A stretch of 64,000 nt of DNA from Bacteroidaceae bacterium (GTDB taxonomy: Bacteria; Bacteroidota; Bacteroidia; Bacteroidales; Bacteroidaceae). The notes under the pieces are model-generated. The model was not told where the DNA came from. It saw only the letters and a program-made list of their open reading frames with translations, and did not search any database. Of the stretch, positions 1 to 64,000 are shown piece by piece. The position numbers and the translations under genes are program-made. Position 1 is the first letter of the stretch. Every line of letters begins with the position of its first letter. The DNA is taken from the NCBI GenBank assembly GCA_017470425.1, contig JAFUYT010000028.1:49855-113854 (forward strand), written 5' to 3'.

Positions 1-404
<404 letters not shown>

Positions 405-418
405 ATGGATAATTGAGA

Positions 419-483
419 ATTGAAAAAGGTCAGCCACTTCAACTTTAATCTTTCAACTTTAATTTTTAATCTTTAATCTTTTA
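419..483. repeat. AT-rich spacer of reiterated short words before purD
   Basis: The spacer is built from variants of 'aactttaatc' and 'tttttaatct' repeated about four times, ending right at the purD ATG. The same style, with different words, occurs in other spacers of this window. Confidence 0.6.
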
Positions 484-1803
484 ATGACCATCCTCCTACT
501 CGGCAGCGGCGGCCGCGAGCACGCCCTCGCCTGGAAAATCGCCCAGTCACCCAAAGTATCGCACCTCTACATCGCCCCCGGCAACGCCGGCACCCGCGAG
601 GTTGGAGAGAACATCGCCTTGAAGGCCAACGACTTCGAGGGCATCCGCCGCTTCGTGCTCGACAAGGGCATCGACATGGTCGTCGTGGGTCCCGAGGACC
701 CGCTCGTGAACGGCATCTACGACTTCTTCCGCGATGATGCCGACCTCTGCCGCATCCCCGTCATCGGTCCCTCGCGCGCCGGTGCACAGCTGGAAGGCTC
801 CAAGGACTTCGCGAAAGCCTTCATGCAGCGCCACGGCATCCCCACCGCCGCCTACCGCACCTTCACCGCAGAGAGCGTGGAGGAGGGCTTAGCCTTTCTC
901 AAAACCCTCCAGGCCCCCTACGTTCTGAAGGCCGATGGTCTCTGCGCCGGCAAGGGCGTTCTCATCCTCCCCACCTTGGAGGAAGCTGAAAGCACCCTGA
1001 AAGATATGCTGGGCGTGGCAGCAGCCAATGTGTCCCCCTCGGAGGGCGACAGGGGGGCTTCCCCCATGTTCGGCCAGGCCTCCGCGCGCGTCGTCATCGA
1101 GGAGTTCCTGAGCGGCATCGAGTGCTCCGTCTTCGTGCTCACCGACGGCTGCCACTACCAGATCCTGCCCGAGGCGAAGGACTACAAGCGCATCGGCGAG
1201 GGCGACACCGGCCTGAACACCGGCGGCATGGGCAGCGTCTCGCCCGTACCGTTTGCCGACGCCGCCTGGATGCAGAAGGTCGAGGAGCGCATCATCCGTC
1301 CGACCGTGGAAGGGCTCGCCGCTGAGAGCCTCGACTACAAAGGCTTCATCTTCTTCGGACTCATCAACTGCGGTGGCGACCCGAAGGTCATCGAGTACAA
1401 CTGCCGCATGGGCGACCCCGAGACCGAGACCGTCATGCTCCGCCTCAAGAGCGACCTCGTGGAGCTCCTCGAGGGCGTGGCCGCCGGCGACCTCGACCGC
1501 CGCGAGGTGGTATTCGACGAGCGCGCCGCCGTCTGCGTGATGCTCGTCAGCGGCGGCTACCCCGGCAGCTACCAGAAAGGCTTCCCCATCACCGGCATCG
1601 ACGCCGTCGAGGGCAGCGTGGTCTTCCACGCCGGCACCGCCCTGGATGCCGACGGCCGCGTCGTCACCGCCGGTGGCCGCGTCATCGCCGTCTCGTCCTA
1701 CGGCAAGGACAAAGCCGAGGCACTCGCCAAGAGCTTCGCCGAGGCCCAGAAGATCCGGTTCGAGGGCAAGTACTTCCGTCGCGACATAGGACAAGACCTA
1801 TGA
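484..1803 (+). CDS. purD: Phosphoribosylamine--glycine ligase
   Basis: This is GAR synthetase, the ATP-grasp enzyme joining glycine to phosphoribosylamine in cytosolic purine synthesis. The start [12 protein letters not shown] (residues 7-18) and later GLNTGGMGS and [10 protein letters not shown] are family hallmarks. The length, 439 aa, is slightly above the usual ~425. The excess is a stretch at residues ~180-196 ([11 protein letters not shown]...) between the KDML helix and VVIEEF. It is encoded by a C/G-rich palindrome at 1033-1065 and looks like an in-frame repeat insertion in a loop of the ATP-grasp domain. The stop overlaps the next start (ATGA), so the two genes are probably cotranscribed. 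Confidence 0.96.
1033..1065. repeat. GC-rich palindromic mini-repeat inside purD
   Basis: The sequence runs tccccctcgg-agggcga-cagggggg-cttccccc, giving overlapping hairpins such as GGGGG-GCTT-CCCCC. It keeps the reading frame and falls where PurD proteins normally have a short loop. Confidence 0.6.
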
Positions 1804-2834
1804 CCCGCCGTCTCCAGAACAAGATTGCCGAGAGTTCGGCGACGCTGCCCGTGGCATGCGTCGTCGCCACCCTCCTGTGGTGGCTCCCCCTGGGAGCCGT
1901 CGCCACGGGCGGCCGTCTTGAGCTCTGGACACCGGAGACCTGGAGCCTCCTGCTGGGATGGATAGTGTGCGCGCTGACGACCTACGTCGTTCTGGAGACC
2001 GTAGCGCAGAACGCCCTTCTGCGCATCCGCTCCCGCATGATTTCCACCCTCTACCTGCTGATGATGGCCGCGTGCAGCTTCCTGCATCCCCTCTCTAACG
2101 GGCTCCTCTGCCAGCTCTGCCTGGCCTGCTGTTTCTACCAGCTGCTCGCCACCTACGAGCTGCCGCAGCCCGAGTCCCACACCCTCCGCGCCTACCTCTT
2201 CCTCTCCGTCGGCAGCCTCCTGTGGGCACCACTGCTCGTGCTGGTGCCCGTCCTGCTCTGGTGCCAGGCCGTGTTCCTGCGCTCCCTGAGCTGGCGGAGT
2301 CTGAACGCCGCCGCCATCGGCCTCCTGCTGCCCTATCTCTTCTGGGGCACCGCCCTGACCGTCGCGATGATGGCATCGTTCCTGAGCGACCCGCTGACCG
2401 ACACCTCCGAGATTGGCCGCGCCGTCTTCCAGCCGCTCATCGACCACGGCCACGCCCTCCTCGGCCCCTTCACCGCCCCCTTCACGTGGCAGTGGGACAT
2501 CCGCGAGCGTCTCACCGAGACCATCACCTTCGGCGTCACCCTCCTCTTCAGCGCCACGGGCAACATCCACTACATCCGCAAGAACTACGATGATAAGATA
2601 CGCGTGCGCATGTGTCATTATACATTGATCACCGTCCAGCTCATCGTACTGGCCTGGATGGTCGCCCAGCCTGCCCTCTTCCACCATCTCTACCCCCTCC
2701 TTCTCCTCACCACCGCCCCCGCTGCCGCCCATTTCATCGCCCTCACCCACACCTGGCTCTCCAACGCCTGGACCCTCCTCCTCCTCACCCTCCTCACCCT
2801 CCACCTCATCATTGATTATTCTCTTATCCTCTAA
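1800..2834 (+). CDS. Polytopic membrane protein of unknown function
   Basis: This 344-residue protein has roughly nine hydrophobic segments and no recognisable catalytic motif. It starts inside the purD stop codon (ATGA), so translation is probably coupled to purD. A hydrophilic loop near residues 195-260 ([15 protein letters not shown], then [12 protein letters not shown]) separates the helical bundles. I do not recognise the family beyond a Bacteroidales-type integral membrane protein. The link to purine synthesis is positional only. Confidence 0.75.
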
Positions 2835-2921
2835 TTCCCTTATCTCTTATTTCTTATTTCTTATTTCTTAATTCTTAATTCTCTCATTTCTTAATTCTCT
2901 CATTTTTTAATTTCCTATTTC
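2832..2921. repeat. AT-rich spacer of reiterated words ('ttcttattt', 'ttaattctctcat')
   Basis: About ten near-copies of 'ttcttattt' and 'cttaattctctcat' fill the gap between two membrane-protein genes. No promoter of the TAnnTTTG type is evident in it. Confidence 0.6.
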
Positions 2922-2923
2922 CC

Positions 2924-3373
2924 TTGTCCACCTTCCTTGCCATCCTTGAATCCTGGGGCTACTGGGGTATGCTCATCGCCGCCTTCATTGCCGGCAGCGT
3001 GTTCCCCCTCAGTAGCGAAGTCGTGCTGACCGCCTTGCAGCTGGCCGGCCTGGATCCCCTGCGCCTGTTCGTGGCCGCCACCGTGGGCAACACCGCCGGC
3101 TCGATGTTCAACTACGCTATCGGCTCGCTCGGCAAGATGGAATGGATAGAGCGGTATCTCCACGTGGAGCCCGCGAAGCTGGAACGTGCGCAGCGGTGGC
3201 TCCAGCGCTACGGCATCTGGATCGGCCTCTTCTGCTCCCTCCCCTTCATCGGCTCCGTCATCGCCGTAGCCCTCGGCTTCACGCGCACCAACCCGTGGCT
3301 CACCCTCCTCATCATCACCCTCGGCAAAGCCATCCGCTACGCCGCCCTCCTCTTCCTCCTCGTCCAGTTCTGA
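2924..3373 (+). CDS. YqaA-like small inner-membrane protein (DedA/SNARE-associated family)
   Basis: This 149-residue protein has about four hydrophobic segments and the family-type features GYWGMLIAAFIAGSVFPLSSE near the N terminus and GNTAGSMFNYAIG around residues 46-58. Proteins of this group are inner-membrane and thought to act in membrane homeostasis; the substrate is unknown. The start chosen is TTG at 2924 because it preserves the conserved N-terminal segment. The first in-frame ATG is at 2969 and would remove the first helix. The start is therefore less certain than the identity. Confidence 0.8.
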   Translation: MSTFLAILESWGYWGMLIAAFIAGSVFPLSSEVVLTALQLAGLDPLRLFVAATVGNTAGSMFNYAIGSLGKMEWIERYLHVEPAKLERAQRWLQRYGIWIGLFCSLPFIGSVIAVALGFTRTNPWLTLLIITLGKAIRYAALLFLLVQF

Positions 3374-3468
3374 TATTACCTTCGGATTCGCTGCCGTCAT
3401 TCTTTCTGGCGCAAAGACGCCAAGGCGCATGAATTTCGGGAGTAAAAACGAAAAAGTGCCGAAATTCC

Positions 3469-3499
3469 TTGGCGCTTTCATAGATAATCCATACTTTTG
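3469..3499 (+). promoter_or_regulatory. Bacteroidetes-type promoter
   Basis: The -7 element TACTTTTG is at 3492-3499 and a TTG at 3469-3471 lies about 20 bp upstream, matching the TTTG / TAnnTTTG consensus. Transcription would start near 3506, giving a leader of about 300 nt before the gene at 3814. Confidence 0.6.
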
Positions 3500-3597
3500 C
3501 CGCGCAATTTGCCTGTAATAGGCACTTTGCGCCAATTTCTTATTTGCTCAATCGCCAGACGAAACTACCACCCTCCAAAGGCTTATCGAGCAAAATG

Positions 3598-3700
3598 ACA
3601 AGTTACGTTGAAGTATGCGCACTCGCGCAGACTTCCTCGTAGTAACTTGTGGGCTGTGGTAGGCCCCGTCTGGCGTACGACTGGGGTCTGCGCTTTTCTT
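3598..3700 (+). ncRNA. Candidate structured RNA or 5' leader
   Basis: Arms acaagttac (3598-3606) and gtaacttgt (3642-3650) are perfectly complementary. Inside them gaagt/acttc and tgcgc(actc)gcgca also pair, giving one ~53-nt hairpin. A second hairpin follows (ccccgtc ... gac-t-gggg, ~3665-3687). It could be an independent small RNA or a long regulatory leader for the downstream secreted-protein genes. I do not recognise it as a known riboswitch. Confidence 0.45.
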
Positions 3701-3813
3701 ATGCCCGTAAGTTTGGCAACGACTCACCGCCGCACACATCGAGCCACCAGCTCATCCGGATTGCCAAATTCTAACGAACATAAGAAATAATAACTAACTC
3801 TATTAACAAACAA

Positions 3814-6186
3814 ATGAAACGAAAATTACTTAAATCGCTCCTGGCGGTAGCTATGCTATGCGTAGGAGCGGGAAATGTATGGGGACAGAAGTATCAGCCT
3901 GTGACGACATCAGGAGCATTCACGGGAGGACAAATCCTACAATCTGATGGTCTTGTCAAAATAACAATGGCCTCTTCAGATGACACATGGTCCGCAGCTA
4001 ACAATAATCAAAAGAATTATGGAATTACAGCTGGCGCAGCTGTATTGACAGATAACATACCAACAGCAGGAACATTTATAAAGATCGAGCCACTTAAAGA
4101 CATTTATTTTGTACTTCAAACGTGGGCTTATAATAATATGAATTATTATTTAATTGATTCTTCAAATCCGACATCGAAAACTCAGTTTCGTGCAAGATAT
4201 AATGACCCTCGCAATATCGGAAGATTGACAGCGGGGAAAACATATTATGTCTATACAGATGAAGCAAGCATTCTCAACGGTATTAAGGGCTTTGTGGCAA
4301 CATCATATGAAAATTATACTATTCATTATGTTGATGGAGAGGCTACAACCATACATTCGGATGTTGTACATGAAAACCTCTATGGAGAAACTGTATCTGC
4401 AACAGGATCAGATTTGGATCCAATTATTTACGGTGGCAATCCCTATGCATATGAGTCTGGTAATACTCCTATTGTTCTAGGTACAGGGACTAATGAAATT
4501 ACGCTCGTTTATACACCTGGTGTTCAATATGATTATACTATAAACGCTGTTGCTGGCGGTTCAATAATAAAAAAATTAGCAACGGGCAGTGTCGCATCAG
4601 GCGTTGATTATGGAACAAAGCTTTCAAAAGTAATTTACGCTGGTGGTAATCACTATGTTTTAACAGATGCTAATATCAGCAATTATTATGCAGAATTTAC
4701 TATGGGCGATGCTGATGAGGTTCGCGACGTGGAATATACTTTAGATAATTCCATTGTGTACTATTTAGAAGGCTCAAGTCTTGGTGGTGACAACACTTCT
4801 TATTCAAATGGTGATTTGGGGCAAATAGCCTCTCAGAATAAAAGATGTCGTGGCGAAAGTGTGGGTGCACTTTCAGTCGGTGTGTATCAGATGGAAAGCT
4901 TCTATACGGATCGAGGCAGTTTTGGCTTGGCTTTACGTGATGAATATATTGCAGGCGGTAGTGTTGACGCAAATATAGTATGCCATTTAACAGGTTCTAA
5001 CAATACTACACTTACCAAGACATTCCTCTTGGAGAACAACCTTTCGACATCTTGTATTAATTCTGGGGATCAAGGAACTGATAAGACTTCTCTCTCTGCA
5101 GCATTCGACTATGTTATTATTCGTAAGTTGTATGATGTTGTTAACCCAGCAAACGTTGTCGGTGCAGTTGACATGTCTTCTGATTATGCCACCTCTTCGG
5201 ATTTTACTCTAAAGAAAGGAGAGACAAAAGTGTTTACATTCCAAAATCATGGTCAGGACTTTGGCAAGAACTGGAGGATAAATGTTATTGAGGGTGAAAC
5301 ATGGAGGTCTGTCACTCGCGCTGATTCTTGGGATGAGACGGCAGGAGCTGCAACTAAAGTTGCTTATCAGGTTTCCAAAGACGGCGGAGAGACTAAAGTC
5401 AACCTTGATTGGTCTGAATATGAAGCTGATATGGCTGATGCTCGCGTGATTGCCACCTTGGCTTATGGACTAAATGGAACGCTCGAAATCACAACGACTT
5501 CAACTGGCACAGCTAACGGTTATATCTACTATGTTAATCAAGATGTGACAGGTCTCAGCAATGATCTCAATATTCAACTTGCCACAGCCTACTCTTGGCT
5601 TGAAATCCTCTCTGTGGAGTCAACAGCAATTGGTGGCACCATCCCCTCCTCCGGCTACGGTTCCCTTGCTTCCGCTCACGGCCTCGACTTCTCAAGCGCA
5701 ACGGTGTCCGAGGGTGAGTTGACGGCATTTGTGGCGACGAGCATTACGAAAGATGCAGTGACACTGACCAGTATTGATGAGCTGCCCGCTAACAGCGGCG
5801 TAATCCTAAAGGGTACGGCCGGTGCTACATACAGCATCCCCGTGAAGGCTGCTGCGACTTTCGAAGGCACCAACAAACTGAAAGCTGCCGTAACGGCTAC
5901 TACCATCGCTGCCAATGAGGCTTATATCCTCCAAGGTGGACAGTTCCACTTGGTGACTGCTGCCAGCACCGTACCCGCTGGCAAGGCCTATCTGCTGAAG
6001 AGCGATGTGCCGGCAGAAGCAAAGGCCCTGCGCTTCGACTTCGACAATGCTACAGGCATCCAGGCAATAGAGGACGGACAATGTGCAATGGACGATGCCC
6101 TGATCTTCAATCTGGCTGGTCAGTGTATGAGCAAGCTGCAGCGCGGCGTGAACATCGTGAGCGGGAAAAAGATATTAGTAAAATAA
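3814..6186 (+). CDS. Large secreted protein with C-terminal sorting-type tail
   Basis: The protein has 790 residues. Residues 1-24 form a signal peptide (KRKLLKSLLAVAMLCVGAG, cut near VWG-Q). The middle is beta-rich and low in charge, with a stretch near 170-240 (YTIHYVDGEATTI...) resembling MucBP-like adhesin repeats. The last ~30 residues, NLAGQCMSKLQRGVN and SGKKILVK, match the short C-terminal tails of many Prevotella surface proteins and resemble type IX secretion sorting signals. The last 180 residues are alignable by eye with those of the protein at 6464. Codon use is more AT-rich than the flanking core genes. It is followed 27 nt later by a 51-residue peptide gene. No enzymatic motif was recognised; surface adhesion is a guess. 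Confidence 0.8.
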   Translation: MKRKLLKSLLAVAMLCVGAGNVWGQKYQPVTTSGAFTGGQILQSDGLVKITMASSDDTWSAANNNQKNYGITAGAAVLTDNIPTAGTFIKIEPLKDIYFVLQTWAYNNMNYYLIDSSNPTSKTQFRARYNDPRNIGRLTAGKTYYVYTDEASILNGIKGFVATSYENYTIHYVDGEATTIHSDVVHENLYGETVSATGSDLDPIIYGGNPYAYESGNTPIVLGTGTNEITLVYTPGVQYDYTINAVAGGSIIKKLATGSVASGVDYGTKLSKVIYAGGNHYVLTDANISNYYAEFTMGDADEVRDVEYTLDNSIVYYLEGSSLGGDNTSYSNGDLGQIASQNKRCRGESVGALSVGVYQMESFYTDRGSFGLALRDEYIAGGSVDANIVCHLTGSNNTTLTKTFLLENNLSTSCINSGDQGTDKTSLSAAFDYVIIRKLYDVVNPANVVGAVDMSSDYATSSDFTLKKGETKVFTFQNHGQDFGKNWRINVIEGETWRSVTRADSWDETAGAATKVAYQVSKDGGETKVNLDWSEYEADMADARVIATLAYGLNGTLEITTTSTGTANGYIYYVNQDVTGLSNDLNIQLATAYSWLEILSVESTAIGGTIPSSGYGSLASAHGLDFSSATVSEGELTAFVATSITKDAVTLTSIDELPANSGVILKGTAGATYSIPVKAAATFEGTNKLKAAVTATTIAANEAYILQGGQFHLVTAASTVPAGKAYLLKSDVPAEAKALRFDFDNATGIQAIEDGQCAMDDALIFNLAGQCMSKLQRGVNIVSGKKILVK

Positions 6187-6213
6187 GATATGCAGATAAC
6201 AAGAATACGAGAT

Positions 6214-6369
6214 ATGAAAAAGACATATAAAACACCTATAACCACGGTTGTATCTATGCGAACAACCCAACATTTTCTAACGACCTCGAATTTGGGATTC
6301 GGCGATGACGTGGACTCCGCAACCGGAGCCGAGACCCATGAGCAGGGCGACTGGGAAATTGACTGGTAA
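6214..6369 (+). CDS. Small peptide, KKTY..P / EQGDW family (copy 1)
   Basis: This 51-residue ORF starts MKKTYKTPITTVVSMR and ends EQGDWEIDW. It is too short for ordinary gene calling. Its reality is supported by a second copy at 9895 with the same architecture: a basic MKK(K)TY..P start, a hydrophobic segment, then an acidic C terminus with EQGDW-x-I. Each copy lies just downstream of a large secreted protein. It has no clear signal peptide or Cys residue. Small Bacteroidales peptides with a 'KKxYxxP' start and acidic Trp-rich tail have no assigned function that I know of. Confidence 0.65.
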   Translation: MKKTYKTPITTVVSMRTTQHFLTTSNLGFGDDVDSATGAETHEQGDWEIDW

Positions 6370-6463
6370 TCATCATTGCAGGTTCGGGAAACGACGGATC
6401 ACCTCGGCGCTTCCCGCCCCTGTAGTTTCATACAACAAACCAATAAACTAAATATTTTCACAC

Positions 6464-9400
6464 ATGAAAAAGAAATTACTAACAATGGCCGTGGCACTGG
6501 TGTGCGCGGTGGGTAGTTGGGCGGATGGCTATACAGACTTTCTGAACATAGCCAATGGCTATGAGGAAGTGACGACAATAGCCAATATGACAAGTTCTGA
6601 CTATTATTATGTATTGGCTCCTGCTGAAACAACGAGTTTGATTGTTGGAATTGGTGCATATGAGGGGAAGCCCAATTGGGCATCTGAAGATTCGAAAGCG
6701 CTGAGGTACAAGAGTGCGCTCACGAATCCTATAACAGATGCAACAAACTTTTTTATCCTTTCCGCAGAAGATGACGGCATAAACATGAGGAATGTAGGTT
6801 ACAACAATACAACCTATTTCCAGACTCATGATAATGCTGGATATATGTGGGTCAATACCGGTGAAGGTTCAGCGAATGGTTGGACCAAGCTCCTTCCTGC
6901 ATACGATAGTGAAAATGGATATTGGCTATTTGAGAATGGTAAGTATCCTGTGTCAAGTGGGAACTGGGCTTGCGGTTACTTAGGCCCTTGGAACAAAAAC
7001 GTTGCTGCTGGTGAGGCGATAGCCGCAAACCGCAAAAATGTTAAAGACGACTGGGCAGGCCATTATAAAGTATATCGAATCAAGCGTACACGTTATACGA
7101 AGGATGTTGCCCGTAATAATCCTGATGTAACGAGCACATATTTGACAAACCCAAGCTTTGAAACAGACGGTAATAAATCAGCGTCTAATGCAACTCTTAC
7201 TATAACAGGATGGACAGAAAGTGATCCAGGCGGAAATAGTAATACGGATTTGTGTGATAAAACAACTGCAAATCATTCTTTATATGGTACAACAGTAACT
7301 CCTAATGATGGCACATATTATCTGTTTTTTAGAAAAGGATGGAATAGCGGTGGAAACTTTACTTTCACATCCAATTCTATGACCCTTCCAGCAGGAGTTT
7401 ATTCTTTATCTGCTGATTATAAAATGGTTGAGGGCTATGACAATGATAATCAAAAGACTGGTAATACAAGTGTGACATTAACCTTTGGAGACAATACAAT
7501 TGAAGTTAAAGGAGCTACTCAGAGAAAGGGCGGAGATTCAACGACAGACTTTGTTTCTGGCGCATGGAAGTCACTAACTCTTGATTTCACATTAGAAACA
7601 GAAACGTCTAATAGTGTTGTAATAAAACTAACCAGTGGAGGTGTACGACGTGCAGATTTCTGTATTGATAATGTTCGTCTGATATACTCTCCCCTTGCTG
7701 ATAGCGATGACTATGCAGAATTATCATCGGCTATTTCAACCGCTGAAAGTTTCACGACTTTTGGATTTGATGATGGGGAATATGCCCCGTATAACGTTAA
7801 GCCTTATTTAACAGCAGCTCAAGCCATAAACCAAGAAGAGAGCAATGCTTATAATATTGTCCGTGGACTTATTGAGTCTCTAAACTCTATTACCCCCAAT
7901 GATGGCGAAGTAAACGCTATCTTTGATGGCTCATTTGAACATGATTACAGTGGACAGACAGGCAATGTACAGCCTCTTGGCTGGTATCGTGTGAAGAATA
8001 CTACAGATGATGGCTATCATGTTAGATATGTAACGAAGTCTTCAAATGCCGGCGTTGACTATACTTCATCTGATTGTGCATTGTTCACGAAACTTCAGGC
8101 ATATTATGGTTGGGATTCTAATTATATAATGCCTCTGAAGGCGAACACCTATTATACAGTTTCATTTATAGCTGGTGGAGCGGGAGACTGTGATGATTTA
8201 ACGAATAACATTGACATCATCAATCCATCTGAGGAAACGACTCGCATCAAGACTTATACAGTTCCTAACAAAACAGCCAACACTGATGCGTCGTCTAATA
8301 GTTGGATGACTGTGTCCGCAACATTTAAAACGGGAGATGCGGGGAACTATGTTCTCGGATTAGTGCCCAGAAATTCTGAGAATAAGGACCAGAATCAGTT
8401 CTTGTATGGAGATATTTCTCTGGTTCGTGCTACAGCTTCGGAAATCAAGCCCTTCCTTGCTGAGGAAATCACTGTAGCTAACGCCACATACAATAGCGGA
8501 GCTAACGTAGGTACGGGTGTGTTCCAGATTCCTGCAGCTGCTGGTGATGCTTTCAATACGGCCATTAACACAACTGCGCAAGGCGTTTATGAAAATGCAA
8601 GTGCTACAGCAGACAATGTGGCTAATGCTATTACAAATCTGAAGGCAGCGGAAGAGGCTTATGCCGATGCTACTTTGAATGCTCCCGCAACAGGAAAGAG
8701 ATATAATATTCTCATGGCAAAAAGTGGCCATGCTAATGAAGGGAAGGCTGTTGTTGTTAGCCAAGGAACTTCTGATAGCCATAATCCTACAGGTTATCTT
8801 ATGGGTACCACAGCTCTCCCTGCTGATTATCTCAACCAAGCTTTTATCTTCACCTCCGCCGAGGATGAAGAACATCCCAATAGATATTACATAAGTATTG
8901 AACGTCCTGAGGGTACGGTATATGTAACGAATGGAACAACAAATGGTAGTGATCGAGGTGGTGACTGGGGCTTGTCTCAAATTCAGGGAAATACAGATTC
9001 CAGTAAGAAGCTGGCGTTTGATATAGCAGCCACTAATGTTGCAAATGTTTTCAATATTGTTAATACAGCAAATGGCAATAAAGTTGCAGCACAAGATGGG
9101 GGATCTTTATATACCGAGAATTCGAATCCAGCCTTCTCTGTCGCCGAAGCCACTCCGGCCAGCGTATCCGTCAACCTCGCTGCTGGCAAGTACGGTACTC
9201 GTATCTTCCCCTTCGTGCCCTCATTGCCGTCTGAAGTGAAGGCATATTCTTGCAAAGCCGTTGACGGTTCAACGTTGACGCTGGAAGAAGTGACTACTCC
9301 TGAAGCAAATGTGCCTTACATCATTTATTCTGAGGATGGCTATACCGGTGCTGCTCTCACCGGCTATGGCACAGCTGCAGCTACAAGCTACACTACAGGC

Positions 9401-9727
9401 TATCTGACAGGTATCTACAATACTCCGACGATAGAAGCTAATGCAAATCACTATGTCCTCCAGACGAAAGATAATGGTGAACAGGCGTTCTGCATCGTGA
9501 CGGAAGACTTTACGAACACTGCACCCTATCGCGCTTATTTGACTTACGAAGCACCGGCTGGGGTAAAGGTTCTCAACTTCTCCTTTGATGATACACCGAC
9601 CGCCGTCAATGGTATCGATGTTACACAGAATGAGAAAGCGACCATCTATAACCTCGCAGGCCAGCGCCTCAACAAGGCACAGAAGGGCGTGAACATCATC
9701 AATGGTAAGAAGGTTCTGATTAAGTGA
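6464..9727 (+). CDS. Large secreted protein with carbohydrate-binding-like modules and C-terminal sorting-type tail
   Basis: The protein has 1087 residues with a signal peptide (KKKLLTMAVALVCAVGSWA-D). Two segments look like jelly-roll binding modules: ~225-410, which opens with YLTNPSFETDG and ends with DFCIDNVRLIY, and ~485-650, which opens with NAIFDGSFEHD and has GWYRV. A helical linker (LKAAEEAYADA) precedes a C-terminal part shared with the 3814 protein. The tail NLAGQRLNKAQKGVN/INGKKVLIK is nearly the same as in that protein. It is probably exported to the surface and binds glycans, though no catalytic residues were recognised. A peptide gene follows at 9895. Base composition is AT-rich for this window. 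Confidence 0.8.
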   Translation: MKKKLLTMAVALVCAVGSWADGYTDFLNIANGYEEVTTIANMTSSDYYYVLAPAETTSLIVGIGAYEGKPNWASEDSKALRYKSALTNPITDATNFFILSAEDDGINMRNVGYNNTTYFQTHDNAGYMWVNTGEGSANGWTKLLPAYDSENGYWLFENGKYPVSSGNWACGYLGPWNKNVAAGEAIAANRKNVKDDWAGHYKVYRIKRTRYTKDVARNNPDVTSTYLTNPSFETDGNKSASNATLTITGWTESDPGGNSNTDLCDKTTANHSLYGTTVTPNDGTYYLFFRKGWNSGGNFTFTSNSMTLPAGVYSLSADYKMVEGYDNDNQKTGNTSVTLTFGDNTIEVKGATQRKGGDSTTDFVSGAWKSLTLDFTLETETSNSVVIKLTSGGVRRADFCIDNVRLIYSPLADSDDYAELSSAISTAESFTTFGFDDGEYAPYNVKPYLTAAQAINQEESNAYNIVRGLIESLNSITPNDGEVNAIFDGSFEHDYSGQTGNVQPLGWYRVKNTTDDGYHVRYVTKSSNAGVDYTSSDCALFTKLQAYYGWDSNYIMPLKANTYYTVSFIAGGAGDCDDLTNNIDIINPSEETTRIKTYTVPNKTANTDASSNSWMTVSATFKTGDAGNYVLGLVPRNSENKDQNQFLYGDISLVRATASEIKPFLAEEITVANATYNSGANVGTGVFQIPAAAGDAFNTAINTTAQGVYENASATADNVANAITNLKAAEEAYADATLNAPATGKRYNILMAKSGHANEGKAVVVSQGTSDSHNPTGYLMGTTALPADYLNQAFIFTSAEDEEHPNRYYISIERPEGTVYVTNGTTNGSDRGGDWGLSQIQGNTDSSKKLAFDIAATNVANVFNIVNTANGNKVAAQDGGSLYTENSNPAFSVAEATPASVSVNLAAGKYGTRIFPFVPSLPSEVKAYSCKAVDGSTLTLEEVTTPEANVPYIIYSEDGYTGAALTGYGTAAATSYTTGYLTGIYNTPTIEANANHYVLQTKDNGEQAFCIVTEDFTNTAPYRAYLTYEAPAGVKVLNFSFDDTPTAVNGIDVTQNEKATIYNLAGQRLNKAQKGVNIINGKKVLIK

Positions 9728-9757
9728 ATGCAATGAAAGTTAACTTTCAAATTGCTG

Positions 9758-9793
9758 AACGTGAAGAACGTATCTAAGGTTCTCGTGAAGTAA
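9758..9793 (+). pseudogene. Possible remnant of another sorting-type tail
   Basis: Just after the 9727 stop, the frame reads N-V-K-N-V-S-K-V-L-V-K-stop, echoing VNIINGKKVLIK-stop. It has no start or upstream body. It may be the scar of a duplication or deletion that removed a third copy of the secreted-protein end. Confidence 0.3.
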
Positions 9794-9894
9794 GAGAGAA
9801 ATTCATGAATAACCATGAATGAAGCCACGCGCTCAAACTTGTTCGCTTGAAACTTCAAGAATTAATCATAAATTATCAAAGGTATCAGACAACT

Positions 9895-10056
9895 ATGAAA
9901 AAGAAAACATATATCATTCCTGTCCTGAAGGCTCATTATTTGAATATGTCCAATGGCATTATGTTATCTCTTAGCGGAGAGACTTCTGCGGATAATGGAA
10001 AAACAATGGACACGAAAGAACAAGGCGACTGGAACATCTGGTCCGACGAAGAATAA
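9895..10056 (+). CDS. Small peptide, KKTY..P / EQGDW family (copy 2)
   Basis: This is a 53-residue peptide, MKKKTYIIPVLKAHYLN... ending EQGDWNIWSDEE. ATG at 9895 is chosen over the upstream in-frame TTG at 9847 because it aligns with copy 1 at 6214. The shared features are the KK(K)TY..P start, a small-residue middle (SGETSADNGK here) and the acidic EQGDW end. It closes the four-gene run [large-small-large-small], and hairpins follow it at 10067-10104 and 10161-10190. Function is unknown. Confidence 0.7.
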   Translation: MKKKTYIIPVLKAHYLNMSNGIMLSLSGETSADNGKTMDTKEQGDWNIWSDEE

Positions 10057-10065
10057 TCACACTCC

Positions 10066-10104
10066 TAACCGCCGCCCGGCGGTGCATGAAGCTGCCGGGC
10101 GGTT
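10066..10104 (+). terminator. GC-rich hairpin after the small peptide gene
   Basis: 5' aaccgc...ccggc pairs with gccgggcggtt with a 3-nt bulge. The U tract is weak, so it may act as an RNA 3'-end protector rather than a terminator. Confidence 0.5.
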
Positions 10105-10160
10105 ATACCCCGCACCAGGGGTCGTTTCTCCTGGTTGTTAGTTATAATTGTTAGTATGAT

Positions 10161-10190
10161 GTCCTGCGCTGTGAAGCGCGGGACATTTTC
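10161..10190 (+). terminator. Rho-independent terminator
   Basis: Arms gtcctgcgct (10161-10170) and agcgcgggac (10175-10184) pair over 10 bp with one G-U, loop gtga, followed by attttcg. Its 3' half (gcgctgtgaagcgcgg onward) is repeated at 11275-11301. Confidence 0.75.
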
Positions 10191-10219
10191 GTTGATAGGT
10201 ACAAATTTCCCCCGTTTCT

Positions 10220-10250
10220 TTTGGCCGTTCGGAATTAATAAGTACCTTTG
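10220..10250 (+). promoter_or_regulatory. Promoter of the nucleotidyltransferase/HEPN pair
   Basis: TTTG at 10220-10223, a 19-bp spacer, then TACCTTTG at 10243-10250: a near-perfect Bacteroidetes promoter. The start would be near 10257, about 20 nt before the ATG. Confidence 0.8.
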
Positions 10251-10277
10251 CACCCAGAAACCATCTAAGGGGTGTAT

Positions 10278-10595
10278 ATGGATAGTAAACAGGTAATAGA
10301 TAACATCAAAGGTGTAGCTACCACGGTGTTGCCGAAGGGGAGCACGCTCTATCTATATGGCTCCCGTGCACGTGGTGATGCCCGCGATGATTCTGACTGG
10401 GATTTGCTTCTGCTTCTCGATAAGCCGAAACTTGAGTTTGAGGATTTTGACAAGTACTCCTATCCTTTCGTGGAAATGGGATGGCAGATTGGTGAGGACA
10501 TACGGCCCCACGCATATACCATGAATGAGTGGTTCAACGGTCCTCATTCCATGTTCTTTTACAACGTCGAAGAGGACAAAAAAGTATTGCTATGA
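10278..10595 (+). CDS. MNT-type nucleotidyltransferase (antitoxin-like)
   Basis: This 105-residue minimal nucleotidyltransferase carries the full motif GSRARG (28-33) followed by SDWD (39-42), which binds Mg-NTP. ATG 10278 is preferred to the GTG at 10272, being nearer the family start. It overlaps the HEPN gene by ATGA. In MNT/HEPN pairs the MNT protein often neutralises the HEPN ribonuclease by nucleotidylating it (type VII toxin-antitoxin). A housekeeping nucleotidylation role cannot be excluded. Confidence 0.85.
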   Translation: MDSKQVIDNIKGVATTVLPKGSTLYLYGSRARGDARDDSDWDLLLLLDKPKLEFEDFDKYSYPFVEMGWQIGEDIRPHAYTMNEWFNGPHSMFFYNVEEDKKVLL

Positions 10596-11002
10596 GTTTA
10601 AGCAACGACGAACGACAAGTAATTGTCTCCCGCGAAATGGAGAAAGCACAAAAGACTTTCGATGACATGCTCTTCTGCGCCCAAGAAGGGAAATGGGAAG
10701 CTGCTGCCAACCGTCTCTACTACGCTCTTTTCCATGCTATGTCAGCGCTACTTATCAATGATGGACATTATGTGAAGTCTCACCGAGGCCTGATGGCCAT
10801 GTTTGGTGAGCACTATATCCGACCTGGGATTTTCGACCGCAAAGATGGTTCCCTTTTATCCGACTTGGTCATCATGCGCGACAATGCCGACTATAACTGT
10901 TTCTTCGAAGCCAATGAAGAGAAATTGTCACCTTTCATTGACCCGACGCGCCTGCTCATTGATAAGATAAGATGTTATATCGCAGGCGCAAGGGAATGTT
11001 AA
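10592..11002 (+). CDS. HEPN-domain protein (UPF0332-like, toxin-like partner)
   Basis: This 136-residue all-helical protein carries the HEPN core NRLYYALFHAMSALL (near residues 42-56), KSHRGLM and RDNADY near the C terminus. The classical RX4-6H ribonuclease motif is not obvious; RDNADY takes its usual place, so RNase activity is uncertain. It is translationally coupled to the MNT gene by ATGA, as expected for a toxin-antitoxin-like operon. Its last ~32 bases recur at 11640-11674, about 670 bp downstream. Confidence 0.8.
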   Translation: MSLSNDERQVIVSREMEKAQKTFDDMLFCAQEGKWEAAANRLYYALFHAMSALLINDGHYVKSHRGLMAMFGEHYIRPGIFDRKDGSLLSDLVIMRDNADYNCFFEANEEKLSPFIDPTRLLIDKIRCYIAGAREC

Positions 11003-11005
11003 TTG
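10971..11005. repeat. 35-bp direct repeat, copy 1 (3' end of the HEPN gene)
   Basis: The segment beginning gatgttatatcgcaggcgc and ending aatgttaattg recurs at 11640-11674 with three substitutions. The two copies bracket about 635 bp of repeat-rich non-coding DNA. Confidence 0.75.
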
Positions 11006-11240
11006 ATCCTTCCTGAATGGATTAACATATAAGAGGGAAAGAAAATCTCTGCGAGCTCTGCCTAAGCCTCCACCAGCGAAGCGTGGAGGCTGGCTCTGCG
11101 AGCTCCCGAAGGTCAGAGGAAAGGCTCTCGCTCACAAGGGGACAGGCTCAAATAATCAACGCTCCTCTGCTGCCTCTGCGTAGAAAATAAGATAACGAGT
11201 AGTAAAGGGATTCAGGCAACCGAGGTATCGCCTTCGACAT

Positions 11241-11278
11241 GCTGCCATCATTCTTTCAACGCAAAGACGCCAAGGCGC
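11241..11278. repeat. 38-bp dispersed repeat, second copy of 3390-3428
   Basis: gctgccatcattctttc..cgcaaagacgccaaggcgc matches 3390-3428 except for a substitution and a short gap region. The two copies flank the AT-rich island in the same orientation. Confidence 0.75.
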
Positions 11279-11340
11279 TGTGAAGCGCGGGACATTTTCG
11301 TCAGTACAGGTGTACTACCGTCGGCCGAAAGGGCTAGGGG

Positions 11341-11430
11341 TGTTGGCTGAAGGGCGGCGGGGTGTTGGCTGAAAGGACAGGAGGTGTTGGCTGAAAGGAC
11401 AGGAGGTGTTGGCTGAAAGGACAGAGGGTG
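11341..11430. repeat. 22-bp tandem repeat, four copies
   Basis: Units begin tgttggctgaaaggacagga at 11341 (degenerate), 11363, 11385 and 11407 with an exact 22-bp period. There are no spacers, so it is not a CRISPR array. Confidence 0.9.
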
Positions 11431-11526
11431 TCAGGTGGATCACCGTGGTGATCCACCCGACGGGTCGCGAGGTGCAGCGCAGAAGGACGCGTCGTTTCGG
11501 GTGGATCACCTTGGTGATCCACCTGA
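11431..11526. repeat. Pair of inverted 30-bp palindromes
   Basis: 11431-11460 and 11497-11526 are inverted copies of each other (28 of 30 bases). Each is itself a palindrome, ggtggatcacc-NN-ggtgatccacc, with perfect 11-bp arms. They enclose 36 bp. This could form two hairpins or one long cruciform, or serve as recombination or protein-binding sites. Confidence 0.85.
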
Positions 11527-11639
11527 TATGTTGTGGGGTGTGGTGGCGAAGGGCTTGACGTGTGTCCCGACAGGACATGGAGTTGTTGCCCAAAGCTGGC
11601 AGCGATTAGGCTGTCTTCTGCTGATTAATTTTATTTTAT

Positions 11640-11674
11640 GATGTTATATCGCAGGCGCCGGGAAATGTTAATTG
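11640..11674. repeat. 35-bp direct repeat, copy 2
   Basis: This is a second copy of the HEPN gene 3' end (see 10971-11005), here with no gene upstream. Confidence 0.75.
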
Positions 11675-11818
11675 TTGGAAAAACGGACAAAGGATGTGAT
11701 TTGCGACCTATCGACCTGATTTGACAGGACTGCAATAAAAATAAGTTTGGGTGAAATAATTTTAGTTGGAATGCTGCATTTTATGGGCAAAGGTGCGTGC
11801 TAAAAGAATATTTTTGCG

Positions 11819-11826
11819 TATGTTTG
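11819..11826 (+). promoter_or_regulatory. -7 element upstream of the phosphatase gene
   Basis: TATGTTTG fits TAnnTTTG. A start near 11833 leaves a leader of only 9-18 nt before the candidate ATGs. No good -33 element is visible. Confidence 0.45.
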
Positions 11827-11841
11827 CAGACGCAAAAAGCA

Positions 11842-12309
11842 ATGACGACGATGAAAAGGATATTGTTTGTGTGCCACGGGAATATCTGCAGGAGCCCGAT
11901 GGCGGAGTTCGTGATGAAGGATCTGGTGGCGAAGGCGGGACGCGCCGGGGAGTATGAGATTGCTTCTGCCGCCACCTCGACCGAGGAGATCGGGAATCCT
12001 GTATATCCTCCGGCACGGCGCAAGCTGGCGGAGCACGGCATCAGCTGCGCGGGCAAGACGGCGCGGCAGATGACGCGCGCAGACTATGACCGCTACGACC
12101 TGCTCATCGGGATGGACGACTGGAACATCCGCAATATGCTGCGCATCTGCGGCAGCGACCCTGACGACAAGATCCACAAGCTGCTCTCTTATGTGCCGGA
12201 GGGCTCACGGCGCTATGGGGCCGACGTGGCCGACCCGTGGTACACGGGCGACTTCGAGGCGACCTGGCAGGATGTCGTGGCGGGTTGCCAGGGCCTCTTG
12301 CGCATTTAA
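11842..12309 (+). CDS. Low-molecular-weight protein tyrosine phosphatase
   Basis: The P-loop FVCHGNICRSPMAE follows the first beta strand at the N terminus (CX5R with Ser), and the general acid motif ADPWYTGDF (DPW/Y) sits near the C terminus. At ~155 aa it has the normal length for this cytosolic family, which removes phosphate from tyrosine in regulatory or polysaccharide-export proteins. ATG 11842 or 11851 is the start; the longer in-frame GTG at 11797 lies upstream of the promoter. Its 3' end overlaps the convergent rsmD stop by four bases. Confidence 0.9.
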   Translation: MTTMKRILFVCHGNICRSPMAEFVMKDLVAKAGRAGEYEIASAATSTEEIGNPVYPPARRKLAEHGISCAGKTARQMTRADYDRYDLLIGMDDWNIRNMLRICGSDPDDKIHKLLSYVPEGSRRYGADVADPWYTGDFEATWQDVVAGCQGLLRI

Positions 12310-12845
12310 CGGAAGAGGGAGAAGTTGACGCTTCCGTAGGCGCGATGCCCGATGAAATGGGGATTTCCTGAGAAGTCCTGTGCCTTGCCATGCTCCAGGA
12401 CGAAGAGGCCGCCAGGATTCAATAATGAAGTCTGAAAGACCTGGTCGGGAAGCTGTTCGAGCTCGGGCAGGGCGTAGGGGGGATCGGCAAAGATGAAGTC
12501 GTAGGTGGCAGGCGTCTTGCGAAGGAAGCGGAGGACATCGGCGCGCAGGAGGGTGACGTCCTCCTCGGCTCGCAGCTGGCGCAGGAACTGACGGATGAAG
12601 CTGATGTGCTGCGGGTCGAGCTCCACGGCGGTGACATGGCGGCAGCCACGGGAGAGGAGTTCGAGGGTGATGCTGCCGGTGCCCGCGAACAGGTCGAGGG
12701 CTGTCGGCGCCTCCTCCTCGAAGTCGATATAGGAGCGGAGGACGTTGAAGAGGTTCTCCTTGGCGAAGTCCGTCGTGGGGCGCGCCTTGAAGGTGCGGGG
12801 TACGTCGAAGTGGCGCCCGCGGTATTTTCCGGCTACTACTCTCAT
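12306..12845 (-). CDS. rsmD: 16S rRNA (guanine(966)-N2)-methyltransferase RsmD
   Basis: This SAM-dependent methyltransferase modifies G966 of 16S rRNA. The start MRVVAGKYRGR at 12845 matches the family N terminus; sequence upstream in frame is the neighbouring gene in another frame. Motif I is DLFAGTGSITLE and the catalytic motif is FADPPYALPEL, as in RsmD. The length of 179 aa is usual. It overlaps the stop of the upstream DUF3822 gene by ATGA, so the two are translationally coupled. Confidence 0.95.
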   Translation of the reverse strand: MRVVAGKYRGRHFDVPRTFKARPTTDFAKENLFNVLRSYIDFEEEAPTALDLFAGTGSITLELLSRGCRHVTAVELDPQHISFIRQFLRQLRAEEDVTLLRADVLRFLRKTPATYDFIFADPPYALPELEQLPDQVFQTSLLNPGGLFVLEHGKAQDFSGNPHFIGHRAYGSVNFSLFR

Positions 12846-13675
12846 AGGCGATTCAGGAGGAGGGCTTTCAGGTCGGCGGGCACCTGCTGCTCGGCGGCGA
12901 GGGCGACGCGGGGGAAGAGGTCCTCGTGGCGGATGGCATCCACGTGGAGGATGTACTCTGCGAGTCCGCGGCGGAGCTCCTGCCACTGGTCGGCATCAGA
13001 GAGGCAGAGGACGAGGTGGTCGGTGAGCGACTGCATCCCGAGGAGCTGCCATACGTTGAGGGCGTAGTACTGCACATCGACATCGCTCTCTGCAGCGTAG
13101 GTGTTGGCCAGGCGGAGGTGTCCGCTGTCGAAGGCGAAGAGGGAGAAGCCACCCTCCTCGGGGCAGAGGAAGAGGCGGCGGGAGCTGTCGCGGCGGCTGT
13201 CCTCCTCGAAGCGCAGGAGGCGCTCCATCAGCATGGCGCGCGAGGCGAAGAAGCGCGCCGTGGGGTAGAACTGGAGGATGGTCTCCTCGACATCGCGGGG
13301 GATGGCATAGAGCTCCACGGACTCCAGCTGCGGCTGGATGGTGTAGGCCACGCGCACGGCGTCCCGGTCCTCGGCGGCGAAGGCCAGATGGTAGAGGTCG
13401 GCCGCCTCGTCGCGCCGGAACTCCTCGAGGGGGATGCGCGTGGCGGGCGAACAGATCAGGACGTAGGTCTGGTCGATCTGCCGGTTGAAGTAGTCGGGGC
13501 GGGCGAGCTCCTGCTGGAGCTGCGTGGCCAGCGGCACGGCGTCGGCGCGGCGGAAATGCTCGCCGCGGACGAGGCTCCCGGACTGCGGGTCGCAGACGAA
13601 AAAAGAAAATCCATCCGCGTGAATGCGGATGGATAAGGTGAGGGGATGATAGGTCTTATTCCCAGTTGCCGGCAT
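12842..13675 (-). CDS. DUF3822 family protein
   Basis: This protein of about 277 residues is of the kind found beside rsmD in Bacteroidetes. Features seen are LSIRIHADGFSFFVCDP at the N terminus, EEGGFSLFAFD in the second half and LCLSDADQ near the end, suggesting duplicated RNase H/actin-like beta-sheet modules. No signal peptide is present, so it should be cytosolic. The start is uncertain: ATG 13675 overlaps the upstream stop by 20 nt and a longer in-frame start exists at 13702. Function is unknown; coupling to rsmD hints at RNA or translation, but only by position. Confidence 0.8.
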   Translation of the reverse strand: MPATGNKTYHPLTLSIRIHADGFSFFVCDPQSGSLVRGEHFRRADAVPLATQLQQELARPDYFNRQIDQTYVLICSPATRIPLEEFRRDEAADLYHLAFAAEDRDAVRVAYTIQPQLESVELYAIPRDVEETILQFYPTARFFASRAMLMERLLRFEEDSRRDSSRRLFLCPEEGGFSLFAFDSGHLRLANTYAAESDVDVQYYALNVWQLLGMQSLTDHLVLCLSDADQWQELRRGLAEYILHVDAIRHEDLFPRVALAAEQQVPADLKALLLNRL

Positions 13676-14342
13676 TGTTGTTCCAGTTATTGAGGTCACC
13701 AATCTTCAAGCCAGGATAGTTGCCCATGTCATCGGCCAGCTGGCGACGGTTGACGATGAGGCGGTCACCGTTGCGGCCCATGTTCTTGAGGAACGACTCG
13801 TCGGGAGCGCAGCACTCCATGACGTACTGGGTGGTACCGGAACGCGTGATGGAGAGGAAGGTCTCCAGATGGAAGGTGTCGCCCTCAGCGTAGGGGATGT
13901 AGCGGAGGGAGTCGGGATTGAAGCCTTCGCCGAAGAGGGAGTCGGAGAGGTTCACCCACGTGGTGTCGCGGCGGAAGCCCTGCAGGCCGTTGGCAGCGAT
14001 GGCAGCCTGGTCGCCGCTGTTGACGATGGCGGCAGCCTTGGCCTCGGTGAGGCCCTTCTCCATCTGTTCGTCGGAGAGGACGCCTTCCTTCACGATCTTA
14101 GGAATACGGCCGTTGCGCACGAACTCCACGAGTTTCCACAGGCTGTCGCAATAGGCGGCCTCGGGGCTCTGGAGCTTGTACTCCTCCTCGGCAGCCTTGA
14201 TCTGCAACAGACGTGCCTTCACGGCGTTTTCGCGTATCGTCACTTCCTTCTGGAAGTCGATATCATCCTGGATACTGCGCCAGCAAATGAAGAGCAGGCC
14301 AATCACACAAAGCGCTAAAAGCGCATTAAAAATCTTTTTCAT
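13656..14342 (-). CDS. Membrane-anchored protein of unknown function
   Basis: The protein has 228 residues. One N-terminal hydrophobic helix (IFNALLALCVIGLLFICW) is followed by a coiled-coil-prone segment (~30-60) and a soluble domain probably outside the cytoplasm. The start at 14342 puts the helix at the N terminus; a longer in-frame ATG at 14432 would add sequence upstream of the promoter. No family was recognised beyond a conserved-looking Bacteroidales type. It is first in the run leading to DUF3822 and rsmD. Confidence 0.75.
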   Translation of the reverse strand: MKKIFNALLALCVIGLLFICWRSIQDDIDFQKEVTIRENAVKARLLQIKAAEEEYKLQSPEAAYCDSLWKLVEFVRNGRIPKIVKEGVLSDEQMEKGLTEAKAAAIVNSGDQAAIAANGLQGFRRDTTWVNLSDSLFGEGFNPDSLRYIPYAEGDTFHLETFLSITRSGTTQYVMECCAPDESFLKNMGRNGDRLIVNRRQLADDMGNYPGLKIGDLNNWNNNAGNWE

Positions 14343-14379
14343 GACGTTTATTTGAAGCTTTTTGTTTATATTTGCATCG

Positions 14380-14387
14380 CAAAAGTA
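14380..14387 (-). promoter_or_regulatory. Minus-strand -7 element
   Basis: The forward strand reads caaaagta, that is TACTTTTG on the minus strand, in the divergent gap between the membrane-anchored gene and the helicase gene. The start would be near 14373, about 30 nt upstream of the ATG at 14342. The -33 element is weak. Confidence 0.5.
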
Positions 14388-14437
14388 GCAAGAATAATTT
14401 GAATACACCGCATCTTCCTTGATTTTTTTCACATTCC

Positions 14438-15934
14438 ATGTCGATAAATGACCAAATGAGGGTGTTCATCCTCGATAATTTCGGGTTTCAGCCCACCCCA
14501 GAGCAAGAAAAAGCGGCTCAAATGATGGCTGACTTCATCCTGGAGCCAACGCGCGAGAGCATCTTCCTGCTCCGGGGGTATGCGGGCACGGGAAAGACGT
14601 CGCTCGTGGGGGCTCTCGTAAAGAGTCTCGACGCGATGAAACAGCGCACGGTGCTGATGGCACCGACGGGGCGCGCCGCCAAGGTCTTCGCGCTGCACGC
14701 CAACCACACGGCTTACACCATCCACAAGCGCATCTACCGGCAGAAGGCATTCACGGGTGAGATGGTGGATTTCATGCAGAACGTGAATCTGCTGAAGCAC
14801 ACGCTCTTCATCGTGGACGAGGCGTCGATGATCAGCAACGAGGGTCTCAGCGGCAGCGCGTTCGGGACGGGGCGGTTGCTGGACGACCTCATCCAGTTCG
14901 TCTATTCCGGCGAGGGGTGCCGGCTGATGCTCGTCGGCGACACGGCGCAGCTCCCGCCCGTCGGCGAGGAGCTGAGCCCTGCGCTGGAGCCGGAGATGCT
15001 GGAGGGCTACGGGCTGGAGGCGCATCACCTCACGCTCACGCAGGTGGTGCGCCAGCTGACGGAATCCGGCATCCTCTGGAATGCCACGCGCCTGCGACAG
15101 CTCATCGCCGCCGACGAGGTCTATGCGCTGCCGCAGCTCCGCATCGCGGGGTTCCCCGACGTGGTCTTCATGCCCGGCAACGAGCTGCTGGAAGCGCTGG
15201 AGCAGGCTTACTACCAGTGCGGCACGGACCAGACCATCATCGTGACGCGCTCGAACGTGCGCGCCAACGCCTTCAACCAAGGCATCCGCGGGCGCATCCT
15301 CGGCTACGAGGCGGAGCTGACGAGCGGCGACCAGCTGATGGTCGTGAAGAACAACTACCACTGGGTGAAGCCGGAGCCGATGGAAGGCGAGGAGGAGGCA
15401 TCGGCACTGGAGGAGCCCGTGGCACCGACGATGGACTTCATCGCCAACGGCGACATCGCCACCATCCGCCGCTACCGCAACGAGCGGGAGATGCACGGCT
15501 TCCGATTCGTGGATGTCACGCTGCGGTTCCCCGACTACGACGACCGCGAGGTGGAGGCCACGGCCATCCTGGACACGCTCACCAGCGAGGCGCCCGCCCT
15601 GACGCGTGCGCAGCAGCAACAGCTGTTCCAGCGCGTGTGGGACGACTACCCGGAGATCCACACGAAGCGCGAGCGCATGAAGGCGGTGAAGGAGGATCCG
15701 TTCTTCAACGCCCTGCAGATCAAGTACGCCTACGCCGTCACCTGCCACAAGGCACAGGGCGGGCAGTGGCAACGCGTGTTCATCGACCAGGGCTACATGA
15801 CGGAGGATATGCTCTCGCCCGACTATTTCCGATGGCTCTACACGGCGCTGACACGCGCCACGGAGACCGTCTATCTCGTGAACTGGCCGAAGGCGCAGCT
15901 CGACGCAGAGAGCCTGAAGTTGCTCGGAGATTGA
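14438..15934 (+). CDS. RecD2/Dda-like SF1B DNA helicase
   Basis: This 498-residue ATP-dependent helicase has Walker A GYAGTGKT at residues 47-54, an early APTGRAAK motif (Ia), Walker B IVDEASM, motif III LVGDTAQLPPVG, and the C-terminal signatures TCHKAQGGQW and YTALTRA (motifs V-VI). It lacks the long N-terminal domain of RecD2, resembling the shorter single-unit ATPases of Bacteroidetes annotated as exonuclease V alpha-like. RecB and RecC are not nearby, so a stand-alone repair helicase is more likely than an exonuclease subunit. Confidence 0.88.
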   Translation: MSINDQMRVFILDNFGFQPTPEQEKAAQMMADFILEPTRESIFLLRGYAGTGKTSLVGALVKSLDAMKQRTVLMAPTGRAAKVFALHANHTAYTIHKRIYRQKAFTGEMVDFMQNVNLLKHTLFIVDEASMISNEGLSGSAFGTGRLLDDLIQFVYSGEGCRLMLVGDTAQLPPVGEELSPALEPEMLEGYGLEAHHLTLTQVVRQLTESGILWNATRLRQLIAADEVYALPQLRIAGFPDVVFMPGNELLEALEQAYYQCGTDQTIIVTRSNVRANAFNQGIRGRILGYEAELTSGDQLMVVKNNYHWVKPEPMEGEEEASALEEPVAPTMDFIANGDIATIRRYRNEREMHGFRFVDVTLRFPDYDDREVEATAILDTLTSEAPALTRAQQQQLFQRVWDDYPEIHTKRERMKAVKEDPFFNALQIKYAYAVTCHKAQGGQWQRVFIDQGYMTEDMLSPDYFRWLYTALTRATETVYLVNWPKAQLDAESLKLLGD

Positions 15935-15986
15935 TAAAAAGCCTTAAAACGGGGCGCACGGCTATCGCTCTTTGTTCATTTTTTCC

Positions 15987-15994
15987 TATCTTTG
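15987..15994 (+). promoter_or_regulatory. -7 element of the AraC gene
   Basis: TATCTTTG matches TAnnTTTG. The start would be near 16001, about 20 nt before the ATG at 16022. No clear -33 element is seen at the usual spacing. Confidence 0.55.
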
Positions 15995-16021
15995 CGGGCA
16001 CAATCACTTCATCCTTCGCCT

Positions 16022-16924
16022 ATGCAAAGCCAAGTCAACCTGAACCTCTCCCATATCCCGAGCGACTTCGGGATGGGACGACTGCGCGACAAGTACCTGA
16101 TATTCGACAATCTGGACAAAAGCACCACAGGTTTTCCACATTACACCGAAGCTGCCTTCCCCATCAAATCGGAGGCGTACCTGTCCGTGATCCTCCTGCA
16201 AGGCAGTATGCGACTTATGGTCAACCTCCAGGAGGTCGAGGTGAAGGCAGGGCAGCTCCTGCTGCTCATGCCGGACAGCATCTTCCAGCACAGAGACCTG
16301 AGCCCCGATGCGCGGCTGTTCTGCCTGATGATGGATCCGGAATTCACGGACGAGATGCGCAAGAACCTGGGCATACACTTAGACCTGACCCACCGTTACT
16401 ATAATTTCGCCGTGCGCACCCTCTCGCAGGAAGCCATCGAGAACGGCATCTCGATGTACAGACTCATCAAGCGGGAGCTGGCACTGCCCGACTACCTGTA
16501 CAAGAAGGAGGTCGTGCAGCGCTACTGCGAGATCTGGATGCTCAAGAACCTGTCCCACGACAGCGAGGAAACGTCATTTATGCCGGAAGTGAACAAGCCG
16601 CTGAACCGCAAGGAGCAGATCTTCCACGATTTCCTGACACTCTTAGAGAAGCACTACACGCAGGAACGCAGCATCAGCTTCTATGCCGACCGGATGTGCC
16701 TCACGCCGAAGTATCTCTCCACGACCATCAAGGAGGTGAGCGGCAAGCACGGGATGCAGTGGATCGACGAGTACGTGGCCTTGGAGGCGAAGGCGCTGCT
16801 GAAGAACAGCGACCTGAGCGTGAAGCAGGTGAGCGAACAGCTGAGCTTCCCCTCGCAGAGTATGTTCGGGCGCTTCTTCAAGAAGATGACGGGGATATCA
16901 CCCAAACAATATAAATTCCAATAA
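16022..16924 (+). CDS. AraC-family transcriptional regulator
   Basis: This 300-residue protein has an N-terminal cupin-like sensing part (~30-130, with LMVNLQEVEVKAGQLLLLMP) and a C-terminal double helix-turn-helix (~215-300, SFYADRMCLTPKYLSTTIKE, then SEQLSFPSQSMFGRFFKKMTG-SP-YK). That layout fits single-component AraC regulators that respond to a small ligand. ATG 16022 follows the promoter; the longer in-frame start would begin upstream of the transcript. No target operon is evident next to it, since the exbD genes converge on it. Confidence 0.9.
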   Translation: MQSQVNLNLSHIPSDFGMGRLRDKYLIFDNLDKSTTGFPHYTEAAFPIKSEAYLSVILLQGSMRLMVNLQEVEVKAGQLLLLMPDSIFQHRDLSPDARLFCLMMDPEFTDEMRKNLGIHLDLTHRYYNFAVRTLSQEAIENGISMYRLIKRELALPDYLYKKEVVQRYCEIWMLKNLSHDSEETSFMPEVNKPLNRKEQIFHDFLTLLEKHYTQERSISFYADRMCLTPKYLSTTIKEVSGKHGMQWIDEYVALEAKALLKNSDLSVKQVSEQLSFPSQSMFGRFFKKMTGISPKQYKFQ

Positions 16925-16936
16925 CACCAGAAAACA

Positions 16937-16970
16937 AAGATGGCCGCCAGCGTGGCGGCCATCTTCGTTC
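16937..16970. terminator. Bidirectional terminator between araC-type gene and exbD
   Basis: Perfect 13-bp arms aagatggccgcca (16937-16949) and tggcggccatctt (16953-16965) enclose a 3-nt loop. It serves the two convergent genes. Confidence 0.85.
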
Positions 16971-16975
16971 GTTTA

Positions 16976-17425
16976 TCAGTTCCTGCGCGTGGCAGAGTAG
17001 TTGATCTTCAGAGCCCAGGATTTTCGGAGCACCTCCTTGATATCGGTGATGATACCCATCTGGGTGTGCTGGTCGATCTTCATGGACATGACCTGCGAAG
17101 CGGGGTCGGGCATCGTCGTACGCTCCTGTGCTACGAAGTCCATCACCTCGCGGGGTTCGGCGTAGCGGTCGTTGAGCTGAATACGTGTGCCGCTACCCAT
17201 CTGAGCACGGAGCTGGTCGGTGGGAGGACCTACGTAGATGAACGATACACACGACTTCTTCTCCAGCTTCTCGAGTTCCGTACCGGAGGGAACGGTGAAC
17301 TTCACCTTGAGCGTCACCTCACGCATGGTGGTAACGATCATGAAGAAGAACAGGATGGTGAAAATCAAGTCAGGGAGAGATGAGGTGTTCATCTCAGGCA
17401 TTTCGCGTCCTTGTTTCTTAGCCAT
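16976..17425 (-). CDS. exbD: ExbD-family biopolymer transport protein (copy 1)
   Basis: This 149-residue protein has one N-terminal membrane helix (LIFTILFFFMIVTTM) preceded by the conserved Asp in LPDL, which carries protons in the ExbB/ExbD motor, then a periplasmic domain. It starts 2 nt after the other exbD. Bacteroidetes commonly carry two different exbD genes in one TonB cluster, probably forming a mixed motor with ExbB. The last gene of the run, it ends at the shared terminator. Confidence 0.92.
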   Translation of the reverse strand: MAKKQGREMPEMNTSSLPDLIFTILFFFMIVTTMREVTLKVKFTVPSGTELEKLEKKSCVSFIYVGPPTDQLRAQMGSGTRIQLNDRYAEPREVMDFVAQERTTMPDPASQVMSMKIDQHTQMGIITDIKEVLRKSWALKINYSATRRN

Positions 17426-17427
17426 AA

Positions 17428-18015
17428 TTAGTTTCCTCCATAGTTTTTAGGTTCGGCCTCAGAGATCTTCTGGGGGTAATATGTGCGGACGGCAACCTGC
17501 TCATCCTCGGAGCAACGGGCATAGGGATGTCCGAACTTGGCGATGGCGAGGTCGTCGCGCAGCTCGTTGTAAGCTGCCACGAGTTCGTTCTGCACCTGGA
17601 AATATACGTTATAGGGCGTGCCGCGGTCGGTCTGCACGGAGATGACATGCTTGTCGGTGACGTAGCAGGTACCGAGGAGGTCGATGACCTTGGCATGTTT
17701 CTCGGGGAGCTTCGCCGAGTTGTTGCGGTTCTCAATGAACTCCTTGGCGCGGGCACGGAGCTGGGCCACATCGATGAAGTCATGGTTGACCATCAGATAG
17801 CCGGCAGCGTTGAGGCGCACATTGAGCACATTGCGCTCCTTCACGTCGATCTGTGCATCTTCCTGGTTGGGTTCGGGGGGCTGCGGGAGGCGGCGTGCGA
17901 GACCCATGTCCGTGTCCATCGAGGTGGTCACGAGGAAGAAGATGAGCAGGATGAAAGAGATGTCCGCAGTCGAACTCGAGTTCAGCCCTGGCACTTTCTT
18001 TTTCTTTCTAGCCAT
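17428..18015 (-). CDS. exbD: ExbD-family biopolymer transport protein (copy 2)
   Basis: This 195-residue protein has a basic start (MARKKKKVPG), one helix (ISFILLIFFLVTTSM) with the conserved Asp in STADI, then a periplasmic part longer than in copy 1 with an extra ~45 residues. It pairs with ExbB (18641-19486) to convert proton motive force for TonB-dependent outer-membrane uptake. Confidence 0.92.
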   Translation of the reverse strand: MARKKKKVPGLNSSSTADISFILLIFFLVTTSMDTDMGLARRLPQPPEPNQEDAQIDVKERNVLNVRLNAAGYLMVNHDFIDVAQLRARAKEFIENRNNSAKLPEKHAKVIDLLGTCYVTDKHVISVQTDRGTPYNVYFQVQNELVAAYNELRDDLAIAKFGHPYARCSEDEQVAVRTYYPQKISEAEPKNYGGN

Positions 18016-18048
18016 TGTTTCAGGTTTAAAGTTTAATGTTTAAACTGA

Positions 18049-18546
18049 TCATTCTTTCGGCGTAGCGCTCTTGGTGAGGTAGCCGCTCATGCTGATGATG
18101 ACGGCCAGGACGGTGATGATGGCCAGGATGTAGATAGCCCAGATGAACATATCCACGACGGTGACCATACCGGCAGAGGTGGTGACACCGGAGACGGTGG
18201 TGAAGGGCTCCTCGCCCAGACCGGCCACGAGACCGATGATGAGGGCGACCACGACAGCACCCCAGGTGCAGAGCGTGACCTTACCACTGGCGATACCCGT
18301 GGGGTTGGGACCCGTGTTGCCGGAGTTCACCATAGCACCGCGCACGAGACTCCAGACGGTGAGACCCGTAGTGATGACGAAGAGCGCATAGAGCAGGATC
18401 AGCACGAGATCCGTCAGCGCCGGCGATACGTGCACGCCATCGAAATCCAGATTGTTGTAGTCCACCAAGAAGAACAAGGCGAAGCAAACAACACCGACGC
18501 CGATGCTGGCATACAACGCGATATTTGAAAGCTTTTCGAGTTTCAT
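18049..18546 (-). CDS. Four-helix membrane protein in the exbB-exbD cluster
   Basis: This 165-residue protein has about four hydrophobic helices (residues ~10-30, 45-65, 92-112, 128-155) and few charged residues. Its position between exbB and exbD suggests an accessory part of the TonB motor. No catalytic motif was recognised, and it has no similarity to ExbB itself that I can see. Function is inferred from position only. Confidence 0.75.
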   Translation of the reverse strand: MKLEKLSNIALYASIGVGVVCFALFFLVDYNNLDFDGVHVSPALTDLVLILLYALFVITTGLTVWSLVRGAMVNSGNTGPNPTGIASGKVTLCTWGAVVVALIIGLVAGLGEEPFTTVSGVTTSAGMVTVVDMFIWAIYILAIITVLAVIISMSGYLTKSATPKE

Positions 18547-18640
18547 TTCTTTTGAGGTTTTGAGGTTTTAAGGTTTTTGAGGTTTTGAGGTTTTAAGGTT
18601 CTTACGACCTTATAATCTTACGACCTTATAACCTGAAAAA
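18547..18640. repeat. Spacer of reiterated 'gaggttttaaggtt' words
   Basis: gaggttttgaggttttaaggtt is repeated twice, followed by a cttacgacctta repeat. It is another example of the word-reiterated spacers in this window, here inside the exb operon. Confidence 0.7.
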
Positions 18641-19486
18641 TTACTTCTTGCACTTGGGGGACTTCACGCATGTGTCGAGCAGGCTCATGGCAGCCTCTTC
18701 CATGTTGGAGTTCAGAGCCTCCACGCGAGAGAGGATGTAGTTGTAGAACACCTGCAGGATCAGAGCGACGACGATACCGAAGATGGTGGTGATAAGGGCG
18801 ACCTTCATACCGCCGGCAACGACTGTCGGGCTGATATCACCAGCGCGCTCGATGTCATCGAAGGCCTGGACCATACCGATCACAGTTCCGAGGAAGCCGA
18901 GAGACGGGGCCATAGCGATGAAGAGGGTAATCCAGGAGCAGTTCTCCTCGAGGTAAGCGCCCTGCACTTCTGCCTCGATGTTGATGGTGCGCTCGATGGT
19001 AGCGATGTCGTTCTGGTCGTCGCTGTTGAGGTTCTGGAGAGCCTTCTTGGCGAGCTGAGCCACGGGACCGCGAGTGCCGGCAGCGAACGCGATGCCTTCC
19101 TCGATCTTGTTAGCCTTGACCTTCTCGGCGATGGTAGCCAGGAACTTGCGGGTGTTGACCTGAGCGAGGGTCAGATAGATGATACGCTCGATGCAGAATG
19201 CCAGACCGAGCACGAGAGCGATAGCAACGAGGCTCATGAAGCCGGCGTCACCCTCGATGAACTTTGTCTTCAGTGTCTTGTGGAGACCTTCTTCCTCCTC
19301 GACGGGAGCAACAGCTTCTTCCACAGCGGGAGCCTCTTCGGCCACACTGTCAACAGCCTCTTCGGCTACGGAATCAACCTGCTCCTGAGCAGCCTCTTCA
19401 GCCACTTCGTCCTGAGCGATCACGGAAGGTGTCATGCCGAAGGTGAAGGCTGCCACCATTGCAACAATTGCAAAATACTTTTTCAT
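18641..19486 (-). CDS. exbB: ExbB/TolQ/MotA-family proton channel
   Basis: This 281-residue protein has a signal-like N terminus (residues 1-25) followed by an unusual acidic Ala/Glu/Val-rich stretch (~26-66, repeats of DSVAEEA). A membrane helix follows at ~78-96, then the MotA/ExbB domain with GLLGTVIGM-type sequence GFLGTVIGMVQAFDDIE and two further helices. It forms the pentameric proton channel around ExbD. The acidic, probably periplasmic extension is longer than in enterobacterial ExbB. Confidence 0.93.
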   Translation of the reverse strand: MKKYFAIVAMVAAFTFGMTPSVIAQDEVAEEAAQEQVDSVAEEAVDSVAEEAPAVEEAVAPVEEEEGLHKTLKTKFIEGDAGFMSLVAIALVLGLAFCIERIIYLTLAQVNTRKFLATIAEKVKANKIEEGIAFAAGTRGPVAQLAKKALQNLNSDDQNDIATIERTINIEAEVQGAYLEENCSWITLFIAMAPSLGFLGTVIGMVQAFDDIERAGDISPTVVAGGMKVALITTIFGIVVALILQVFYNYILSRVEALNSNMEEAAMSLLDTCVKSPKCKK

Positions 19487-19565
19487 TTTGTTTTTGATTT
19501 AATGATGAATGAATTTGTTATTTGATGTTTCTATTATTTGTCTTGCTATATCGCGTAATTCGCTA

Positions 19566-19573
19566 CAAAAATA
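19566..19573 (-). promoter_or_regulatory. Minus-strand -7 element before exbB
   Basis: The forward strand reads caaaaata, so TATTTTTG on the minus strand, about 80 nt upstream of exbB. No clear -33 element, so support is moderate. Confidence 0.4.
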
Positions 19574-19661
19574 TCTTTTTTTTCTTGAATGGTCATCATT
19601 TTCCGCCAAAAACTTTACTTTGGAGGGTGTTTTTCCTCCTTTTTGGCCCCGAAAGCACCTT

Positions 19662-20459
19662 TTATCGGCATTTTGGGAAGGTCTTTAGCGCATTTATGGT
19701 CGTTTGGTCGGCGATTTTCGCGGGTGTCGTGTCATAGACCTCCGCGAGCTTGTCGATGACGGCGGTGAGATAGGCCGATTCATTGCGTTTCCCCCGGTAG
19801 GGAACAGGTGCCATATAGGGGGCGTCGGTCTCCAAGACGATGCGCTCCAGGGGGATGTTCTCGCGCAGCACCTGCGGCAAGTGGGCGTTCTTGAAGGTCA
19901 CGATGCCGCCGATGCCGAACATGAAGCCTTCAAAGTGCATCAGTTCCCGCGCCTCCTCGGCACTGCCGCTGAAGCAGTGGAAGACACCCTGCAACTGGCC
20001 ATCTGACGATTTACCGTTGATACATGTCCGGAGGATGTTCACCATCTCGCGGTGTGCCTTGCGCACGTGCAGCATCAGGGGGAGGTCGTAGCGGATAGCC
20101 CAACCGACCTGCAGGGCGAAGGCCTCCTGCTGCTCCTCGTAGAGGCTGCGGTCCCAGTAGTAGTCGAGTCCCACCTCACCGACAGCGATGAAGGGATGGT
20201 CGGGCTGGGCGAGGAGCGCCTCCATGCGCGGCAAGACCTCCCTCCACGTGGTGCCTAATTCCTCGGGATGCAGACCGATCATGGGGAAGAAGAAACCAGG
20301 GTAGCGGCGGCACAGCGACAGCATCGGCTCGATGCTGTCAGCATTGATGCCGGGGAGGAAGATGCGGCTGACGCCGGCGGCGCGGGCACGCTGGACGACG
20401 TCGTCGATGTCGGCGGCGAACTCCTCGCCGTAGAGGTGGCTATGGGTGTCGGTGATCAA
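19662..20459 (-). CDS. TatD-family metal-dependent hydrolase
   Basis: This 265-residue TIM-barrel DNase-type hydrolase begins ITDTHSHLY (HxH metal ligands), has the bridging GEVGLDYYW, the ligand histidine in LMLHVRKAH, FHCFSG and the final LETDAPYMAP. It removes nucleotides from DNA 3' ends in the family's best studied members. The start is TTG at 20459, as no ATG lies nearby. It sits between the prenyl synthase gene and exbB, in the same orientation. Confidence 0.92.
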   Translation of the reverse strand: MITDTHSHLYGEEFAADIDDVVQRARAAGVSRIFLPGINADSIEPMLSLCRRYPGFFFPMIGLHPEELGTTWREVLPRMEALLAQPDHPFIAVGEVGLDYYWDRSLYEEQQEAFALQVGWAIRYDLPLMLHVRKAHREMVNILRTCINGKSSDGQLQGVFHCFSGSAEEARELMHFEGFMFGIGGIVTFKNAHLPQVLRENIPLERIVLETDAPYMAPVPYRGKRNESAYLTAVIDKLAEVYDTTPAKIADQTTINALKTFPKCR

Positions 20460-20527
20460 GGTGAGAGGTGAGAGGTGAGAGGTGAGAGTTGAAAGTTGAC
20501 AGGTGAGAGTTGACAGGTGATAGTTCT
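20458..20527. repeat. Spacer of reiterated 'ggtgagagttgac' words
   Basis: aggtgag is repeated four times, then gagttgaaagttgacaggt and gagttgacaggt. It fills the gap between the prenyl synthase stop and the tatD start. Confidence 0.7.
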
Positions 20528-21538
20528 TCAGGATTGACGGCCGAACAGTGACAGGGCAAAGGAGTGGAGGGGTTGCTTGCGGTCGGCGGGGAGGGCTACG
20601 GCATCAAGACAGGCAAAGGCGGCGGCGAAGTATTCCTCGATCTTGGCCTCGGCCAGCTGTCGGATGCCGATCTGGTTGTAGAGCCCGGTGACAGCAGCAA
20701 TCTTCTCGGCTGCGCTGCTGGCGGCAGCCGCACCGGCAGGAGTCGCCCCGGCGGCCACAGGCGTAGCAAGCCATCTCTCGAGCTCGGCGCGCTGCGCGGG
20801 TGTGGCGAGGCGGAGGGCATTGATGAGCATGAAGGTTTTCTTGCCTTCGAGGATGTCGCCGCCGATGTTCTTACCGAAGGTCTTGGGGTCGCCATAGACG
20901 TCGAGGAGGTCGTCCTGCAGCTGGAAAGCCAGGCCAAGGTTCTCGCCGAAGCGGTAGAGGAGGTCGGCATCAGCGGCGGGAGCGCCTGCCTGCAGGGCGC
21001 CCATCTTGAGGGCGCAGGCGAGGAGGACGGAGGTCTTCAGGCGGATCATCTCGATATACTCCGCCTCGCTGACGTCCATGCGGCTCTCGAAGTCCATGTC
21101 GTACTGCTGGCCTTCGCCAATCTCCAGAGCGGTCTCGGTGAATAGGTCAAGCACGTCCTTCAGATGTTCGGGGGCTGCCTGGCCGATGAGCTGGTAGGCG
21201 AGCACGAGCATGGCGTCGCCGGAGAGGATGGCGGTGTTCTCGTTCCACACCTTGTGGACGGTGGGCTTGCCGCGCCGCATGTCGGCTTTGTCCATCACGT
21301 CGTCGTGGAGGAGGGTGTAGTTGTGGTACATCTCCAGGCCGAGCGCTGCGGGCAGGATGCGGTGGGCGTCGTCGCGGTAGAGGTCATAGGCCATCAGCAT
21401 CAGCACGGGGCGGATGCGCTTCCCTCCGAGCGAGAGGACATATTTCACGGGTGCATAGAGTCCTGCGGGCTGCCGGTCGAGGGGCAGCGCAGCGAGGGCA
21501 TGGTTGAAGAGCGCGAGGGTCTCCGGGAAGGTTCTCAT
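20528..21538 (-). CDS. Polyprenyl (farnesyl/geranylgeranyl-type) diphosphate synthase
   Basis: This 336-residue trans-prenyltransferase has GGKRIRPVL near residue 38, the first aspartate-rich motif LLHDDVMD (DDxxD) with MRRGKP, and the second, LQDDLLDVYGD, with the following GKKTFML. It condenses isopentenyl diphosphate with allylic diphosphates for quinone or undecaprenyl side chains. A low-complexity Ala-rich insert (~255-275, AAGATPAGAAAASSA) interrupts the C-terminal part. ATG 21538 is chosen over an adjacent in-frame GTG. Product chain length cannot be told reliably from sequence. Confidence 0.92.
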   Translation of the reverse strand: MRTFPETLALFNHALAALPLDRQPAGLYAPVKYVLSLGGKRIRPVLMLMAYDLYRDDAHRILPAALGLEMYHNYTLLHDDVMDKADMRRGKPTVHKVWNENTAILSGDAMLVLAYQLIGQAAPEHLKDVLDLFTETALEIGEGQQYDMDFESRMDVSEAEYIEMIRLKTSVLLACALKMGALQAGAPAADADLLYRFGENLGLAFQLQDDLLDVYGDPKTFGKNIGGDILEGKKTFMLINALRLATPAQRAELERWLATPVAAGATPAGAAAASSAAEKIAAVTGLYNQIGIRQLAEAKIEEYFAAAFACLDAVALPADRKQPLHSFALSLFGRQS

Positions 21539-21559
21539 CACGTGGGTATGCGTTGTTAG

Positions 21560-21596
21560 GGAAGAAAAGAGGCTGCACGTGTTGGGCGCAACCTCT
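21560..21596 (-). terminator. Terminator downstream of tonB
   Basis: On the minus strand agaggttgcg...gcagcctct forms a ~9-bp stem with one mismatch, followed by a T-rich run (ttttcttc). It lies between tonB and the prenyl synthase, so those two may be separate units or attenuated. Confidence 0.5.
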
Positions 21597-21619
21597 ATAT
21601 ATTATATAATAAGGTGTAA

Positions 21620-22333
21620 TTATTGCAAGCGGAACATTACCGGCAGGTTGAAGCGCGAGCGTACGGGCTTGTTGTTCTGGCGTGCGGGCTTCCACTTCGG
21701 CATCTCCTTGACGACGCGCTCAGCTTCCTTGGAGAGCGAGGGATCCGGCGAGCGGAGCACCTTCACATCGACGATGGAACCGTCCTTGTTGACCACGAAC
21801 TGCACGAAGACACGGCCCTGAATGCCCTGCTCCTGTGCGATGGCGGGGTACTTGATGTGCTTGGACAGCCACTCGTAGCAAGCCTGGTCGCCGCCGGGGA
21901 ACATGGCGTTCTCCTCTACGACCTCGAAGATGCGGTCATCGTCGCTCTCCTCGCGCACGGGACCCACGGGACCGGAGACGACAGCAGTGGGAGCACCGGT
22001 ACCCACCACGGTGGAGATGGCCTGATTGACTTCCTCGGAGGTCTGCACCTCTTCCTCGGCGAGCTCCGTCTCGTCATCGACGATGTTCAGGATCTCAGCC
22101 ACCTTCGGGGCGGCAGCGGGGGGCGGTGCCATCTGCTCCTTCTGCGTGGTGATGGGAATCATGTCCTCCTCGAACGCACTCTCGTAGATAGGCTCGAGTT
22201 CATCATACTTAATTTCACGGGTCGTGTACTCGAAGGCCACGAACATTGCTGCGAGCACCAGGACATAACCGAGCAGGAGGCTCGTGCCACGCTGGCCGCG
22301 CAATTCATCTGTCATTGATTTGATTTCTTCCAT
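21620..22333 (-). CDS. tonB: TonB energy transducer
   Basis: The protein has 237 residues: a short cytoplasmic start, one membrane helix (~17-36, LLLGYVLVLAAMFVAFEY), a linker with PPPAAAP and acidic stretches, and a C-terminal TonB domain (~148-237) with YPAIAQEQGIQGRVFVQFVV and the ending RSRFNLPVMF. It spans the periplasm and passes ExbB/ExbD energy to TonB-dependent receptors. The alternative start MTDELRG at 22315 would still keep the helix. No receptor gene is in the window. Confidence 0.94.
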   Translation of the reverse strand: MEEIKSMTDELRGQRGTSLLLGYVLVLAAMFVAFEYTTREIKYDELEPIYESAFEEDMIPITTQKEQMAPPPAAAPKVAEILNIVDDETELAEEEVQTSEEVNQAISTVVGTGAPTAVVSGPVGPVREESDDDRIFEVVEENAMFPGGDQACYEWLSKHIKYPAIAQEQGIQGRVFVQFVVNKDGSIVDVKVLRSPDPSLSKEAERVVKEMPKWKPARQNNKPVRSRFNLPVMFRLQ

Positions 22334-22396
22334 AGGGATTATTGAGCTTTATTTATTTCAGATAGGAAATGGACACAATTCATGCGTCATGCGCCA

Positions 22397-22404
22397 CAAA
22401 AGTA
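22397..22404 (-). promoter_or_regulatory. Minus-strand -7 element before tonB
   Basis: The forward strand reads caaaagta, so TACTTTTG. The start would be near 22390, giving a ~57-nt leader. Confidence 0.5.
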
Positions 22405-22532
22405 GCACATTTTTTTGATACGTGGATTCCTTTCCGCCATTTTTTTCGCTTGAAGTGGCTTTTTTTCTAAAAAAACGGGGTCTTTACACCCTAAAACGGC
22501 CTCCGATTACGTTATCTTTAGGAAATAATGCG

Positions 22533-22540
22533 TATCTTTG
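22533..22540 (+). promoter_or_regulatory. -7 element before porQ
   Basis: TATCTTTG fits TAnnTTTG; the transcript would start near 22547, ten nt before the ATG. It probably drives the porQ-cmk-ispH run. Confidence 0.6.
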
Positions 22541-22556
22541 TACGCAAATCGAGCCC

Positions 22557-23543
22557 ATGCGCATCAAAAAATTTTTTCATGTCCTCCTATGTGCCCTCTG
22601 CGGGGTCGGCACAGCGTCTGCACAGAGCGAAAGCACGTCGGTGTTTCACTTCCTGACGCTGCCCACCTCTTCGCATGCGATGGCGCTGGGCGGCACCAAT
22701 ATCTCCATCCCCGACGATGATGCGTCGCTGCTGTTCCAGAATCCTGCACTGATGCCCAACATGAGCTCGAAGGCTATCAACCTGAGCTTCCTCACCTATA
22801 TGCAGGGCTGCAAAGCGGGTAATGCGTCGTGGACGATGGCGCACGGTGAGCGCGGCACGTGGGGCGTCGGGGCACAGTTCGTGGGCTACGGCAAGATGCG
22901 CGGGATGAACGTGGAGGAGGTGGAGACGGGTGACTTCTCGGCACTCGACATGGCTATCAGCGGCGGCTACGCCTACACGCTCACTGAGCATCTCTCGGGC
23001 GGCGCCACCGGCAAGTTCATCTACTCGAAGTACGGGGCGTACTCGTCGGTAGCGCTGGCCGTAGATCTGGGCTTCAACTACTGGAACGAGGACATCGGAC
23101 TCTACGTCTCCGCTGTGGCCGCCAACCTGGGCGGTCAGGTGAAAGCCTTCGGCGACCACCACGAGCGGCTGCCCTTCGACCTGCGGCTGGGCTTCACGCA
23201 GCAGCTGGCCAACGCGCCCATCCGTCTGTCGGTACAGCTGACGGACCTCTCGCGCTGGAAGTCCGACAACTACTACACCGTCGGCGAGGAGCTGTCCGGC
23301 GGGCGTATCTTCACGAACCACATCATCTTAGGGATAGATATCCTGCCCTCAGACCTCTTCTACATCTCTGCGGGCTACAACTTCCGCCGGGCCTATGAGC
23401 TGAAGGCGGCTGGCAGCAGCCACGCCGCGGGTCTCTCCGTGGGTGCAGGGATGAACCTGAAGAAATTCAGCCTCGGACTCACCTACGCCAAGTACCACGT
23501 CTCCCTGCCTGCATTCATGATTACTGCACAGTACCATTTATGA
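22557..23543 (+). CDS. porQ: PorQ-like type IX secretion outer-membrane protein
   Basis: This 329-residue predicted beta-barrel has a signal peptide (FHVLLCALCGVGTASA-Q), then FHFLTLPTSSHAMALGGTNIS and DDASLLFQNPAL, the start typical of PorQ/PorV-type proteins. The order porQ-cmk-ispH is a common Bacteroidetes arrangement. PorQ is thought to help attach type IX secreted cargo at the surface. ATG 22557 follows the promoter; the longer in-frame start (22422) lies upstream of it. Its presence fits the sorting-type tails of the proteins at 3814 and 6464. Confidence 0.88.
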   Translation: MRIKKFFHVLLCALCGVGTASAQSESTSVFHFLTLPTSSHAMALGGTNISIPDDDASLLFQNPALMPNMSSKAINLSFLTYMQGCKAGNASWTMAHGERGTWGVGAQFVGYGKMRGMNVEEVETGDFSALDMAISGGYAYTLTEHLSGGATGKFIYSKYGAYSSVALAVDLGFNYWNEDIGLYVSAVAANLGGQVKAFGDHHERLPFDLRLGFTQQLANAPIRLSVQLTDLSRWKSDNYYTVGEELSGGRIFTNHIILGIDILPSDLFYISAGYNFRRAYELKAAGSSHAAGLSVGAGMNLKKFSLGLTYAKYHVSLPAFMITAQYHL

Positions 23544-23577
23544 AGTTGAGAATTGAAAATTAATGAAAGATTCTTGT

Positions 23578-24279
23578 ATGAAAAGGATTACCATAGCCAT
23601 TGACGGCCATAGCTCGTGCGGCAAGAGCACGATGGCCAAGGACTTAGCCCGCGAGATCGGGTACATCTATATCGACAGTGGCGCGATGTACCGCTGCTGC
23701 ACGCTGTTCTGCATCGAGCAGGGGTTGGTGCGCGCCGATGGCAGCATCGACGCCGAGGGCCTCGAAGCGCGCATGGGCGAGATTCACGTCTCGTTCCGTC
23801 TCAACGCCGAGACGGGGCGCCCTGACGCCTATCTGAACGGCGTCAACGTGGAGCAGCGCATCCGCACGATGGAAGTCTCCTCCCATGTCAGCCCCGTAGC
23901 CGCCCTTCCTTTCGTGCGCGCCGCGATGACAGCACAGCAGCAGGCGATGGGCCGAGAGGGCGGCATCGTCATGGACGGGCGCGACATCGGCACGGCGGTG
24001 TTCCCCGATGCGGAGCTGAAGATCTTCGTGACGGCATCCGACGAGATTCGCGCCCAGCGCCGCTACGACGAGCTCATCGGCAAGGGCGAAGCAGCGGACT
24101 TCGACGAGGTGCTCGCCAACCTGCGCGAACGCGACCGCATCGACTCCACGCGCGCCGTGGCTCCCTTGCGCCAGGCTGAGGATGCTCTCGTCCTCGACAA
24201 CAGCCACCTTACCATCGCCGAGCAGAAGCAGTGGCTGCTGGAGCAGTATCACCGATTAACGGATGAATATGTTCATTGA
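23578..24279 (+). CDS. cmk: Cytidylate kinase
   Basis: This 233-residue (d)CMP kinase has the P-loop GHSSCGKST (10-18), YIDSGAMYR, the CMP-binding [11 protein letters not shown] and [14 protein letters not shown], and the lid DRIDSTR. It phosphorylates CMP and dCMP in the cytosol. ATG 23578 matches the family start; an in-frame ATG at 23563 adds five residues. Its 3' end overlaps ispH by 17 nt. Confidence 0.96.
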
Positions 24280-25165
24280 GATCGACACCGGTTCGGGGTT
24301 CTGCTTCGGCGTGACACGTGCCATCGGCAAAGCCGAGGAGGAGCTGCGCGAGGGGCAGACGCTCTACTGCCTGGGCGACATCGTGCACAACGGTCGCGAG
24401 GTGGAACGCCTGCGACAGGCGGGACTGACGACCATCGACCACGAGATGTTCGCGCAGCTCCACGATGTCAACGTGCTGTTGCGCGCCCACGGCGAGCCGC
24501 CCTCGACCTACGCGCAGGCGGCACAGAACCACATCCATCTCATCGACGCTACCTGCCCCGTGGTCCTGCACTTGCAGGAGCGCATCAAGCACGAGTACGA
24601 CGCCGACCCGACACACCGGAAACAGATCGTCATCTTCGGCAAGCGCGGCCATGCCGAGGTGCTCGGGCTTGTAGGACAGACGGACGGCACCGCCATCGTC
24701 ATCGAGACCCCAGAGGAGGCCGCGCGCCTGGACTTCAGCCGCGACATCGCCCTCTACTCCCAGACCACCAAGTCGCTCGACGGCTTCCAGCAGGTCGTGG
24801 AGTACATCCGGGCACACATCGCACCGTCGGCCACCTTCACGTCGTACGACACTATCTGCCGCCAGGTCGCCAACCGCATCCCCCATATCCGTGAGTTCGC
24901 CGCGCGCCACGACATCATCCTCTTCGTGTGTGGCCGCAAGAGCAGCAACGGCCGCGCGCTCTTCCACGAGTGCGCGCGCGCGAACGCGCGTTCCTTTATG
25001 ATAGATAGTCCCTCGGAGATTGCTACCCTCCCCGACCTGCATACCGCCCTGCACCAGCACCCCACCCTCTCCATCGGCATCTGCGGTGCCACCTCGACGC
25101 CGAAATGGCTGATGGAAGAGTGCCGCGACCGCATCCTTGAAACATATCCTACTCTCAATCCATGA
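24263..25165 (+). CDS. ispH: 4-hydroxy-3-methylbut-2-enyl diphosphate reductase
   Basis: This 4Fe-4S enzyme completes the MEP isoprenoid pathway, making IPP and DMAPP. Cluster cysteines lie at C14 (GFCFGV), C98 (DATCP) and C199 (TICRQVANR). The active-site region RAHGEPP and the C-terminal GATSTP are present. The length of 300 aa is usual. ATG 24269 is an equally good start. Its stop overlaps the next gene (ATGA). The product could feed the prenyl synthase at 20528. Confidence 0.95.
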
Positions 25166-26187
25166 TGAAGAAACTATGGTTCATAGCACTGGTGATGCTG
25201 ATTGCCACGCTGTTCATTCTGAACTTGCTGCTGGGAACAGTGCATATCCCAGTGACAGATGTCTTGCGCATCCTCGCGACGCCAAAGATGGACGCCGCCG
25301 GTGACGGCACGGTGTTCACGAACATCATCTGGAACTCACGCGTGCCACAGGCGCTGACGGCGCTGATGGCGGGTGCAGGGCTGGCGGTCAGTGGTCTGCA
25401 GATGCAGACGGTGTTCCGCAACCCGCTGGCGGGTCCTTCGGTACTCGGCATCTCAAACGGCGCCTCGCTGGGCGTGGCGCTGGTAGTGCTGATGTCGGGC
25501 TCGCTGGGTGGTGTGGCGCTGAGCCGCCTGGGCTACCTCGGCGATGTGGCGATGTCCGTGGCGGCCATCGTGGGAGCGCTGGCGGTGATGGGATTGATCG
25601 TATGGGTGGCACGACGCGTGGAAGGGAATGTGACACTGCTCATCATCGGCGTGATGATAGGCTATCTGGCCAACGCCATCATCGGCGTGCTGAAGTTCTT
25701 CTCCAACGAGGAGGATATCAAGGCCTACGTGGTCTGGGGTCTCGGCTCCTTCGCGCGCGTCTCGGGTGACCAGATGGTGCTCTTCGTGGTGCTGATGTGC
25801 ATCCTGCTGCCGCTGAGTATGCTGCTGGTGAAGACGATGAACCTGCTGCTGCTGGGCGACGCCTATGCACAGAACCTTGGGCTGAACATCCAGCGGTCGC
25901 GCTCACTGGTCATCCTGTCATCGGGTGTGCTGGTGGCCATCGTGACCGCCTACTGCGGCCCCATCATGTTCATTGGTCTGGCCGTGCCGCATCTGGCTCG
26001 CGCGCTGTTCCGCACGAGCGACCACCGCGTGCTGATGCCCGCCACGATGCTGACCGGCGGAGCCCTGGCTCTGCTCTGCAATCTGATAGCGCGTATGCCC
26101 GGCTTCGAGGGGGCGCTGCCCGTGAACAGCGTCACGGCACTCGTCGGCGCACCCGTCATCGCAGCGGTACTGTTTAGGAAGAATTAA
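25162..26187 (+). CDS. FecCD/BtuC-type ABC transporter permease
   Basis: This 341-residue permease has about nine or ten helices and the family motifs RVPQALTALMAGAGLAVSG, QTVFRNPLAGPSVLG near residues 90-105, and GPIMFIGLAVPHLAR late in the protein (ATPase coupling). It imports iron-siderophore or corrinoid complexes together with the binding lipoprotein at 26218. The adjacent CbiJ-CbiD gene favours corrinoid, but this is inference. No ATPase gene is next to it, so that subunit must be elsewhere. It is coupled to ispH by ATGA. Confidence 0.92.
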   Translation: MMKKLWFIALVMLIATLFILNLLLGTVHIPVTDVLRILATPKMDAAGDGTVFTNIIWNSRVPQALTALMAGAGLAVSGLQMQTVFRNPLAGPSVLGISNGASLGVALVVLMSGSLGGVALSRLGYLGDVAMSVAAIVGALAVMGLIVWVARRVEGNVTLLIIGVMIGYLANAIIGVLKFFSNEEDIKAYVVWGLGSFARVSGDQMVLFVVLMCILLPLSMLLVKTMNLLLLGDAYAQNLGLNIQRSRSLVILSSGVLVAIVTAYCGPIMFIGLAVPHLARALFRTSDHRVLMPATMLTGGALALLCNLIARMPGFEGALPVNSVTALVGAPVIAAVLFRKN

Positions 26188-26217
26188 AAATTGATAGTTG
26201 AAAATGGATAGTTGAAA
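26186..26217. repeat. Short reiterated spacer before the binding-protein gene
   Basis: Two near-copies of gatagttgaaaatg lie immediately before the ATG at 26218. The style matches the longer reiterated spacers elsewhere. Confidence 0.5.
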
Positions 26218-27405
26218 ATGGAAAAAAGGATTGACATCATGGCAGTGGTGGCTGCATGGCTCCTTGCCACAATGATCGCGGGCTGCGGGCAGACAACGAA
26301 GCACACGGGAGAGATCGACACGCTGACAGCAGTGAGCGACAGCTTCCTGACGGTGAAATATGCCAAAGGATTCAAGGTGCGAACGCTGGAGAATAGCGTG
26401 CGCCTCGTCGATGTGGCCGACCCACAGGCCGACGAAGACAGGATGCCAGTGAGCTACCACTTTGCGCTGATACCGAAGGCGCTGGCGGAAGCGAAGGCAC
26501 CCGTGCAGGTGCCTGAAGGCTACACGCCCGTGCAGGTGCCGGTGGAACGGACGATCGTGATGACGATGCTGCAACTCTCGAACTTCACAGCGCTGGAGGC
26601 TTTGGATGTGGTGCGCGGCATCACAGGAACGAAGAACCTATATAATAAAGATGTACGCGCGCGTGTGAAAGACGGTCGCATCGTAAAGATTGGCATGGAA
26701 GGGAACTTCGACACAGAACTTATTCTGGCGGCACAGCCGGAGGTCATCTTCATCTCGCCCTTCAAGCGCGGCGGCTACGACACCATCAAGGAGACAGGCA
26801 TCACGCTCATCCCGCACCTGGGCTACAAGGAGCTGACGCCGCTGGGACAGGCGGAGTGGGTGAAATTCGTGGGGCTGTTCCTGGGAAAGGAGGCCGCAGC
26901 GGACAGCATCTTCACAGGCATCGAGGAGCAGTATAACATCCTGTGCGCTCTGGTCCACGACGGACTCCAGGACACCCAACGACCCACCGTGTTCTCGGGC
27001 GAGATGCATGGCGGCAACTGGTATGCCGTGGGCGGTCGCAACTCACTGGCACAGCTGTTCCGCGACGCCGGTGCGGAGTACGTCATCAAGGATGACAACA
27101 CAGGCGGCGTGAACATCGAATTTGAGCAACTGTATGCCGCCGCGGCCGATGCAGACTATTGGCGCATCCTGAACAGCTTCCCCGGCGATTTCTCCTACGA
27201 GGCGCTGAAGGCCAGCGAGCCGCGCAACGAGCTGTTCCGCGCGTTCCGCGAGCGCAAGGTCATCTATTGTAATATGCGCCAAACCCCCTACTACGAGCTC
27301 TCGCCCGTAGCGCCCGACATCCTCCTGTCCGATCTCATCGCAATCTTCCATCCAGAGCTGATGCCGACAGACTACACCCCGACATTCTATCAATTACTGA
27401 AATAA
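26218..27405 (+). CDS. ABC transporter substrate-binding lipoprotein (iron/corrinoid type)
   Basis: This 395-residue protein has a lipoprotein signal ending LLATMIAGC (lipid Cys near residue 23). The body has two lobes of the PBP-III (BtuF/FhuD) type: VQVPVERTIVMTMLQLSNF, LILAAQPEVIFISPFK and GGNWYAVGGRNSLAQLFRDAG. ATG 26218 is chosen over the TTG at 26212. It delivers a ligand to the permease at 25162; the corrinoid guess rests on the next gene. The spacing to that permease is occupied by a reiterated spacer. Confidence 0.9.
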   Translation: MEKRIDIMAVVAAWLLATMIAGCGQTTKHTGEIDTLTAVSDSFLTVKYAKGFKVRTLENSVRLVDVADPQADEDRMPVSYHFALIPKALAEAKAPVQVPEGYTPVQVPVERTIVMTMLQLSNFTALEALDVVRGITGTKNLYNKDVRARVKDGRIVKIGMEGNFDTELILAAQPEVIFISPFKRGGYDTIKETGITLIPHLGYKELTPLGQAEWVKFVGLFLGKEAAADSIFTGIEEQYNILCALVHDGLQDTQRPTVFSGEMHGGNWYAVGGRNSLAQLFRDAGAEYVIKDDNTGGVNIEFEQLYAAAADADYWRILNSFPGDFSYEALKASEPRNELFRAFRERKVIYCNMRQTPYYELSPVAPDILLSDLIAIFHPELMPTDYTPTFYQLLK

Positions 27406-27417
27406 GACGGTGCAGCC

Positions 27418-29220
27418 ATGATCCTGGTTTTTGGCGGAACGACGGAGGGGCGCAAGGCGGTGCAGACGCTGGAGGAGGCGGGGAAGCACTTCTACTACTC
27501 CACGAAGACGGGGGAGCAGGTGCTCACGCTGCACCACGGCGTGCGGGTGGATGGTGCGATGGACGCGGCTGCGATGCAGCTGTTCTGCCGCGAACACACC
27601 ATCCGGCTGCTGATTGATGCGGCGCATCCTTTTGCGACCCGGTTGCATGCCACGGTAGCTTCAGTGGCTTACACGCTCGGACTTCCCCTCATCCGCTACG
27701 AACGCACCTTCCCCCAGCGGGACGACAGCGTGGAATGGGTCGATGGAATCGGGGATATCCTATGGTTCGAGGCACCACAACGCGTGCTGTCAGCACTGGG
27801 CGTGCAGAGCATTGCACGGCTGAAGCCGCTGGAAACGGCAGAGCGCCACTTCCTCTACCGCATCCTGCCGCGTGAGAGCTCCATCCAATTGGCTCACGAA
27901 CAGGGTGCCACGGACGAGCAAATCTGTTTCTATCGCGAAGACGAGGATGAGGAAGCGGAGCTGCGACGGCTGCAGCCAGACGTGCTGTTGTTGAAAGAGA
28001 GTGGTCTCTCGGGCGGCTTCGCAGAGAAGGTGGCTGCCGCGCGGAAGTTGGGCATTCGTGTTGTGGCGCTGCGGCGCCCCGACTATCTGTCAACCATCCG
28101 ACCTGCGGTCGGTGATGCCTGGATGACGGAGCACTGCCAACTCGTCAACGGCCCCCGCGGCCTACGCCGCGCGGTGGAACGTGTGCTGCCGGAATTCTTT
28201 CCACTGCGGAGCGGACTGACGACGGGGACATGTGCTACAGCTGCCGTGAAAGCAGCGCTACAGGGACTGCGCGGCGAGGAAGCGGAGCGCGTGTGGGTGA
28301 CGCTGCCCGACGGCGAGAGCGTCAGCGTGGAGATCGAGGCGATGGGGCCTGGATGGGCGACCGTCATCAAGGACTTCAGTGACGACCCGGATGTGACACG
28401 CGGTTGCAGAATCAAGGCGGAGGTGAGCACCCCGCTCCCCACTTCCCACGAAGGGGAGGGAGCCGCTGAAGAGAAGGGACGAATCCGTTTCCTGCAAGGG
28501 GAGGGCGTGGGACGCGTGACGCTGCCCGGATTGGGCATCGCGGTCGGCGAGCCTGCCATCAACCCTGTGCCGCGACGGATGATAGAGGCTGAGGTGCGGG
28601 TGATGACGGCAGCCGCAGTGGATATCCGGATCTCCGTGGAGCACGGACGGGAACTGGCCGAACGGACCTTCAACCCTCGTGTGGGGGTGGTGGATGGCAT
28701 CAGCATCATCGGCACAACAGGCATTGTGACGCCGCTCTCAAATGAGGCGTTCGTGGAGAGTATCGGACGGGAGCTGGAGGTGGCGTGCGCCATCGGTTGC
28801 GACGCTATCGGCCTGGCCTCCGGCAAGCAGGGCGAGGAGGCACTGCTGGCGGCAGAACCCTCACTGCGGGTGATTCACTACGGCAACTTCATCGGCGCAG
28901 CATTGGCGCGGGCTCACGCACTGGGGTTCCGTCGCGCCGTGGTGGGCATCATGATAGGCAAGGCGGTGAAGTTAGCAGAGGGGCATCTGGACACGCACTC
29001 ACACAAGGTACTGATGAACAAGATGTTCCTCACCGCGGTGGCGACGGAGGCGGGCGTCGCGGATGCCGCTGCGAAAATCAACGACATCACGATGGCTCGG
29101 GAACTCTGGGACGTGATGCCAACAGCTTTCTTCGAAGCCTTGCACACACGGTGCGAAGCACACTGCCGCCGCGTGTTCCCCACGGGAGAACTGGAGATAA
29201 GGCTCATCCAGCAGCCATAA
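27418..29220 (+). CDS. Fusion of precorrin-6A reductase (CbiJ) and cobalt-precorrin-5B methyltransferase (CbiD)
   Basis: This 600-residue protein joins two cobalamin enzymes. Residues 1-~255 are CbiJ/CobK-like (ILVFGGTTEGRKAVQTL, IDAAHPFATRLHA, LLLKESGLSGGF). Residues ~262-600 are CbiD (RSGLTTGTCATAAVKAAL, GIVTPLSNEAF, GFRRAVVGIMIGKAVKLAEGH). CbiD methylates C-1 and CbiJ reduces the corrin ring in the oxygen-independent pathway. An insert at ~337-350 (PLPTSHEGEGAAEE) is encoded by a palindrome. Other cob/cbi genes and a cobalamin riboswitch were not seen nearby. Confidence 0.93.
   Translation: MILVFGGTTEGRKAVQTLEEAGKHFYYSTKTGEQVLTLHHGVRVDGAMDAAAMQLFCREHTIRLLIDAAHPFATRLHATVASVAYTLGLPLIRYERTFPQRDDSVEWVDGIGDILWFEAPQRVLSALGVQSIARLKPLETAERHFLYRILPRESSIQLAHEQGATDEQICFYREDEDEEAELRRLQPDVLLLKESGLSGGFAEKVAAARKLGIRVVALRRPDYLSTIRPAVGDAWMTEHCQLVNGPRGLRRAVERVLPEFFPLRSGLTTGTCATAAVKAALQGLRGEEAERVWVTLPDGESVSVEIEAMGPGWATVIKDFSDDPDVTRGCRIKAEVSTPLPTSHEGEGAAEEKGRIRFLQGEGVGRVTLPGLGIAVGEPAINPVPRRMIEAEVRVMTAAAVDIRISVEHGRELAERTFNPRVGVVDGISIIGTTGIVTPLSNEAFVESIGRELEVACAIGCDAIGLASGKQGEEALLAAEPSLRVIHYGNFIGAALARAHALGFRRAVVGIMIGKAVKLAEGHLDTHSHKVLMNKMFLTAVATEAGVADAAAKINDITMARELWDVMPTAFFEALHTRCEAHCRRVFPTGELEIRLIQQP
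28433..28460. repeat. Palindromic mini-repeat inside the CbiD part
   Basis: Arms ctcccc (28435-28440) and ggggag (28453-28458) with flanking G/C. The frame is kept and it encodes a low-complexity loop. Confidence 0.55.
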
Positions 29221-29221
29221 A

Positions 29222-29998
29222 TCACTGTTCGAGGGCCGCGAAGAGGCGGTCGAGGGCGGCATCAGGACTGCCGGTCTCATGCAGCAGGGTGACGAACTTG
29301 GAACCGATGATGGCACCTGCGGCGTTGTCCTGTGCCGCTTGGAGGGTCTGGCGGTTGCTGATGCCGAATCCGATCATACGGGGATTGCGGAGGTTCATGG
29401 CATTGATGCGCCGGAAGTAACTCTGCTTGATTTCATCGAAACTTTTCTGTGCTCCAGTGATGGCTGCCGAGGAGACCATGTAGATGAAGCCGTCGGTGTG
29501 GCTATCAATAAAGCGTATGCGCTCCTCACTGGTCTCGGGCGTGATGAGCATGATGACACGGAGGTCGTAGCGGTCGGCAACGGGCTTGACCATGTCGAGA
29601 TAATCCTGGAAAGGGAGGTCCGGGATGATCATGCCGCTGACACCCGCTTCCACGCAGCGGCGGCAGAAGGCCTCGATGCCGAAGTGGAGGATAGGGTTGA
29701 GGTAGCCCATCAGGATCAGGGGTACACGGACTTGCTCCTTGATGGCCTGTAGCTGGTCGAAGAGAGTGGCGAGGGTCATGCCGTTCTTGAGAGCACGGGT
29801 GGCAGCGGTCTGGATGACAGGACCGTCCGCAAGGGGATCGCTGAAGGGGATGCCGACCTCGATGCAGTCGATGCCACGGCGCTGAAGGGTGAGGATGACA
29901 TCGCCGGTGCCGTCGAGGGTAGGATCGCCGGCACAGAAGTATAGGGAGAGAAGCTTACGGTCGCCGCGAGCGGCGAAGAGGTGGTTGATGGGATTCAT
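29222..29998 (-). CDS. trpA: Tryptophan synthase alpha subunit
   Basis: This 258-residue TIM barrel cleaves indole-glycerol phosphate. Catalytic Glu47 (CIEVGIP) and Asp58 (SDPLADGP) match Glu49/Asp60 of the Salmonella enzyme, and loop 6 carries the VSSAAITGAQ motif. It is the last gene of the minus-strand trp operon, 12 nt after trpF, and converges on the CbiJ-CbiD gene. Its partner trpB is the first gene. Confidence 0.97.
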   Translation of the reverse strand: MNPINHLFAARGDRKLLSLYFCAGDPTLDGTGDVILTLQRRGIDCIEVGIPFSDPLADGPVIQTAATRALKNGMTLATLFDQLQAIKEQVRVPLILMGYLNPILHFGIEAFCRRCVEAGVSGMIIPDLPFQDYLDMVKPVADRYDLRVIMLITPETSEERIRFIDSHTDGFIYMVSSAAITGAQKSFDEIKQSYFRRINAMNLRNPRMIGFGISNRQTLQAAQDNAAGAIIGSKFVTLLHETGSPDAALDRLFAALEQ

Positions 29999-30010
29999 GA
30001 GAGGAAGATT

Positions 30011-30682
30011 TTAGGGGAAGAAGAGTGATGTGCGGTTCCAGTCGGGCTGATAACGCCGACGATAGATGAAGATCTGGAGCAGTGCGGCATCCTTGATGCC
30101 GGGCGCTTTTTCGAAGCGTGAGTTGAGATCGATACCGACGCACTTCGCTGCACCGGATGCACTGCCTGCACGAAACCATTCACCAAGGCGGGGAAGGTCA
30201 CTGGGACCTATGCCTCCACTCAGGAGGAAGGGGGTGGTGCCTTCGTAGGCGGCGAGGAGGTTCCAGTCGAAGGGATGGCCTGTGCCGCCGTACTGCGGGG
30301 ACTTGGTGTCGAAGAGGAAGTAGTCGGCAACGTCGGCATAATCGGCGGTGGCGCGCAAGTCCTCTACCGTGGCGATGCCGATGGACTTGATGAGGGAGGT
30401 GGTGCGCAGGGCAGCTTTCAGCTGACGGCAGAAAGCGGGGGACTCGTGGCCGTGGAGCTGGACGAGGTCGAGGCGGAACTGCTGGACGCGGAGGAGGATG
30501 TCGTCGAGGGATGCATCCACGAAGACCCCTACGCGCTTGCAGGCAGTGGGGAGGTAGGCGGGCGGTTCGGCGACGTAGCGCTTGCTGCCCGGCCAGAAGA
30601 TAAAGCCCATCCAGTCGGGTCCCGCCTGCTCAACGGCGCGGATGTTATCGGGGTCGCGCATACCGCAGACTTTGATGATCAT
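30011..30682 (-). CDS. trpF: Phosphoribosylanthranilate isomerase
   Basis: This 223-residue enzyme catalyses the third step of tryptophan synthesis. The start MIIKVCGMRDPDNI holds the catalytic Cys6. LFDTKSP carries the catalytic Asp, and LSGGIGPSD binds phosphate. The last ~17 residues (YRRRYQPDWNRTSLFFP) exceed the usual core. Its ATG overlaps the trpC stop by four bases. Confidence 0.96.
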   Translation of the reverse strand: MIIKVCGMRDPDNIRAVEQAGPDWMGFIFWPGSKRYVAEPPAYLPTACKRVGVFVDASLDDILLRVQQFRLDLVQLHGHESPAFCRQLKAALRTTSLIKSIGIATVEDLRATADYADVADYFLFDTKSPQYGGTGHPFDWNLLAAYEGTTPFLLSGGIGPSDLPRLGEWFRAGSASGAAKCVGIDLNSRFEKAPGIKDAALLQIFIYRRRYQPDWNRTSLFFP

Positions 30683-31434
30683 AGCATTTGGAATTGGTGG
30701 ATGAAGGAGGCAAGGGCAGCGGCAGGGTCGGCGGTCTTCATGAAGGTCTCGCCGATGAGGAAACCACGGAAGCCGACCTGGCGCAAGGCGGCAACGGTAG
30801 CGGGATTGCTGATGCCGCTTTCGCTGACGAGGACCGAGGCACTGCCTACCTCGCGGAGGCGGTCGGCGAGGCGGAAGGAGTTTTCGACGTCGGTGGTGAA
30901 GGTGCCAAGATTGCGGTTGTTGATGCCGCAGAGGTCGGGACCGAGTTCGGCGTAGGCGAGTTCCTGCTCAGAGTGCATCTCCAGAAGGACTTCCAGACCG
31001 AGGGCGTGAGCGTGGGCTATGAGCTGTTGGCAGTGCTGCCGGGTGAGACATGCTGCAATCAGGAGCACGGCTGATGCCCCGGCGTAGAGGGCGGCGTAGA
31101 GTTGTGCCTCGTCGATGACGAAGTTCTTATAGAGGATGGGGAGTGTGACGCCGCTGCGGCGGGCAGCGCGTATGTCCTCGTCGGTGCCGCCGAAGTAATG
31201 CTCATCGGTGAGGATGGAGAGGGCCGCTGCGCCGCTCTGCTGGTAGGAGAGGGGGATGACGGCAGCATCGACACCTTCATGGATCCAGCCCTTGGAGGGA
31301 GAACGACGCTTGAACTCGGCGATGATACCGGTCGGGCTGTCGAGGAGGGCTTGGCGCAGGGAGGGCTTCTTGGCGCACAGCTGTTCCAGCTCTGTGTGCT
31401 TGTGGAGGATGATGTCGTGGAGGATATCGGACAT
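30679..31434 (-). CDS. trpC: Indole-3-glycerol phosphate synthase
   Basis: This 251-residue TIM-barrel enzyme closes the indole ring. It shows GIIAEFKRRSPSKGW with the catalytic Lys, ILTDEHYFGGT, VLLIAACL, GINNRNLGTF and SESGI. It is stand-alone here rather than fused to trpF; the two overlap by ATGA. Spacing to trpD is 5 nt. Confidence 0.96.
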   Translation of the reverse strand: MSDILHDIILHKHTELEQLCAKKPSLRQALLDSPTGIIAEFKRRSPSKGWIHEGVDAAVIPLSYQQSGAAALSILTDEHYFGGTDEDIRAARRSGVTLPILYKNFVIDEAQLYAALYAGASAVLLIAACLTRQHCQQLIAHAHALGLEVLLEMHSEQELAYAELGPDLCGINNRNLGTFTTDVENSFRLADRLREVGSASVLVSESGISNPATVAALRQVGFRGFLIGETFMKTADPAAALASFIHQFQML

Positions 31435-31439
31435 AGCGG

Positions 31440-32438
31440 TCAGGAGTTGAGTTCAGCGAATTTGCGGAAGGTACGGAGGGCGGCGCCGCTGTCGATGCTC
31501 TGGCGTGCGATGTCGATGCAGTGCTCGATATCTTTCTCGCCGCGCTCGAGGACTTGAATGGCGAAGGCGGCATTGGCGAGGACGATGTTCTTCTGGGCGG
31601 GCAGAGCGCGGTTCTCGAGGACGGCGTCGAAGATCTCGGCAGCTTCATCCTCGGTGGCGCCACCGCGGAGCTCCTCGGGGCGGGCGATGTCGAAGCCGAG
31701 GTCCTGAGGACGGAAGATGCGCTCGTAACGATTGGTGGTGACCTTGAAGTCGCCGGTGAGGGAAATCTCGTCGTAGCCGTCGATGCTGTTGACGATGCCG
31801 TAGTCGATGCCGAGGCGCTCATAGACGCTCTTATAGAGCCGCATCTGGTCGAGGCTGGCGACGCCGAGGAGCTGGCAGTGGGGTTGTGAGGGGTTCACGA
31901 GCGGGCCAAGGAGATTGAAGATAGTGGGGAACTGGAGCGCCTTGCGGATCGGTCCCACGAACTTCATAGCCTTGGCGAAGAGCTGCGCGTGGAGATAGAC
32001 GATGCCGGCCTCGTCGAGGCTGCGGTTGAGGCGGTCGAGGTCATCGGTGAAGCGGATGCCGTGGTGCTGGATGACATTGCTGGCTCCGCTGACGCTGGTG
32101 GCGGCGTAGTTGCCGTGTTTAGCGACCTTGTAGCCCGCTCCCGCAATGACGAAGCAGGCGGTGGTGGAGATGTTGAAGGTGTTCTTGCGGTCGCCGCCGG
32201 TGCCTACGACGTCAATGTAGCGCTCGGCGCTGAGGGGCGCCGCCACGCCTGTCTGGAGGATGCCGTCACGGAAGCCGAGGAGCTCATCAACGGTGACGCC
32301 GCGCATCTGGAGCGCTGCCAGCAGCGCAGCAATCTGTTCGGGCGGGTAGGCATCGCGGGTGATGCCAAGGAGGATGTCGCGGCACTCTGTCCGGGTGAGG
32401 GTCTCGTGGTTGAGGACTCTTTGTAGGATTTCTTTCAT
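31440..32438 (-). CDS. trpD: Anthranilate phosphoribosyltransferase
   Basis: This 332-residue enzyme transfers phosphoribose to anthranilate. The PRPP site VGTGGDRKNTFNIST is near residues 76-90, followed by KHGNYAATSVSGASN and, later, FNLLGPLVNP. The start MKEILQRVLNHE at 32438 matches the family; a longer in-frame reading is not supported. It is separate from trpG, unlike enterobacteria. Confidence 0.96.
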   Translation of the reverse strand: MKEILQRVLNHETLTRTECRDILLGITRDAYPPEQIAALLAALQMRGVTVDELLGFRDGILQTGVAAPLSAERYIDVVGTGGDRKNTFNISTTACFVIAGAGYKVAKHGNYAATSVSGASNVIQHHGIRFTDDLDRLNRSLDEAGIVYLHAQLFAKAMKFVGPIRKALQFPTIFNLLGPLVNPSQPHCQLLGVASLDQMRLYKSVYERLGIDYGIVNSIDGYDEISLTGDFKVTTNRYERIFRPQDLGFDIARPEELRGGATEDEAAEIFDAVLENRALPAQKNIVLANAAFAIQVLERGEKDIEHCIDIARQSIDSGAALRTFRKFAELNS

Positions 32439-32452
32439 GCGTGTAGGATATT

Positions 32453-33016
32453 TTATGCTTGTAGGAAGTTTTGAATGATCATCTTTCCCTGGGGCGTGAG
32501 AACGCTTTCGGGGTGGAACTGTATGCCGTAGATGGGGAGCTGCCGGTGGCGGAGTGCCATGATCTGGTGCTCGTCGCTCTCGGCACTGACCTCGAGGCAG
32601 TCGGGGAAGTGGTCGCGGGCAACGACCCACGAATGATAGCGGCCCACGGTGAACTCCTCGGGGATGCCGCGGAAGAGGGGCGAGGGAGCTACAAGGTGAC
32701 AGGGGGTGGCCACGCCGTGGAAGACCTCGCTGAGGTTCTCAAGCTGTGCGCCGAAGACCTCGCCGATGGCCTGGTGGCCGAGGCAGACGCCGAGGATGGG
32801 GCGGCGACCGGCATAGGTGCGGATGACATCGAGGAGGAGGCCTGCCTCACTGGGAATGCCGGGGCCGGGGGAGAGGATGATGCGGTCGAAGGGCTCAAGG
32901 TCGGTGAGGCGGAACTGGTCGTTGCGCAGAACGGTGACGTCCGCGCCGAGCTCCTTCACAAGGTGGCTGAGGTTGTAGGTGAAGGAGTCGTAGTTATCAA
33001 TGATGACGATGTTCAT
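32453..33016 (-). CDS. trpG: Anthranilate synthase glutamine amidotransferase subunit
   Basis: This 187-residue class I amidotransferase has IDNYDSFTYNL at the start, the nucleophile in GVCLGHQAIGE (Cys79 region), and the catalytic His-Glu in FHPESVLT. It releases ammonia for TrpE. It lies 6 nt after trpE and 14 nt before trpD, consistent with a tight operon. Confidence 0.96.
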   Translation of the reverse strand: MNIVIIDNYDSFTYNLSHLVKELGADVTVLRNDQFRLTDLEPFDRIILSPGPGIPSEAGLLLDVIRTYAGRRPILGVCLGHQAIGEVFGAQLENLSEVFHGVATPCHLVAPSPLFRGIPEEFTVGRYHSWVVARDHFPDCLEVSAESDEHQIMALRHRQLPIYGIQFHPESVLTPQGKMIIQNFLQA

Positions 33017-33022
33017 GGTGAC

Positions 33023-34410
33023 TTACATGTTTTCTGCCAGTGTGATGGCACGGCGCAAGGCGCCGAGTTTGTTGTTGACTTCCTGCAGCTCATACTCGAC
33101 ATCGCTCTTGGCGACGATACCTCCTCCGGCCTGAAACCATAGCTCACCGCCGCGGCTGACGAAGGTACGGATGGTGATGGCCTGGTTGAGGCTTCCGTCG
33201 AGCCCGATATAGCCGATGCAGCCTCCATAGGCTCCGCGGTTGTGGGGCTCATATTCGGAGATGAGCTGCATGGCGCGCACCTTGGGTGCACCGGAGAGGG
33301 TGCCGGCGGGGAAGGTGTCGATGAAGGCCTGGAGCGCGTCGGCGCCGTCATCGAGCTGTCCGGAGACGCGGGAGACGAGGTGGATGACGTGGGAGTAGTA
33401 CTGTAGGTCCTTGTAGAAATCAACCTTCACGCCGTGACAGTTGCGGCTAAGGTCGTTGCGAGCGAGATCGACGAGCATGACGTGCTCGGCGTTCTCCTTG
33501 GGGTCGTTGCGGAGGTACTCCGCTCCGCGACGGTCGGCGTCGGCATCGCCTGTGCGGCGCGTGGTGCCAGCGATGGGGTCGATATATGCGTGGCGTCCCT
33601 GGATGCGACAGTGCGTCTCGGGGGATGACCCGAAGATGCGGAACCCTCCGAAATCGAAGTAGAAGAGGTAGGGCGAGGGGTTGATGCTGCGGAGCGTGCG
33701 GTAGAGGCGGAAGTCATCGCCCTCGAAGCGCTGGATGAAGCGCCGCGAGAGGACAATCTGGAAGACGTCGCCGCGCAGGCAGTGGCGTATGCCACGACGT
33801 ATGTTCTCGCGATGCTCGTCATCGGTGAGGGTGCTGGAGACGTCGCCGACGGGGTGGAAACCGTAGTCGGGAGCACTGGCGCGGGTCATGGCCCGGAGGA
33901 CATCGTCGAGGGCTGCGGGGTCACCGAGCGTGACGAGCTTGAGGAGGTTGTTGTGATGGTCGAACTCGATGACGACCTCATAGAGGATGTAGAGGACATC
34001 GGGTGCGTCGCCGCGCTCCCGCGTCTCATCCTTCACGGCGATGCCCTCGCTATAGCGGACAGCATTGAAGGAGGTGTAGCCGAAGAGTCCGCAGGCGGCG
34101 GCATCGGAGCCTGTGACACGGATGCTGTCAATGAGGGTATGGATGGCAGCGGCGATGCCGTAGGCAGGTGTCATCTCGCGGCGCTCGATGCTGCCGTCGG
34201 GAAAGGTGACAACGGCCTCGCCGTGGGCGATGGCTACGCTGGCAATGGGATGCAGCCCGATGAAGGAACGGGCGTTGTCGGCAGCGTGGTAGTCGGAGCT
34301 CTCCATGAGTGCGCTCTGCGGGTAAAGGTCACGCAGGCGCATATAGACGCCGACGGGAGTGTAGAGGTCTGCCAGAATGGTGCGGCTGGCAGTGGTATAT
34401 TCGAATGTCT

Positions 34411-34414
<4 letters not shown>
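33023..34414 (-). CDS. trpE: Anthranilate synthase component I
   Basis: This 463-residue chorismate-utilising enzyme has the LMES sequence near residue 37 (variant of the LLES feedback-binding element). C-terminal signatures are GDVFQIVLSRRF, IDPIAGTTRRTG, LARNDLSRN, TLSGAPKVRAM and YGGCIGYIG. Trp probably inhibits it directly. Its ATG overlaps the trpB stop by four bases, so the operon is trpB-E-G-D-C-F-A. Confidence 0.97.
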
Positions 34415-35601
<1,187 letters not shown>

Positions 35602-35668
35602 ATTTAGATAGGTTTGCGTTGTGTGTGTGGGTCTGTGGGAAAGGGAGGGGTGGTTTGTGTGAAAGGGA

Positions 35669-35698
35669 AGAGGCCTGTCGCAAGAACGACAGGCCTCT
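35669..35698 (-). terminator. trp attenuator hairpin
   Basis: Perfect 12-bp arms agaggcctgtcg and cgacaggcctct with a 6-nt loop, followed on the minus strand by tccctttc. The U tract is imperfect. Confidence 0.75.
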
Positions 35699-35738
35699 CG
35701 ATTTGTATCTGCTGCTAACAGGGTACGCGGCTATCTTC

Positions 35739-35795
35739 TCACGATTGTTGGAATCTTGAGCACTGCCACCACCAATAGTTAGCGTTTCTTGTCAT
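35739..35795 (-). CDS. trpL: trp leader peptide
   Basis: An 18-codon ORF reads MTRNANYWWWQCSRFQQS-stop, with three consecutive TGG codons at positions 8-10. Trp is a rare residue, so three in a row here, between an excellent promoter and a terminator upstream of trpB, is strong evidence for a leader peptide that senses charged tRNA-Trp. When Trp is scarce the ribosome would stall on these codons and the downstream hairpin would not form. Confidence 0.88.
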   Translation of the reverse strand: MTRNANYWWWQCSRFQQS

Positions 35796-35936
35796 AGGAG
35801 GGTTCTGAATGAAATGTTACGTGTCTGTTGTGATAAAATGTCACGGTTCTCCGTGAAATCCGGCACAAAGGTACGGACTTTTGCGGAAACCACAAACTTT
35901 TTTCTACTTTTTTACGCTGCGATGTGTAAAATAATA

Positions 35937-37568
35937 CTACTTGACCATCTGCAGACGCAGTGTGCCAACGAAACGGGCGTTCTTGCCCATCTGGTTATCA
36001 GGGACGGTGATGCCATCCGCATTGCGCAGCAGCTGGGGGCTGGCAAAATAGGTATGGCTGTGGCCGCCAATGACGAGGTCAATACCGCGGGTGGCGGGGA
36101 TGAGTTCCTCATCGGAGACGCCGGCAATGTTCCAGCCGAGGTGGGAGAGACAGATGACGAGGTCGCACTTCTCTACGCCCTTCAGGTAGTCAGCAACGGG
36201 CTGTGCAGCGGCGATGGGGTCTGTGTAGCGAACACCCTCACAGGTGTGGGCGGCGACGAGACCCTCGAGCTGCGGCGAGACACCGAGGACGCCGATCTTC
36301 ATGCCCGCGCGCTTAATAATAATGTACGGGCGCACGAGACCTTCAACGGGGGTGCCCGTGAAGTCGTAGTTGCAACATACGATGGGGAAGCGGGCCTGCC
36401 GGAAGATACGCGCCATGTTGTCGAGACCAAAATCGAACTCGTGGTTGCCGATGGTGGCGGCGTCATAACCTATGATATTCATCAGGCCGACCTCTACGTC
36501 GCCGTGGTAGAGACTGTAATAGGCGGAGCCCTGTGAGAAGTCACCGGCATCGAAGAGCAACAGGTTGGGATCCTGGCGACGGAGGTCTCTGAGGAGAGCT
36601 GCGCGGCGCAGGTAGCCGCCCTTGTCGGCCTGGGCGGTATCGGCAAGCAAGGGACTGAGGGGCTCAATGCAGGAGTGGGTGTCGTTGGTATGCACGATGA
36701 GGAGGGACTTCGTGCTCGAGTAGGCGTTGGCCTTGAGCTGGATGGGCTCGGTGGCGGGGCGGCCGATCTCTGTCTGGCGGACATTCTGCGGCGCCTGCCC
36801 CTCGGCGGTTTCTACGATGCGGCCCTCGATGCGTGCCGAGGCTTTCTTACCCATTTTATCGAGCAGCTGGAGATGGTTCATGAGGGTCTCTCGCACCAGC
36901 TCCTTCGTGTTGATGCGTTCGACGGAGTTGCGGAGGGAGTAGAGCTTGTCGTTGCCTTCGGCCAGATAGTCGAGGGTAGCGATGGTGTAGATGCTGTCCT
37001 CACGGATGGGCTGCCCGCCGATGGTGGCACTCTGCAGACGGCCGTCACGGGTGATGACGAGGCGCACGCTGGCGCTGACGCCCTCGCCGTGAACCGCAGC
37101 GATGTCGCGCATGAGGGCGGCCAAGTCGGGACCCTTGAGGCGAAGGATGGTGAAGAAGTTCTCAAAGGGGGAGATGGCGAGGATATCGCCACGCCGTACT
37201 ACGCCCTGGGGCATGGCGGCGCGGAGACCGCCGACGTTGCAGATGCCCAGGTCGGGATGGTAGCCGAGACGCTCGCCGGTGGCCACGAGGGCATCGGCGA
37301 CCCAGTTGCTGAGGAGGCTCTCGGGGCGCCCGCCGGTCATGTACTGCTCGCTCTGTCCGATATAGGGAGCACGCAGGCTATCAACCCCGGCGGTGAAAGG
37401 AGCGATGAAGTCCGCAGCGGCCGCCACGGGGGTGGCGTCAAGGGCGCGAGTGACCTCGATGCGGTGGGGGGTCACGCGCTGGAGTGTGTACTGTCCGCTC
37501 TTGCAGGCAGCAAAGAGCAGGGAGAAAAATAAAAGGATGAAAGGATGAAAGGATGAAAGCTTCTTCAT
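35937..37568 (-). CDS. Permuted 5'-nucleotidase: C-terminal domain fused ahead of a metallophosphoesterase domain
   Basis: This 543-residue lipoprotein has lipobox LLFAAC with lipid Cys22. Residues ~45-260 match the substrate-binding 5'-nucleotidase C-terminal domain (VADALVATGERLG, NVGGLRAAMPQG, SPFENFFTILRLKG). From ~283 comes the metal-binding phosphatase domain (LLIVHTNDTHSC, LLLFDAGDFSQGS, IGNHEFDFG, GGHSHT). The usual UshA order is the reverse. This fits fusion of two genes that are often adjacent lipoproteins in Bacteroidetes. It probably dephosphorylates nucleotides in the periplasm or at the surface. Confidence 0.9.
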   Translation of the reverse strand: MKKLSSFHPFILLFFSLLFAACKSGQYTLQRVTPHRIEVTRALDATPVAAAADFIAPFTAGVDSLRAPYIGQSEQYMTGGRPESLLSNWVADALVATGERLGYHPDLGICNVGGLRAAMPQGVVRRGDILAISPFENFFTILRLKGPDLAALMRDIAAVHGEGVSASVRLVITRDGRLQSATIGGQPIREDSIYTIATLDYLAEGNDKLYSLRNSVERINTKELVRETLMNHLQLLDKMGKKASARIEGRIVETAEGQAPQNVRQTEIGRPATEPIQLKANAYSSTKSLLIVHTNDTHSCIEPLSPLLADTAQADKGGYLRRAALLRDLRRQDPNLLLFDAGDFSQGSAYYSLYHGDVEVGLMNIIGYDAATIGNHEFDFGLDNMARIFRQARFPIVCCNYDFTGTPVEGLVRPYIIIKRAGMKIGVLGVSPQLEGLVAAHTCEGVRYTDPIAAAQPVADYLKGVEKCDLVICLSHLGWNIAGVSDEELIPATRGIDLVIGGHSHTYFASPQLLRNADGITVPDNQMGKNARFVGTLRLQMVK

Positions 37569-37672
37569 ATTCGTGAGGGATGAATGATGTCTTTTCAGGC
37601 TGTACGGGACCATTTTTCGGGGCAAAGATAGGCAAAAAGTCCTCTAACAGCAAAAAAAATGCCCATTTTCAA

Positions 37673-37702
37673 TTGTCCATTGTAAAATTATGCCTACCTT
37701 TG
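37673..37702 (+). promoter_or_regulatory. rplS promoter
   Basis: TTG at 37673-37675, a 19-bp spacer, then TACCTTTG at 37695-37702. The start near 37709 leaves an ~89-nt leader before the ATG at 37798. Confidence 0.75.
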
Positions 37703-37797
37703 CGCCCGCTTTCCGCTTGGGTCGCTGGCAGGATGAGAGAGTTCCCTGTTATGCCCTCGCTGGACCGACACAACAATTTAAACCCATTCTTACAACA

Positions 37798-38166
37798 ATG
37801 GCAGATCTCATTAAAATTGCTGAAGAAGCATTTGCTACGGGCAAGACCTACCCGAAGTTCAAGGCAGGCGACACCGTGACCGTGGCTTACAAAATTGTCG
37901 AGGGTAACAAGGAGCGTATCCAGTTGTACCGTGGCGTCTGCATCAAGATTAGCGGCCATGGCGACCAGAAGCGTTTCACGGTTCGCAAGATGAGCGGCAC
38001 CGTGGGCGTGGAGCGTATCTTCCCCATCACAAGCCCGAACATCGACAGCATCACCGTCAACAAGGTCGGTAAAGTGCGTCGCGCCAAGCTCTACTACCTC
38101 CGTGGCCTCACGGGCAAAAAAGCCCGCATCGCCGAGAAGAAGGTGGCAGCGCCCGCAGAGGCTTAA
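37798..38166 (+). CDS. rplS: Ribosomal protein L19
   Basis: This 122-residue large-subunit protein sits at the 30S-50S interface. It has [45 protein letters not shown] and [20 protein letters not shown], all canonical. ATG 37798 is chosen because it matches the family start and follows the promoter; the longer in-frame reading runs through the leader. It is monocistronic, with a terminator at 38189. Confidence 0.97.
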
Positions 38167-38188
38167 CCCACAATTCCAGCAAGCGAAG

Positions 38189-38227
38189 AAGAGGATGTGT
38201 CGCACGACGCATCCTCTTTCTTTTTTT
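38189..38227 (+). terminator. rplS terminator
   Basis: Arms aagaggatg (38189-38197) and catcctctt (38210-38218), then tctttttttc. Confidence 0.85.
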
Positions 38228-38300
38228 CTCGAAAAACTATACGAACTTTACGCACTCAACCACGTTCTTGAACACGTCGTATCGCCGATTGATACCTTGC

Positions 38301-39005
38301 TTATTCAAAATAGAAGGAGAGGACGATCATGCTGGCGCGGCCGCGGTCCAGGCCATTGGTGAACTTCAGCAACGTCTGGTCGATCAGGTCGGAGCGGTCG
38401 TGAACGATGGCATCGCGCAGCCCGAAGCAGAACTTCAGTTCGGGGATGAGCTTGAAGTAGGGGAGGTAGATGTCGCAGCCCAAGGCAATCTCCAGGAAAC
38501 AGTCCAGGCGCTCCGTGAGCAGCGCGTTGTGCTTGCGCGCCGTCAGGTCAATGGCGGGTGCGGCACCGAGACTCACGTAGGGGCGGAAATTGTTGTGGCG
38601 CGGCGCCGCCACCTTCAGCAACAGCGGCAGCGTGATATAGGTGGATTTGATGTTCTGCGTGGAGTCGCGCCCCGAGAGCTGTTCGTGGAACACCACGTGC
38701 TTCTGCCCGAAGTGCAGCGTCGGCTGCACACGGAAGGAGAGCGTCTTCGTCAGCCGCAGCTCCCCCAGCACGCCCACGGTGAAGCCTGGCTGGTAGTTAT
38801 CCACCTCGGAGTACCACTGCTGCCCGCTCGCGGGGTCGATGTAGCCGTTGTTCTTCAAGTCCAGATCCATCATATTCAGGCCGACGAAGAAGCCATAGTG
38901 CAGCTGCCGGTTATCCAGATAGGGACGGTTCTGGATACGGGGCTCCTGCGCCGAGGCGGTGGCCGCGACGAGGACGAGGACGAGAAGGGTGAGCGCGCGT
39001 TTCAT
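38301..39005 (-). CDS. PorT-like outer-membrane beta-barrel protein
   Basis: This 234-residue protein has a signal peptide (ALTLLVLVLVAATASA-Q) and an aromatic, alternating beta-strand pattern ending in a Phe-Tyr-Phe (LSFYFE) barrel signature. The pattern (HYGFFVGLNMMDLDLKN..., PGFTVGVLGELRL...) resembles PorT, a type IX secretion component, and the wider PorT family. ATG 39005 gives the signal peptide; the longer in-frame start is upstream of it. The PorT assignment is by eye and not proven, but porQ in this window supports it. Confidence 0.75.
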   Translation of the reverse strand: MKRALTLLVLVLVAATASAQEPRIQNRPYLDNRQLHYGFFVGLNMMDLDLKNNGYIDPASGQQWYSEVDNYQPGFTVGVLGELRLTKTLSFRVQPTLHFGQKHVVFHEQLSGRDSTQNIKSTYITLPLLLKVAAPRHNNFRPYVSLGAAPAIDLTARKHNALLTERLDCFLEIALGCDIYLPYFKLIPELKFCFGLRDAIVHDRSDLIDQTLLKFTNGLDRGRASMIVLSFYFE

Positions 39006-39111
39006 CGCATATATAACGCACGGGAGGGCACTTTTATTGTGCCAGCGGAGCATCTGAGGGTGCGCGAGGTATAAAAAAAGATGCGCCGTGGCGAGAAAAT
39101 AAGTGATTTTC

Positions 39112-39142
39112 TTGCACATTCCCGTGGAAAACACTACTTTTG
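39112..39142 (+). promoter_or_regulatory. rimP-nusA-infB promoter
   Basis: TTG at 39112-39114, a 20-bp spacer, TACTTTTG at 39135-39142. The start near 39149 leaves an ~87-nt leader before rimP. Confidence 0.7.
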
Positions 39143-39235
39143 CAGCGCAAAAGACATGAAGCGAGGGGCCACCAAGGTTCTTCGCTTCGCGTTTCAAGAC
39201 AATCGTTCAACGAAAAAACGAGCAACAACATCAGC

Positions 39236-39703
39236 ATGATTGACAAAGCAAAAGTGCAAGCATTGGTTGAGCAATGGCTCGACGGCAAAGAGTACTTCAT
39301 GACAGACCTCACGGTGACGCCCGACGACTGCATCACCGTGGAGATCGATCAGGCCGAGGGCGTATGGATTGAGGACTGCGTGCAGCTCTCACGATTCATC
39401 GAGGAGCATCTCTCACGCGACGAGGAAGACTACGAGCTCGAGGTGGGAAGTGCAGGACTCGGACAGCCCTTCAAAGTGCTGCGCCAATGGCAGAACCATG
39501 TCGGCAAGCAGGTCGAGGTCATCACCGCCGACAGCCGCAAGCTCAAGGGCACCCTCCGCAAGGTGACGCCCGATGGCATCACCCTCACCGTGCGCCAGAA
39601 GGTTCAGTTAGAGGGCAAGAAGCGCCCCACGATGCAGGACGTGGACATCCAGCTCCCGATGTCCGAGGTGCGCAGTGGCCGATACATTATTGACTTTAAA
39701 TAA
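39236..39703 (+). CDS. rimP: Ribosome maturation factor RimP
   Basis: This 155-residue protein aids 30S subunit assembly. It shows the N-terminal domain with VWIEDCVQLSRFIEEHL, the YELEVGSAGLGQPF signature (normally EVSSPG) and an Sm-like C-terminal domain with GTLRKVTPDGITLTV. ATG 39236 is chosen over the longer in-frame start at 39140. It lies 15 nt before nusA, the usual rimP-nusA-infB order. Confidence 0.94.
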   Translation: MIDKAKVQALVEQWLDGKEYFMTDLTVTPDDCITVEIDQAEGVWIEDCVQLSRFIEEHLSRDEEDYELEVGSAGLGQPFKVLRQWQNHVGKQVEVITADSRKLKGTLRKVTPDGITLTVRQKVQLEGKKRPTMQDVDIQLPMSEVRSGRYIIDFK

Positions 39704-39718
39704 AAAAACAATACATAC

Positions 39719-41017
39719 ATGGCAAAGAAACAGAACAACGCACTCATTGACACTTTCGCAGAGTTCAAGGAGACAAAGAACATCGACCGCGCCACACTCG
39801 TGAGCGTGCTCGAAGAGAGCTTCCGCAACGTCATCGCCAAGATGCAGGGCACCGACGAGAACTACGACGTCATCGTCAACCCCGACAAGGGCGACTTCGA
39901 GATCTACCGCAACCGCACCGTCGTGCCCGACGATGAGGTCGCCGACCCCAATATGCAAATCTCACTCACCGAGGCACGCCAGATTGCCGACGACTATGAA
40001 GTCGGCGAGGATGTCTCCGAGCGCGTCGATTTCACCAAGTTCGGCCGCCGCGCCATCCTGACGCTCCGCCAGACCCTCGCCTCCCGCATCCTGGAGCTCG
40101 AGCACGACGCCCTCTACAACAAGTACAAGGACATGGTCGGCGAGATCATCTCTGCCGAGGTCTATCAGGTCTGGCACAAGGAAGTGCTCCTGCTCGACGA
40201 GGAAGGCAACGAGCTCCTCCTCCCCAAGAACGAGCAGATCCCCGGCGACTTCTTCCGCAAGGGCGAACCCGCGCGCGCCGTGGTAGCCCGCGTCGATAAC
40301 TCCACGGGCAACCCGAAGATCATCCTCTCCCGCACCAGCCCTGTCTTCCTGCAGCGCCTGCTCGAAGCCGAGGTGCCCGAGATCGCAGAGGGCGTCATCG
40401 CCATCCGCAAGATCGCCCGTGTGCCTGGCGAGCGCGCCAAGATTGCCGTTGAGAGCTTCGACGACCGCGTAGATCCCGTAGGAGCCTGCGTAGGTGTTCG
40501 CGGCAGCCGCGTCCACGGCATCGTGCGTGAACTGAAGGGCGAGAACCTCGACGTCATCCAGTGGACTGCTAACCCGCAGCTCCTCATCGCCCGTGCCCTC
40601 GGTCCCGCCGAGATCAACAGCATCAACCTCGATCAGGAGAGCAAGCACTGCGAGGTCTATCTCGATCCCGACCAGGTCAGCCTCGCCATCGGTAAGGGCG
40701 GTCTGAACATACGCCTGGCCTCCATGCTCACCGACACTGTCATCGACGTCTATCGTGAGGTCGCCGGCGGCGAGGAAGAGGAGCTCGAGGACGACATCTA
40801 CCTCGACGACTTCAAGGACGAGATCGACGAATGGGTCATCGAAGAGCTCAAGAAGAACGGATGGACCACTGCCCGCTCCGTGCTCGAAGCACCCCGCGAG
40901 ATGCTCGTCAAGAACGCCGACCTCGAGGAGGAGACCGTTGACGAGGTCCTCCGCATCCTCAAGGCCGAGTTCCCCGACGAGGAAGAGGAGGAGAATCAAG
41001 CTCCTGCGGAGAGTTGA
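39719..41017 (+). CDS. nusA: Transcription termination/antitermination factor NusA
   Basis: This 432-residue protein binds RNA polymerase and nascent RNA. It has the N-terminal domain (~1-125), an S1 domain (~130-200), KH domains with VGACVGVRGSRVHGI and LAIGKGGLNIRLA, and a short C-terminal acidic extension (DEEEEEN). Length is typical of Bacteroidetes NusA, which lacks the two C-terminal repeats of E. coli. It is followed by a palindromic spacer before infB. Confidence 0.96.
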   Translation: MAKKQNNALIDTFAEFKETKNIDRATLVSVLEESFRNVIAKMQGTDENYDVIVNPDKGDFEIYRNRTVVPDDEVADPNMQISLTEARQIADDYEVGEDVSERVDFTKFGRRAILTLRQTLASRILELEHDALYNKYKDMVGEIISAEVYQVWHKEVLLLDEEGNELLLPKNEQIPGDFFRKGEPARAVVARVDNSTGNPKIILSRTSPVFLQRLLEAEVPEIAEGVIAIRKIARVPGERAKIAVESFDDRVDPVGACVGVRGSRVHGIVRELKGENLDVIQWTANPQLLIARALGPAEINSINLDQESKHCEVYLDPDQVSLAIGKGGLNIRLASMLTDTVIDVYREVAGGEEEELEDDIYLDDFKDEIDEWVIEELKKNGWTTARSVLEAPREMLVKNADLEEETVDEVLRILKAEFPDEEEEENQAPAES

Positions 41018-41166
41018 TAATGTATAATGTATAATTGATAATGTATAATCGGCTGCGCGATGCATGGCAATGCCCAATGGCTTCTATGATGCTTTATACA
41101 TTATCAATTATACATCACCCTCAACACCGCGCAGCCTAATTATACATTATACATTATCAATTATCA
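41016..41166. repeat. Long AT-rich inverted-repeat element between nusA and infB
   Basis: Left arm 41016-41059 (gataatgtataatgt... ending cggctgcgcg) and right arm 41128-41166 (cgcgcagcc... tacattatc) are largely complementary. The ~68-nt centre carries a further tacattatcaattat motif. Arms are built from reiterated 'gataatgtataat' words. Such a spacer could form a very stable mRNA hairpin between two cotranscribed genes. Confidence 0.8.
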
Positions 41167-41179
41167 ATTCCTAACGCTT

Positions 41180-44104
41180 ATGCCAATAAGAATCAATAAA
41201 GTCACCAAAGAATTCTCGATCGGTCTGCAGACCCTGGTCGATCTCCTCGCCAAGAAAGGCTTTTCCGACGTCGAGGCCAACCCCAACGCCACCATCACCG
41301 ACGAGCAGTACGCCGTCGTGCAGGCCGAGTTCAACAAGGAAAAAGGCCGCGGCCTGCCCTACTCCTTCCAGCAGCCCGCCGCACAGCGGCTCCCCAAGGA
41401 GAAGAAGCAGACCATCGTGCTCACCGAGGACGGCGAAGCGCTTCCCATCACCGAGGTGAAGAAGCCCAAGTTCGTCGGCCACATCAACCTCGACAGCAAG
41501 GGCAACCCCGTCAGCGAGCCCACCAGCCAGTCCGCTCCCAAGCCCGCCAGCAAGCCGGCTCCCAAGCCTGCCGCCGTTCCCTCGGCGTCAGCCGAGGTCG
41601 AAAAGCCCGCCACTCAGCCCACCCCTGAGAAACCCGCCGCCGCAGTGCCCTCGGCATCAGCCGAGGGTGAAAAACCCGCCTCTCAGCCCGCCACCGAGCA
41701 GCCCGCTGCCGCCGTGCCCTCGGCATCAGCCGAGGGTGAAAAGCCCGCCTCACAGCCCGCCACCGAGCAGCCCGCTGCCGCCGTTCCCTCGGCATCAGCC
41801 GAGGTCGAAAAACCCGCCCGCCCGGCACAGCCCGAGCCCCGCAAGAAGAAGGGCGGCGTAGAGCTTGAGGAAGTCGATGGCGTCTATCGCGTCAAAGGCC
41901 CCACCGAGCCACCCCTCACCCTCAACATCAAGGGACATATCGACCTCGACGCGCTCAACCAGAGCACACGCCCCGCGCGCAGCAAGAAGCGCAAGAAGGG
42001 CGGCGACGCCAAGAAGAAAGGCGAGCGCGTAGATATCAACGCCGAGGCAGCTAAGCAGCAGAACCAGGGCGGAGGCCAGCAGAAGAAGAACAAGGGCGGC
42101 GGCAACAACCAGCCCCAGAACAACCAGCAGAACAAGGGCGAGGGCAAGCGCCGCAAGAAGAACCAGCCCAAGCAGGAACCCGTGCTCGTGGAGCAGAGCG
42201 AGGAAGAAGTCGCCAAGCAGGTCCGCGAGACCCTCGCACGCCTCACCGCCGGCAAGAACAAGGCACTCGGCAAGGGCGCCAAGTACCGCCGCGAGAAGCG
42301 CGAGAACATACGCGCCGGCATGGAGGCCGAACTCGAGCAGATGGAACAGGAAGCAAAGATCCTGAAGCTCACGGAGTTCGTCACCGCCAACGAGCTCGCA
42401 TCGATGATGAACGTGCCTGTCACACAGGTCATCGGCACGTGCATGAGCCTCGGCGTCATGGTCAGCATCAACCAGCGCATGGACAAGGAGACGATCGACC
42501 TCGTGGCCGATGAATTTGGTTTCCAGACAGAGTATGTCAGCGCCGATGTCAGCGAAGCCGTGCAGGAAGCCGAGGACGACGAGGCAGACCTCGTGCCCCG
42601 CGCGCCCATCGTCACCGTCATGGGCCACGTCGATCACGGTAAGACATCGCTCCTCGACTACATCCGCAAGACCAACGTCATCGCCGGTGAGGCGGGCGGC
42701 ATCACGCAGCACATCGGTGCCTACAACGTACGCCTCGACGACGGCCGCCACATCACCTTCCTCGACACCCCTGGTCACGAGGCGTTCACCGCCATGCGTG
42801 CCCGCGGTGCACAGGTGACCGATATCGCCATCATCATCATCGCGGCCGACGACGACATCATGCCCCAGACAAAGGAGGCCATCAACCACGCCGTCGCCGC
42901 TGGCGTGCCCATCGTCTTCGCTATCAACAAGATCGATAAACCCGCCGCCAACCCCGAAAAGATCAAGGAACATCTCGCACAGATGAACTTCCTCGTCGAG
43001 GACTGGGGCGGCAAGTACCAGAGCCAGGACATCAGCGCCAAGAAGGGCATCGGCGTGCCCGAGCTGATGGAGAAGGTGCTCCTCGAAGCCGAGATGCTCG
43101 ACCTGAAGGCCAACCCCAACCGTAAGGCCACAGGCTCCATCATCGAGTCGTCGCTGGACAAGGGCCGCGGCTACGTCGCCACCCTCCTCTGCTCCAACGG
43201 CACGCTGAAGATGGGCGACATCCTCCTCGCAGGCACCAACTACGGACGCATCAAGGCCATGTTCAACGAGCGCGGCCAGCGCGTCAAGGAGATCGGTCCC
43301 GCTGAGGCAGCCACCGTCCTCGGCCTCAACGGCGCCCCGCAGGCCGGCGACACCTTCCACGTCATGGACAGCGACCAGGAAGCCCGCGAGATAGCCTCGA
43401 AGCGCGAGCAGCTGCAGCGCGAGCAGGGCATCCGCACGCAGCACCACCTCACCCTCGACGAGATCGGCCGCCGCATCGAGCAGGGTGGCTTCCAGGAGTT
43501 GAACGTCATCGTCAAGGGCGACGTCGATGGCTCCATCGAAGCGCTCTCCGACTCGCTCATCAAGCTCTCCACCGAGAAGATTGCCGTCAATGTCATCCAC
43601 AAGGCCGTCGGCCAGATCTCCGAGAACGATGTCTCGCTGGCCGCCGCTTCGGATGCCATCATCGTCGCCTTCCAGGTGCGCCCCTCTGCCCAGGCCCGCA
43701 AGGCCGCCGAGCAGCAGGGCGTCGAGATCCGCACCTACAGCATCATCTACGACGCCATCGAGGAAGTCAAGGAAGCCATGGAAGGGATGCTCGCTCCCGA
43801 GCTCAAGGAGGAAATCACCGCACAGCTCGAGGTCCGTCAGGTCTTCCACATCTCCAAGGTCGGCACCGTGGCTGGCGCCTACGTCATCGACGGTAAGGTC
43901 AGCCGCTCCAACAAGGCACGTGTCATCCGCGACGGCATCGTCATCCACACCGGACAGATCGACGCTCTGAAGCGCTTCAAGGACGATGTCAAGGAGGTCT
44001 CCACCAACTTCGAGTGCGGTATCTCCCTCGTGAACTACAGCGACATCCGCGAAGGCGACACCATCGAGACCTTCCAGGAAGTGGAGATTAAAGCAAAGCT
44101 TTAA
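41180..44104 (+). CDS. infB: Translation initiation factor IF-2
   Basis: This 974-residue GTPase positions initiator tRNA. The N-terminal IF2-N part (~1-60) is followed by a long disordered region. The latter has four copies of a ~23-residue repeat (~125-215, with [16 protein letters not shown]) at an exact 69-bp period, then lysine/glutamine-rich tracts. The G domain opens with [19 protein letters not shown] near residue 476 and has DTPGHEAF and [12 protein letters not shown]-terminal domains complete it. Each DNA repeat contains the palindrome ccctcggc-NNNN-gccgagg. Confidence 0.97.
41579..41820. repeat. 69-bp tandem repeat with internal palindromes in infB
   Basis: The palindrome ccctcggc...gccgagg begins at 41579, 41648, 41717 and 41786, exactly 69 bp apart. 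Repeat number could vary between strains. Confidence 0.85.
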
Positions 44105-44107
44105 ACA

Positions 44108-44220
44108 ATGCATAATGCATAATTCACAATTCATAATTGGCTGGCGCATAGATACCAATGCATGAGCTACCAATCATTGTGAATTATGAATTATGAATTG
44201 TGAATTATGAATTATGAATT
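44108..44220. repeat. AT-rich inverted-repeat element between infB and cvpA
   Basis: Left arm 44108-44140 (atgcataatgcataatt...) and right arm 44172-44220 (gaattatgaattatg...) are complementary over most of their length, built from 'gaattatgaattatg' words. Same grammar as 41016-41166 but different words. Confidence 0.8.
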
Positions 44221-44226
44221 AAAAAA

Positions 44227-44727
44227 GTGAACGGCTTCGACATCGTCTTTCTGCTCGTGCTCCTCATGAGCGCCTGGAAAGGCTGGACAAACGGCCTGCT
44301 GAAGGAGATTCTCGGCCTCATCGGCGTCTTCGCAGGACTCTACGTAGCTCATCTGCTCTACGAGCAGGTGGGCTATCAGCTTGCGCCGCACATCGGCGCA
44401 GAGCCGCTCGTGGCCAACATCCTCGCCTTCATGCTCCTTTGGATGGGCGTGCCCATCCTCCTTGGACTCCTCGGCTCCCTGCTCACAAAGTTCCTCAAGC
44501 TCGTAGGTCTCGATGCCGTCAACAGCCTCGGCGGAGCCATCGTCAGCCTCGTGAAATACACCCTCCTGCTCGGCATCCTCTGCAACGTCCTCGCCATCAC
44601 GCACCTCGTCAGCGACGAGGCCCAGGCCACCTCTTCCCTCTTCCAACCCCTGAGGCAAACGACCTCCATCGCCTTCGACCTGGCGCGGCAGCAATGGAAG
44701 GGCAGCAGCCTGAGCAATCCCGATTAG
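44227..44727 (+). CDS. CvpA-family membrane protein
   Basis: This 166-residue protein has four predicted helices with GFDIVFLLVLLMSAWKGWTNGLLKEILGL-type N terminus (a hallmark of CvpA). The family is associated with colicin V export and envelope homeostasis in proteobacteria; the role here is unknown. GTG at 44227 is the only start in frame near the spacer. It is close to a radical SAM gene downstream. Confidence 0.85.
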   Translation: MNGFDIVFLLVLLMSAWKGWTNGLLKEILGLIGVFAGLYVAHLLYEQVGYQLAPHIGAEPLVANILAFMLLWMGVPILLGLLGSLLTKFLKLVGLDAVNSLGGAIVSLVKYTLLLGILCNVLAITHLVSDEAQATSSLFQPLRQTTSIAFDLARQQWKGSSLSNPD

Positions 44728-44745
44728 CTTTCTCTCCTCACGCAC

Positions 44746-45525
44746 ATGTCAACCGTCATCTACCCCTCCCCCATCTTCGGTCCCGTCCACAGCCGCCGCT
44801 TAGGCGTCTCGCTCGGCATCAACCTCCTGCCGGCCGACGGCAAGGTATGCTCCTTCGACTGCATCTACTGCGAGTGCGGCCTCAACGCCGAGCGCCGCCC
44901 CAAAGGTAAGATGCCCACGCGCGAGGAGGTGCGCGCCGCCCTGGAAGCACGCCTGCAGCAGATGGCCGCCGAGGGACCGCGCCCCGACGTGCTGACCTTT
45001 GCCGGCAACGGGGAGCCTACCCTCCACCCCGACTTCCGGGGTATTATAGAGGACACGCGTGCGCTGCGCGACCGCTACTGCCCCGAGGCGCGCATCAGCG
45101 TCCTCAGCAACGCCACCCGCATCCTGCGGCCCGACGTCTTTGCGGCTCTCTGCCGCGTTGATAACAACATCCTGAAGCTGGACACCGTCGATGATGCCTA
45201 CATCCGCACCGTCGATCGCCCCACGGGACCCTACATCGCCAGCGCCATCGTCGATGGGCTTATCCGCTTCCGCGGCAACTGCATTATCCAGACGGTGTTC
45301 CTCACAGGCACGGATGCCGAAGGACGCGACGTGGATAACACGTCGGAGCACTTCGTGGAACCATGGCTGAAAGCCTTGAAGGTCATCGGTCCCGAGCGCG
45401 TCATGATCTACACCATCGACCGCGAGACGCCCGTCAGCACCCTCCGCAAGGCCGCTCCCGCGACCCTCGATGCCATTGCATCACGCGTGGAGGCGCTCGG
45501 CATCCCCTGTAGCGTAGCCTACTAA
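44746..45525 (+). CDS. Radical SAM protein
   Basis: This 259-residue protein has the Fe-S triad CSFDCIYCEC (CxxxCxxC) near residues 35-44, the family SAM-binding GNGEPTLHPDF and a later conserved MIYTIDR. No extra C-terminal cluster motif is seen. It belongs to the short radical SAM group typified by MoaA-like and activating enzymes, but the reaction is not apparent. It lies 18 nt after cvpA. Confidence 0.88.
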   Translation: MSTVIYPSPIFGPVHSRRLGVSLGINLLPADGKVCSFDCIYCECGLNAERRPKGKMPTREEVRAALEARLQQMAAEGPRPDVLTFAGNGEPTLHPDFRGIIEDTRALRDRYCPEARISVLSNATRILRPDVFAALCRVDNNILKLDTVDDAYIRTVDRPTGPYIASAIVDGLIRFRGNCIIQTVFLTGTDAEGRDVDNTSEHFVEPWLKALKVIGPERVMIYTIDRETPVSTLRKAAPATLDAIASRVEALGIPCSVAY

Positions 45526-45539
45526 GCCACGCTTCTCCC

Positions 45540-46997
45540 TTACTTGTCTCGCCAGAAACTGCGGGAGAAGAGGACGAGGACACTGAGGATTTCCAGACGA
45601 CCCATCAGCATCAGCAGCGAGAGCAGCCACTTCACCGCGTCGGGAAGGACACCCCATGACATCGTGGGGCCAATCTCCAGACCGAGCGTCGGACCCACGT
45701 TGCTGGCACAGCTGAAAGCAATCGTGAACGCGTTGATGCTGTCAATATCCAGAAGCATCATCACGAAATACACAAACAGACACAACCCCACGTACGCCGC
45801 GAAAAACGCGAAGAGCCCGAGCTGCCGCTCCTGCGAGACGGTGTAGCCGTTCACGCGGACGGGCAGCACCGCGTTGGGGTGCAGGATGCGACGGATCTCA
45901 TTGCGCACCACCTCCCAGAGCATCACCATCCGCACACACTTGAAGCCGCCGCTCGTAGAGCCGGAGCAACCGCCGACGAACATACACGCCGTCAGGATCA
46001 CCCACGTGATATGAGGCCACTGACCGGCATCGTCGTTGAAGACACCCGTCGTGGTGAGGAACGACACGACCTGGAAGAGGCTCGACCGCAGCGCGTCGCC
46101 GATGCGGCAGTGGCACGACCGCATCAGGATGAACATGATAACCAGCGTGGCACCGGCGATGATGCCCGTGTAGAGCCGGAACTCGGCGTTGCGGAAGAAG
46201 TCCTTCACCTTCCGCTTGAAGACAGCCAGATAGAGCAGCGTGAAGCTGGTGCCGCAGAGGAACATGAAGAAAATCGCCGTGTAGTCAATAGCCAGGCTAT
46301 TGAAGTAGCCCGTGCTGGAGTTATGCGTCGCGAAGCCGCCCGTGGCCGTCACCGTCATCGCATAGTTCACGCAGTCGAAGCCGCTCATGCCCTCCAGATA
46401 GAAGCACAGCGCGCAGACCACCGTCAGCAGCCAGTAGATGCCCCAGATCCAATGCCCCGTGGCGCTCAGCCGGGGGTGCATCTTCGTGCGCATCGGCCCC
46501 GTGGCCTCGGCCGAGAACACCTTCACGCTACCGCCCGCTATCGAAGGCAGCACGGCAATCGTGAAAAACACGATACCCAGGCCGCCCACCCACTGCGTGA
46601 GGCTTCGCCAGAACAGCAGCGCATGCGGCAGACGCTCCACATCATCGATGAGCGACGCCCCCGTGGTGGTGAAGCCGGAGATGGTCTCGAAGTAGGCATC
46701 GGTGAGTGAGGTGAGATGGCCGCTCAGATAGAAGGGGAAGCTGCCGAAGAGGCTGAAGATCAGCCACACGATGGCCACGACGAGCAGCGCATCGCGCCGC
46801 GACATGGCATTGGTGGCCCCGTGGCCGACGTAGTGCAACGCGCCACCCGTCAGGAAGGTCGTCACGACGGAGATACCGAAGGCCCACGCGTCATCCTCGC
46901 CATAGCACAGCGACATTACCAGACACCCCAGCATCAGCCCTGCCTCCAGACAGAGCAGCTGACCGATGATCTTCCATATAATCTTCCAGTTAATCAT
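45540..46997 (-). CDS. trkH: TrkH-type potassium transporter
   Basis: This 485-residue protein has the four TrkH pore loops: TISGFTTTGASL (~105-117), MTVTATGGFATHNSS, SFLTTTGVFND and GCSGSTSGGFK. The Gly residues of these filters bind K+. It imports K+ with a cytoplasmic TrkA-like partner that is not in the window. It is coupled to the Fur-family gene upstream by an ATGA overlap. Confidence 0.94.
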   Translation of the reverse strand: MINWKIIWKIIGQLLCLEAGLMLGCLVMSLCYGEDDAWAFGISVVTTFLTGGALHYVGHGATNAMSRRDALLVVAIVWLIFSLFGSFPFYLSGHLTSLTDAYFETISGFTTTGASLIDDVERLPHALLFWRSLTQWVGGLGIVFFTIAVLPSIAGGSVKVFSAEATGPMRTKMHPRLSATGHWIWGIYWLLTVVCALCFYLEGMSGFDCVNYAMTVTATGGFATHNSSTGYFNSLAIDYTAIFFMFLCGTSFTLLYLAVFKRKVKDFFRNAEFRLYTGIIAGATLVIMFILMRSCHCRIGDALRSSLFQVVSFLTTTGVFNDDAGQWPHITWVILTACMFVGGCSGSTSGGFKCVRMVMLWEVVRNEIRRILHPNAVLPVRVNGYTVSQERQLGLFAFFAAYVGLCLFVYFVMMLLDIDSINAFTIAFSCASNVGPTLGLEIGPTMSWGVLPDAVKWLLSLLMLMGRLEILSVLVLFSRSFWRDK

Positions 46998-47470
46998 TGT
47001 TTTCCGCTACAATTGGGGCAGACGCCCTTGACAAGGTAGTTGACGCCCTCCATCGTGAAACCCTCGGGGAGCTGGATGGACGGGATATGGATGGTGTGGA
47101 AGCAGAAGGTGCGCTGGCAGCGCGTGCAGTAGAAATGGATGTGCTGGTCCTCGAGCGAGCAGTCGTCGTCGCCCTCGCAGAGCTCATACTTCGCCACCCC
47201 CGTGCCGTCCTCGATGGCGTGGATGAGGTGGTGCTGGAGCAGGAGCGTCAGCGTGCGGAAGATGGTGGAGCGATCGACGGTGTCGAGTGCATCGTCGAGC
47301 TCGCGCAGGGAGTAGGCGCGGTGGTGGCTCGCCAGCACCCGCAGCACCAGGATGCGCGTGGAAGTCGGCTTCACGCCGCGCCCCACGAGCCGCATCACCT
47401 CGTCCGTCTCATGGGACGCCGAAGCTCCTTTGGTCACATCACTCTGTCCTGCCTTCATATCGCTCATCAT
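46994..47470 (-). CDS. Fur-family transcriptional regulator
   Basis: This 158-residue protein has an N-terminal winged helix (~40-100, with TSTRILVLRVL and DRSTIFRTLTLLLQ) and a dimerisation domain with zinc-binding CTRC and CPNC motifs and HFYCTRCQRTFCFH. It could be a Zur, Fur or PerR-type sensor; the ligand is not decided by these residues. Its stop overlaps trkH (ATGA) and its ATG overlaps the kinase stop (TAATG). Confidence 0.9.
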   Translation of the reverse strand: MMSDMKAGQSDVTKGASASHETDEVMRLVGRGVKPTSTRILVLRVLASHHRAYSLRELDDALDTVDRSTIFRTLTLLLQHHLIHAIEDGTGVAKYELCEGDDDCSLEDQHIHFYCTRCQRTFCFHTIHIPSIQLPEGFTMEGVNYLVKGVCPNCSGKQ

Positions 47471-48453
47471 TAGTAATGGAAACTGCTCCCGCCCAGGAAC
47501 TCGCGCAGCAGCGAGACGGGCGGTATCTGCTTGTCGGAAATCGGCTCGAAGAAGCCCACGAGCTGCCGCAGGCGCAGCGCCTCGGCATACTCCGGCGCCG
47601 CCTCGGGCACCTGCTCCAGGAGCGGCATCACGTAGCCGCGCAGCACCGCCAGCTCATAGAGCAGCGCGCTGTTGATCATGCGGTCGCAGTTCTCCTGGAA
47701 CGGGAAGATCCACTTCTCCTCCCCGGCGCGCACGCTCGGCCACCGGCGGATGGTCTCCTCGGCGGAGTAGCCGCGGAACTTCTTGTCGCGGATGATGCGG
47801 CGCAACAGGCGGTTGTCCGAGGTGGAGATGCGGTGATGCTCGTCGAGCTGGATGGTCGTCAGCGCCGAGACATAGAGCTGGAACTTCGTGTCAGCGGGGA
47901 TCTCGGGTGTCAAGTCGGGGTTCAGCGCGTGGATGCCCTCAATGATGAGGACGTCCTTCGCCGCCAGCTCCATCTGCTGACCGCTCGGGTGGCGGTGCCC
48001 CGACTGGAAATCGTAGCGCGGCAGCTCCACGCACTGGCCGGCCAGGATGGCGGTCAGCTGCTCATTGAAGAAGGGCACATCGACGGCGCCGAGACATTCG
48101 AAGTCATACTCGCCCTTCGCATCGCGCGGCGTATGTTCGCGATCCACGAAGTAATTGTCCATCGAGATCATGCGCGGACGCAGCCCGCACGCCGCCAACT
48201 GCACGGCCAGACGCTTGCACGTCGTGGTCTTGCCGCTGCTGCTGGGACCCGCGAGCAGCACCAGACGGCTGCCCCGCCGCGTGATCTCGTCGGCGACAGC
48301 AGCGATGCGCCGCTCCTGCAGCGCCTCAACCACGTTGATGATGTCGGTGGCATGTCCTTCGCGGACTGCCGTATTGAGTTCGGCCACGGTGCGCAGGCCC
48401 ACAATCTCCTGCCAGTGCCGGTGTTCGGCCATGACGGCCTCGAGTTTAGTCAT
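47470..48453 (-). CDS. Nucleoside (uridine-type) kinase, short form
   Basis: This 327-residue protein of the phosphoribulokinase/uridine kinase fold has P-loop GPSSSGKTTT (~70), DNYFVDREHTPRD, ELPRYDF, IIEGIHALNP and SALTTIQLDEHHRISTSDNRLLRR. In many Bacteroidetes this domain is the C-terminal half of a ~550-residue protein whose N-terminal half resembles a TGS/ThrRS domain. Here the protein begins at residues corresponding to that domain boundary (MTKLEAVMAEHRHWQEIVG), so the N-terminal half is absent. It likely phosphorylates uridine or a related nucleoside. Confidence 0.88.
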   Translation of the reverse strand: MTKLEAVMAEHRHWQEIVGLRTVAELNTAVREGHATDIINVVEALQERRIAAVADEITRRGSRLVLLAGPSSSGKTTTCKRLAVQLAACGLRPRMISMDNYFVDREHTPRDAKGEYDFECLGAVDVPFFNEQLTAILAGQCVELPRYDFQSGHRHPSGQQMELAAKDVLIIEGIHALNPDLTPEIPADTKFQLYVSALTTIQLDEHHRISTSDNRLLRRIIRDKKFRGYSAEETIRRWPSVRAGEEKWIFPFQENCDRMINSALLYELAVLRGYVMPLLEQVPEAAPEYAEALRLRQLVGFFEPISDKQIPPVSLLREFLGGSSFHY

Positions 48454-48492
48454 TGCGAAATGTTGAGAGTTGAACCTTTGATAAACCCGCGA

Positions 48493-49203
48493 TCAGTCTT
48501 CCGCGATCAGCTTCAGCATCCGTGTCAGCTCCTCCATGCCCTCGGAGGCGCCTTTCTTGATGTGGCGGAAGCGGTGGCTGGCCGTCCAGGGAACATCCTT
48601 CGGGTCGATGAGGTAGATGGGCGTGCGGTCGGGCACGAACTGCACGAGGCCGGCGGCGGGATAGACGTTGAGGCTGGTGCCGATGACGACATAGATGTCC
48701 GCCTCCGCCGAGATCTCGGCAGCGCGCTCAATCTCGGGCACCGCCTCGCCGAACCAGACGATGAAGGGGCGCAGCTGGCTGCCGTCGGCCGCCAGGTCAC
48801 CCATGTGGATGTCCAGCCGGTCGGCCGGGAGCATGATGATCTGCGAGGGGTCGTTGGGCTGGCGGCTCGACGTGGCCTTCATCAGTTCGCCGTGGAGGTG
48901 GATGACGTTCGTGGAGCCCGCCCGCTCGTGGAGGTCATCGACGTTCTGCGTGATGACCGTCACGTCGAAGTACTGCTCCAGTGCCGCCACGAGTTCATGG
49001 CCGCGGCACGGCCGCACGGTGGGCAGCTGGCGCCGCCGCTCATTATAGAAGTCGATGACCAGCTGCGGGTTGCGGACATAGCCTTCGATGGTGGCCACAT
49101 CCTCTACGCGGTGCTGTTCCCAGAGTCCGCCGGAGTCGCGGAAGGTGCTGATGCCGCTCTCGGCAGACATACCCGCACCGGTGAGTATCACGAGTTTCTT
49201 CAT
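48493..49203 (-). CDS. cobB: Sirtuin-type NAD-dependent deacylase
   Basis: This 236-residue protein has the Rossmann start VILTGAGMSAESGISTFRD, the QNVD motif (VITQNVDDLHERAG) and the catalytic His in HLHGEL. FYNERRRQ has the Tyr-x-x-Arg pair of class III (desuccinylase-like) sirtuins. The two zinc-ribbon cysteine pairs of E. coli CobB are absent: the segment after HGEL (KATSSRQPND...) has no Cys. ATG 49203 or 49212 both fit; a longer in-frame start is upstream of the promoter. Confidence 0.9.
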   Translation of the reverse strand: MKKLVILTGAGMSAESGISTFRDSGGLWEQHRVEDVATIEGYVRNPQLVIDFYNERRRQLPTVRPCRGHELVAALEQYFDVTVITQNVDDLHERAGSTNVIHLHGELMKATSSRQPNDPSQIIMLPADRLDIHMGDLAADGSQLRPFIVWFGEAVPEIERAAEISAEADIYVVIGTSLNVYPAAGLVQFVPDRTPIYLIDPKDVPWTASHRFRHIKKGASEGMEELTRMLKLIAED

Positions 49204-49226
49204 ACGTTTCATCGGTTTTGCAAGGG

Positions 49227-49234
49227 CAAAAGTA
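49227..49234 (-). promoter_or_regulatory. Minus-strand -7 element before the sirtuin gene
   Basis: The forward strand reads caaaagta, so TACTTTTG. The start near 49220 would leave a leader of 8-17 nt. Confidence 0.5.
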
Positions 49235-49402
49235 AGCATTATTTGCGATTCTGCGTCCGGCAATTGACATTTTATTGGGTCGCGGGCTGCATTTTATGCT
49301 TTTTTAGGCTTCTGCGCACGCCGAATCGTAAATAAATCGTAAAAGCATCGGGATTAGTGAAGAATTTGTAAATAGTAAATCGCGAAATCGTAAAATATTA
49401 GT

Positions 49403-49410
49403 TACCTTTG
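49403..49410 (+). promoter_or_regulatory. -7 element before the FKBP genes
   Basis: TACCTTTG matches TAnnTTTG; the transcript would start near 49417, 21 nt before the ATG. The -33 element is not at the usual spacing. Confidence 0.55.
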
Positions 49411-49437
49411 CGCCCGATTTTTAAAAGAACAGCAAAA

Positions 49438-50022
49438 ATGAACAAGATTAGTTACGCCTTGGGACTCGGCATCGGCCAGCAGCTGAAGAGCATGGGTATC
49501 GAGGATTTCAGTGTACAGGATTTCACGCAGAGCATCTGCGATGTGCTGACAGACGCCGAGCTGGCCATGTCGCATCGCGAGGCACAAACGCTTCTCAACG
49601 AATACTTCGACCGTCAGGCACGCAAGCAGGCTGAGGGCACCATCGCCGAAGGCAAGGCCTTCCTGGAGGCCAACGGCAAGAAGGACGGCGTCGTCACCAC
49701 CAAGAGCGGCCTCCAGTATCAGGTGCTCACCGAGGGCAACGGCCGCAGCCCGAAGGCCACCGACAAGGTGCGCTGCCACTACGAGGGCACCCTCATCGAC
49801 GGCACCGTCTTCGACAGCAGCTACCAGCGCGGCGAGCCCGCCGACTTCCCCCTCAACGGCGTCATCCCCGGATGGACGGAGGGCGTACAGCTGATGAAGG
49901 AGGGCGCCAAGTACCGCTTCTTCATCCCCTATCTCCTCGGCTACGGCGAGCGCGGTGCCGGCAGCAGCATACCCCCCTATGCCACCCTCATCTTCGACGT
50001 CGAGCTCATCAAGGTCCTCTAA
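49438..50022 (+). CDS. FKBP-type peptidyl-prolyl isomerase (cytosolic-type)
   Basis: This 194-residue protein has an N-terminal helical dimerisation region of the FkpA/Mip type (~1-80) and a C-terminal FKBP domain (~95-194: [36 protein letters not shown]). No signal peptide is visible, so it is probably cytosolic, unlike the two paralogues that follow. It speeds proline cis/trans isomerisation. First of three tandem paralogues. Confidence 0.92.
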   Translation: MNKISYALGLGIGQQLKSMGIEDFSVQDFTQSICDVLTDAELAMSHREAQTLLNEYFDRQARKQAEGTIAEGKAFLEANGKKDGVVTTKSGLQYQVLTEGNGRSPKATDKVRCHYEGTLIDGTVFDSSYQRGEPADFPLNGVIPGWTEGVQLMKEGAKYRFFIPYLLGYGERGAGSSIPPYATLIFDVELIKVL

Positions 50023-50088
50023 TCGTCTTAGAAGCCTTAGGAGCCTCAGCAAACAGCAAACCATTAATCCCTAAAATACAACCAAACA

Positions 50089-50955
50089 ATGAAAAAGATT
50101 TCTATCGTTCTCGCAGTGGTCCTGGCAGCTGTCATGACCTCTTGCAACGAGGGTCCCGCCGCCTCCCTGAAGACGGATGTCGATACCCTCAGCTACGCTA
50201 TCGGTATGAGCCAGACGCAGGGCCTCAAAGAGTATCTCGCCATGCGCATGGGCGTCGATACCACCTATGTAGAGGACTTCCTCAAGGGCTTCCGCGAGGG
50301 CATCAAGACCTCCGATGACAAGGGCAAGGCCGCCTTCTATGCCGGCGTGCAGATCGGACAGCAGGTCAGCCAGGGAATGCTCCAGAACATCAACCGCATG
50401 ATCTTCGGCGAGGACACCACCCAGACCGTCAACGAGGCCAATGTCTATGCTGGCTTCATGGCTGCCGTGGCTGGCAACGAGAAGGTGATGAGCGTGGATT
50501 CCGCCAACACCTTCGTGCAGACACGCATGGACGCCATCCGCGAGTCCGCCCGCGCCAAGGCTTTCGCCGACAACAAGCAGAAGGGCGAGGAGTTCATGGC
50601 TGAGGTCGCCAAGAAGGACGGCATCAAGGAACTCGCCGACGGCATCTACTACGAGGTCGTCACCGAGGGTAAAGGCGAAGTGGCTGCCGACACCTGTCAG
50701 GTGAAGGTTCGCTACGAGGGTAAGCTCATCGACGGCACCGTCTTCGACAGCAACCTCGAGAACGAAGAGCCCACCACCTTCCGCGCCAACCAGGTCATCC
50801 CCGGCTTCAAGGCTGCACTGACCACCATGCCCGTCGGCTCCAAGTGGATTGTCTATATCCCGCAGGAGCAGGCCTACGGCGCACAGGACATGGGCAACAT
50901 CAAGCCCTTCAGCGCCCTCACCTTCACCATCGAGCTCGTTGACATCGAGAAGTAA
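50089..50955 (+). CDS. FKBP-type peptidyl-prolyl isomerase lipoprotein
   Basis: This 288-residue protein has a lipoprotein signal (ISIVLAVVLAAVMTSC, lipid Cys19), a Mip-like helical N-terminal domain, and a C-terminal FKBP domain with [14 protein letters not shown] and VIPGFKAALTTMPVGSKW. It is probably attached to the outer membrane and helps fold exported proteins. Second of three tandem paralogues. Confidence 0.92.
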   Translation: MKKISIVLAVVLAAVMTSCNEGPAASLKTDVDTLSYAIGMSQTQGLKEYLAMRMGVDTTYVEDFLKGFREGIKTSDDKGKAAFYAGVQIGQQVSQGMLQNINRMIFGEDTTQTVNEANVYAGFMAAVAGNEKVMSVDSANTFVQTRMDAIRESARAKAFADNKQKGEEFMAEVAKKDGIKELADGIYYEVVTEGKGEVAADTCQVKVRYEGKLIDGTVFDSNLENEEPTTFRANQVIPGFKAALTTMPVGSKWIVYIPQEQAYGAQDMGNIKPFSALTFTIELVDIEK

Positions 50956-50964
50956 GCTACCGAG

Positions 50965-51858
50965 ATGAAAGCACTGAAACTCATCATCATCGCCCTGGGG
51001 CTGCTGGCGTGCACTGGCGCCAGCGCCGCCGGGAAGGTGAAGAAAAGCAAGAAGGCAGCGGTCGTAGCAGAGAAGGTCGATACCGTTCCCATGCGCGACT
51101 TCAGCTACGCCTACGGCATCGCACAGACCAACGGCCTGATGAACTACCTCGTGCAGCGCATGGGCATCGACACCACCTACGTGGCCTACTTCCTCAGCGG
51201 CTTCGACAACCCCGAGATCGACGAGGAGACGAAGCAGATGAAGGCCTACACCGCAGGTAAGGAGATCCGCCAGCAGGTGGAGAACCAGATTGTGCCGCAG
51301 GTCAACAAGCAGATCAACGACAGCGTCGATCTGCTCGACAAGAGCCGCTTCATCGAAGGATTCCGCGCGGCCATCGCAGGCAACGCCACCATCACCGCTG
51401 ACAGCGCACAGGCCGTGGCATCCAAGCAGATGGAGTACTACAACAACGTGAAGATGGAAGCCAAGTACGGCAAGAACCGCACCGACGGCGAAGCGTTCCT
51501 CAAGGCCAACGCCAAGAAGGACAGCGTCGTCACCACACAGAGCGGCCTCCAGTACAAGATCCTCACCGCTGGCACGGGCGAGAAGCCCCAGGCCACCGAC
51601 AAGGTGAAGGTCAACTACGAGGGCACCCTCATCGACGGCACCGTCTTCGACAGCAGCTACAAGCGCAACCAGCCCGCCACCTTCGCCTGCAACCAGGTCA
51701 TCAAGGGATGGACAGAGGCCCTCACGATGATGCCCGTCGGCTCCAAGTGGGAGATCTACATCCCCCAGGAGCTCGGCTACGGCAGCCGCGAGGCGGGCAA
51801 GATACCGCCGTTCTCCACGCTGATCTTTACCGTGGAATTGCTGGAGATTGTCAAGTAA
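50965..51858 (+). CDS. FKBP-type peptidyl-prolyl isomerase (secreted)
   Basis: This 297-residue protein has an N-terminal signal ([18 protein letters not shown]), a Lys-rich linker (KVKKSKKAA), the helical domain and a C-terminal FKBP domain with [23 protein letters not shown]. It begins nine bases after its neighbour. Tandem FKBP genes followed by an Lrp gene are, from memory, a Bacteroidetes arrangement. Confidence 0.92.
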
Positions 51859-51877
51859 TACTCCCTAAATACACGCA

Positions 51878-51915
51878 AAATGACACCAAAGTAACCCTTT
51901 GGTGTCATTTTTTTC
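51878..51915 (+). terminator. Terminator after the FKBP genes
   Basis: Perfect arms aaatgacaccaaa and tttggtgtcattt with a 7-nt loop, then a T-run (ttttttc). Confidence 0.92.
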
Positions 51916-51925
51916 GTAAAAAAGC

Positions 51926-51955
51926 TTGCTATTCTTGCTAAAAGCCCTACCTTTG
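51926..51955 (+). promoter_or_regulatory. Promoter of the Lrp gene
   Basis: TTG at 51926-51928, a 19-bp spacer, TACCTTTG at 51948-51955. The start near 51962 gives a ~25-nt leader before the ATG at 51987. Confidence 0.75.
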
Positions 51956-51986
51956 CATGACAATATGATAACAACAACCTTATCAC

Positions 51987-52520
51987 ATGGAAAAGATAGA
52001 CAGCTTAGACAAGAAAATTCTCGAAATCATCACGCGCAACGCGCGCATTCCTTTTAAAGATGTAGCCGCCGAGTGTGGCGTCTCCCGTGCCGCCATCCAC
52101 CAGCGCGTACAGCGGCTCGTAGATATAGGTGTCATCACCGGTTCCGGCTACTACGTCAACCCCGTCTCGCTCGGCTACAACACCTGCACCTACGTGGGCA
52201 TCACGCTGGAGCGCGGCTCAATGTACAAGCACGTGGTCAACGAGTTCGAGAAGATTCCCGAGATCGTGGAGTGCCACTTCACGACAGGACCCTACACGAT
52301 GCTCATCAAACTCTATGCACGCGACAATGCCCATCTGATGGAGCTCCTCAACAACCGCCTGCAGGAGATCCCCGGCGTCATCGCCACCGAGACGCTCATC
52401 TCCCTGAAGCAGAGCATCAAGAAGGAAGTGCCCATCGGGCTCTCCGATGCCGACGTAGCCGCCATCAAGGCCCTCACCGCCAAGAAAGCCGCACTCCTCG
52501 CCGACACCGCCGACGATTGA
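51987..52520 (+). CDS. Lrp/AsnC-family transcriptional regulator
   Basis: This 177-residue protein has the winged helix (LDKKILEIITRNARIPFKDVA, VSRAAIHQRVQRL, ~6-50) and an effector (RAM) domain (~65-140, with FEKIPEIVECHFTTGPY). A C-terminal Ala/Lys tail (TAKKAALLADTADD) extends beyond the usual length. It probably senses an amino acid and adjusts metabolism. It has its own promoter and lies ahead of the peptidase fusion. Confidence 0.92.
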   Translation: MEKIDSLDKKILEIITRNARIPFKDVAAECGVSRAAIHQRVQRLVDIGVITGSGYYVNPVSLGYNTCTYVGITLERGSMYKHVVNEFEKIPEIVECHFTTGPYTMLIKLYARDNAHLMELLNNRLQEIPGVIATETLISLKQSIKKEVPIGLSDADVAAIKALTAKKAALLADTADD

Positions 52521-52545
52521 GGCGAGAGCAACAAGAACTGACCGG

Positions 52546-54369
52546 ATGTATGTTCGCCACCGCATGATTCAAGACATGAAGAACGAGAACACTTCCTTCC
52601 ACTGGCAAGCCGCCTACGACGGCGTGCACGCCTCCTTCCCCGGCACGCGCCCGTCGCCCGTGATCGGCATCACTGGCAACTTCGGCGACAAGGGCTGTGA
52701 GCTCGCTGAGGGATACTTCGAGAGCGTGCTCCGCGCGGGAGGCACGCCCCTCATCCTGCCACCCACCGAGAACCGAGACGCCCTCGTGGCGATGCTCGAC
52801 CGCATCGACGGCCTCATCCTCTCGGGCGGCGGAGACATGAATCCCCTCTTCATGGGCGAGGAGCCCATCCCCGCGCTCCACAGCATCAACCCGCGCCGCG
52901 ACCTCTCCGAGCTCCTGCTCATCCGCCTGGCCTTCGACCGCCAGCTCCCGATGCTCGGCATCTGCCGCGGCATCCAGATGCTCGCCGCCGCCCTCGGCGG
53001 CACCGTCTATCAAGACCTCGCCACCCAGTTCCCCGCCACCCTCCTCAAGCACAGCCAGGACCTCGACCGCGCCTATGCCTCCCACACCGTCCGCACCGCC
53101 GAAGGCTCCCTCCTGCGCAGCATCATGGGCGGCGCCGAGGCGCTCGCCGTCAACAGCTTCCACCACCAGGCCGTCCGCGAGGCAGGCCCCCGCCTGCGCG
53201 TCGCCGCCACCGCCCCCGACGGCGTCATCGAAGCCATCGAGTCCGCAGAGCACAAGAGCATCCTCGGCGTACAGTGGCACCCCGAATGTTTCTGCCTGCG
53301 CGGCGACGAGTCGATGCTGCCGCTGTTCCGCTGGCTCACCGACGAGGCCGCCAGCTACCGCGCCGCGCGCCGCATCCACAGCCGCATCCTCACCCTCGAC
53401 AGCCACTGCGACACGCCGATGTTCTTCGACCAGAACATCCACTTCGACCAGCGCGACCCCCGCATCCTCGTGGATCTCCACAAGATGACCGAGGGCGCCC
53501 TCGACGCCACCATCATGGTGGCCTACATCCCCCAGGGACCGCGCACCCCCGAAGGCCACGCCGCAGCCACCGACTACGCCCGCAGCCAGCTCCGCCGCGT
53601 CCAGGCCATGGTGAATGACGGCGGTCCGTCCGCCGTCGCCATCGCCCGCACCCCCGCCGACCTCCATCGCCTGAAGGCCGAAGGCCGCAAGGCCATCATG
53701 CTCGGCATCGAGAACGGCTACGCCATCGGCCGCGACCTCTCCCTCCTGCGCCAGTTCCGCGACGAGTTCGGCATCGTCTATATGACCCTCTGCCACAACG
53801 GCAACAACGACATCTGCGGCTCCGCACGCCCCCGCGAGGGCGAGCCGCTGGAGGGTGTCTCCGCCTTCGGCGCCGACGTCATCCGCGAGATGAACCGCCT
53901 CGGCATCCTGGTTGATCTCTCCCACGCCAGCGAGCGCAGCTTCTACGACGCCCTGGACATCAGCCAGACGCCCATCGTCTGTTCCCACAGCTCCGCCCGC
54001 GTCCTCTGCGACCATCCCCGCAACCTCACCGACGACCAGCTGCGGGCCCTCGCCGCGAAGGGCGGCGTGGCACAGGTCACCTTCTACAACGGCTTCCTGC
54101 GCACGGACGGACAGGCCAGCATCCTCGACGCCGTGGCCCATCTCAACCACATGGTCCAGGTCGCCGGCATCGAGCACGTCGGCATCGGCACCGACTTCGA
54201 CGGCGACGGCGGCGTCCCCGGCCTCGCCTCTGCCGCAGAACTCATCAACTTCACCCGCCGCCTGCTCCGCGAGCGCTACACCGAAGCGGATCTCCGCCTC
54301 ATCTGGGGCGGCAACTTCCTGCGAGTGATGGAAGGAGCTCTCCACCACGCTAAACAGGGAGGGGCGTAG
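52546..54369 (+). CDS. Fusion of a class I glutamine amidotransferase-type hydrolase (C26) and a membrane-dipeptidase-type peptidase (M19)
   Basis: This 607-residue protein joins two peptidase folds. Residues ~35-265 match the gamma-glutamyl hydrolase/PuuD group (SGGGDMNP, nucleophile Cys140 in LGICRGIQML, VQWHPE with His/Glu). Residues ~275-605 match renal dipeptidase M19 (TLDSHCDTPMF metal ligands, SHSSARV, GIGTDFDGDGG). No signal peptide is visible. C26 enzymes cleave gamma-glutamyl bonds and M19 cleaves dipeptides such as Cys-Gly, so stepwise breakdown of gamma-glutamyl peptides is plausible but untested. The start could also be 52564 or 52576. Confidence 0.9.
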   Translation: MYVRHRMIQDMKNENTSFHWQAAYDGVHASFPGTRPSPVIGITGNFGDKGCELAEGYFESVLRAGGTPLILPPTENRDALVAMLDRIDGLILSGGGDMNPLFMGEEPIPALHSINPRRDLSELLLIRLAFDRQLPMLGICRGIQMLAAALGGTVYQDLATQFPATLLKHSQDLDRAYASHTVRTAEGSLLRSIMGGAEALAVNSFHHQAVREAGPRLRVAATAPDGVIEAIESAEHKSILGVQWHPECFCLRGDESMLPLFRWLTDEAASYRAARRIHSRILTLDSHCDTPMFFDQNIHFDQRDPRILVDLHKMTEGALDATIMVAYIPQGPRTPEGHAAATDYARSQLRRVQAMVNDGGPSAVAIARTPADLHRLKAEGRKAIMLGIENGYAIGRDLSLLRQFRDEFGIVYMTLCHNGNNDICGSARPREGEPLEGVSAFGADVIREMNRLGILVDLSHASERSFYDALDISQTPIVCSHSSARVLCDHPRNLTDDQLRALAAKGGVAQVTFYNGFLRTDGQASILDAVAHLNHMVQVAGIEHVGIGTDFDGDGGVPGLASAAELINFTRRLLRERYTEADLRLIWGGNFLRVMEGALHHAKQGGA

Positions 54370-54423
54370 TCACCTTGCAAAGACGATATATTAAAAACAG
54401 AATATGATTATCAATAACAAGAT

Positions 54424-55485
54424 ATGATCATTAAACATAGGAATAATACCTGTTCTCAACAACATACCGCTCCCTCCCTTATAGGGAGGGCGGGGGGAGA
54501 GTCTGCTTTTTTTCTCCTCTTTCTCCTCACATTCTTTGTCTCCTGCGGCGGCCGCACCCGCCAGGGCACCACTCCGGACACCATCGCCCTGCAGCCCGCA
54601 CCCGCCTTCGTAGCCGATTCCGCGATGGCCTACGTGGAGGCGCAGTGCGCCTTCGGGCCCCGCGTGCCGGGGTCACAGGCGCATGAGGCCTGTGCCGACT
54701 GGCTCGTCGGCAAGTTCCAGAGCTTCGGCGCCGAGGTCAGCGAAGTCCGCACGACCCTCAACGGCTACGACGGGCAGCCCATGACCTGCCGCAACATCCA
54801 GGCACGCCTCTTCCCCGACGCCATCGACCGCATCCTCATCACCGCACACTGGGACAGCCGCGCATGGGCTGACAACGACCCCGACGACACCCGGCACCAC
54901 ACCCCCGTCCCGGCTGCCAACGATGGCGCCTCCGGCGTCGCCGTGATGCTGGAGATGGCGCGCACCATCGCCGCCACGGGCCTCAGCTACGGCATCGACT
55001 TCGTCTGCTTCGACCTCGAGGACCAGGGCACGCCGGAGTGGGCCGAGGACACGGGCGAGGAGAGCTTCTGGTGCCTCGGCTCCCGCTACTGGGCACAGCA
55101 GGCGGCTGCCATCGGCTACCGGCCCCGCTACGGCGTCAACCTCGACATGGTCGGCGGCCGCGGCGCACGCTTCGCACAGGAAGGCTTCTCCCGCCAGTAC
55201 GCCAAGCCCGTCGTGGACATGGTCTGGCACTTAGGCATCCAGCTGGGCTTCGGCGAATACTTCGTCCTCAAGGACGCCGGCTACGTCACCGATGACCACC
55301 TCCCCGTGAACCGCATCGCCTACATCCCCTGCATCGACATCATCCCCTCGGTGGAGGGCGCCGCCTCCTCCTTCGGCCCCACCTGGCACACCCTCAGCGA
55401 CACGCCCGAGAACATCGACCCCGCCGTGATGCAGGCCGTCGGACAAACGCTCCTACAACTCATCTATAACGATAATAAACAATGA
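54424..55485 (+). CDS. M28-type zinc peptidase / glutaminyl cyclase-like lipoprotein
   Basis: This 353-residue protein has lipobox LTFFVSC (lipid Cys ~41) after an unusually long N-terminal region whose first part (PSLIGRAGGESA) is encoded by a palindrome. The metal ligands of M28 are visible: HWDSR, NDGASGVAVMLEMA, FDLEDQG and the late DDHLPVNR. The family includes aminopeptidases and glutaminyl cyclases. No other in-frame start gives a normal signal peptide, so the true start may be imperfect. Its stop overlaps sufE (ATGA). Confidence 0.86.
   Translation: MIIKHRNNTCSQQHTAPSLIGRAGGESAFFLLFLLTFFVSCGGRTRQGTTPDTIALQPAPAFVADSAMAYVEAQCAFGPRVPGSQAHEACADWLVGKFQSFGAEVSEVRTTLNGYDGQPMTCRNIQARLFPDAIDRILITAHWDSRAWADNDPDDTRHHTPVPAANDGASGVAVMLEMARTIAATGLSYGIDFVCFDLEDQGTPEWAEDTGEESFWCLGSRYWAQQAAAIGYRPRYGVNLDMVGGRGARFAQEGFSRQYAKPVVDMVWHLGIQLGFGEYFVLKDAGYVTDDHLPVNRIAYIPCIDIIPSVEGAASSFGPTWHTLSDTPENIDPAVMQAVGQTLLQLIYNDNKQ
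54470..54500. repeat. Palindromic mini-repeat in the M28 gene
   Basis: ctccctccc (54470-54478) and gggaggg (54484-54490) with following cggggggag form a strong hairpin. It lies in the coding region just before the signal peptide's hydrophobic core. Confidence 0.65.
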
Positions 55486-55910
55486 CAATCAACGAGATAC
55501 AAGACGAGATCATTGAGGAATTCAATGACTTCGACGACTGGATGGACAAGTACCAGTTGCTCATCGACCTGGGCAACGAGCAGCAGCCGCTGCCCGCCAG
55601 CGACAAGACCGAGCAGAACCTCATCGAGGGATGCCAGAGCCGCGTGTGGCTCGCTGCAGACCTCACGCCGGACGGCCGCGTGCACTTCCGCGCCGAGAGC
55701 GACGCCCTCATCGTGAAGGGCATCGTGACGCTCCTCATCCGCGTACTGAACGACCACACGCCCCAGGAGATCCTCGATGCCGACCTCTACTTCATCGAGC
55801 GCATCGGCCTCCGCGAACACCTCTCACCCACCCGCAGCAACGGCCTCCTGGCCATGCTGAAGCAGATGAAGATGTACGCACTCGCCTTTAAGGCTACATT
55901 AACCAATTAA
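55482..55910 (+). CDS. sufE: SufE sulfur-transfer protein
   Basis: This 142-residue protein receives persulfide from SufS for Fe-S cluster assembly. Cys51 in LIEGCQSRVW is the acceptor, and LIVKGIVTLLIRVLND and FIERIGLREHLSP are family marks. It overlaps the upstream peptidase by ATGA. The rest of the suf genes are not in the window. Confidence 0.94.
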   Translation: MTINEIQDEIIEEFNDFDDWMDKYQLLIDLGNEQQPLPASDKTEQNLIEGCQSRVWLAADLTPDGRVHFRAESDALIVKGIVTLLIRVLNDHTPQEILDADLYFIERIGLREHLSPTRSNGLLAMLKQMKMYALAFKATLTN

Positions 55911-55935
55911 CCGTTGAACCATCATTCGTGCTTTT

Positions 55936-56271
55936 ATGGAGACTACCCGACAGAATAAAATCGCGCGCCTCATCCAGAAGGAACTGAGCGACATCTTCCA
56001 GCGCCAGACGCAGGCCACCCACGGTGTCCTCGTCACCGTCACCGCCTGCCGCATCAGCCCCGACATGAGCGTCTGCCGCGGCTACCTGAGCATCTTCCCC
56101 AGCGAACGTGCCCAGGAGATCTGCGACAACGTCAACGCCAACGTCAAGCAAATCCGCTTCGAGCTCGGACAGCGCACGCGCCACCAGCTCCGCATCATCC
56201 CCGAACTCAAGTTCTTCGTAGATGACAGCCTCGACTACGCCGAGAACATTGACCGCCTACTGAATGTTTAG
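55936..56271 (+). CDS. rbfA: Ribosome-binding factor A
   Basis: This 111-residue KH-like protein aids 16S rRNA maturation in the cytosol. It has a helix start (RQNKIARLIQKELSDIF), a central beta element (TVTACRISPDMSVCRGYLSIF) and the C-terminal RTRHQLRIIPELKFFVDDSLDYAENID. Length is typical. Its end overlaps the next gene by eight bases. Confidence 0.95.
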   Translation: METTRQNKIARLIQKELSDIFQRQTQATHGVLVTVTACRISPDMSVCRGYLSIFPSERAQEICDNVNANVKQIRFELGQRTRHQLRIIPELKFFVDDSLDYAENIDRLLNV

Positions 56272-57514
56272 CTTCTACATCGCCCGCCGCTACCTCTTCT
56301 CGCGGAAGAGCCACCACACCATCAACATCATATCGACCATCTCGGTGTGTGGTGTAGCGCTGGCCACCATGGCACTGGTGGTCACCCTCTCCGTGTTCAA
56401 CGGCTTCCGCGACATGGTGGCCTCGTTCTTCACGGCCTTCGACCCCGAGCTGAAGGTGACGCTCGCCGAGGGGAAGTGCGTGGCAGCCGACGACCCCGCA
56501 CTCCAGCAGCTCCGCGCGCACGACGCCGTCGAGGCATACACCGAGGTGCTCGAGGACCAGGCGCTCATCGTCGGCAACGAGCGGCAGTGGGTCATCACCA
56601 TCAAGGGCGTCGATGACAACTTCCAGCAGCAGGCCGACATCGACGGCATCCTCTACGGCGACGGCGAGTTCATCCTCCACGCCGACGTCCTCGACTACGG
56701 CATCATGGGCATCCGCCTGGCGCAGCAGCTCGGACTCGGCACCGCCTACGACGGCGCCCTGCCCATCTACGCACCCCGCCGCGGCGAGCGCGTGAACATG
56801 GGCAACCCCATGCAGAGCTTCAACCGCGACGAGCTCTACTCCCCCGGCGTCGTCTTCGCCGTCAACCAGTCGAAGTACGACGCCAGCTACATCGTCACCT
56901 CCATCGCCTTCGCCCGCAGGCTCTTCGACCGCCAGGGCCTCGTCAGCGCCGTGGAGCTGAAGCTGAAGCCCGGCACCAACCTCAGCCGCACCAAGGGCGA
57001 GCTGCGCCAGCTGCTCGGCGACCGCTTCCGCGTCGAGGACCGCTACGAACAGCAGGCCGACACCTTCCGCATCATGCAGGTGGAGAAGCTCATCGCCTAC
57101 CTCTTCCTCTCGTTCATCCTCCTCGTGGCCTGCTTCAACATCATCGGCTCCCTCTCAATGCTGATGATCGACAAGCGCGCCGACGTAGAGACCCTCCGCG
57201 CCCTCGGCGCCGACGACCGCCAGATCTCGCAGGTGTTCCTCCTCGAGGGCTGGCTCATCAGCGGCTTCGGCGCCGCCATCGGCATCGCCGTGGGCCTGCT
57301 GCTCTGCTGGCTGCAGATGGAGTTCGGCCTCATCAAGCTCGGCAACAGCGAGGGCGCCTTCATCATCGACGCCTACCCCGTCAGCGTCCACGCCACCGAC
57401 CTCCTTATCACCTTCGCCACCGTCCTCGTCGTGGGCTACCTCTCCGTCTGGCTCCCCGTGCGCCGCATGACGCGCCAGCTGCTCGCCGCGACCACCCCGA
57501 ATCACGAAAACTAA
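56264..57514 (+). CDS. LolC/LolE-like ABC transporter permease
   Basis: This 416-residue protein has an N-terminal helix (ISTISVCGVALATMALVVTLSVFNGF), a large periplasmic (MacB-type) domain (~45-265), and three C-terminal helices (~270-400; SFILLVACFNIIGSLSMLMIDKRADVETLRALGAD). It probably releases lipoproteins from the inner membrane together with an ATPase that is not present here. Overlap with rbfA suggests coupling. Confidence 0.9.
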   Translation: MFSFYIARRYLFSRKSHHTINIISTISVCGVALATMALVVTLSVFNGFRDMVASFFTAFDPELKVTLAEGKCVAADDPALQQLRAHDAVEAYTEVLEDQALIVGNERQWVITIKGVDDNFQQQADIDGILYGDGEFILHADVLDYGIMGIRLAQQLGLGTAYDGALPIYAPRRGERVNMGNPMQSFNRDELYSPGVVFAVNQSKYDASYIVTSIAFARRLFDRQGLVSAVELKLKPGTNLSRTKGELRQLLGDRFRVEDRYEQQADTFRIMQVEKLIAYLFLSFILLVACFNIIGSLSMLMIDKRADVETLRALGADDRQISQVFLLEGWLISGFGAAIGIAVGLLLCWLQMEFGLIKLGNSEGAFIIDAYPVSVHATDLLITFATVLVVGYLSVWLPVRRMTRQLLAATTPNHEN

Positions 57515-57530
57515 CTCCGTAACAAACTAA

Positions 57531-61874
<4,344 letters not shown>

Positions 61875-61955
61875 CCGCCGCCGCCCGTCACGCAGAAAAA
61901 ACTTTTTTCGTAAAACATTACGAACATTACGAAACCACACCCCCAAGAGACCCCT

Positions 61956-63185
61956 ATGAGAGAAGAACAGATCCTCGTACGCATCACAGGACAAGACCGG
62001 CCAGGACTGACCGCTGACATCATGGCCATACTCGCCAAGTACAACGCACAGATCCTCGACATCGGACAAGCCGACATACACTCCACACTCTCCCTCGGCA
62101 TCCTCATCCGAATGGACGAAGCCTACTCCGGACAGGTCATGAAAGAACTACTCTTCAAAGCCACCGAGATCGGCATCAACATCGGATTCTCCCCCATCAC
62201 CGACGACGAATACGAGGACTGGGTCAGCCACCAGGGCAAGAACCGCTACATCCTCACCCTCATGGGGCGGCAGCTCGAGGCACGGCAGATCGAAGCCGCC
62301 ACGCGCGTCATCGCCGACCAAGGCTTCAACATCGACTCCATCCGCCGCATGACAGGCCGCAAGAGCATCAAGAACCCCGCCAAGCACATCCGCGCCTGCA
62401 TCGAGTTCTCCCTCCGCGGAGAACCACGCGACCGCCAGGAGATGCAATCCCGCTTCATGCGGCTCTCAGAGGACATGGAAATCGACTTCTCCTTCCAGCG
62501 CGACGACATGTTCCGCCGCATGCGGCGCCTCATCTGCTTCGACATGGACTCCACCCTCATCCAGACAGAGTGCATCGACGAGCTCGCAGAGCGCGCCGGC
62601 GTAGGCGAGCAAGTGCGCGCCATCACCGAGAGCGCCATGCGCGGCGAGATCGACTTCAAGGAAAGCTTCCGCCGCCGCGTAAGCCTCCTCAAGGGACTCG
62701 ACGTCAGCGTCATGCACGACATCGCAGAGCACATGCCCATCACCGAGGGCGTCGATCGCCTCATGACCATCCTCAAGACCTGCGGCTACAAGATCGCCAT
62801 CCTCAGCGGCGGCTTCACCTACTTCGGAGAGTACCTCCAGCGCAAGTACGGCATCGACTATGTCTATGCCAACGAGCTCGAGATCGACGACGCCGGCAAG
62901 CTCACAGGCAACTACGTCGGCGACATCGTCGATGGCCACCGCAAGGCAGAGCTCCTGAAGCTCATCGCGCAAGTCGAGAAAGTCAACCTCGCGCAGACCA
63001 TCGCCGTCGGCGACGGCGCCAACGACCTACCCATGATCAGCGAGGCAGGCCTCGGCATCGCCTTCCACGCCAAGCCGCGCGTCGTCGCCAACGCCAAGCA
63101 GAGCATCAACACCATCGGCCTCGACGGCGTCCTCTACTTCCTCGGCTTCAAAGACTCCTACCTCGGCGACCAAGGAAAACTCTAA
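61956..63185 (+). CDS. serB: Phosphoserine phosphatase with two ACT domains
   Basis: This 409-residue enzyme dephosphorylates phosphoserine, the last step of serine synthesis. Two N-terminal ACT domains (~5-75 and ~95-170) precede a HAD domain with FDMDST (195-200, nucleophile Asp196), SGGFTYF and GDGANDLPM. The ACT domains may allow feedback by serine. It is monocistronic, with the spacer downstream carrying hairpins. Confidence 0.95.
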   Translation: MREEQILVRITGQDRPGLTADIMAILAKYNAQILDIGQADIHSTLSLGILIRMDEAYSGQVMKELLFKATEIGINIGFSPITDDEYEDWVSHQGKNRYILTLMGRQLEARQIEAATRVIADQGFNIDSIRRMTGRKSIKNPAKHIRACIEFSLRGEPRDRQEMQSRFMRLSEDMEIDFSFQRDDMFRRMRRLICFDMDSTLIQTECIDELAERAGVGEQVRAITESAMRGEIDFKESFRRRVSLLKGLDVSVMHDIAEHMPITEGVDRLMTILKTCGYKIAILSGGFTYFGEYLQRKYGIDYVYANELEIDDAGKLTGNYVGDIVDGHRKAELLKLIAQVEKVNLAQTIAVGDGANDLPMISEAGLGIAFHAKPRVVANAKQSINTIGLDGVLYFLGFKDSYLGDQGKL

Positions 63186-63321
63186 ACTCCCCCCTTTCCC
63201 TCCCCTCTCCGAGCACATTCCCTCCCCTCTCCGAGCACATTCCCAAAGCGCTCAGAGAGGGGAGCAAACTTGTCACCCCCGCAATCCATACCTGTGAAGA
63301 ACAGCCACTCTCAATAAATTT

Positions 63322-63372
63322 CGCAACGCGACGCAACCGCATCACATTGCGCCGCGTACAAAGCGCGTTGCG
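63322..63372. ncRNA. Candidate structured element after serB
   Basis: Arms cgcaacgcg (63322-63330) and cgcgttgcg (63364-63372) are perfectly complementary, and inside them cgcaa and ttgcg also pair. A minus-strand -7 element (63478-63485) lies upstream for that orientation. Confidence 0.35.
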
Positions 63373-63696
63373 CTTTCCACACATCGCAACGCACAATTCC
63401 CATATGCATCGCCGTCCTCACAAGTATAGAACACCATCCCGAAAACTATAAATCATCATCCAGACAAATATATCCCGCAAAAGTATTTTACTCCCCTTTG
63501 TTTGTTAATAATCAATTAAAAACATGCCACAACGCATCATGACGCGTATCGGCGATGTCTTCTGTGCCGAGATAGCGCCGTCCGTCGCAAGGTTCGTAAT
63601 GTTTTCCGCAAAAGTTTACAGCGATTCGATGATAGCCTTTTCCTGAATGAACAAGGATTCGGCACCTTTTTTCTTCGCCATCCGCTGAAATTGTCT

Positions 63697-63704
63697 TATC
63701 TTTG
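63697..63704 (+). promoter_or_regulatory. -7 element before the last gene
   Basis: TATCTTTG is only 5 bases from the ATG at 63709, so the transcript would be nearly leaderless. Confidence 0.5.
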
Positions 63705-63708
63705 CGGC

Positions 63709-64000
63709 ATGAAACGAGCGTTGAGGACAAGAGGCAGGCGGATATGGGCCGCGGTGGTGGCCGTGGCAGCAGCCATTGCGCTGGTGGCAGGAGGCATTGC
63801 GGCCTGGCGCCATGACCGGGTCATGCGCGCCGCGCTCCGCGACCTGCAGGCCGCGAACAAGGCCGACAGCGTGTTCACGGGCGACAGCGTCGCCAAGGTG
63901 CTCGTGCGCTACTTCGACCACCCCTGGCACCGCCCCAACACCCGTATGCTCGCCCACTACCTCCTCGGACGGGCACACGCCGACATGGGCGAGGCACCGC
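63709..64000 (+). CDS. TPR-type membrane or lipoprotein-like sensor, N-terminal part
   Basis: Only the first ~97 codons are present; the gene continues past the window. A basic start (MKRALRTRGRRIW) is followed by one hydrophobic helix (AAVVAVAAAIALVAGGIAAW), then DSVAKVLVRYFDHPWHRPN and MLAHYLLGRAHADMGEAP. The last motif resembles the TPR repeats of Bacteroidales sensor proteins that pair with LuxR-type regulators. The identity of the C-terminal part is unknown. Confidence 0.7.
   Translation, partial: MKRALRTRGRRIWAAVVAVAAAIALVAGGIAAWRHDRVMRAALRDLQAANKADSVFTGDSVAKVLVRYFDHPWHRPNTRMLAHYLLGRAHADMGEAP

Follow-up and report, generated by a model that had tools for sequence, protein, structure and literature searches.

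Surface-protein genes paired with genes for candidate LPP-like RiPP precursors in a Bacteroidaceae bacterium

Two gene pairs in an AT-rich segment

The window, by which we mean the whole stretch of 64,000 nucleotides that was analyzed, contains two large genes that are each followed by a small gene encoding a peptide of about 50 residues. All four open reading frames lie where a preliminary description of this DNA had placed them (Table 1), and the pairing proved to be genome-wide and larger than noted there. The large proteins have only a Sec-type start and their last ~156 amino acids in common (36% identity, E 4e-15); the two peptides can be aligned along almost their entire length (34% identity). 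Since the bodies of the large proteins are unrelated, the set does not stem from a recent event that duplicated large and small gene together, contrary to the initial proposal. The window pairs are two among about 22 distinct cassettes of the assembly, a number that follows from 25 peptide matches in a family search of the source genome, three of which we read as copies on duplicated contigs. No Pfam match above the curated cutoff was found for the body of protein 1, a Pfam search with protein 2 gave no match, and neither partner protein of the window belongs to a named family above cutoff in Pfam or NCBIfam. The leaders of both peptides are predicted to end near residue 22. The strong hairpin 3' of peptide 2 is possibly the transcript end; a terminator-like site lies beyond it at 10114-10135.

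The AT-rich composition pointed out in the preliminary description was also borne out: the G+C content per kilobase is 38-48% over positions 4001-11000, against 52-67% in the 3 kb before and the 2 kb after this segment. Across the source genome, 21 paired large genes have a mean G+C content of 48%, whereas that of 28 unpaired tail genes (including one doubtful row) is 58%. Spread of the cassettes on phages or plasmids was considered and rejected: none of the 84 pattern matches to the tail in viral contigs was confirmed, plasmids gave no match for large protein 2, and in phages a single short match covered 5% of the query, at its C-terminal end.

Table 1. Positions of the features in the window and at the operon locus L227 of the source genome
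Feature	Sequence	Position	Strand	Basis or remarks
Large secreted protein 1, 790 aa	Window	3814..6186	+	ORF coordinates confirmed; Sec signal, body, C-terminal domain, short tail
C-terminal partner domain region, protein 1, ~140 aa ahead of tail	Window	5629..6048	+	Domain HMM score 106; alignment; common to protein 2
Sorting-type tail, protein 1, last 27 aa	Window	6103..6183	+	Tail HMM score 60.5 (training set included both window tails)
Peptide 1, 51 aa, candidate RiPP precursor	Window	6214..6369	+	TxS form with Ser at +20; YxxP spans residues 5-8
Large secreted protein 2, 1087 aa	Window	6464..9727	+	ORF coordinates confirmed
C-terminal partner domain region, protein 2	Window	9170..9589	+	Domain HMM score 111; alignment; common to protein 1
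Sorting-type tail, protein 2, last 27 aa	Window	9644..9724	+	Tail HMM score 57.0 (same training set)
Peptide 2, 53 aa, candidate RiPP precursor	Window	9895..10056	+	MxS form with Ser at +19; YxxP spans residues 6-9
Strong hairpin 3' of peptide 2	Window	10071..10103	+	Fold of 10057-10160, z -3.7
HprK-like kinase	L227	5532-6422		TIGR04352 E 1.8e-6, below model cutoff; GTGKST P-loop
SpI-like protease	L227	6436-6993		TIGR02228 E 0.006, weak
RRE (PqqD-like)	L227	7067-7330		PF05402 1e-15; lasso_PqqD 7e-5

The peptides form a family under purifying selection

Peptide HMMs seeded from a YxxP pattern search detected the family in 59 of 61 sampled genomes of the genus and in 171 of 251 genomes of the family Bacteroidaceae, with up to 25 matches per genome. 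A BLAST search of the source genome with peptide 2 gave 15 matches, all of them with YxxP, and Tyr and Pro are invariant in the peptide alignments, two of the three having been built from rows picked by this pattern. Substitutions are mostly synonymous (pS 0.454, pN 0.111, pN/pS 0.24); the peptides are a selected protein family under purifying selection, the lack of which would, by the preliminary description, have marked the pairing as chance. The 15 own-genome matches, the constant neighborhood of a tail-bearing ORF, and the mostly synonymous substitutions show that the pairs are no product of chance. Among 115 peptides picked with the YxxP pattern, the distance from Tyr to Ser is exactly +19 in 84, of which 78 read A-x-S; elsewhere, A-x-S occurs at 0.3% per site. 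Of 105 tail-paired peptides, 93 have the Ser at either +19 or +20. The residues preceding A-x-S are mostly M and L/I. Searches of Pfam and NCBIfam with the peptides gave no convincing match, no Sec signal is evident by eye, and both the peptide family and the C-terminal domain of its partners are unnamed.

When loci were selected by the peptide, 57 of 62 peptides followed a large secreted gene with a short tail, two were located at contig ends and three (L175:2652, and L204 and L208 of G372, all in T9SS-bearing genera) were tail-less. Peptides that occur away from any large secreted gene had been named beforehand as a sign of chance pairing; such cases are rare. The tail-bearing ORF ends -1 to 220 nt upstream of the peptide in 41 of 41 rows (one duplicated contig is counted twice), and for 105 tail-paired peptides the gap ranges from -4 to 253 nt (median 55), with overlaps in some loci. 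Conversely, 41 of 80 loci chosen by the tail contain a peptide. In the open-access literature we found no report of such large-small gene pairs, and the accessible part of a RiPP screen in Bacteroidales (PMC10352776) has nothing on these peptides.

The partner of the peptide is a C-terminal module

Of the tail proteins of the source genome, all 21 paired ones but only 2 of the 27 unpaired ones carry the ~150-aa C-terminal domain. This own-genome test was held out, because the domain HMM had been trained on paired proteins from other genomes; the tail HMM had been trained on paired tails from the source genome itself. The peptide's partner is this module, the C-terminal domain that precedes the tail. 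The sorting-type tail that had been taken as the mark of the pairing is indeed shared; the tail alone as partner is ruled out by the unpaired tails, which are common in the source genome and mostly lack the domain. Peptide and domain counts per genome correlate across 251 genomes (rho 0.85). When tail, signal, body and domain were compared, similarity of the domain correlated most strongly with that of the peptide (Mantel r 0.36 in 51 other cassettes, 0.32 in 17 own ones), a correlation that linkage alone could explain.

The bodies in front of this module are otherwise unrelated; adhesin-like ones occur as well as sulfatases, nucleases and sialidases. Since they are so varied, immunity to or chaperoning of each individual large protein, two of the roles offered in the preliminary description, is disfavored, and the third, a processing substrate, fits best. 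The module profile matches the C-terminal ~150 aa of an arabinanase (4kca, E 2e-6) and of a hexosaminidase (8bbl, E 1e-5), a likeness that is one of sequence profile only. With T9SS type A cargos (TIGR04183/PF18962), the large proteins share a Sec signal, a short C-terminal tail of the G..v..GvYivnGkKv type, and the presence of SprA in the genome (2708 bits), and two partners match the T9SS-dependent nuclease model NF052644 (best E 2e-25). They differ in having a short tail that follows an unnamed ~150-aa domain, and in rarely matching TIGR04183: only one of 46 partners did so at E < 0.01 (E 0.0058), and the window proteins gave no match at E up to 1.

Peptide loci in relatives without SprA

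With T9SS presence judged by SprA alone, the 251 genomes comprise 158 with peptide and SprA, 13 with the peptide only, 37 with SprA only and 43 with neither. In the SprA-negative relatives the tail is missing at 12 of 12 peptide loci, yet the next downstream gene starts with a lipoprotein-type signal, as judged by eye, at all 13 loci with enough flank (11 of those 12, which were refetched, plus L177 and L178). Two of ten scanned neighboring lipoproteins match Mfa_like_1 above its cutoff.

At 6 of 11 refetched SprA-negative loci, a YxxP peptide adjoins RRE, kinase, protease, nucleotidyltransferase or exporter genes; L246-L249 extend four of these six, and L210, L211, L213 and L216 are probably not independent. 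L210/L246 encodes an RRE, an NTP_transf_5 protein, an HprK-like protein, the peptide, a lipoprotein, an SpI-like protease (PF00717, 5e-9) and an ABC exporter (PF00664, 3e-32). An RRE, a fused kinase-protease, an F-form peptide (MKKEFLIP) and a lipoprotein are found at L212, and L209 contains the peptide, a lipoprotein and an RRE, with a fused protease-ABC exporter on the opposite strand; the exporter ORFs of L210 and L209 match both PF00664 and PF00005. At L245, an MKK..YxxP ORF accompanies each of two RRE clusters. The other five refetched loci (L214, L215, L217-L219), as well as L177 and L178, have none of the RRE, kinase, protease, transferase or exporter genes. A polysaccharide locus is also found in SprA-negative relatives.

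A kinase-protease-RRE operon co-occurs with the peptides

Genes for an HprK-like kinase, an SpI-like protease and an RRE are adjacent in all 13 peptide-rich genomes and in 3 of 7 peptide-negative ones (Fisher p 0.007), in a hand-chosen sample of 20 genomes and with operon HMMs trained partly on the tested loci themselves. The own-genome kinase and protease (Table 1) match curated models far below the cutoffs. Ser, His and Asp of the protease are conserved in 8 of 8 aligned sequences and are presumed to be equivalent to the catalytic residues of LppS, which itself is outside the alignment. In T9SS-type lineages, the link between operon and peptide is one of co-occurrence only: no operon lies beside a tail-paired peptide at any of 13 operon loci or 52 peptide loci. 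One operon locus (L229) contains an unrelated-looking regex match to the peptide pattern. The NTP transferase was found at L245-L249, L210, L211 and L216; by homology to the L210 protein, it was not found at L227-L238 or L244, which comprise the own locus and 12 other peptide-rich operon loci.

Discussion

The cassette peptides invite comparison with the linear polyphosphorylated peptides (LPPs) of Bacillota (Popov et al., 2026; PMC13381572). According to the accessible part of that source, the LPP precursor consensus is YxxPxVLxHQxIxFETxxS, with cleavage after T-1 and A1 as core residue; Ser3 is phosphorylated by an HprK-like kinase, and loss of the catalytic residues of LppS abolishes cleavage. 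The likeness consists in a YxxP leader, a conserved Ser at near-equal distance (A-x-S), a discrete RRE, an SpI-like protease with Ser/His/Asp, and an HprK-like kinase, to which the SprA-negative relatives add the nucleotidyltransferase, an ABC exporter (MsbA-like in LPPs) and the polysaccharide locus. The Ser is, however, at +19 rather than +18, mostly M and L/I replace the F-E-T that precedes it in LPPs, and up to 25 dispersed precursors contrast with one to three per LPP cluster. Moreover, the precursor gene is paired with that of a surface protein and is unlinked to maturation genes in T9SS-type genomes, being linked to them at 6 of 11 SprA-negative loci and L245; the NTP transferase was not found at the own operon locus; and the host belongs to the Bacteroidota, a group whose name, searched as the string "bacteroid", is absent from the main text of PMC13381572. 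Also counted against an LPP-like reading were the operon in three of seven genomes without a detected peptide and the TxS and MxS forms, rather than AxS, of the window peptides. The protease at the relatives' loci speaks in favor of this reading. YxxP is an RRE motif (PMC12710340, accessible part), and lasso peptides of the rumen form a further background (PMC7533575, accessible part). Lasso peptides resemble the system in the YxxP leader and the PqqD-type RRE (weak NF033528 and NF033530 matches; the nearest PDB chain is only TfuB1, 6jx3, at E 0.13); they differ from it in that an SpI-like protease would replace the transglutaminase-like B2 protease and in the usual penultimate leader Thr, which is not evident by eye here.

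We consider it probable that the cassette peptides are LPP-like RiPP precursors that are matured in trans by one kinase-protease-RRE operon and whose product works with the C-terminal module of the partner. The large modular protein, ending in the common ~150-aa domain and a short CTD-like tail, would be a Sec substrate and, to judge from the tail, a probable cargo of the type IX secretion system. The small gene would encode the precursor of a linear, probably phosphorylated RiPP, with the first ~22 residues serving as a leader whose Y-x-x-P is bound by the stand-alone, PqqD-like RRE protein. We infer that the RRE would hand the precursor to the signal-peptidase-I-like serine protease and the HprK-like kinase; the conserved Ser, usually 19 residues past the Tyr, is predicted either to accept the phosphate or to belong to the cleavage site. 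The product set free would be an acidic core of ~30-40 aa, mostly with two Trp. A single chromosomal operon may serve all precursors in trans, and the mature peptide may contact the C-terminal module of its partner and act with it at the surface, e.g., in export, anchoring or display. More specifically, and only as a tentative and rather doubtful proposal, the RiPP may be a structural surface part: a phosphorylated, perhaps glycosylated, linear peptide that docks on the C-terminal domain to anchor, cap or tag a T9SS-type protein at the outer membrane, made by one shared trans maturase, with the same chemistry applied to lipoproteins, fimbrillin-like ones included, in relatives that lack SprA.

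A RiPP product that acts alone, as a signal or inhibitor, would have its surface-gene neighbor merely for shared regulation or because the cassette spreads as a unit. The AT-rich class formed by the paired cassettes, the highly varied partner bodies, and the lipoproteins that replace these partners in relatives (with the Mfa_like_1 matches among them) are in keeping with this, as is the fact that the accessible part of PMC13381572 assigns no function to LPPs; we nevertheless think it unlikely, since the tie to one C-terminal domain within a single genome (21 of 21 against 2 of 27) exceeds what co-regulation needs. A still less likely reading makes the peptide an unmodified cytoplasmic chaperone or pilot that binds the C-terminal domain or the tail before Sec export, YxxP being coincidental. 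It accords with a pairing that tracks the domain, with the Mantel result (subject to linkage), with a peptide lacking an evident Sec signal, and with the dedicated, clustered PorP/SprF family partners of T9SS type B cargos (PMC10202324, accessible part), but does not account for the distance from YxxP to Ser, for the RRE/kinase/protease operon, for the relatives' YxxP peptides with such genes and exporters next to them, or for the related peptides that neighbor lipoproteins. That the small gene is a regulatory or coupling ORF tuning expression of the cassette, as its short gaps and occasional overlaps with the large gene would allow, appears highly improbable: in T9SS-type lineages it sits downstream of its supposed target, its protein sequence is conserved (pN/pS as above), and the sequence pattern is leader-like.

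The gene pairs suggest an unrecognized way of equipping bacterial surfaces. If the LPP-like reading is true, Prevotella-type gut and rumen bacteria would possess an unusually large, unnamed set of RiPP precursors (up to 25 matches per genome), linked gene by gene to surface proteins and served by a shared trans-acting maturase. Both the unnamed peptide family and the unnamed C-terminal domain would thereby acquire a role. LPP-type chemistry would then extend beyond the phylum of its first description, and the function of LPP-type peptides would become testable via their protein partners.

Pairing of the Peptides With Tail-Bearing Secreted Proteins

The four ORFs in the order large-small-large-small noted in the preliminary description were found in the window, the AT-richness of the cassette region was confirmed by the base composition of the window, and the two small peptides can be aligned across most of their length. 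The proposal that the pair was duplicated as a unit did not hold, since large proteins 1 and 2 resemble each other only in their last ~156 residues and signal starts.

To the 5' side of 62 non-redundant peptides from loci fetched for the peptide, an immediately adjacent ORF with the sorting-type C-terminal tail was detected by HMM in 55 cases and by eye in two more (L167). Two of the remaining five peptides sit at contig ends, and three (L175:2652 and those of L177 and L178, the latter two from another family) have no tail partner. The claimed association of large secreted gene and small peptide is thus borne out, both in these loci (57/62) and in the own genome (21/21 peptides examined). Over all 105 tail-paired peptides, the intervening gap has a median of 55 nt and extends from -4 to 253 nt. 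In the reverse direction, 41 of 80 loci chosen by the tail alone have a peptide within 900 nt, some of the peptide-negative ones possessing little sequence 3' of the tail. In independent pairs of peptides, pS was 0.454 and pN 0.111; the small ORFs are therefore selected proteins, under the purifying selection on which the preliminary description had made the pairing depend. The pairing is real, selected and widespread.

A sequence search with peptide 2 gave 15 matches in the own genome and the family profile 25, three of which we read as copies on duplicated contigs. Match scores and spacing are the same on both contigs of the pairs C23/C24 and C12/C25, probably reflecting assembly duplication in this MAG. 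The family occurs in 59/61 sampled genomes of the genus and 171/251 of the family (20/30 genera; E 0.01), and in 2/296 genomes of a phylum sample, including the own genome (E 0.001). Most of the named relatives, found via the tail, are MAGs of uncultured bacteria from rumen and gut, labelled Bacteroidales, Bacteroidaceae or Prevotella(ceae). One relative (L044) carries three cassettes in tandem, with two peptides that have identical C-terminal halves and different leaders.

The Partner Module and Its Base Composition

The 46 partner proteins scanned contain widely differing domains, including Ig-like, lectin-like, F5/8C, sulfatase, endonuclease I and sialidase. Before the tail sits a C-terminal domain of ~150 aa; this module finds matches in PDB 4kca and 8bbl, at their C-termini. 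An HMM of this domain, trained on proteins of other genomes, recognized 21/21 paired own-genome proteins and 3/28 unpaired rows, one of them truly a paired gene (i.e., 2/27). Since 13/65 unpaired rows in other genomes also have it (14 with a slightly wider filter, four with an already listed peptide), domain-bearing proteins are usually, but not always, accompanied by a peptide. Among 251 family genomes, 160 have domain and peptide, 11 the peptide only, 26 the domain only and 54 neither; the counts per genome among the matches listed (up to 16 for the domain, ~26 for the peptide) correlate with rho 0.85, phylogeny being ignored.

Paired large genes of the own genome have a mean G+C of 48.4% (n = 21) versus 58.0% for unpaired tail genes (n = 28, one row doubtful; p = 6e-7). 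The paired cassettes are a separate AT-rich class, as horizontal exchange might produce; a mobile element was not identified. Directly 3' of cassette 2 lies a probable MNT-HEPN toxin-antitoxin pair, and by eye a similar pair follows a peptide in locus L021. The direct repeat on either side of the pair in the window possibly marks the boundary of a mobile unit.

Coordinates of features in the window and in fetched loci
Sequence	Position	Feature
Window	10166-10192 and 11275-11301	27-nt exact direct repeat
Window	10272-10999 (+)	Nucleotidyltransferase ORF (PF01909/PF18765) and HEPN ORF (PF05168)
Window	11320-11431	Repeat in four copies, spacing 22 nt
Window	11431-11469 and 11488-11526	Arms of 39-nt inverted repeat after the four-copy repeat
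L044	3070-9913	Three tandem cassettes
L212	6160-7371	403-aa ORF hitting kinase and protease HMMs, immediately 5' of F-form peptide
L227	5053-5535	Small secreted-looking protein
L245	7586-9163	148-aa MKKIYEKP precursor-like ORF containing Cys, adjoining radical SAM gene

Relation to Type IX Secretion

The own genome has SprA, the one T9SS component looked for. Peptide and SprA co-occur in 158 of the 251 family genomes, 13 have the peptide only, 37 SprA only and 43 neither (Fisher p = 2e-15, phylogeny ignored). Matches of the tail to the curated model for type A CTDs are rare. From the 13 peptide-only genomes we examined ten with weak peptide matches, together with G372 and G489, leaving out G578. 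The ten had a tail partner in 0/12 loci, some at contig edges. G372 and G489 have several peptides each, most of them tail-paired (15/18; of the others, one is near a contig end and two, L204 and L208, have no partner) despite the lack of a SprA match, and both genomes apparently depart from the T9SS link. G372 belongs to the genus, is rated 100% complete, and has 18 peptides and no SprA match at E 0.001.

Of the 12 SprA-negative loci, 11 were refetched with more flank; in all of these, and in L177 and L178, the product of the next 3' gene has, by eye, a lipoprotein-type signal. Among ten proteins scanned, two matched Mfa_like_1 fimbrillin above cutoff, one an alpha-amylase and one (L220, from G372) NamZ.

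A Candidate Maturation Operon

Because residues 1-12 of peptide 1 weakly match a lasso-peptide model, we searched for RREs (PqqD-like proteins binding YxxP leaders). PF05402 was present in 19 of 20 hand-chosen genomes. A compact set of HprK-like kinase, signal-peptidase-I-like (SpI-like) protease and RRE occurred in 13/13 peptide-rich versus 3/7 peptide-negative genomes (G364, G385, G393; Fisher p = 0.007), as scored with HMMs built from some of the very loci concerned. The set was not found at the RRE locus of peptide-negative G298, G306 (weak kinase match only) and G371, and G365, likewise peptide-negative, gave no RRE match. Matches of the own-genome set to curated models were PqqD 1e-15 and lasso_PqqD 7e-5 for the RRE, HprK_rel_A 1.8e-6 for the kinase and, weakly, archaeal-type signal peptidase 0.006 for the protease. 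At 0/52 peptide loci of T9SS-type lineages were kinase, protease or RRE genes present. Directly 5' of the operon kinase gene, several genomes encode a secreted-looking protein of ~150-180 aa; the copy at the own-genome operon (L227), which has look-alikes in L228-L233, had no family match.

Physical linkage was found in relatives. Six of 11 refetched SprA-negative loci have candidate maturation genes of this kind near the peptide (L209, L210, L211, L212, L213, L216); L214, L215, L217, L218, L219, L177 and L178 have none. Extensions of four of the six linked loci (L246-L249) place an RRE, a nucleotidyltransferase and an HprK-like kinase no more than ~7 kb from the peptide and, by eye, contain polysaccharide-type genes. 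In L209, peptide, lipoprotein and RRE occur together, and the opposite strand encodes a fused protease-ABC exporter; in L210, the genes 3' of the lipoprotein include those for an ABC exporter and an SpI-like protease (PF00717 5e-9); L212 is compact, with RRE, fused kinase-protease, F-form peptide and lipoprotein. Judged from its sequence, the 403-aa ORF of L212 is an apparent natural kinase-protease fusion. These links, with those in L245 below, lift the RiPP reading above coincidence.

Locus L245 has two separate sets: one combines RRE-kinase-protease with a radical SAM gene and the MKKIYEKP ORF; the other comprises a 456-aa NTP_transf_5 protein also hitting the RRE HMM, a 120-aa RRE and a 115-aa MKKKRNYVSP ORF. 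The region of the MKKIYEKP ORF is apparently a different RiPP cluster with a related RRE.

Comparison With Linear Polyphosphorylated Peptides

As described by Popov et al. (2026, PMC13381572), the linear polyphosphorylated peptides (LPPs) of Bacillota have precursors of the form YxxPxVLxHQxIxFETxxS; the RRE LppB binds YxxP, the SpI-like LppS cuts after T-1 and the HprK-like LppK phosphorylates S3, and the systems further comprise an NTP transferase and an MsbA-like exporter. Our peptides have Ser at +19 in 84/115 cases, mostly as A-x-S, one residue further out than in LPPs as described there. The predicted cores have a median of 34 aa, a median net charge of -6 and, in 78/93, two Trp. A-x-S could correspond to a core A1-x-S3 as in LPPs or, alternatively, to a signal-peptidase site, for which -3/-1 is the classical pattern. 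On balance, we consider it fairly probable that the peptide is an LPP-like RiPP precursor, which would be matured in trans in T9SS-type genomes.
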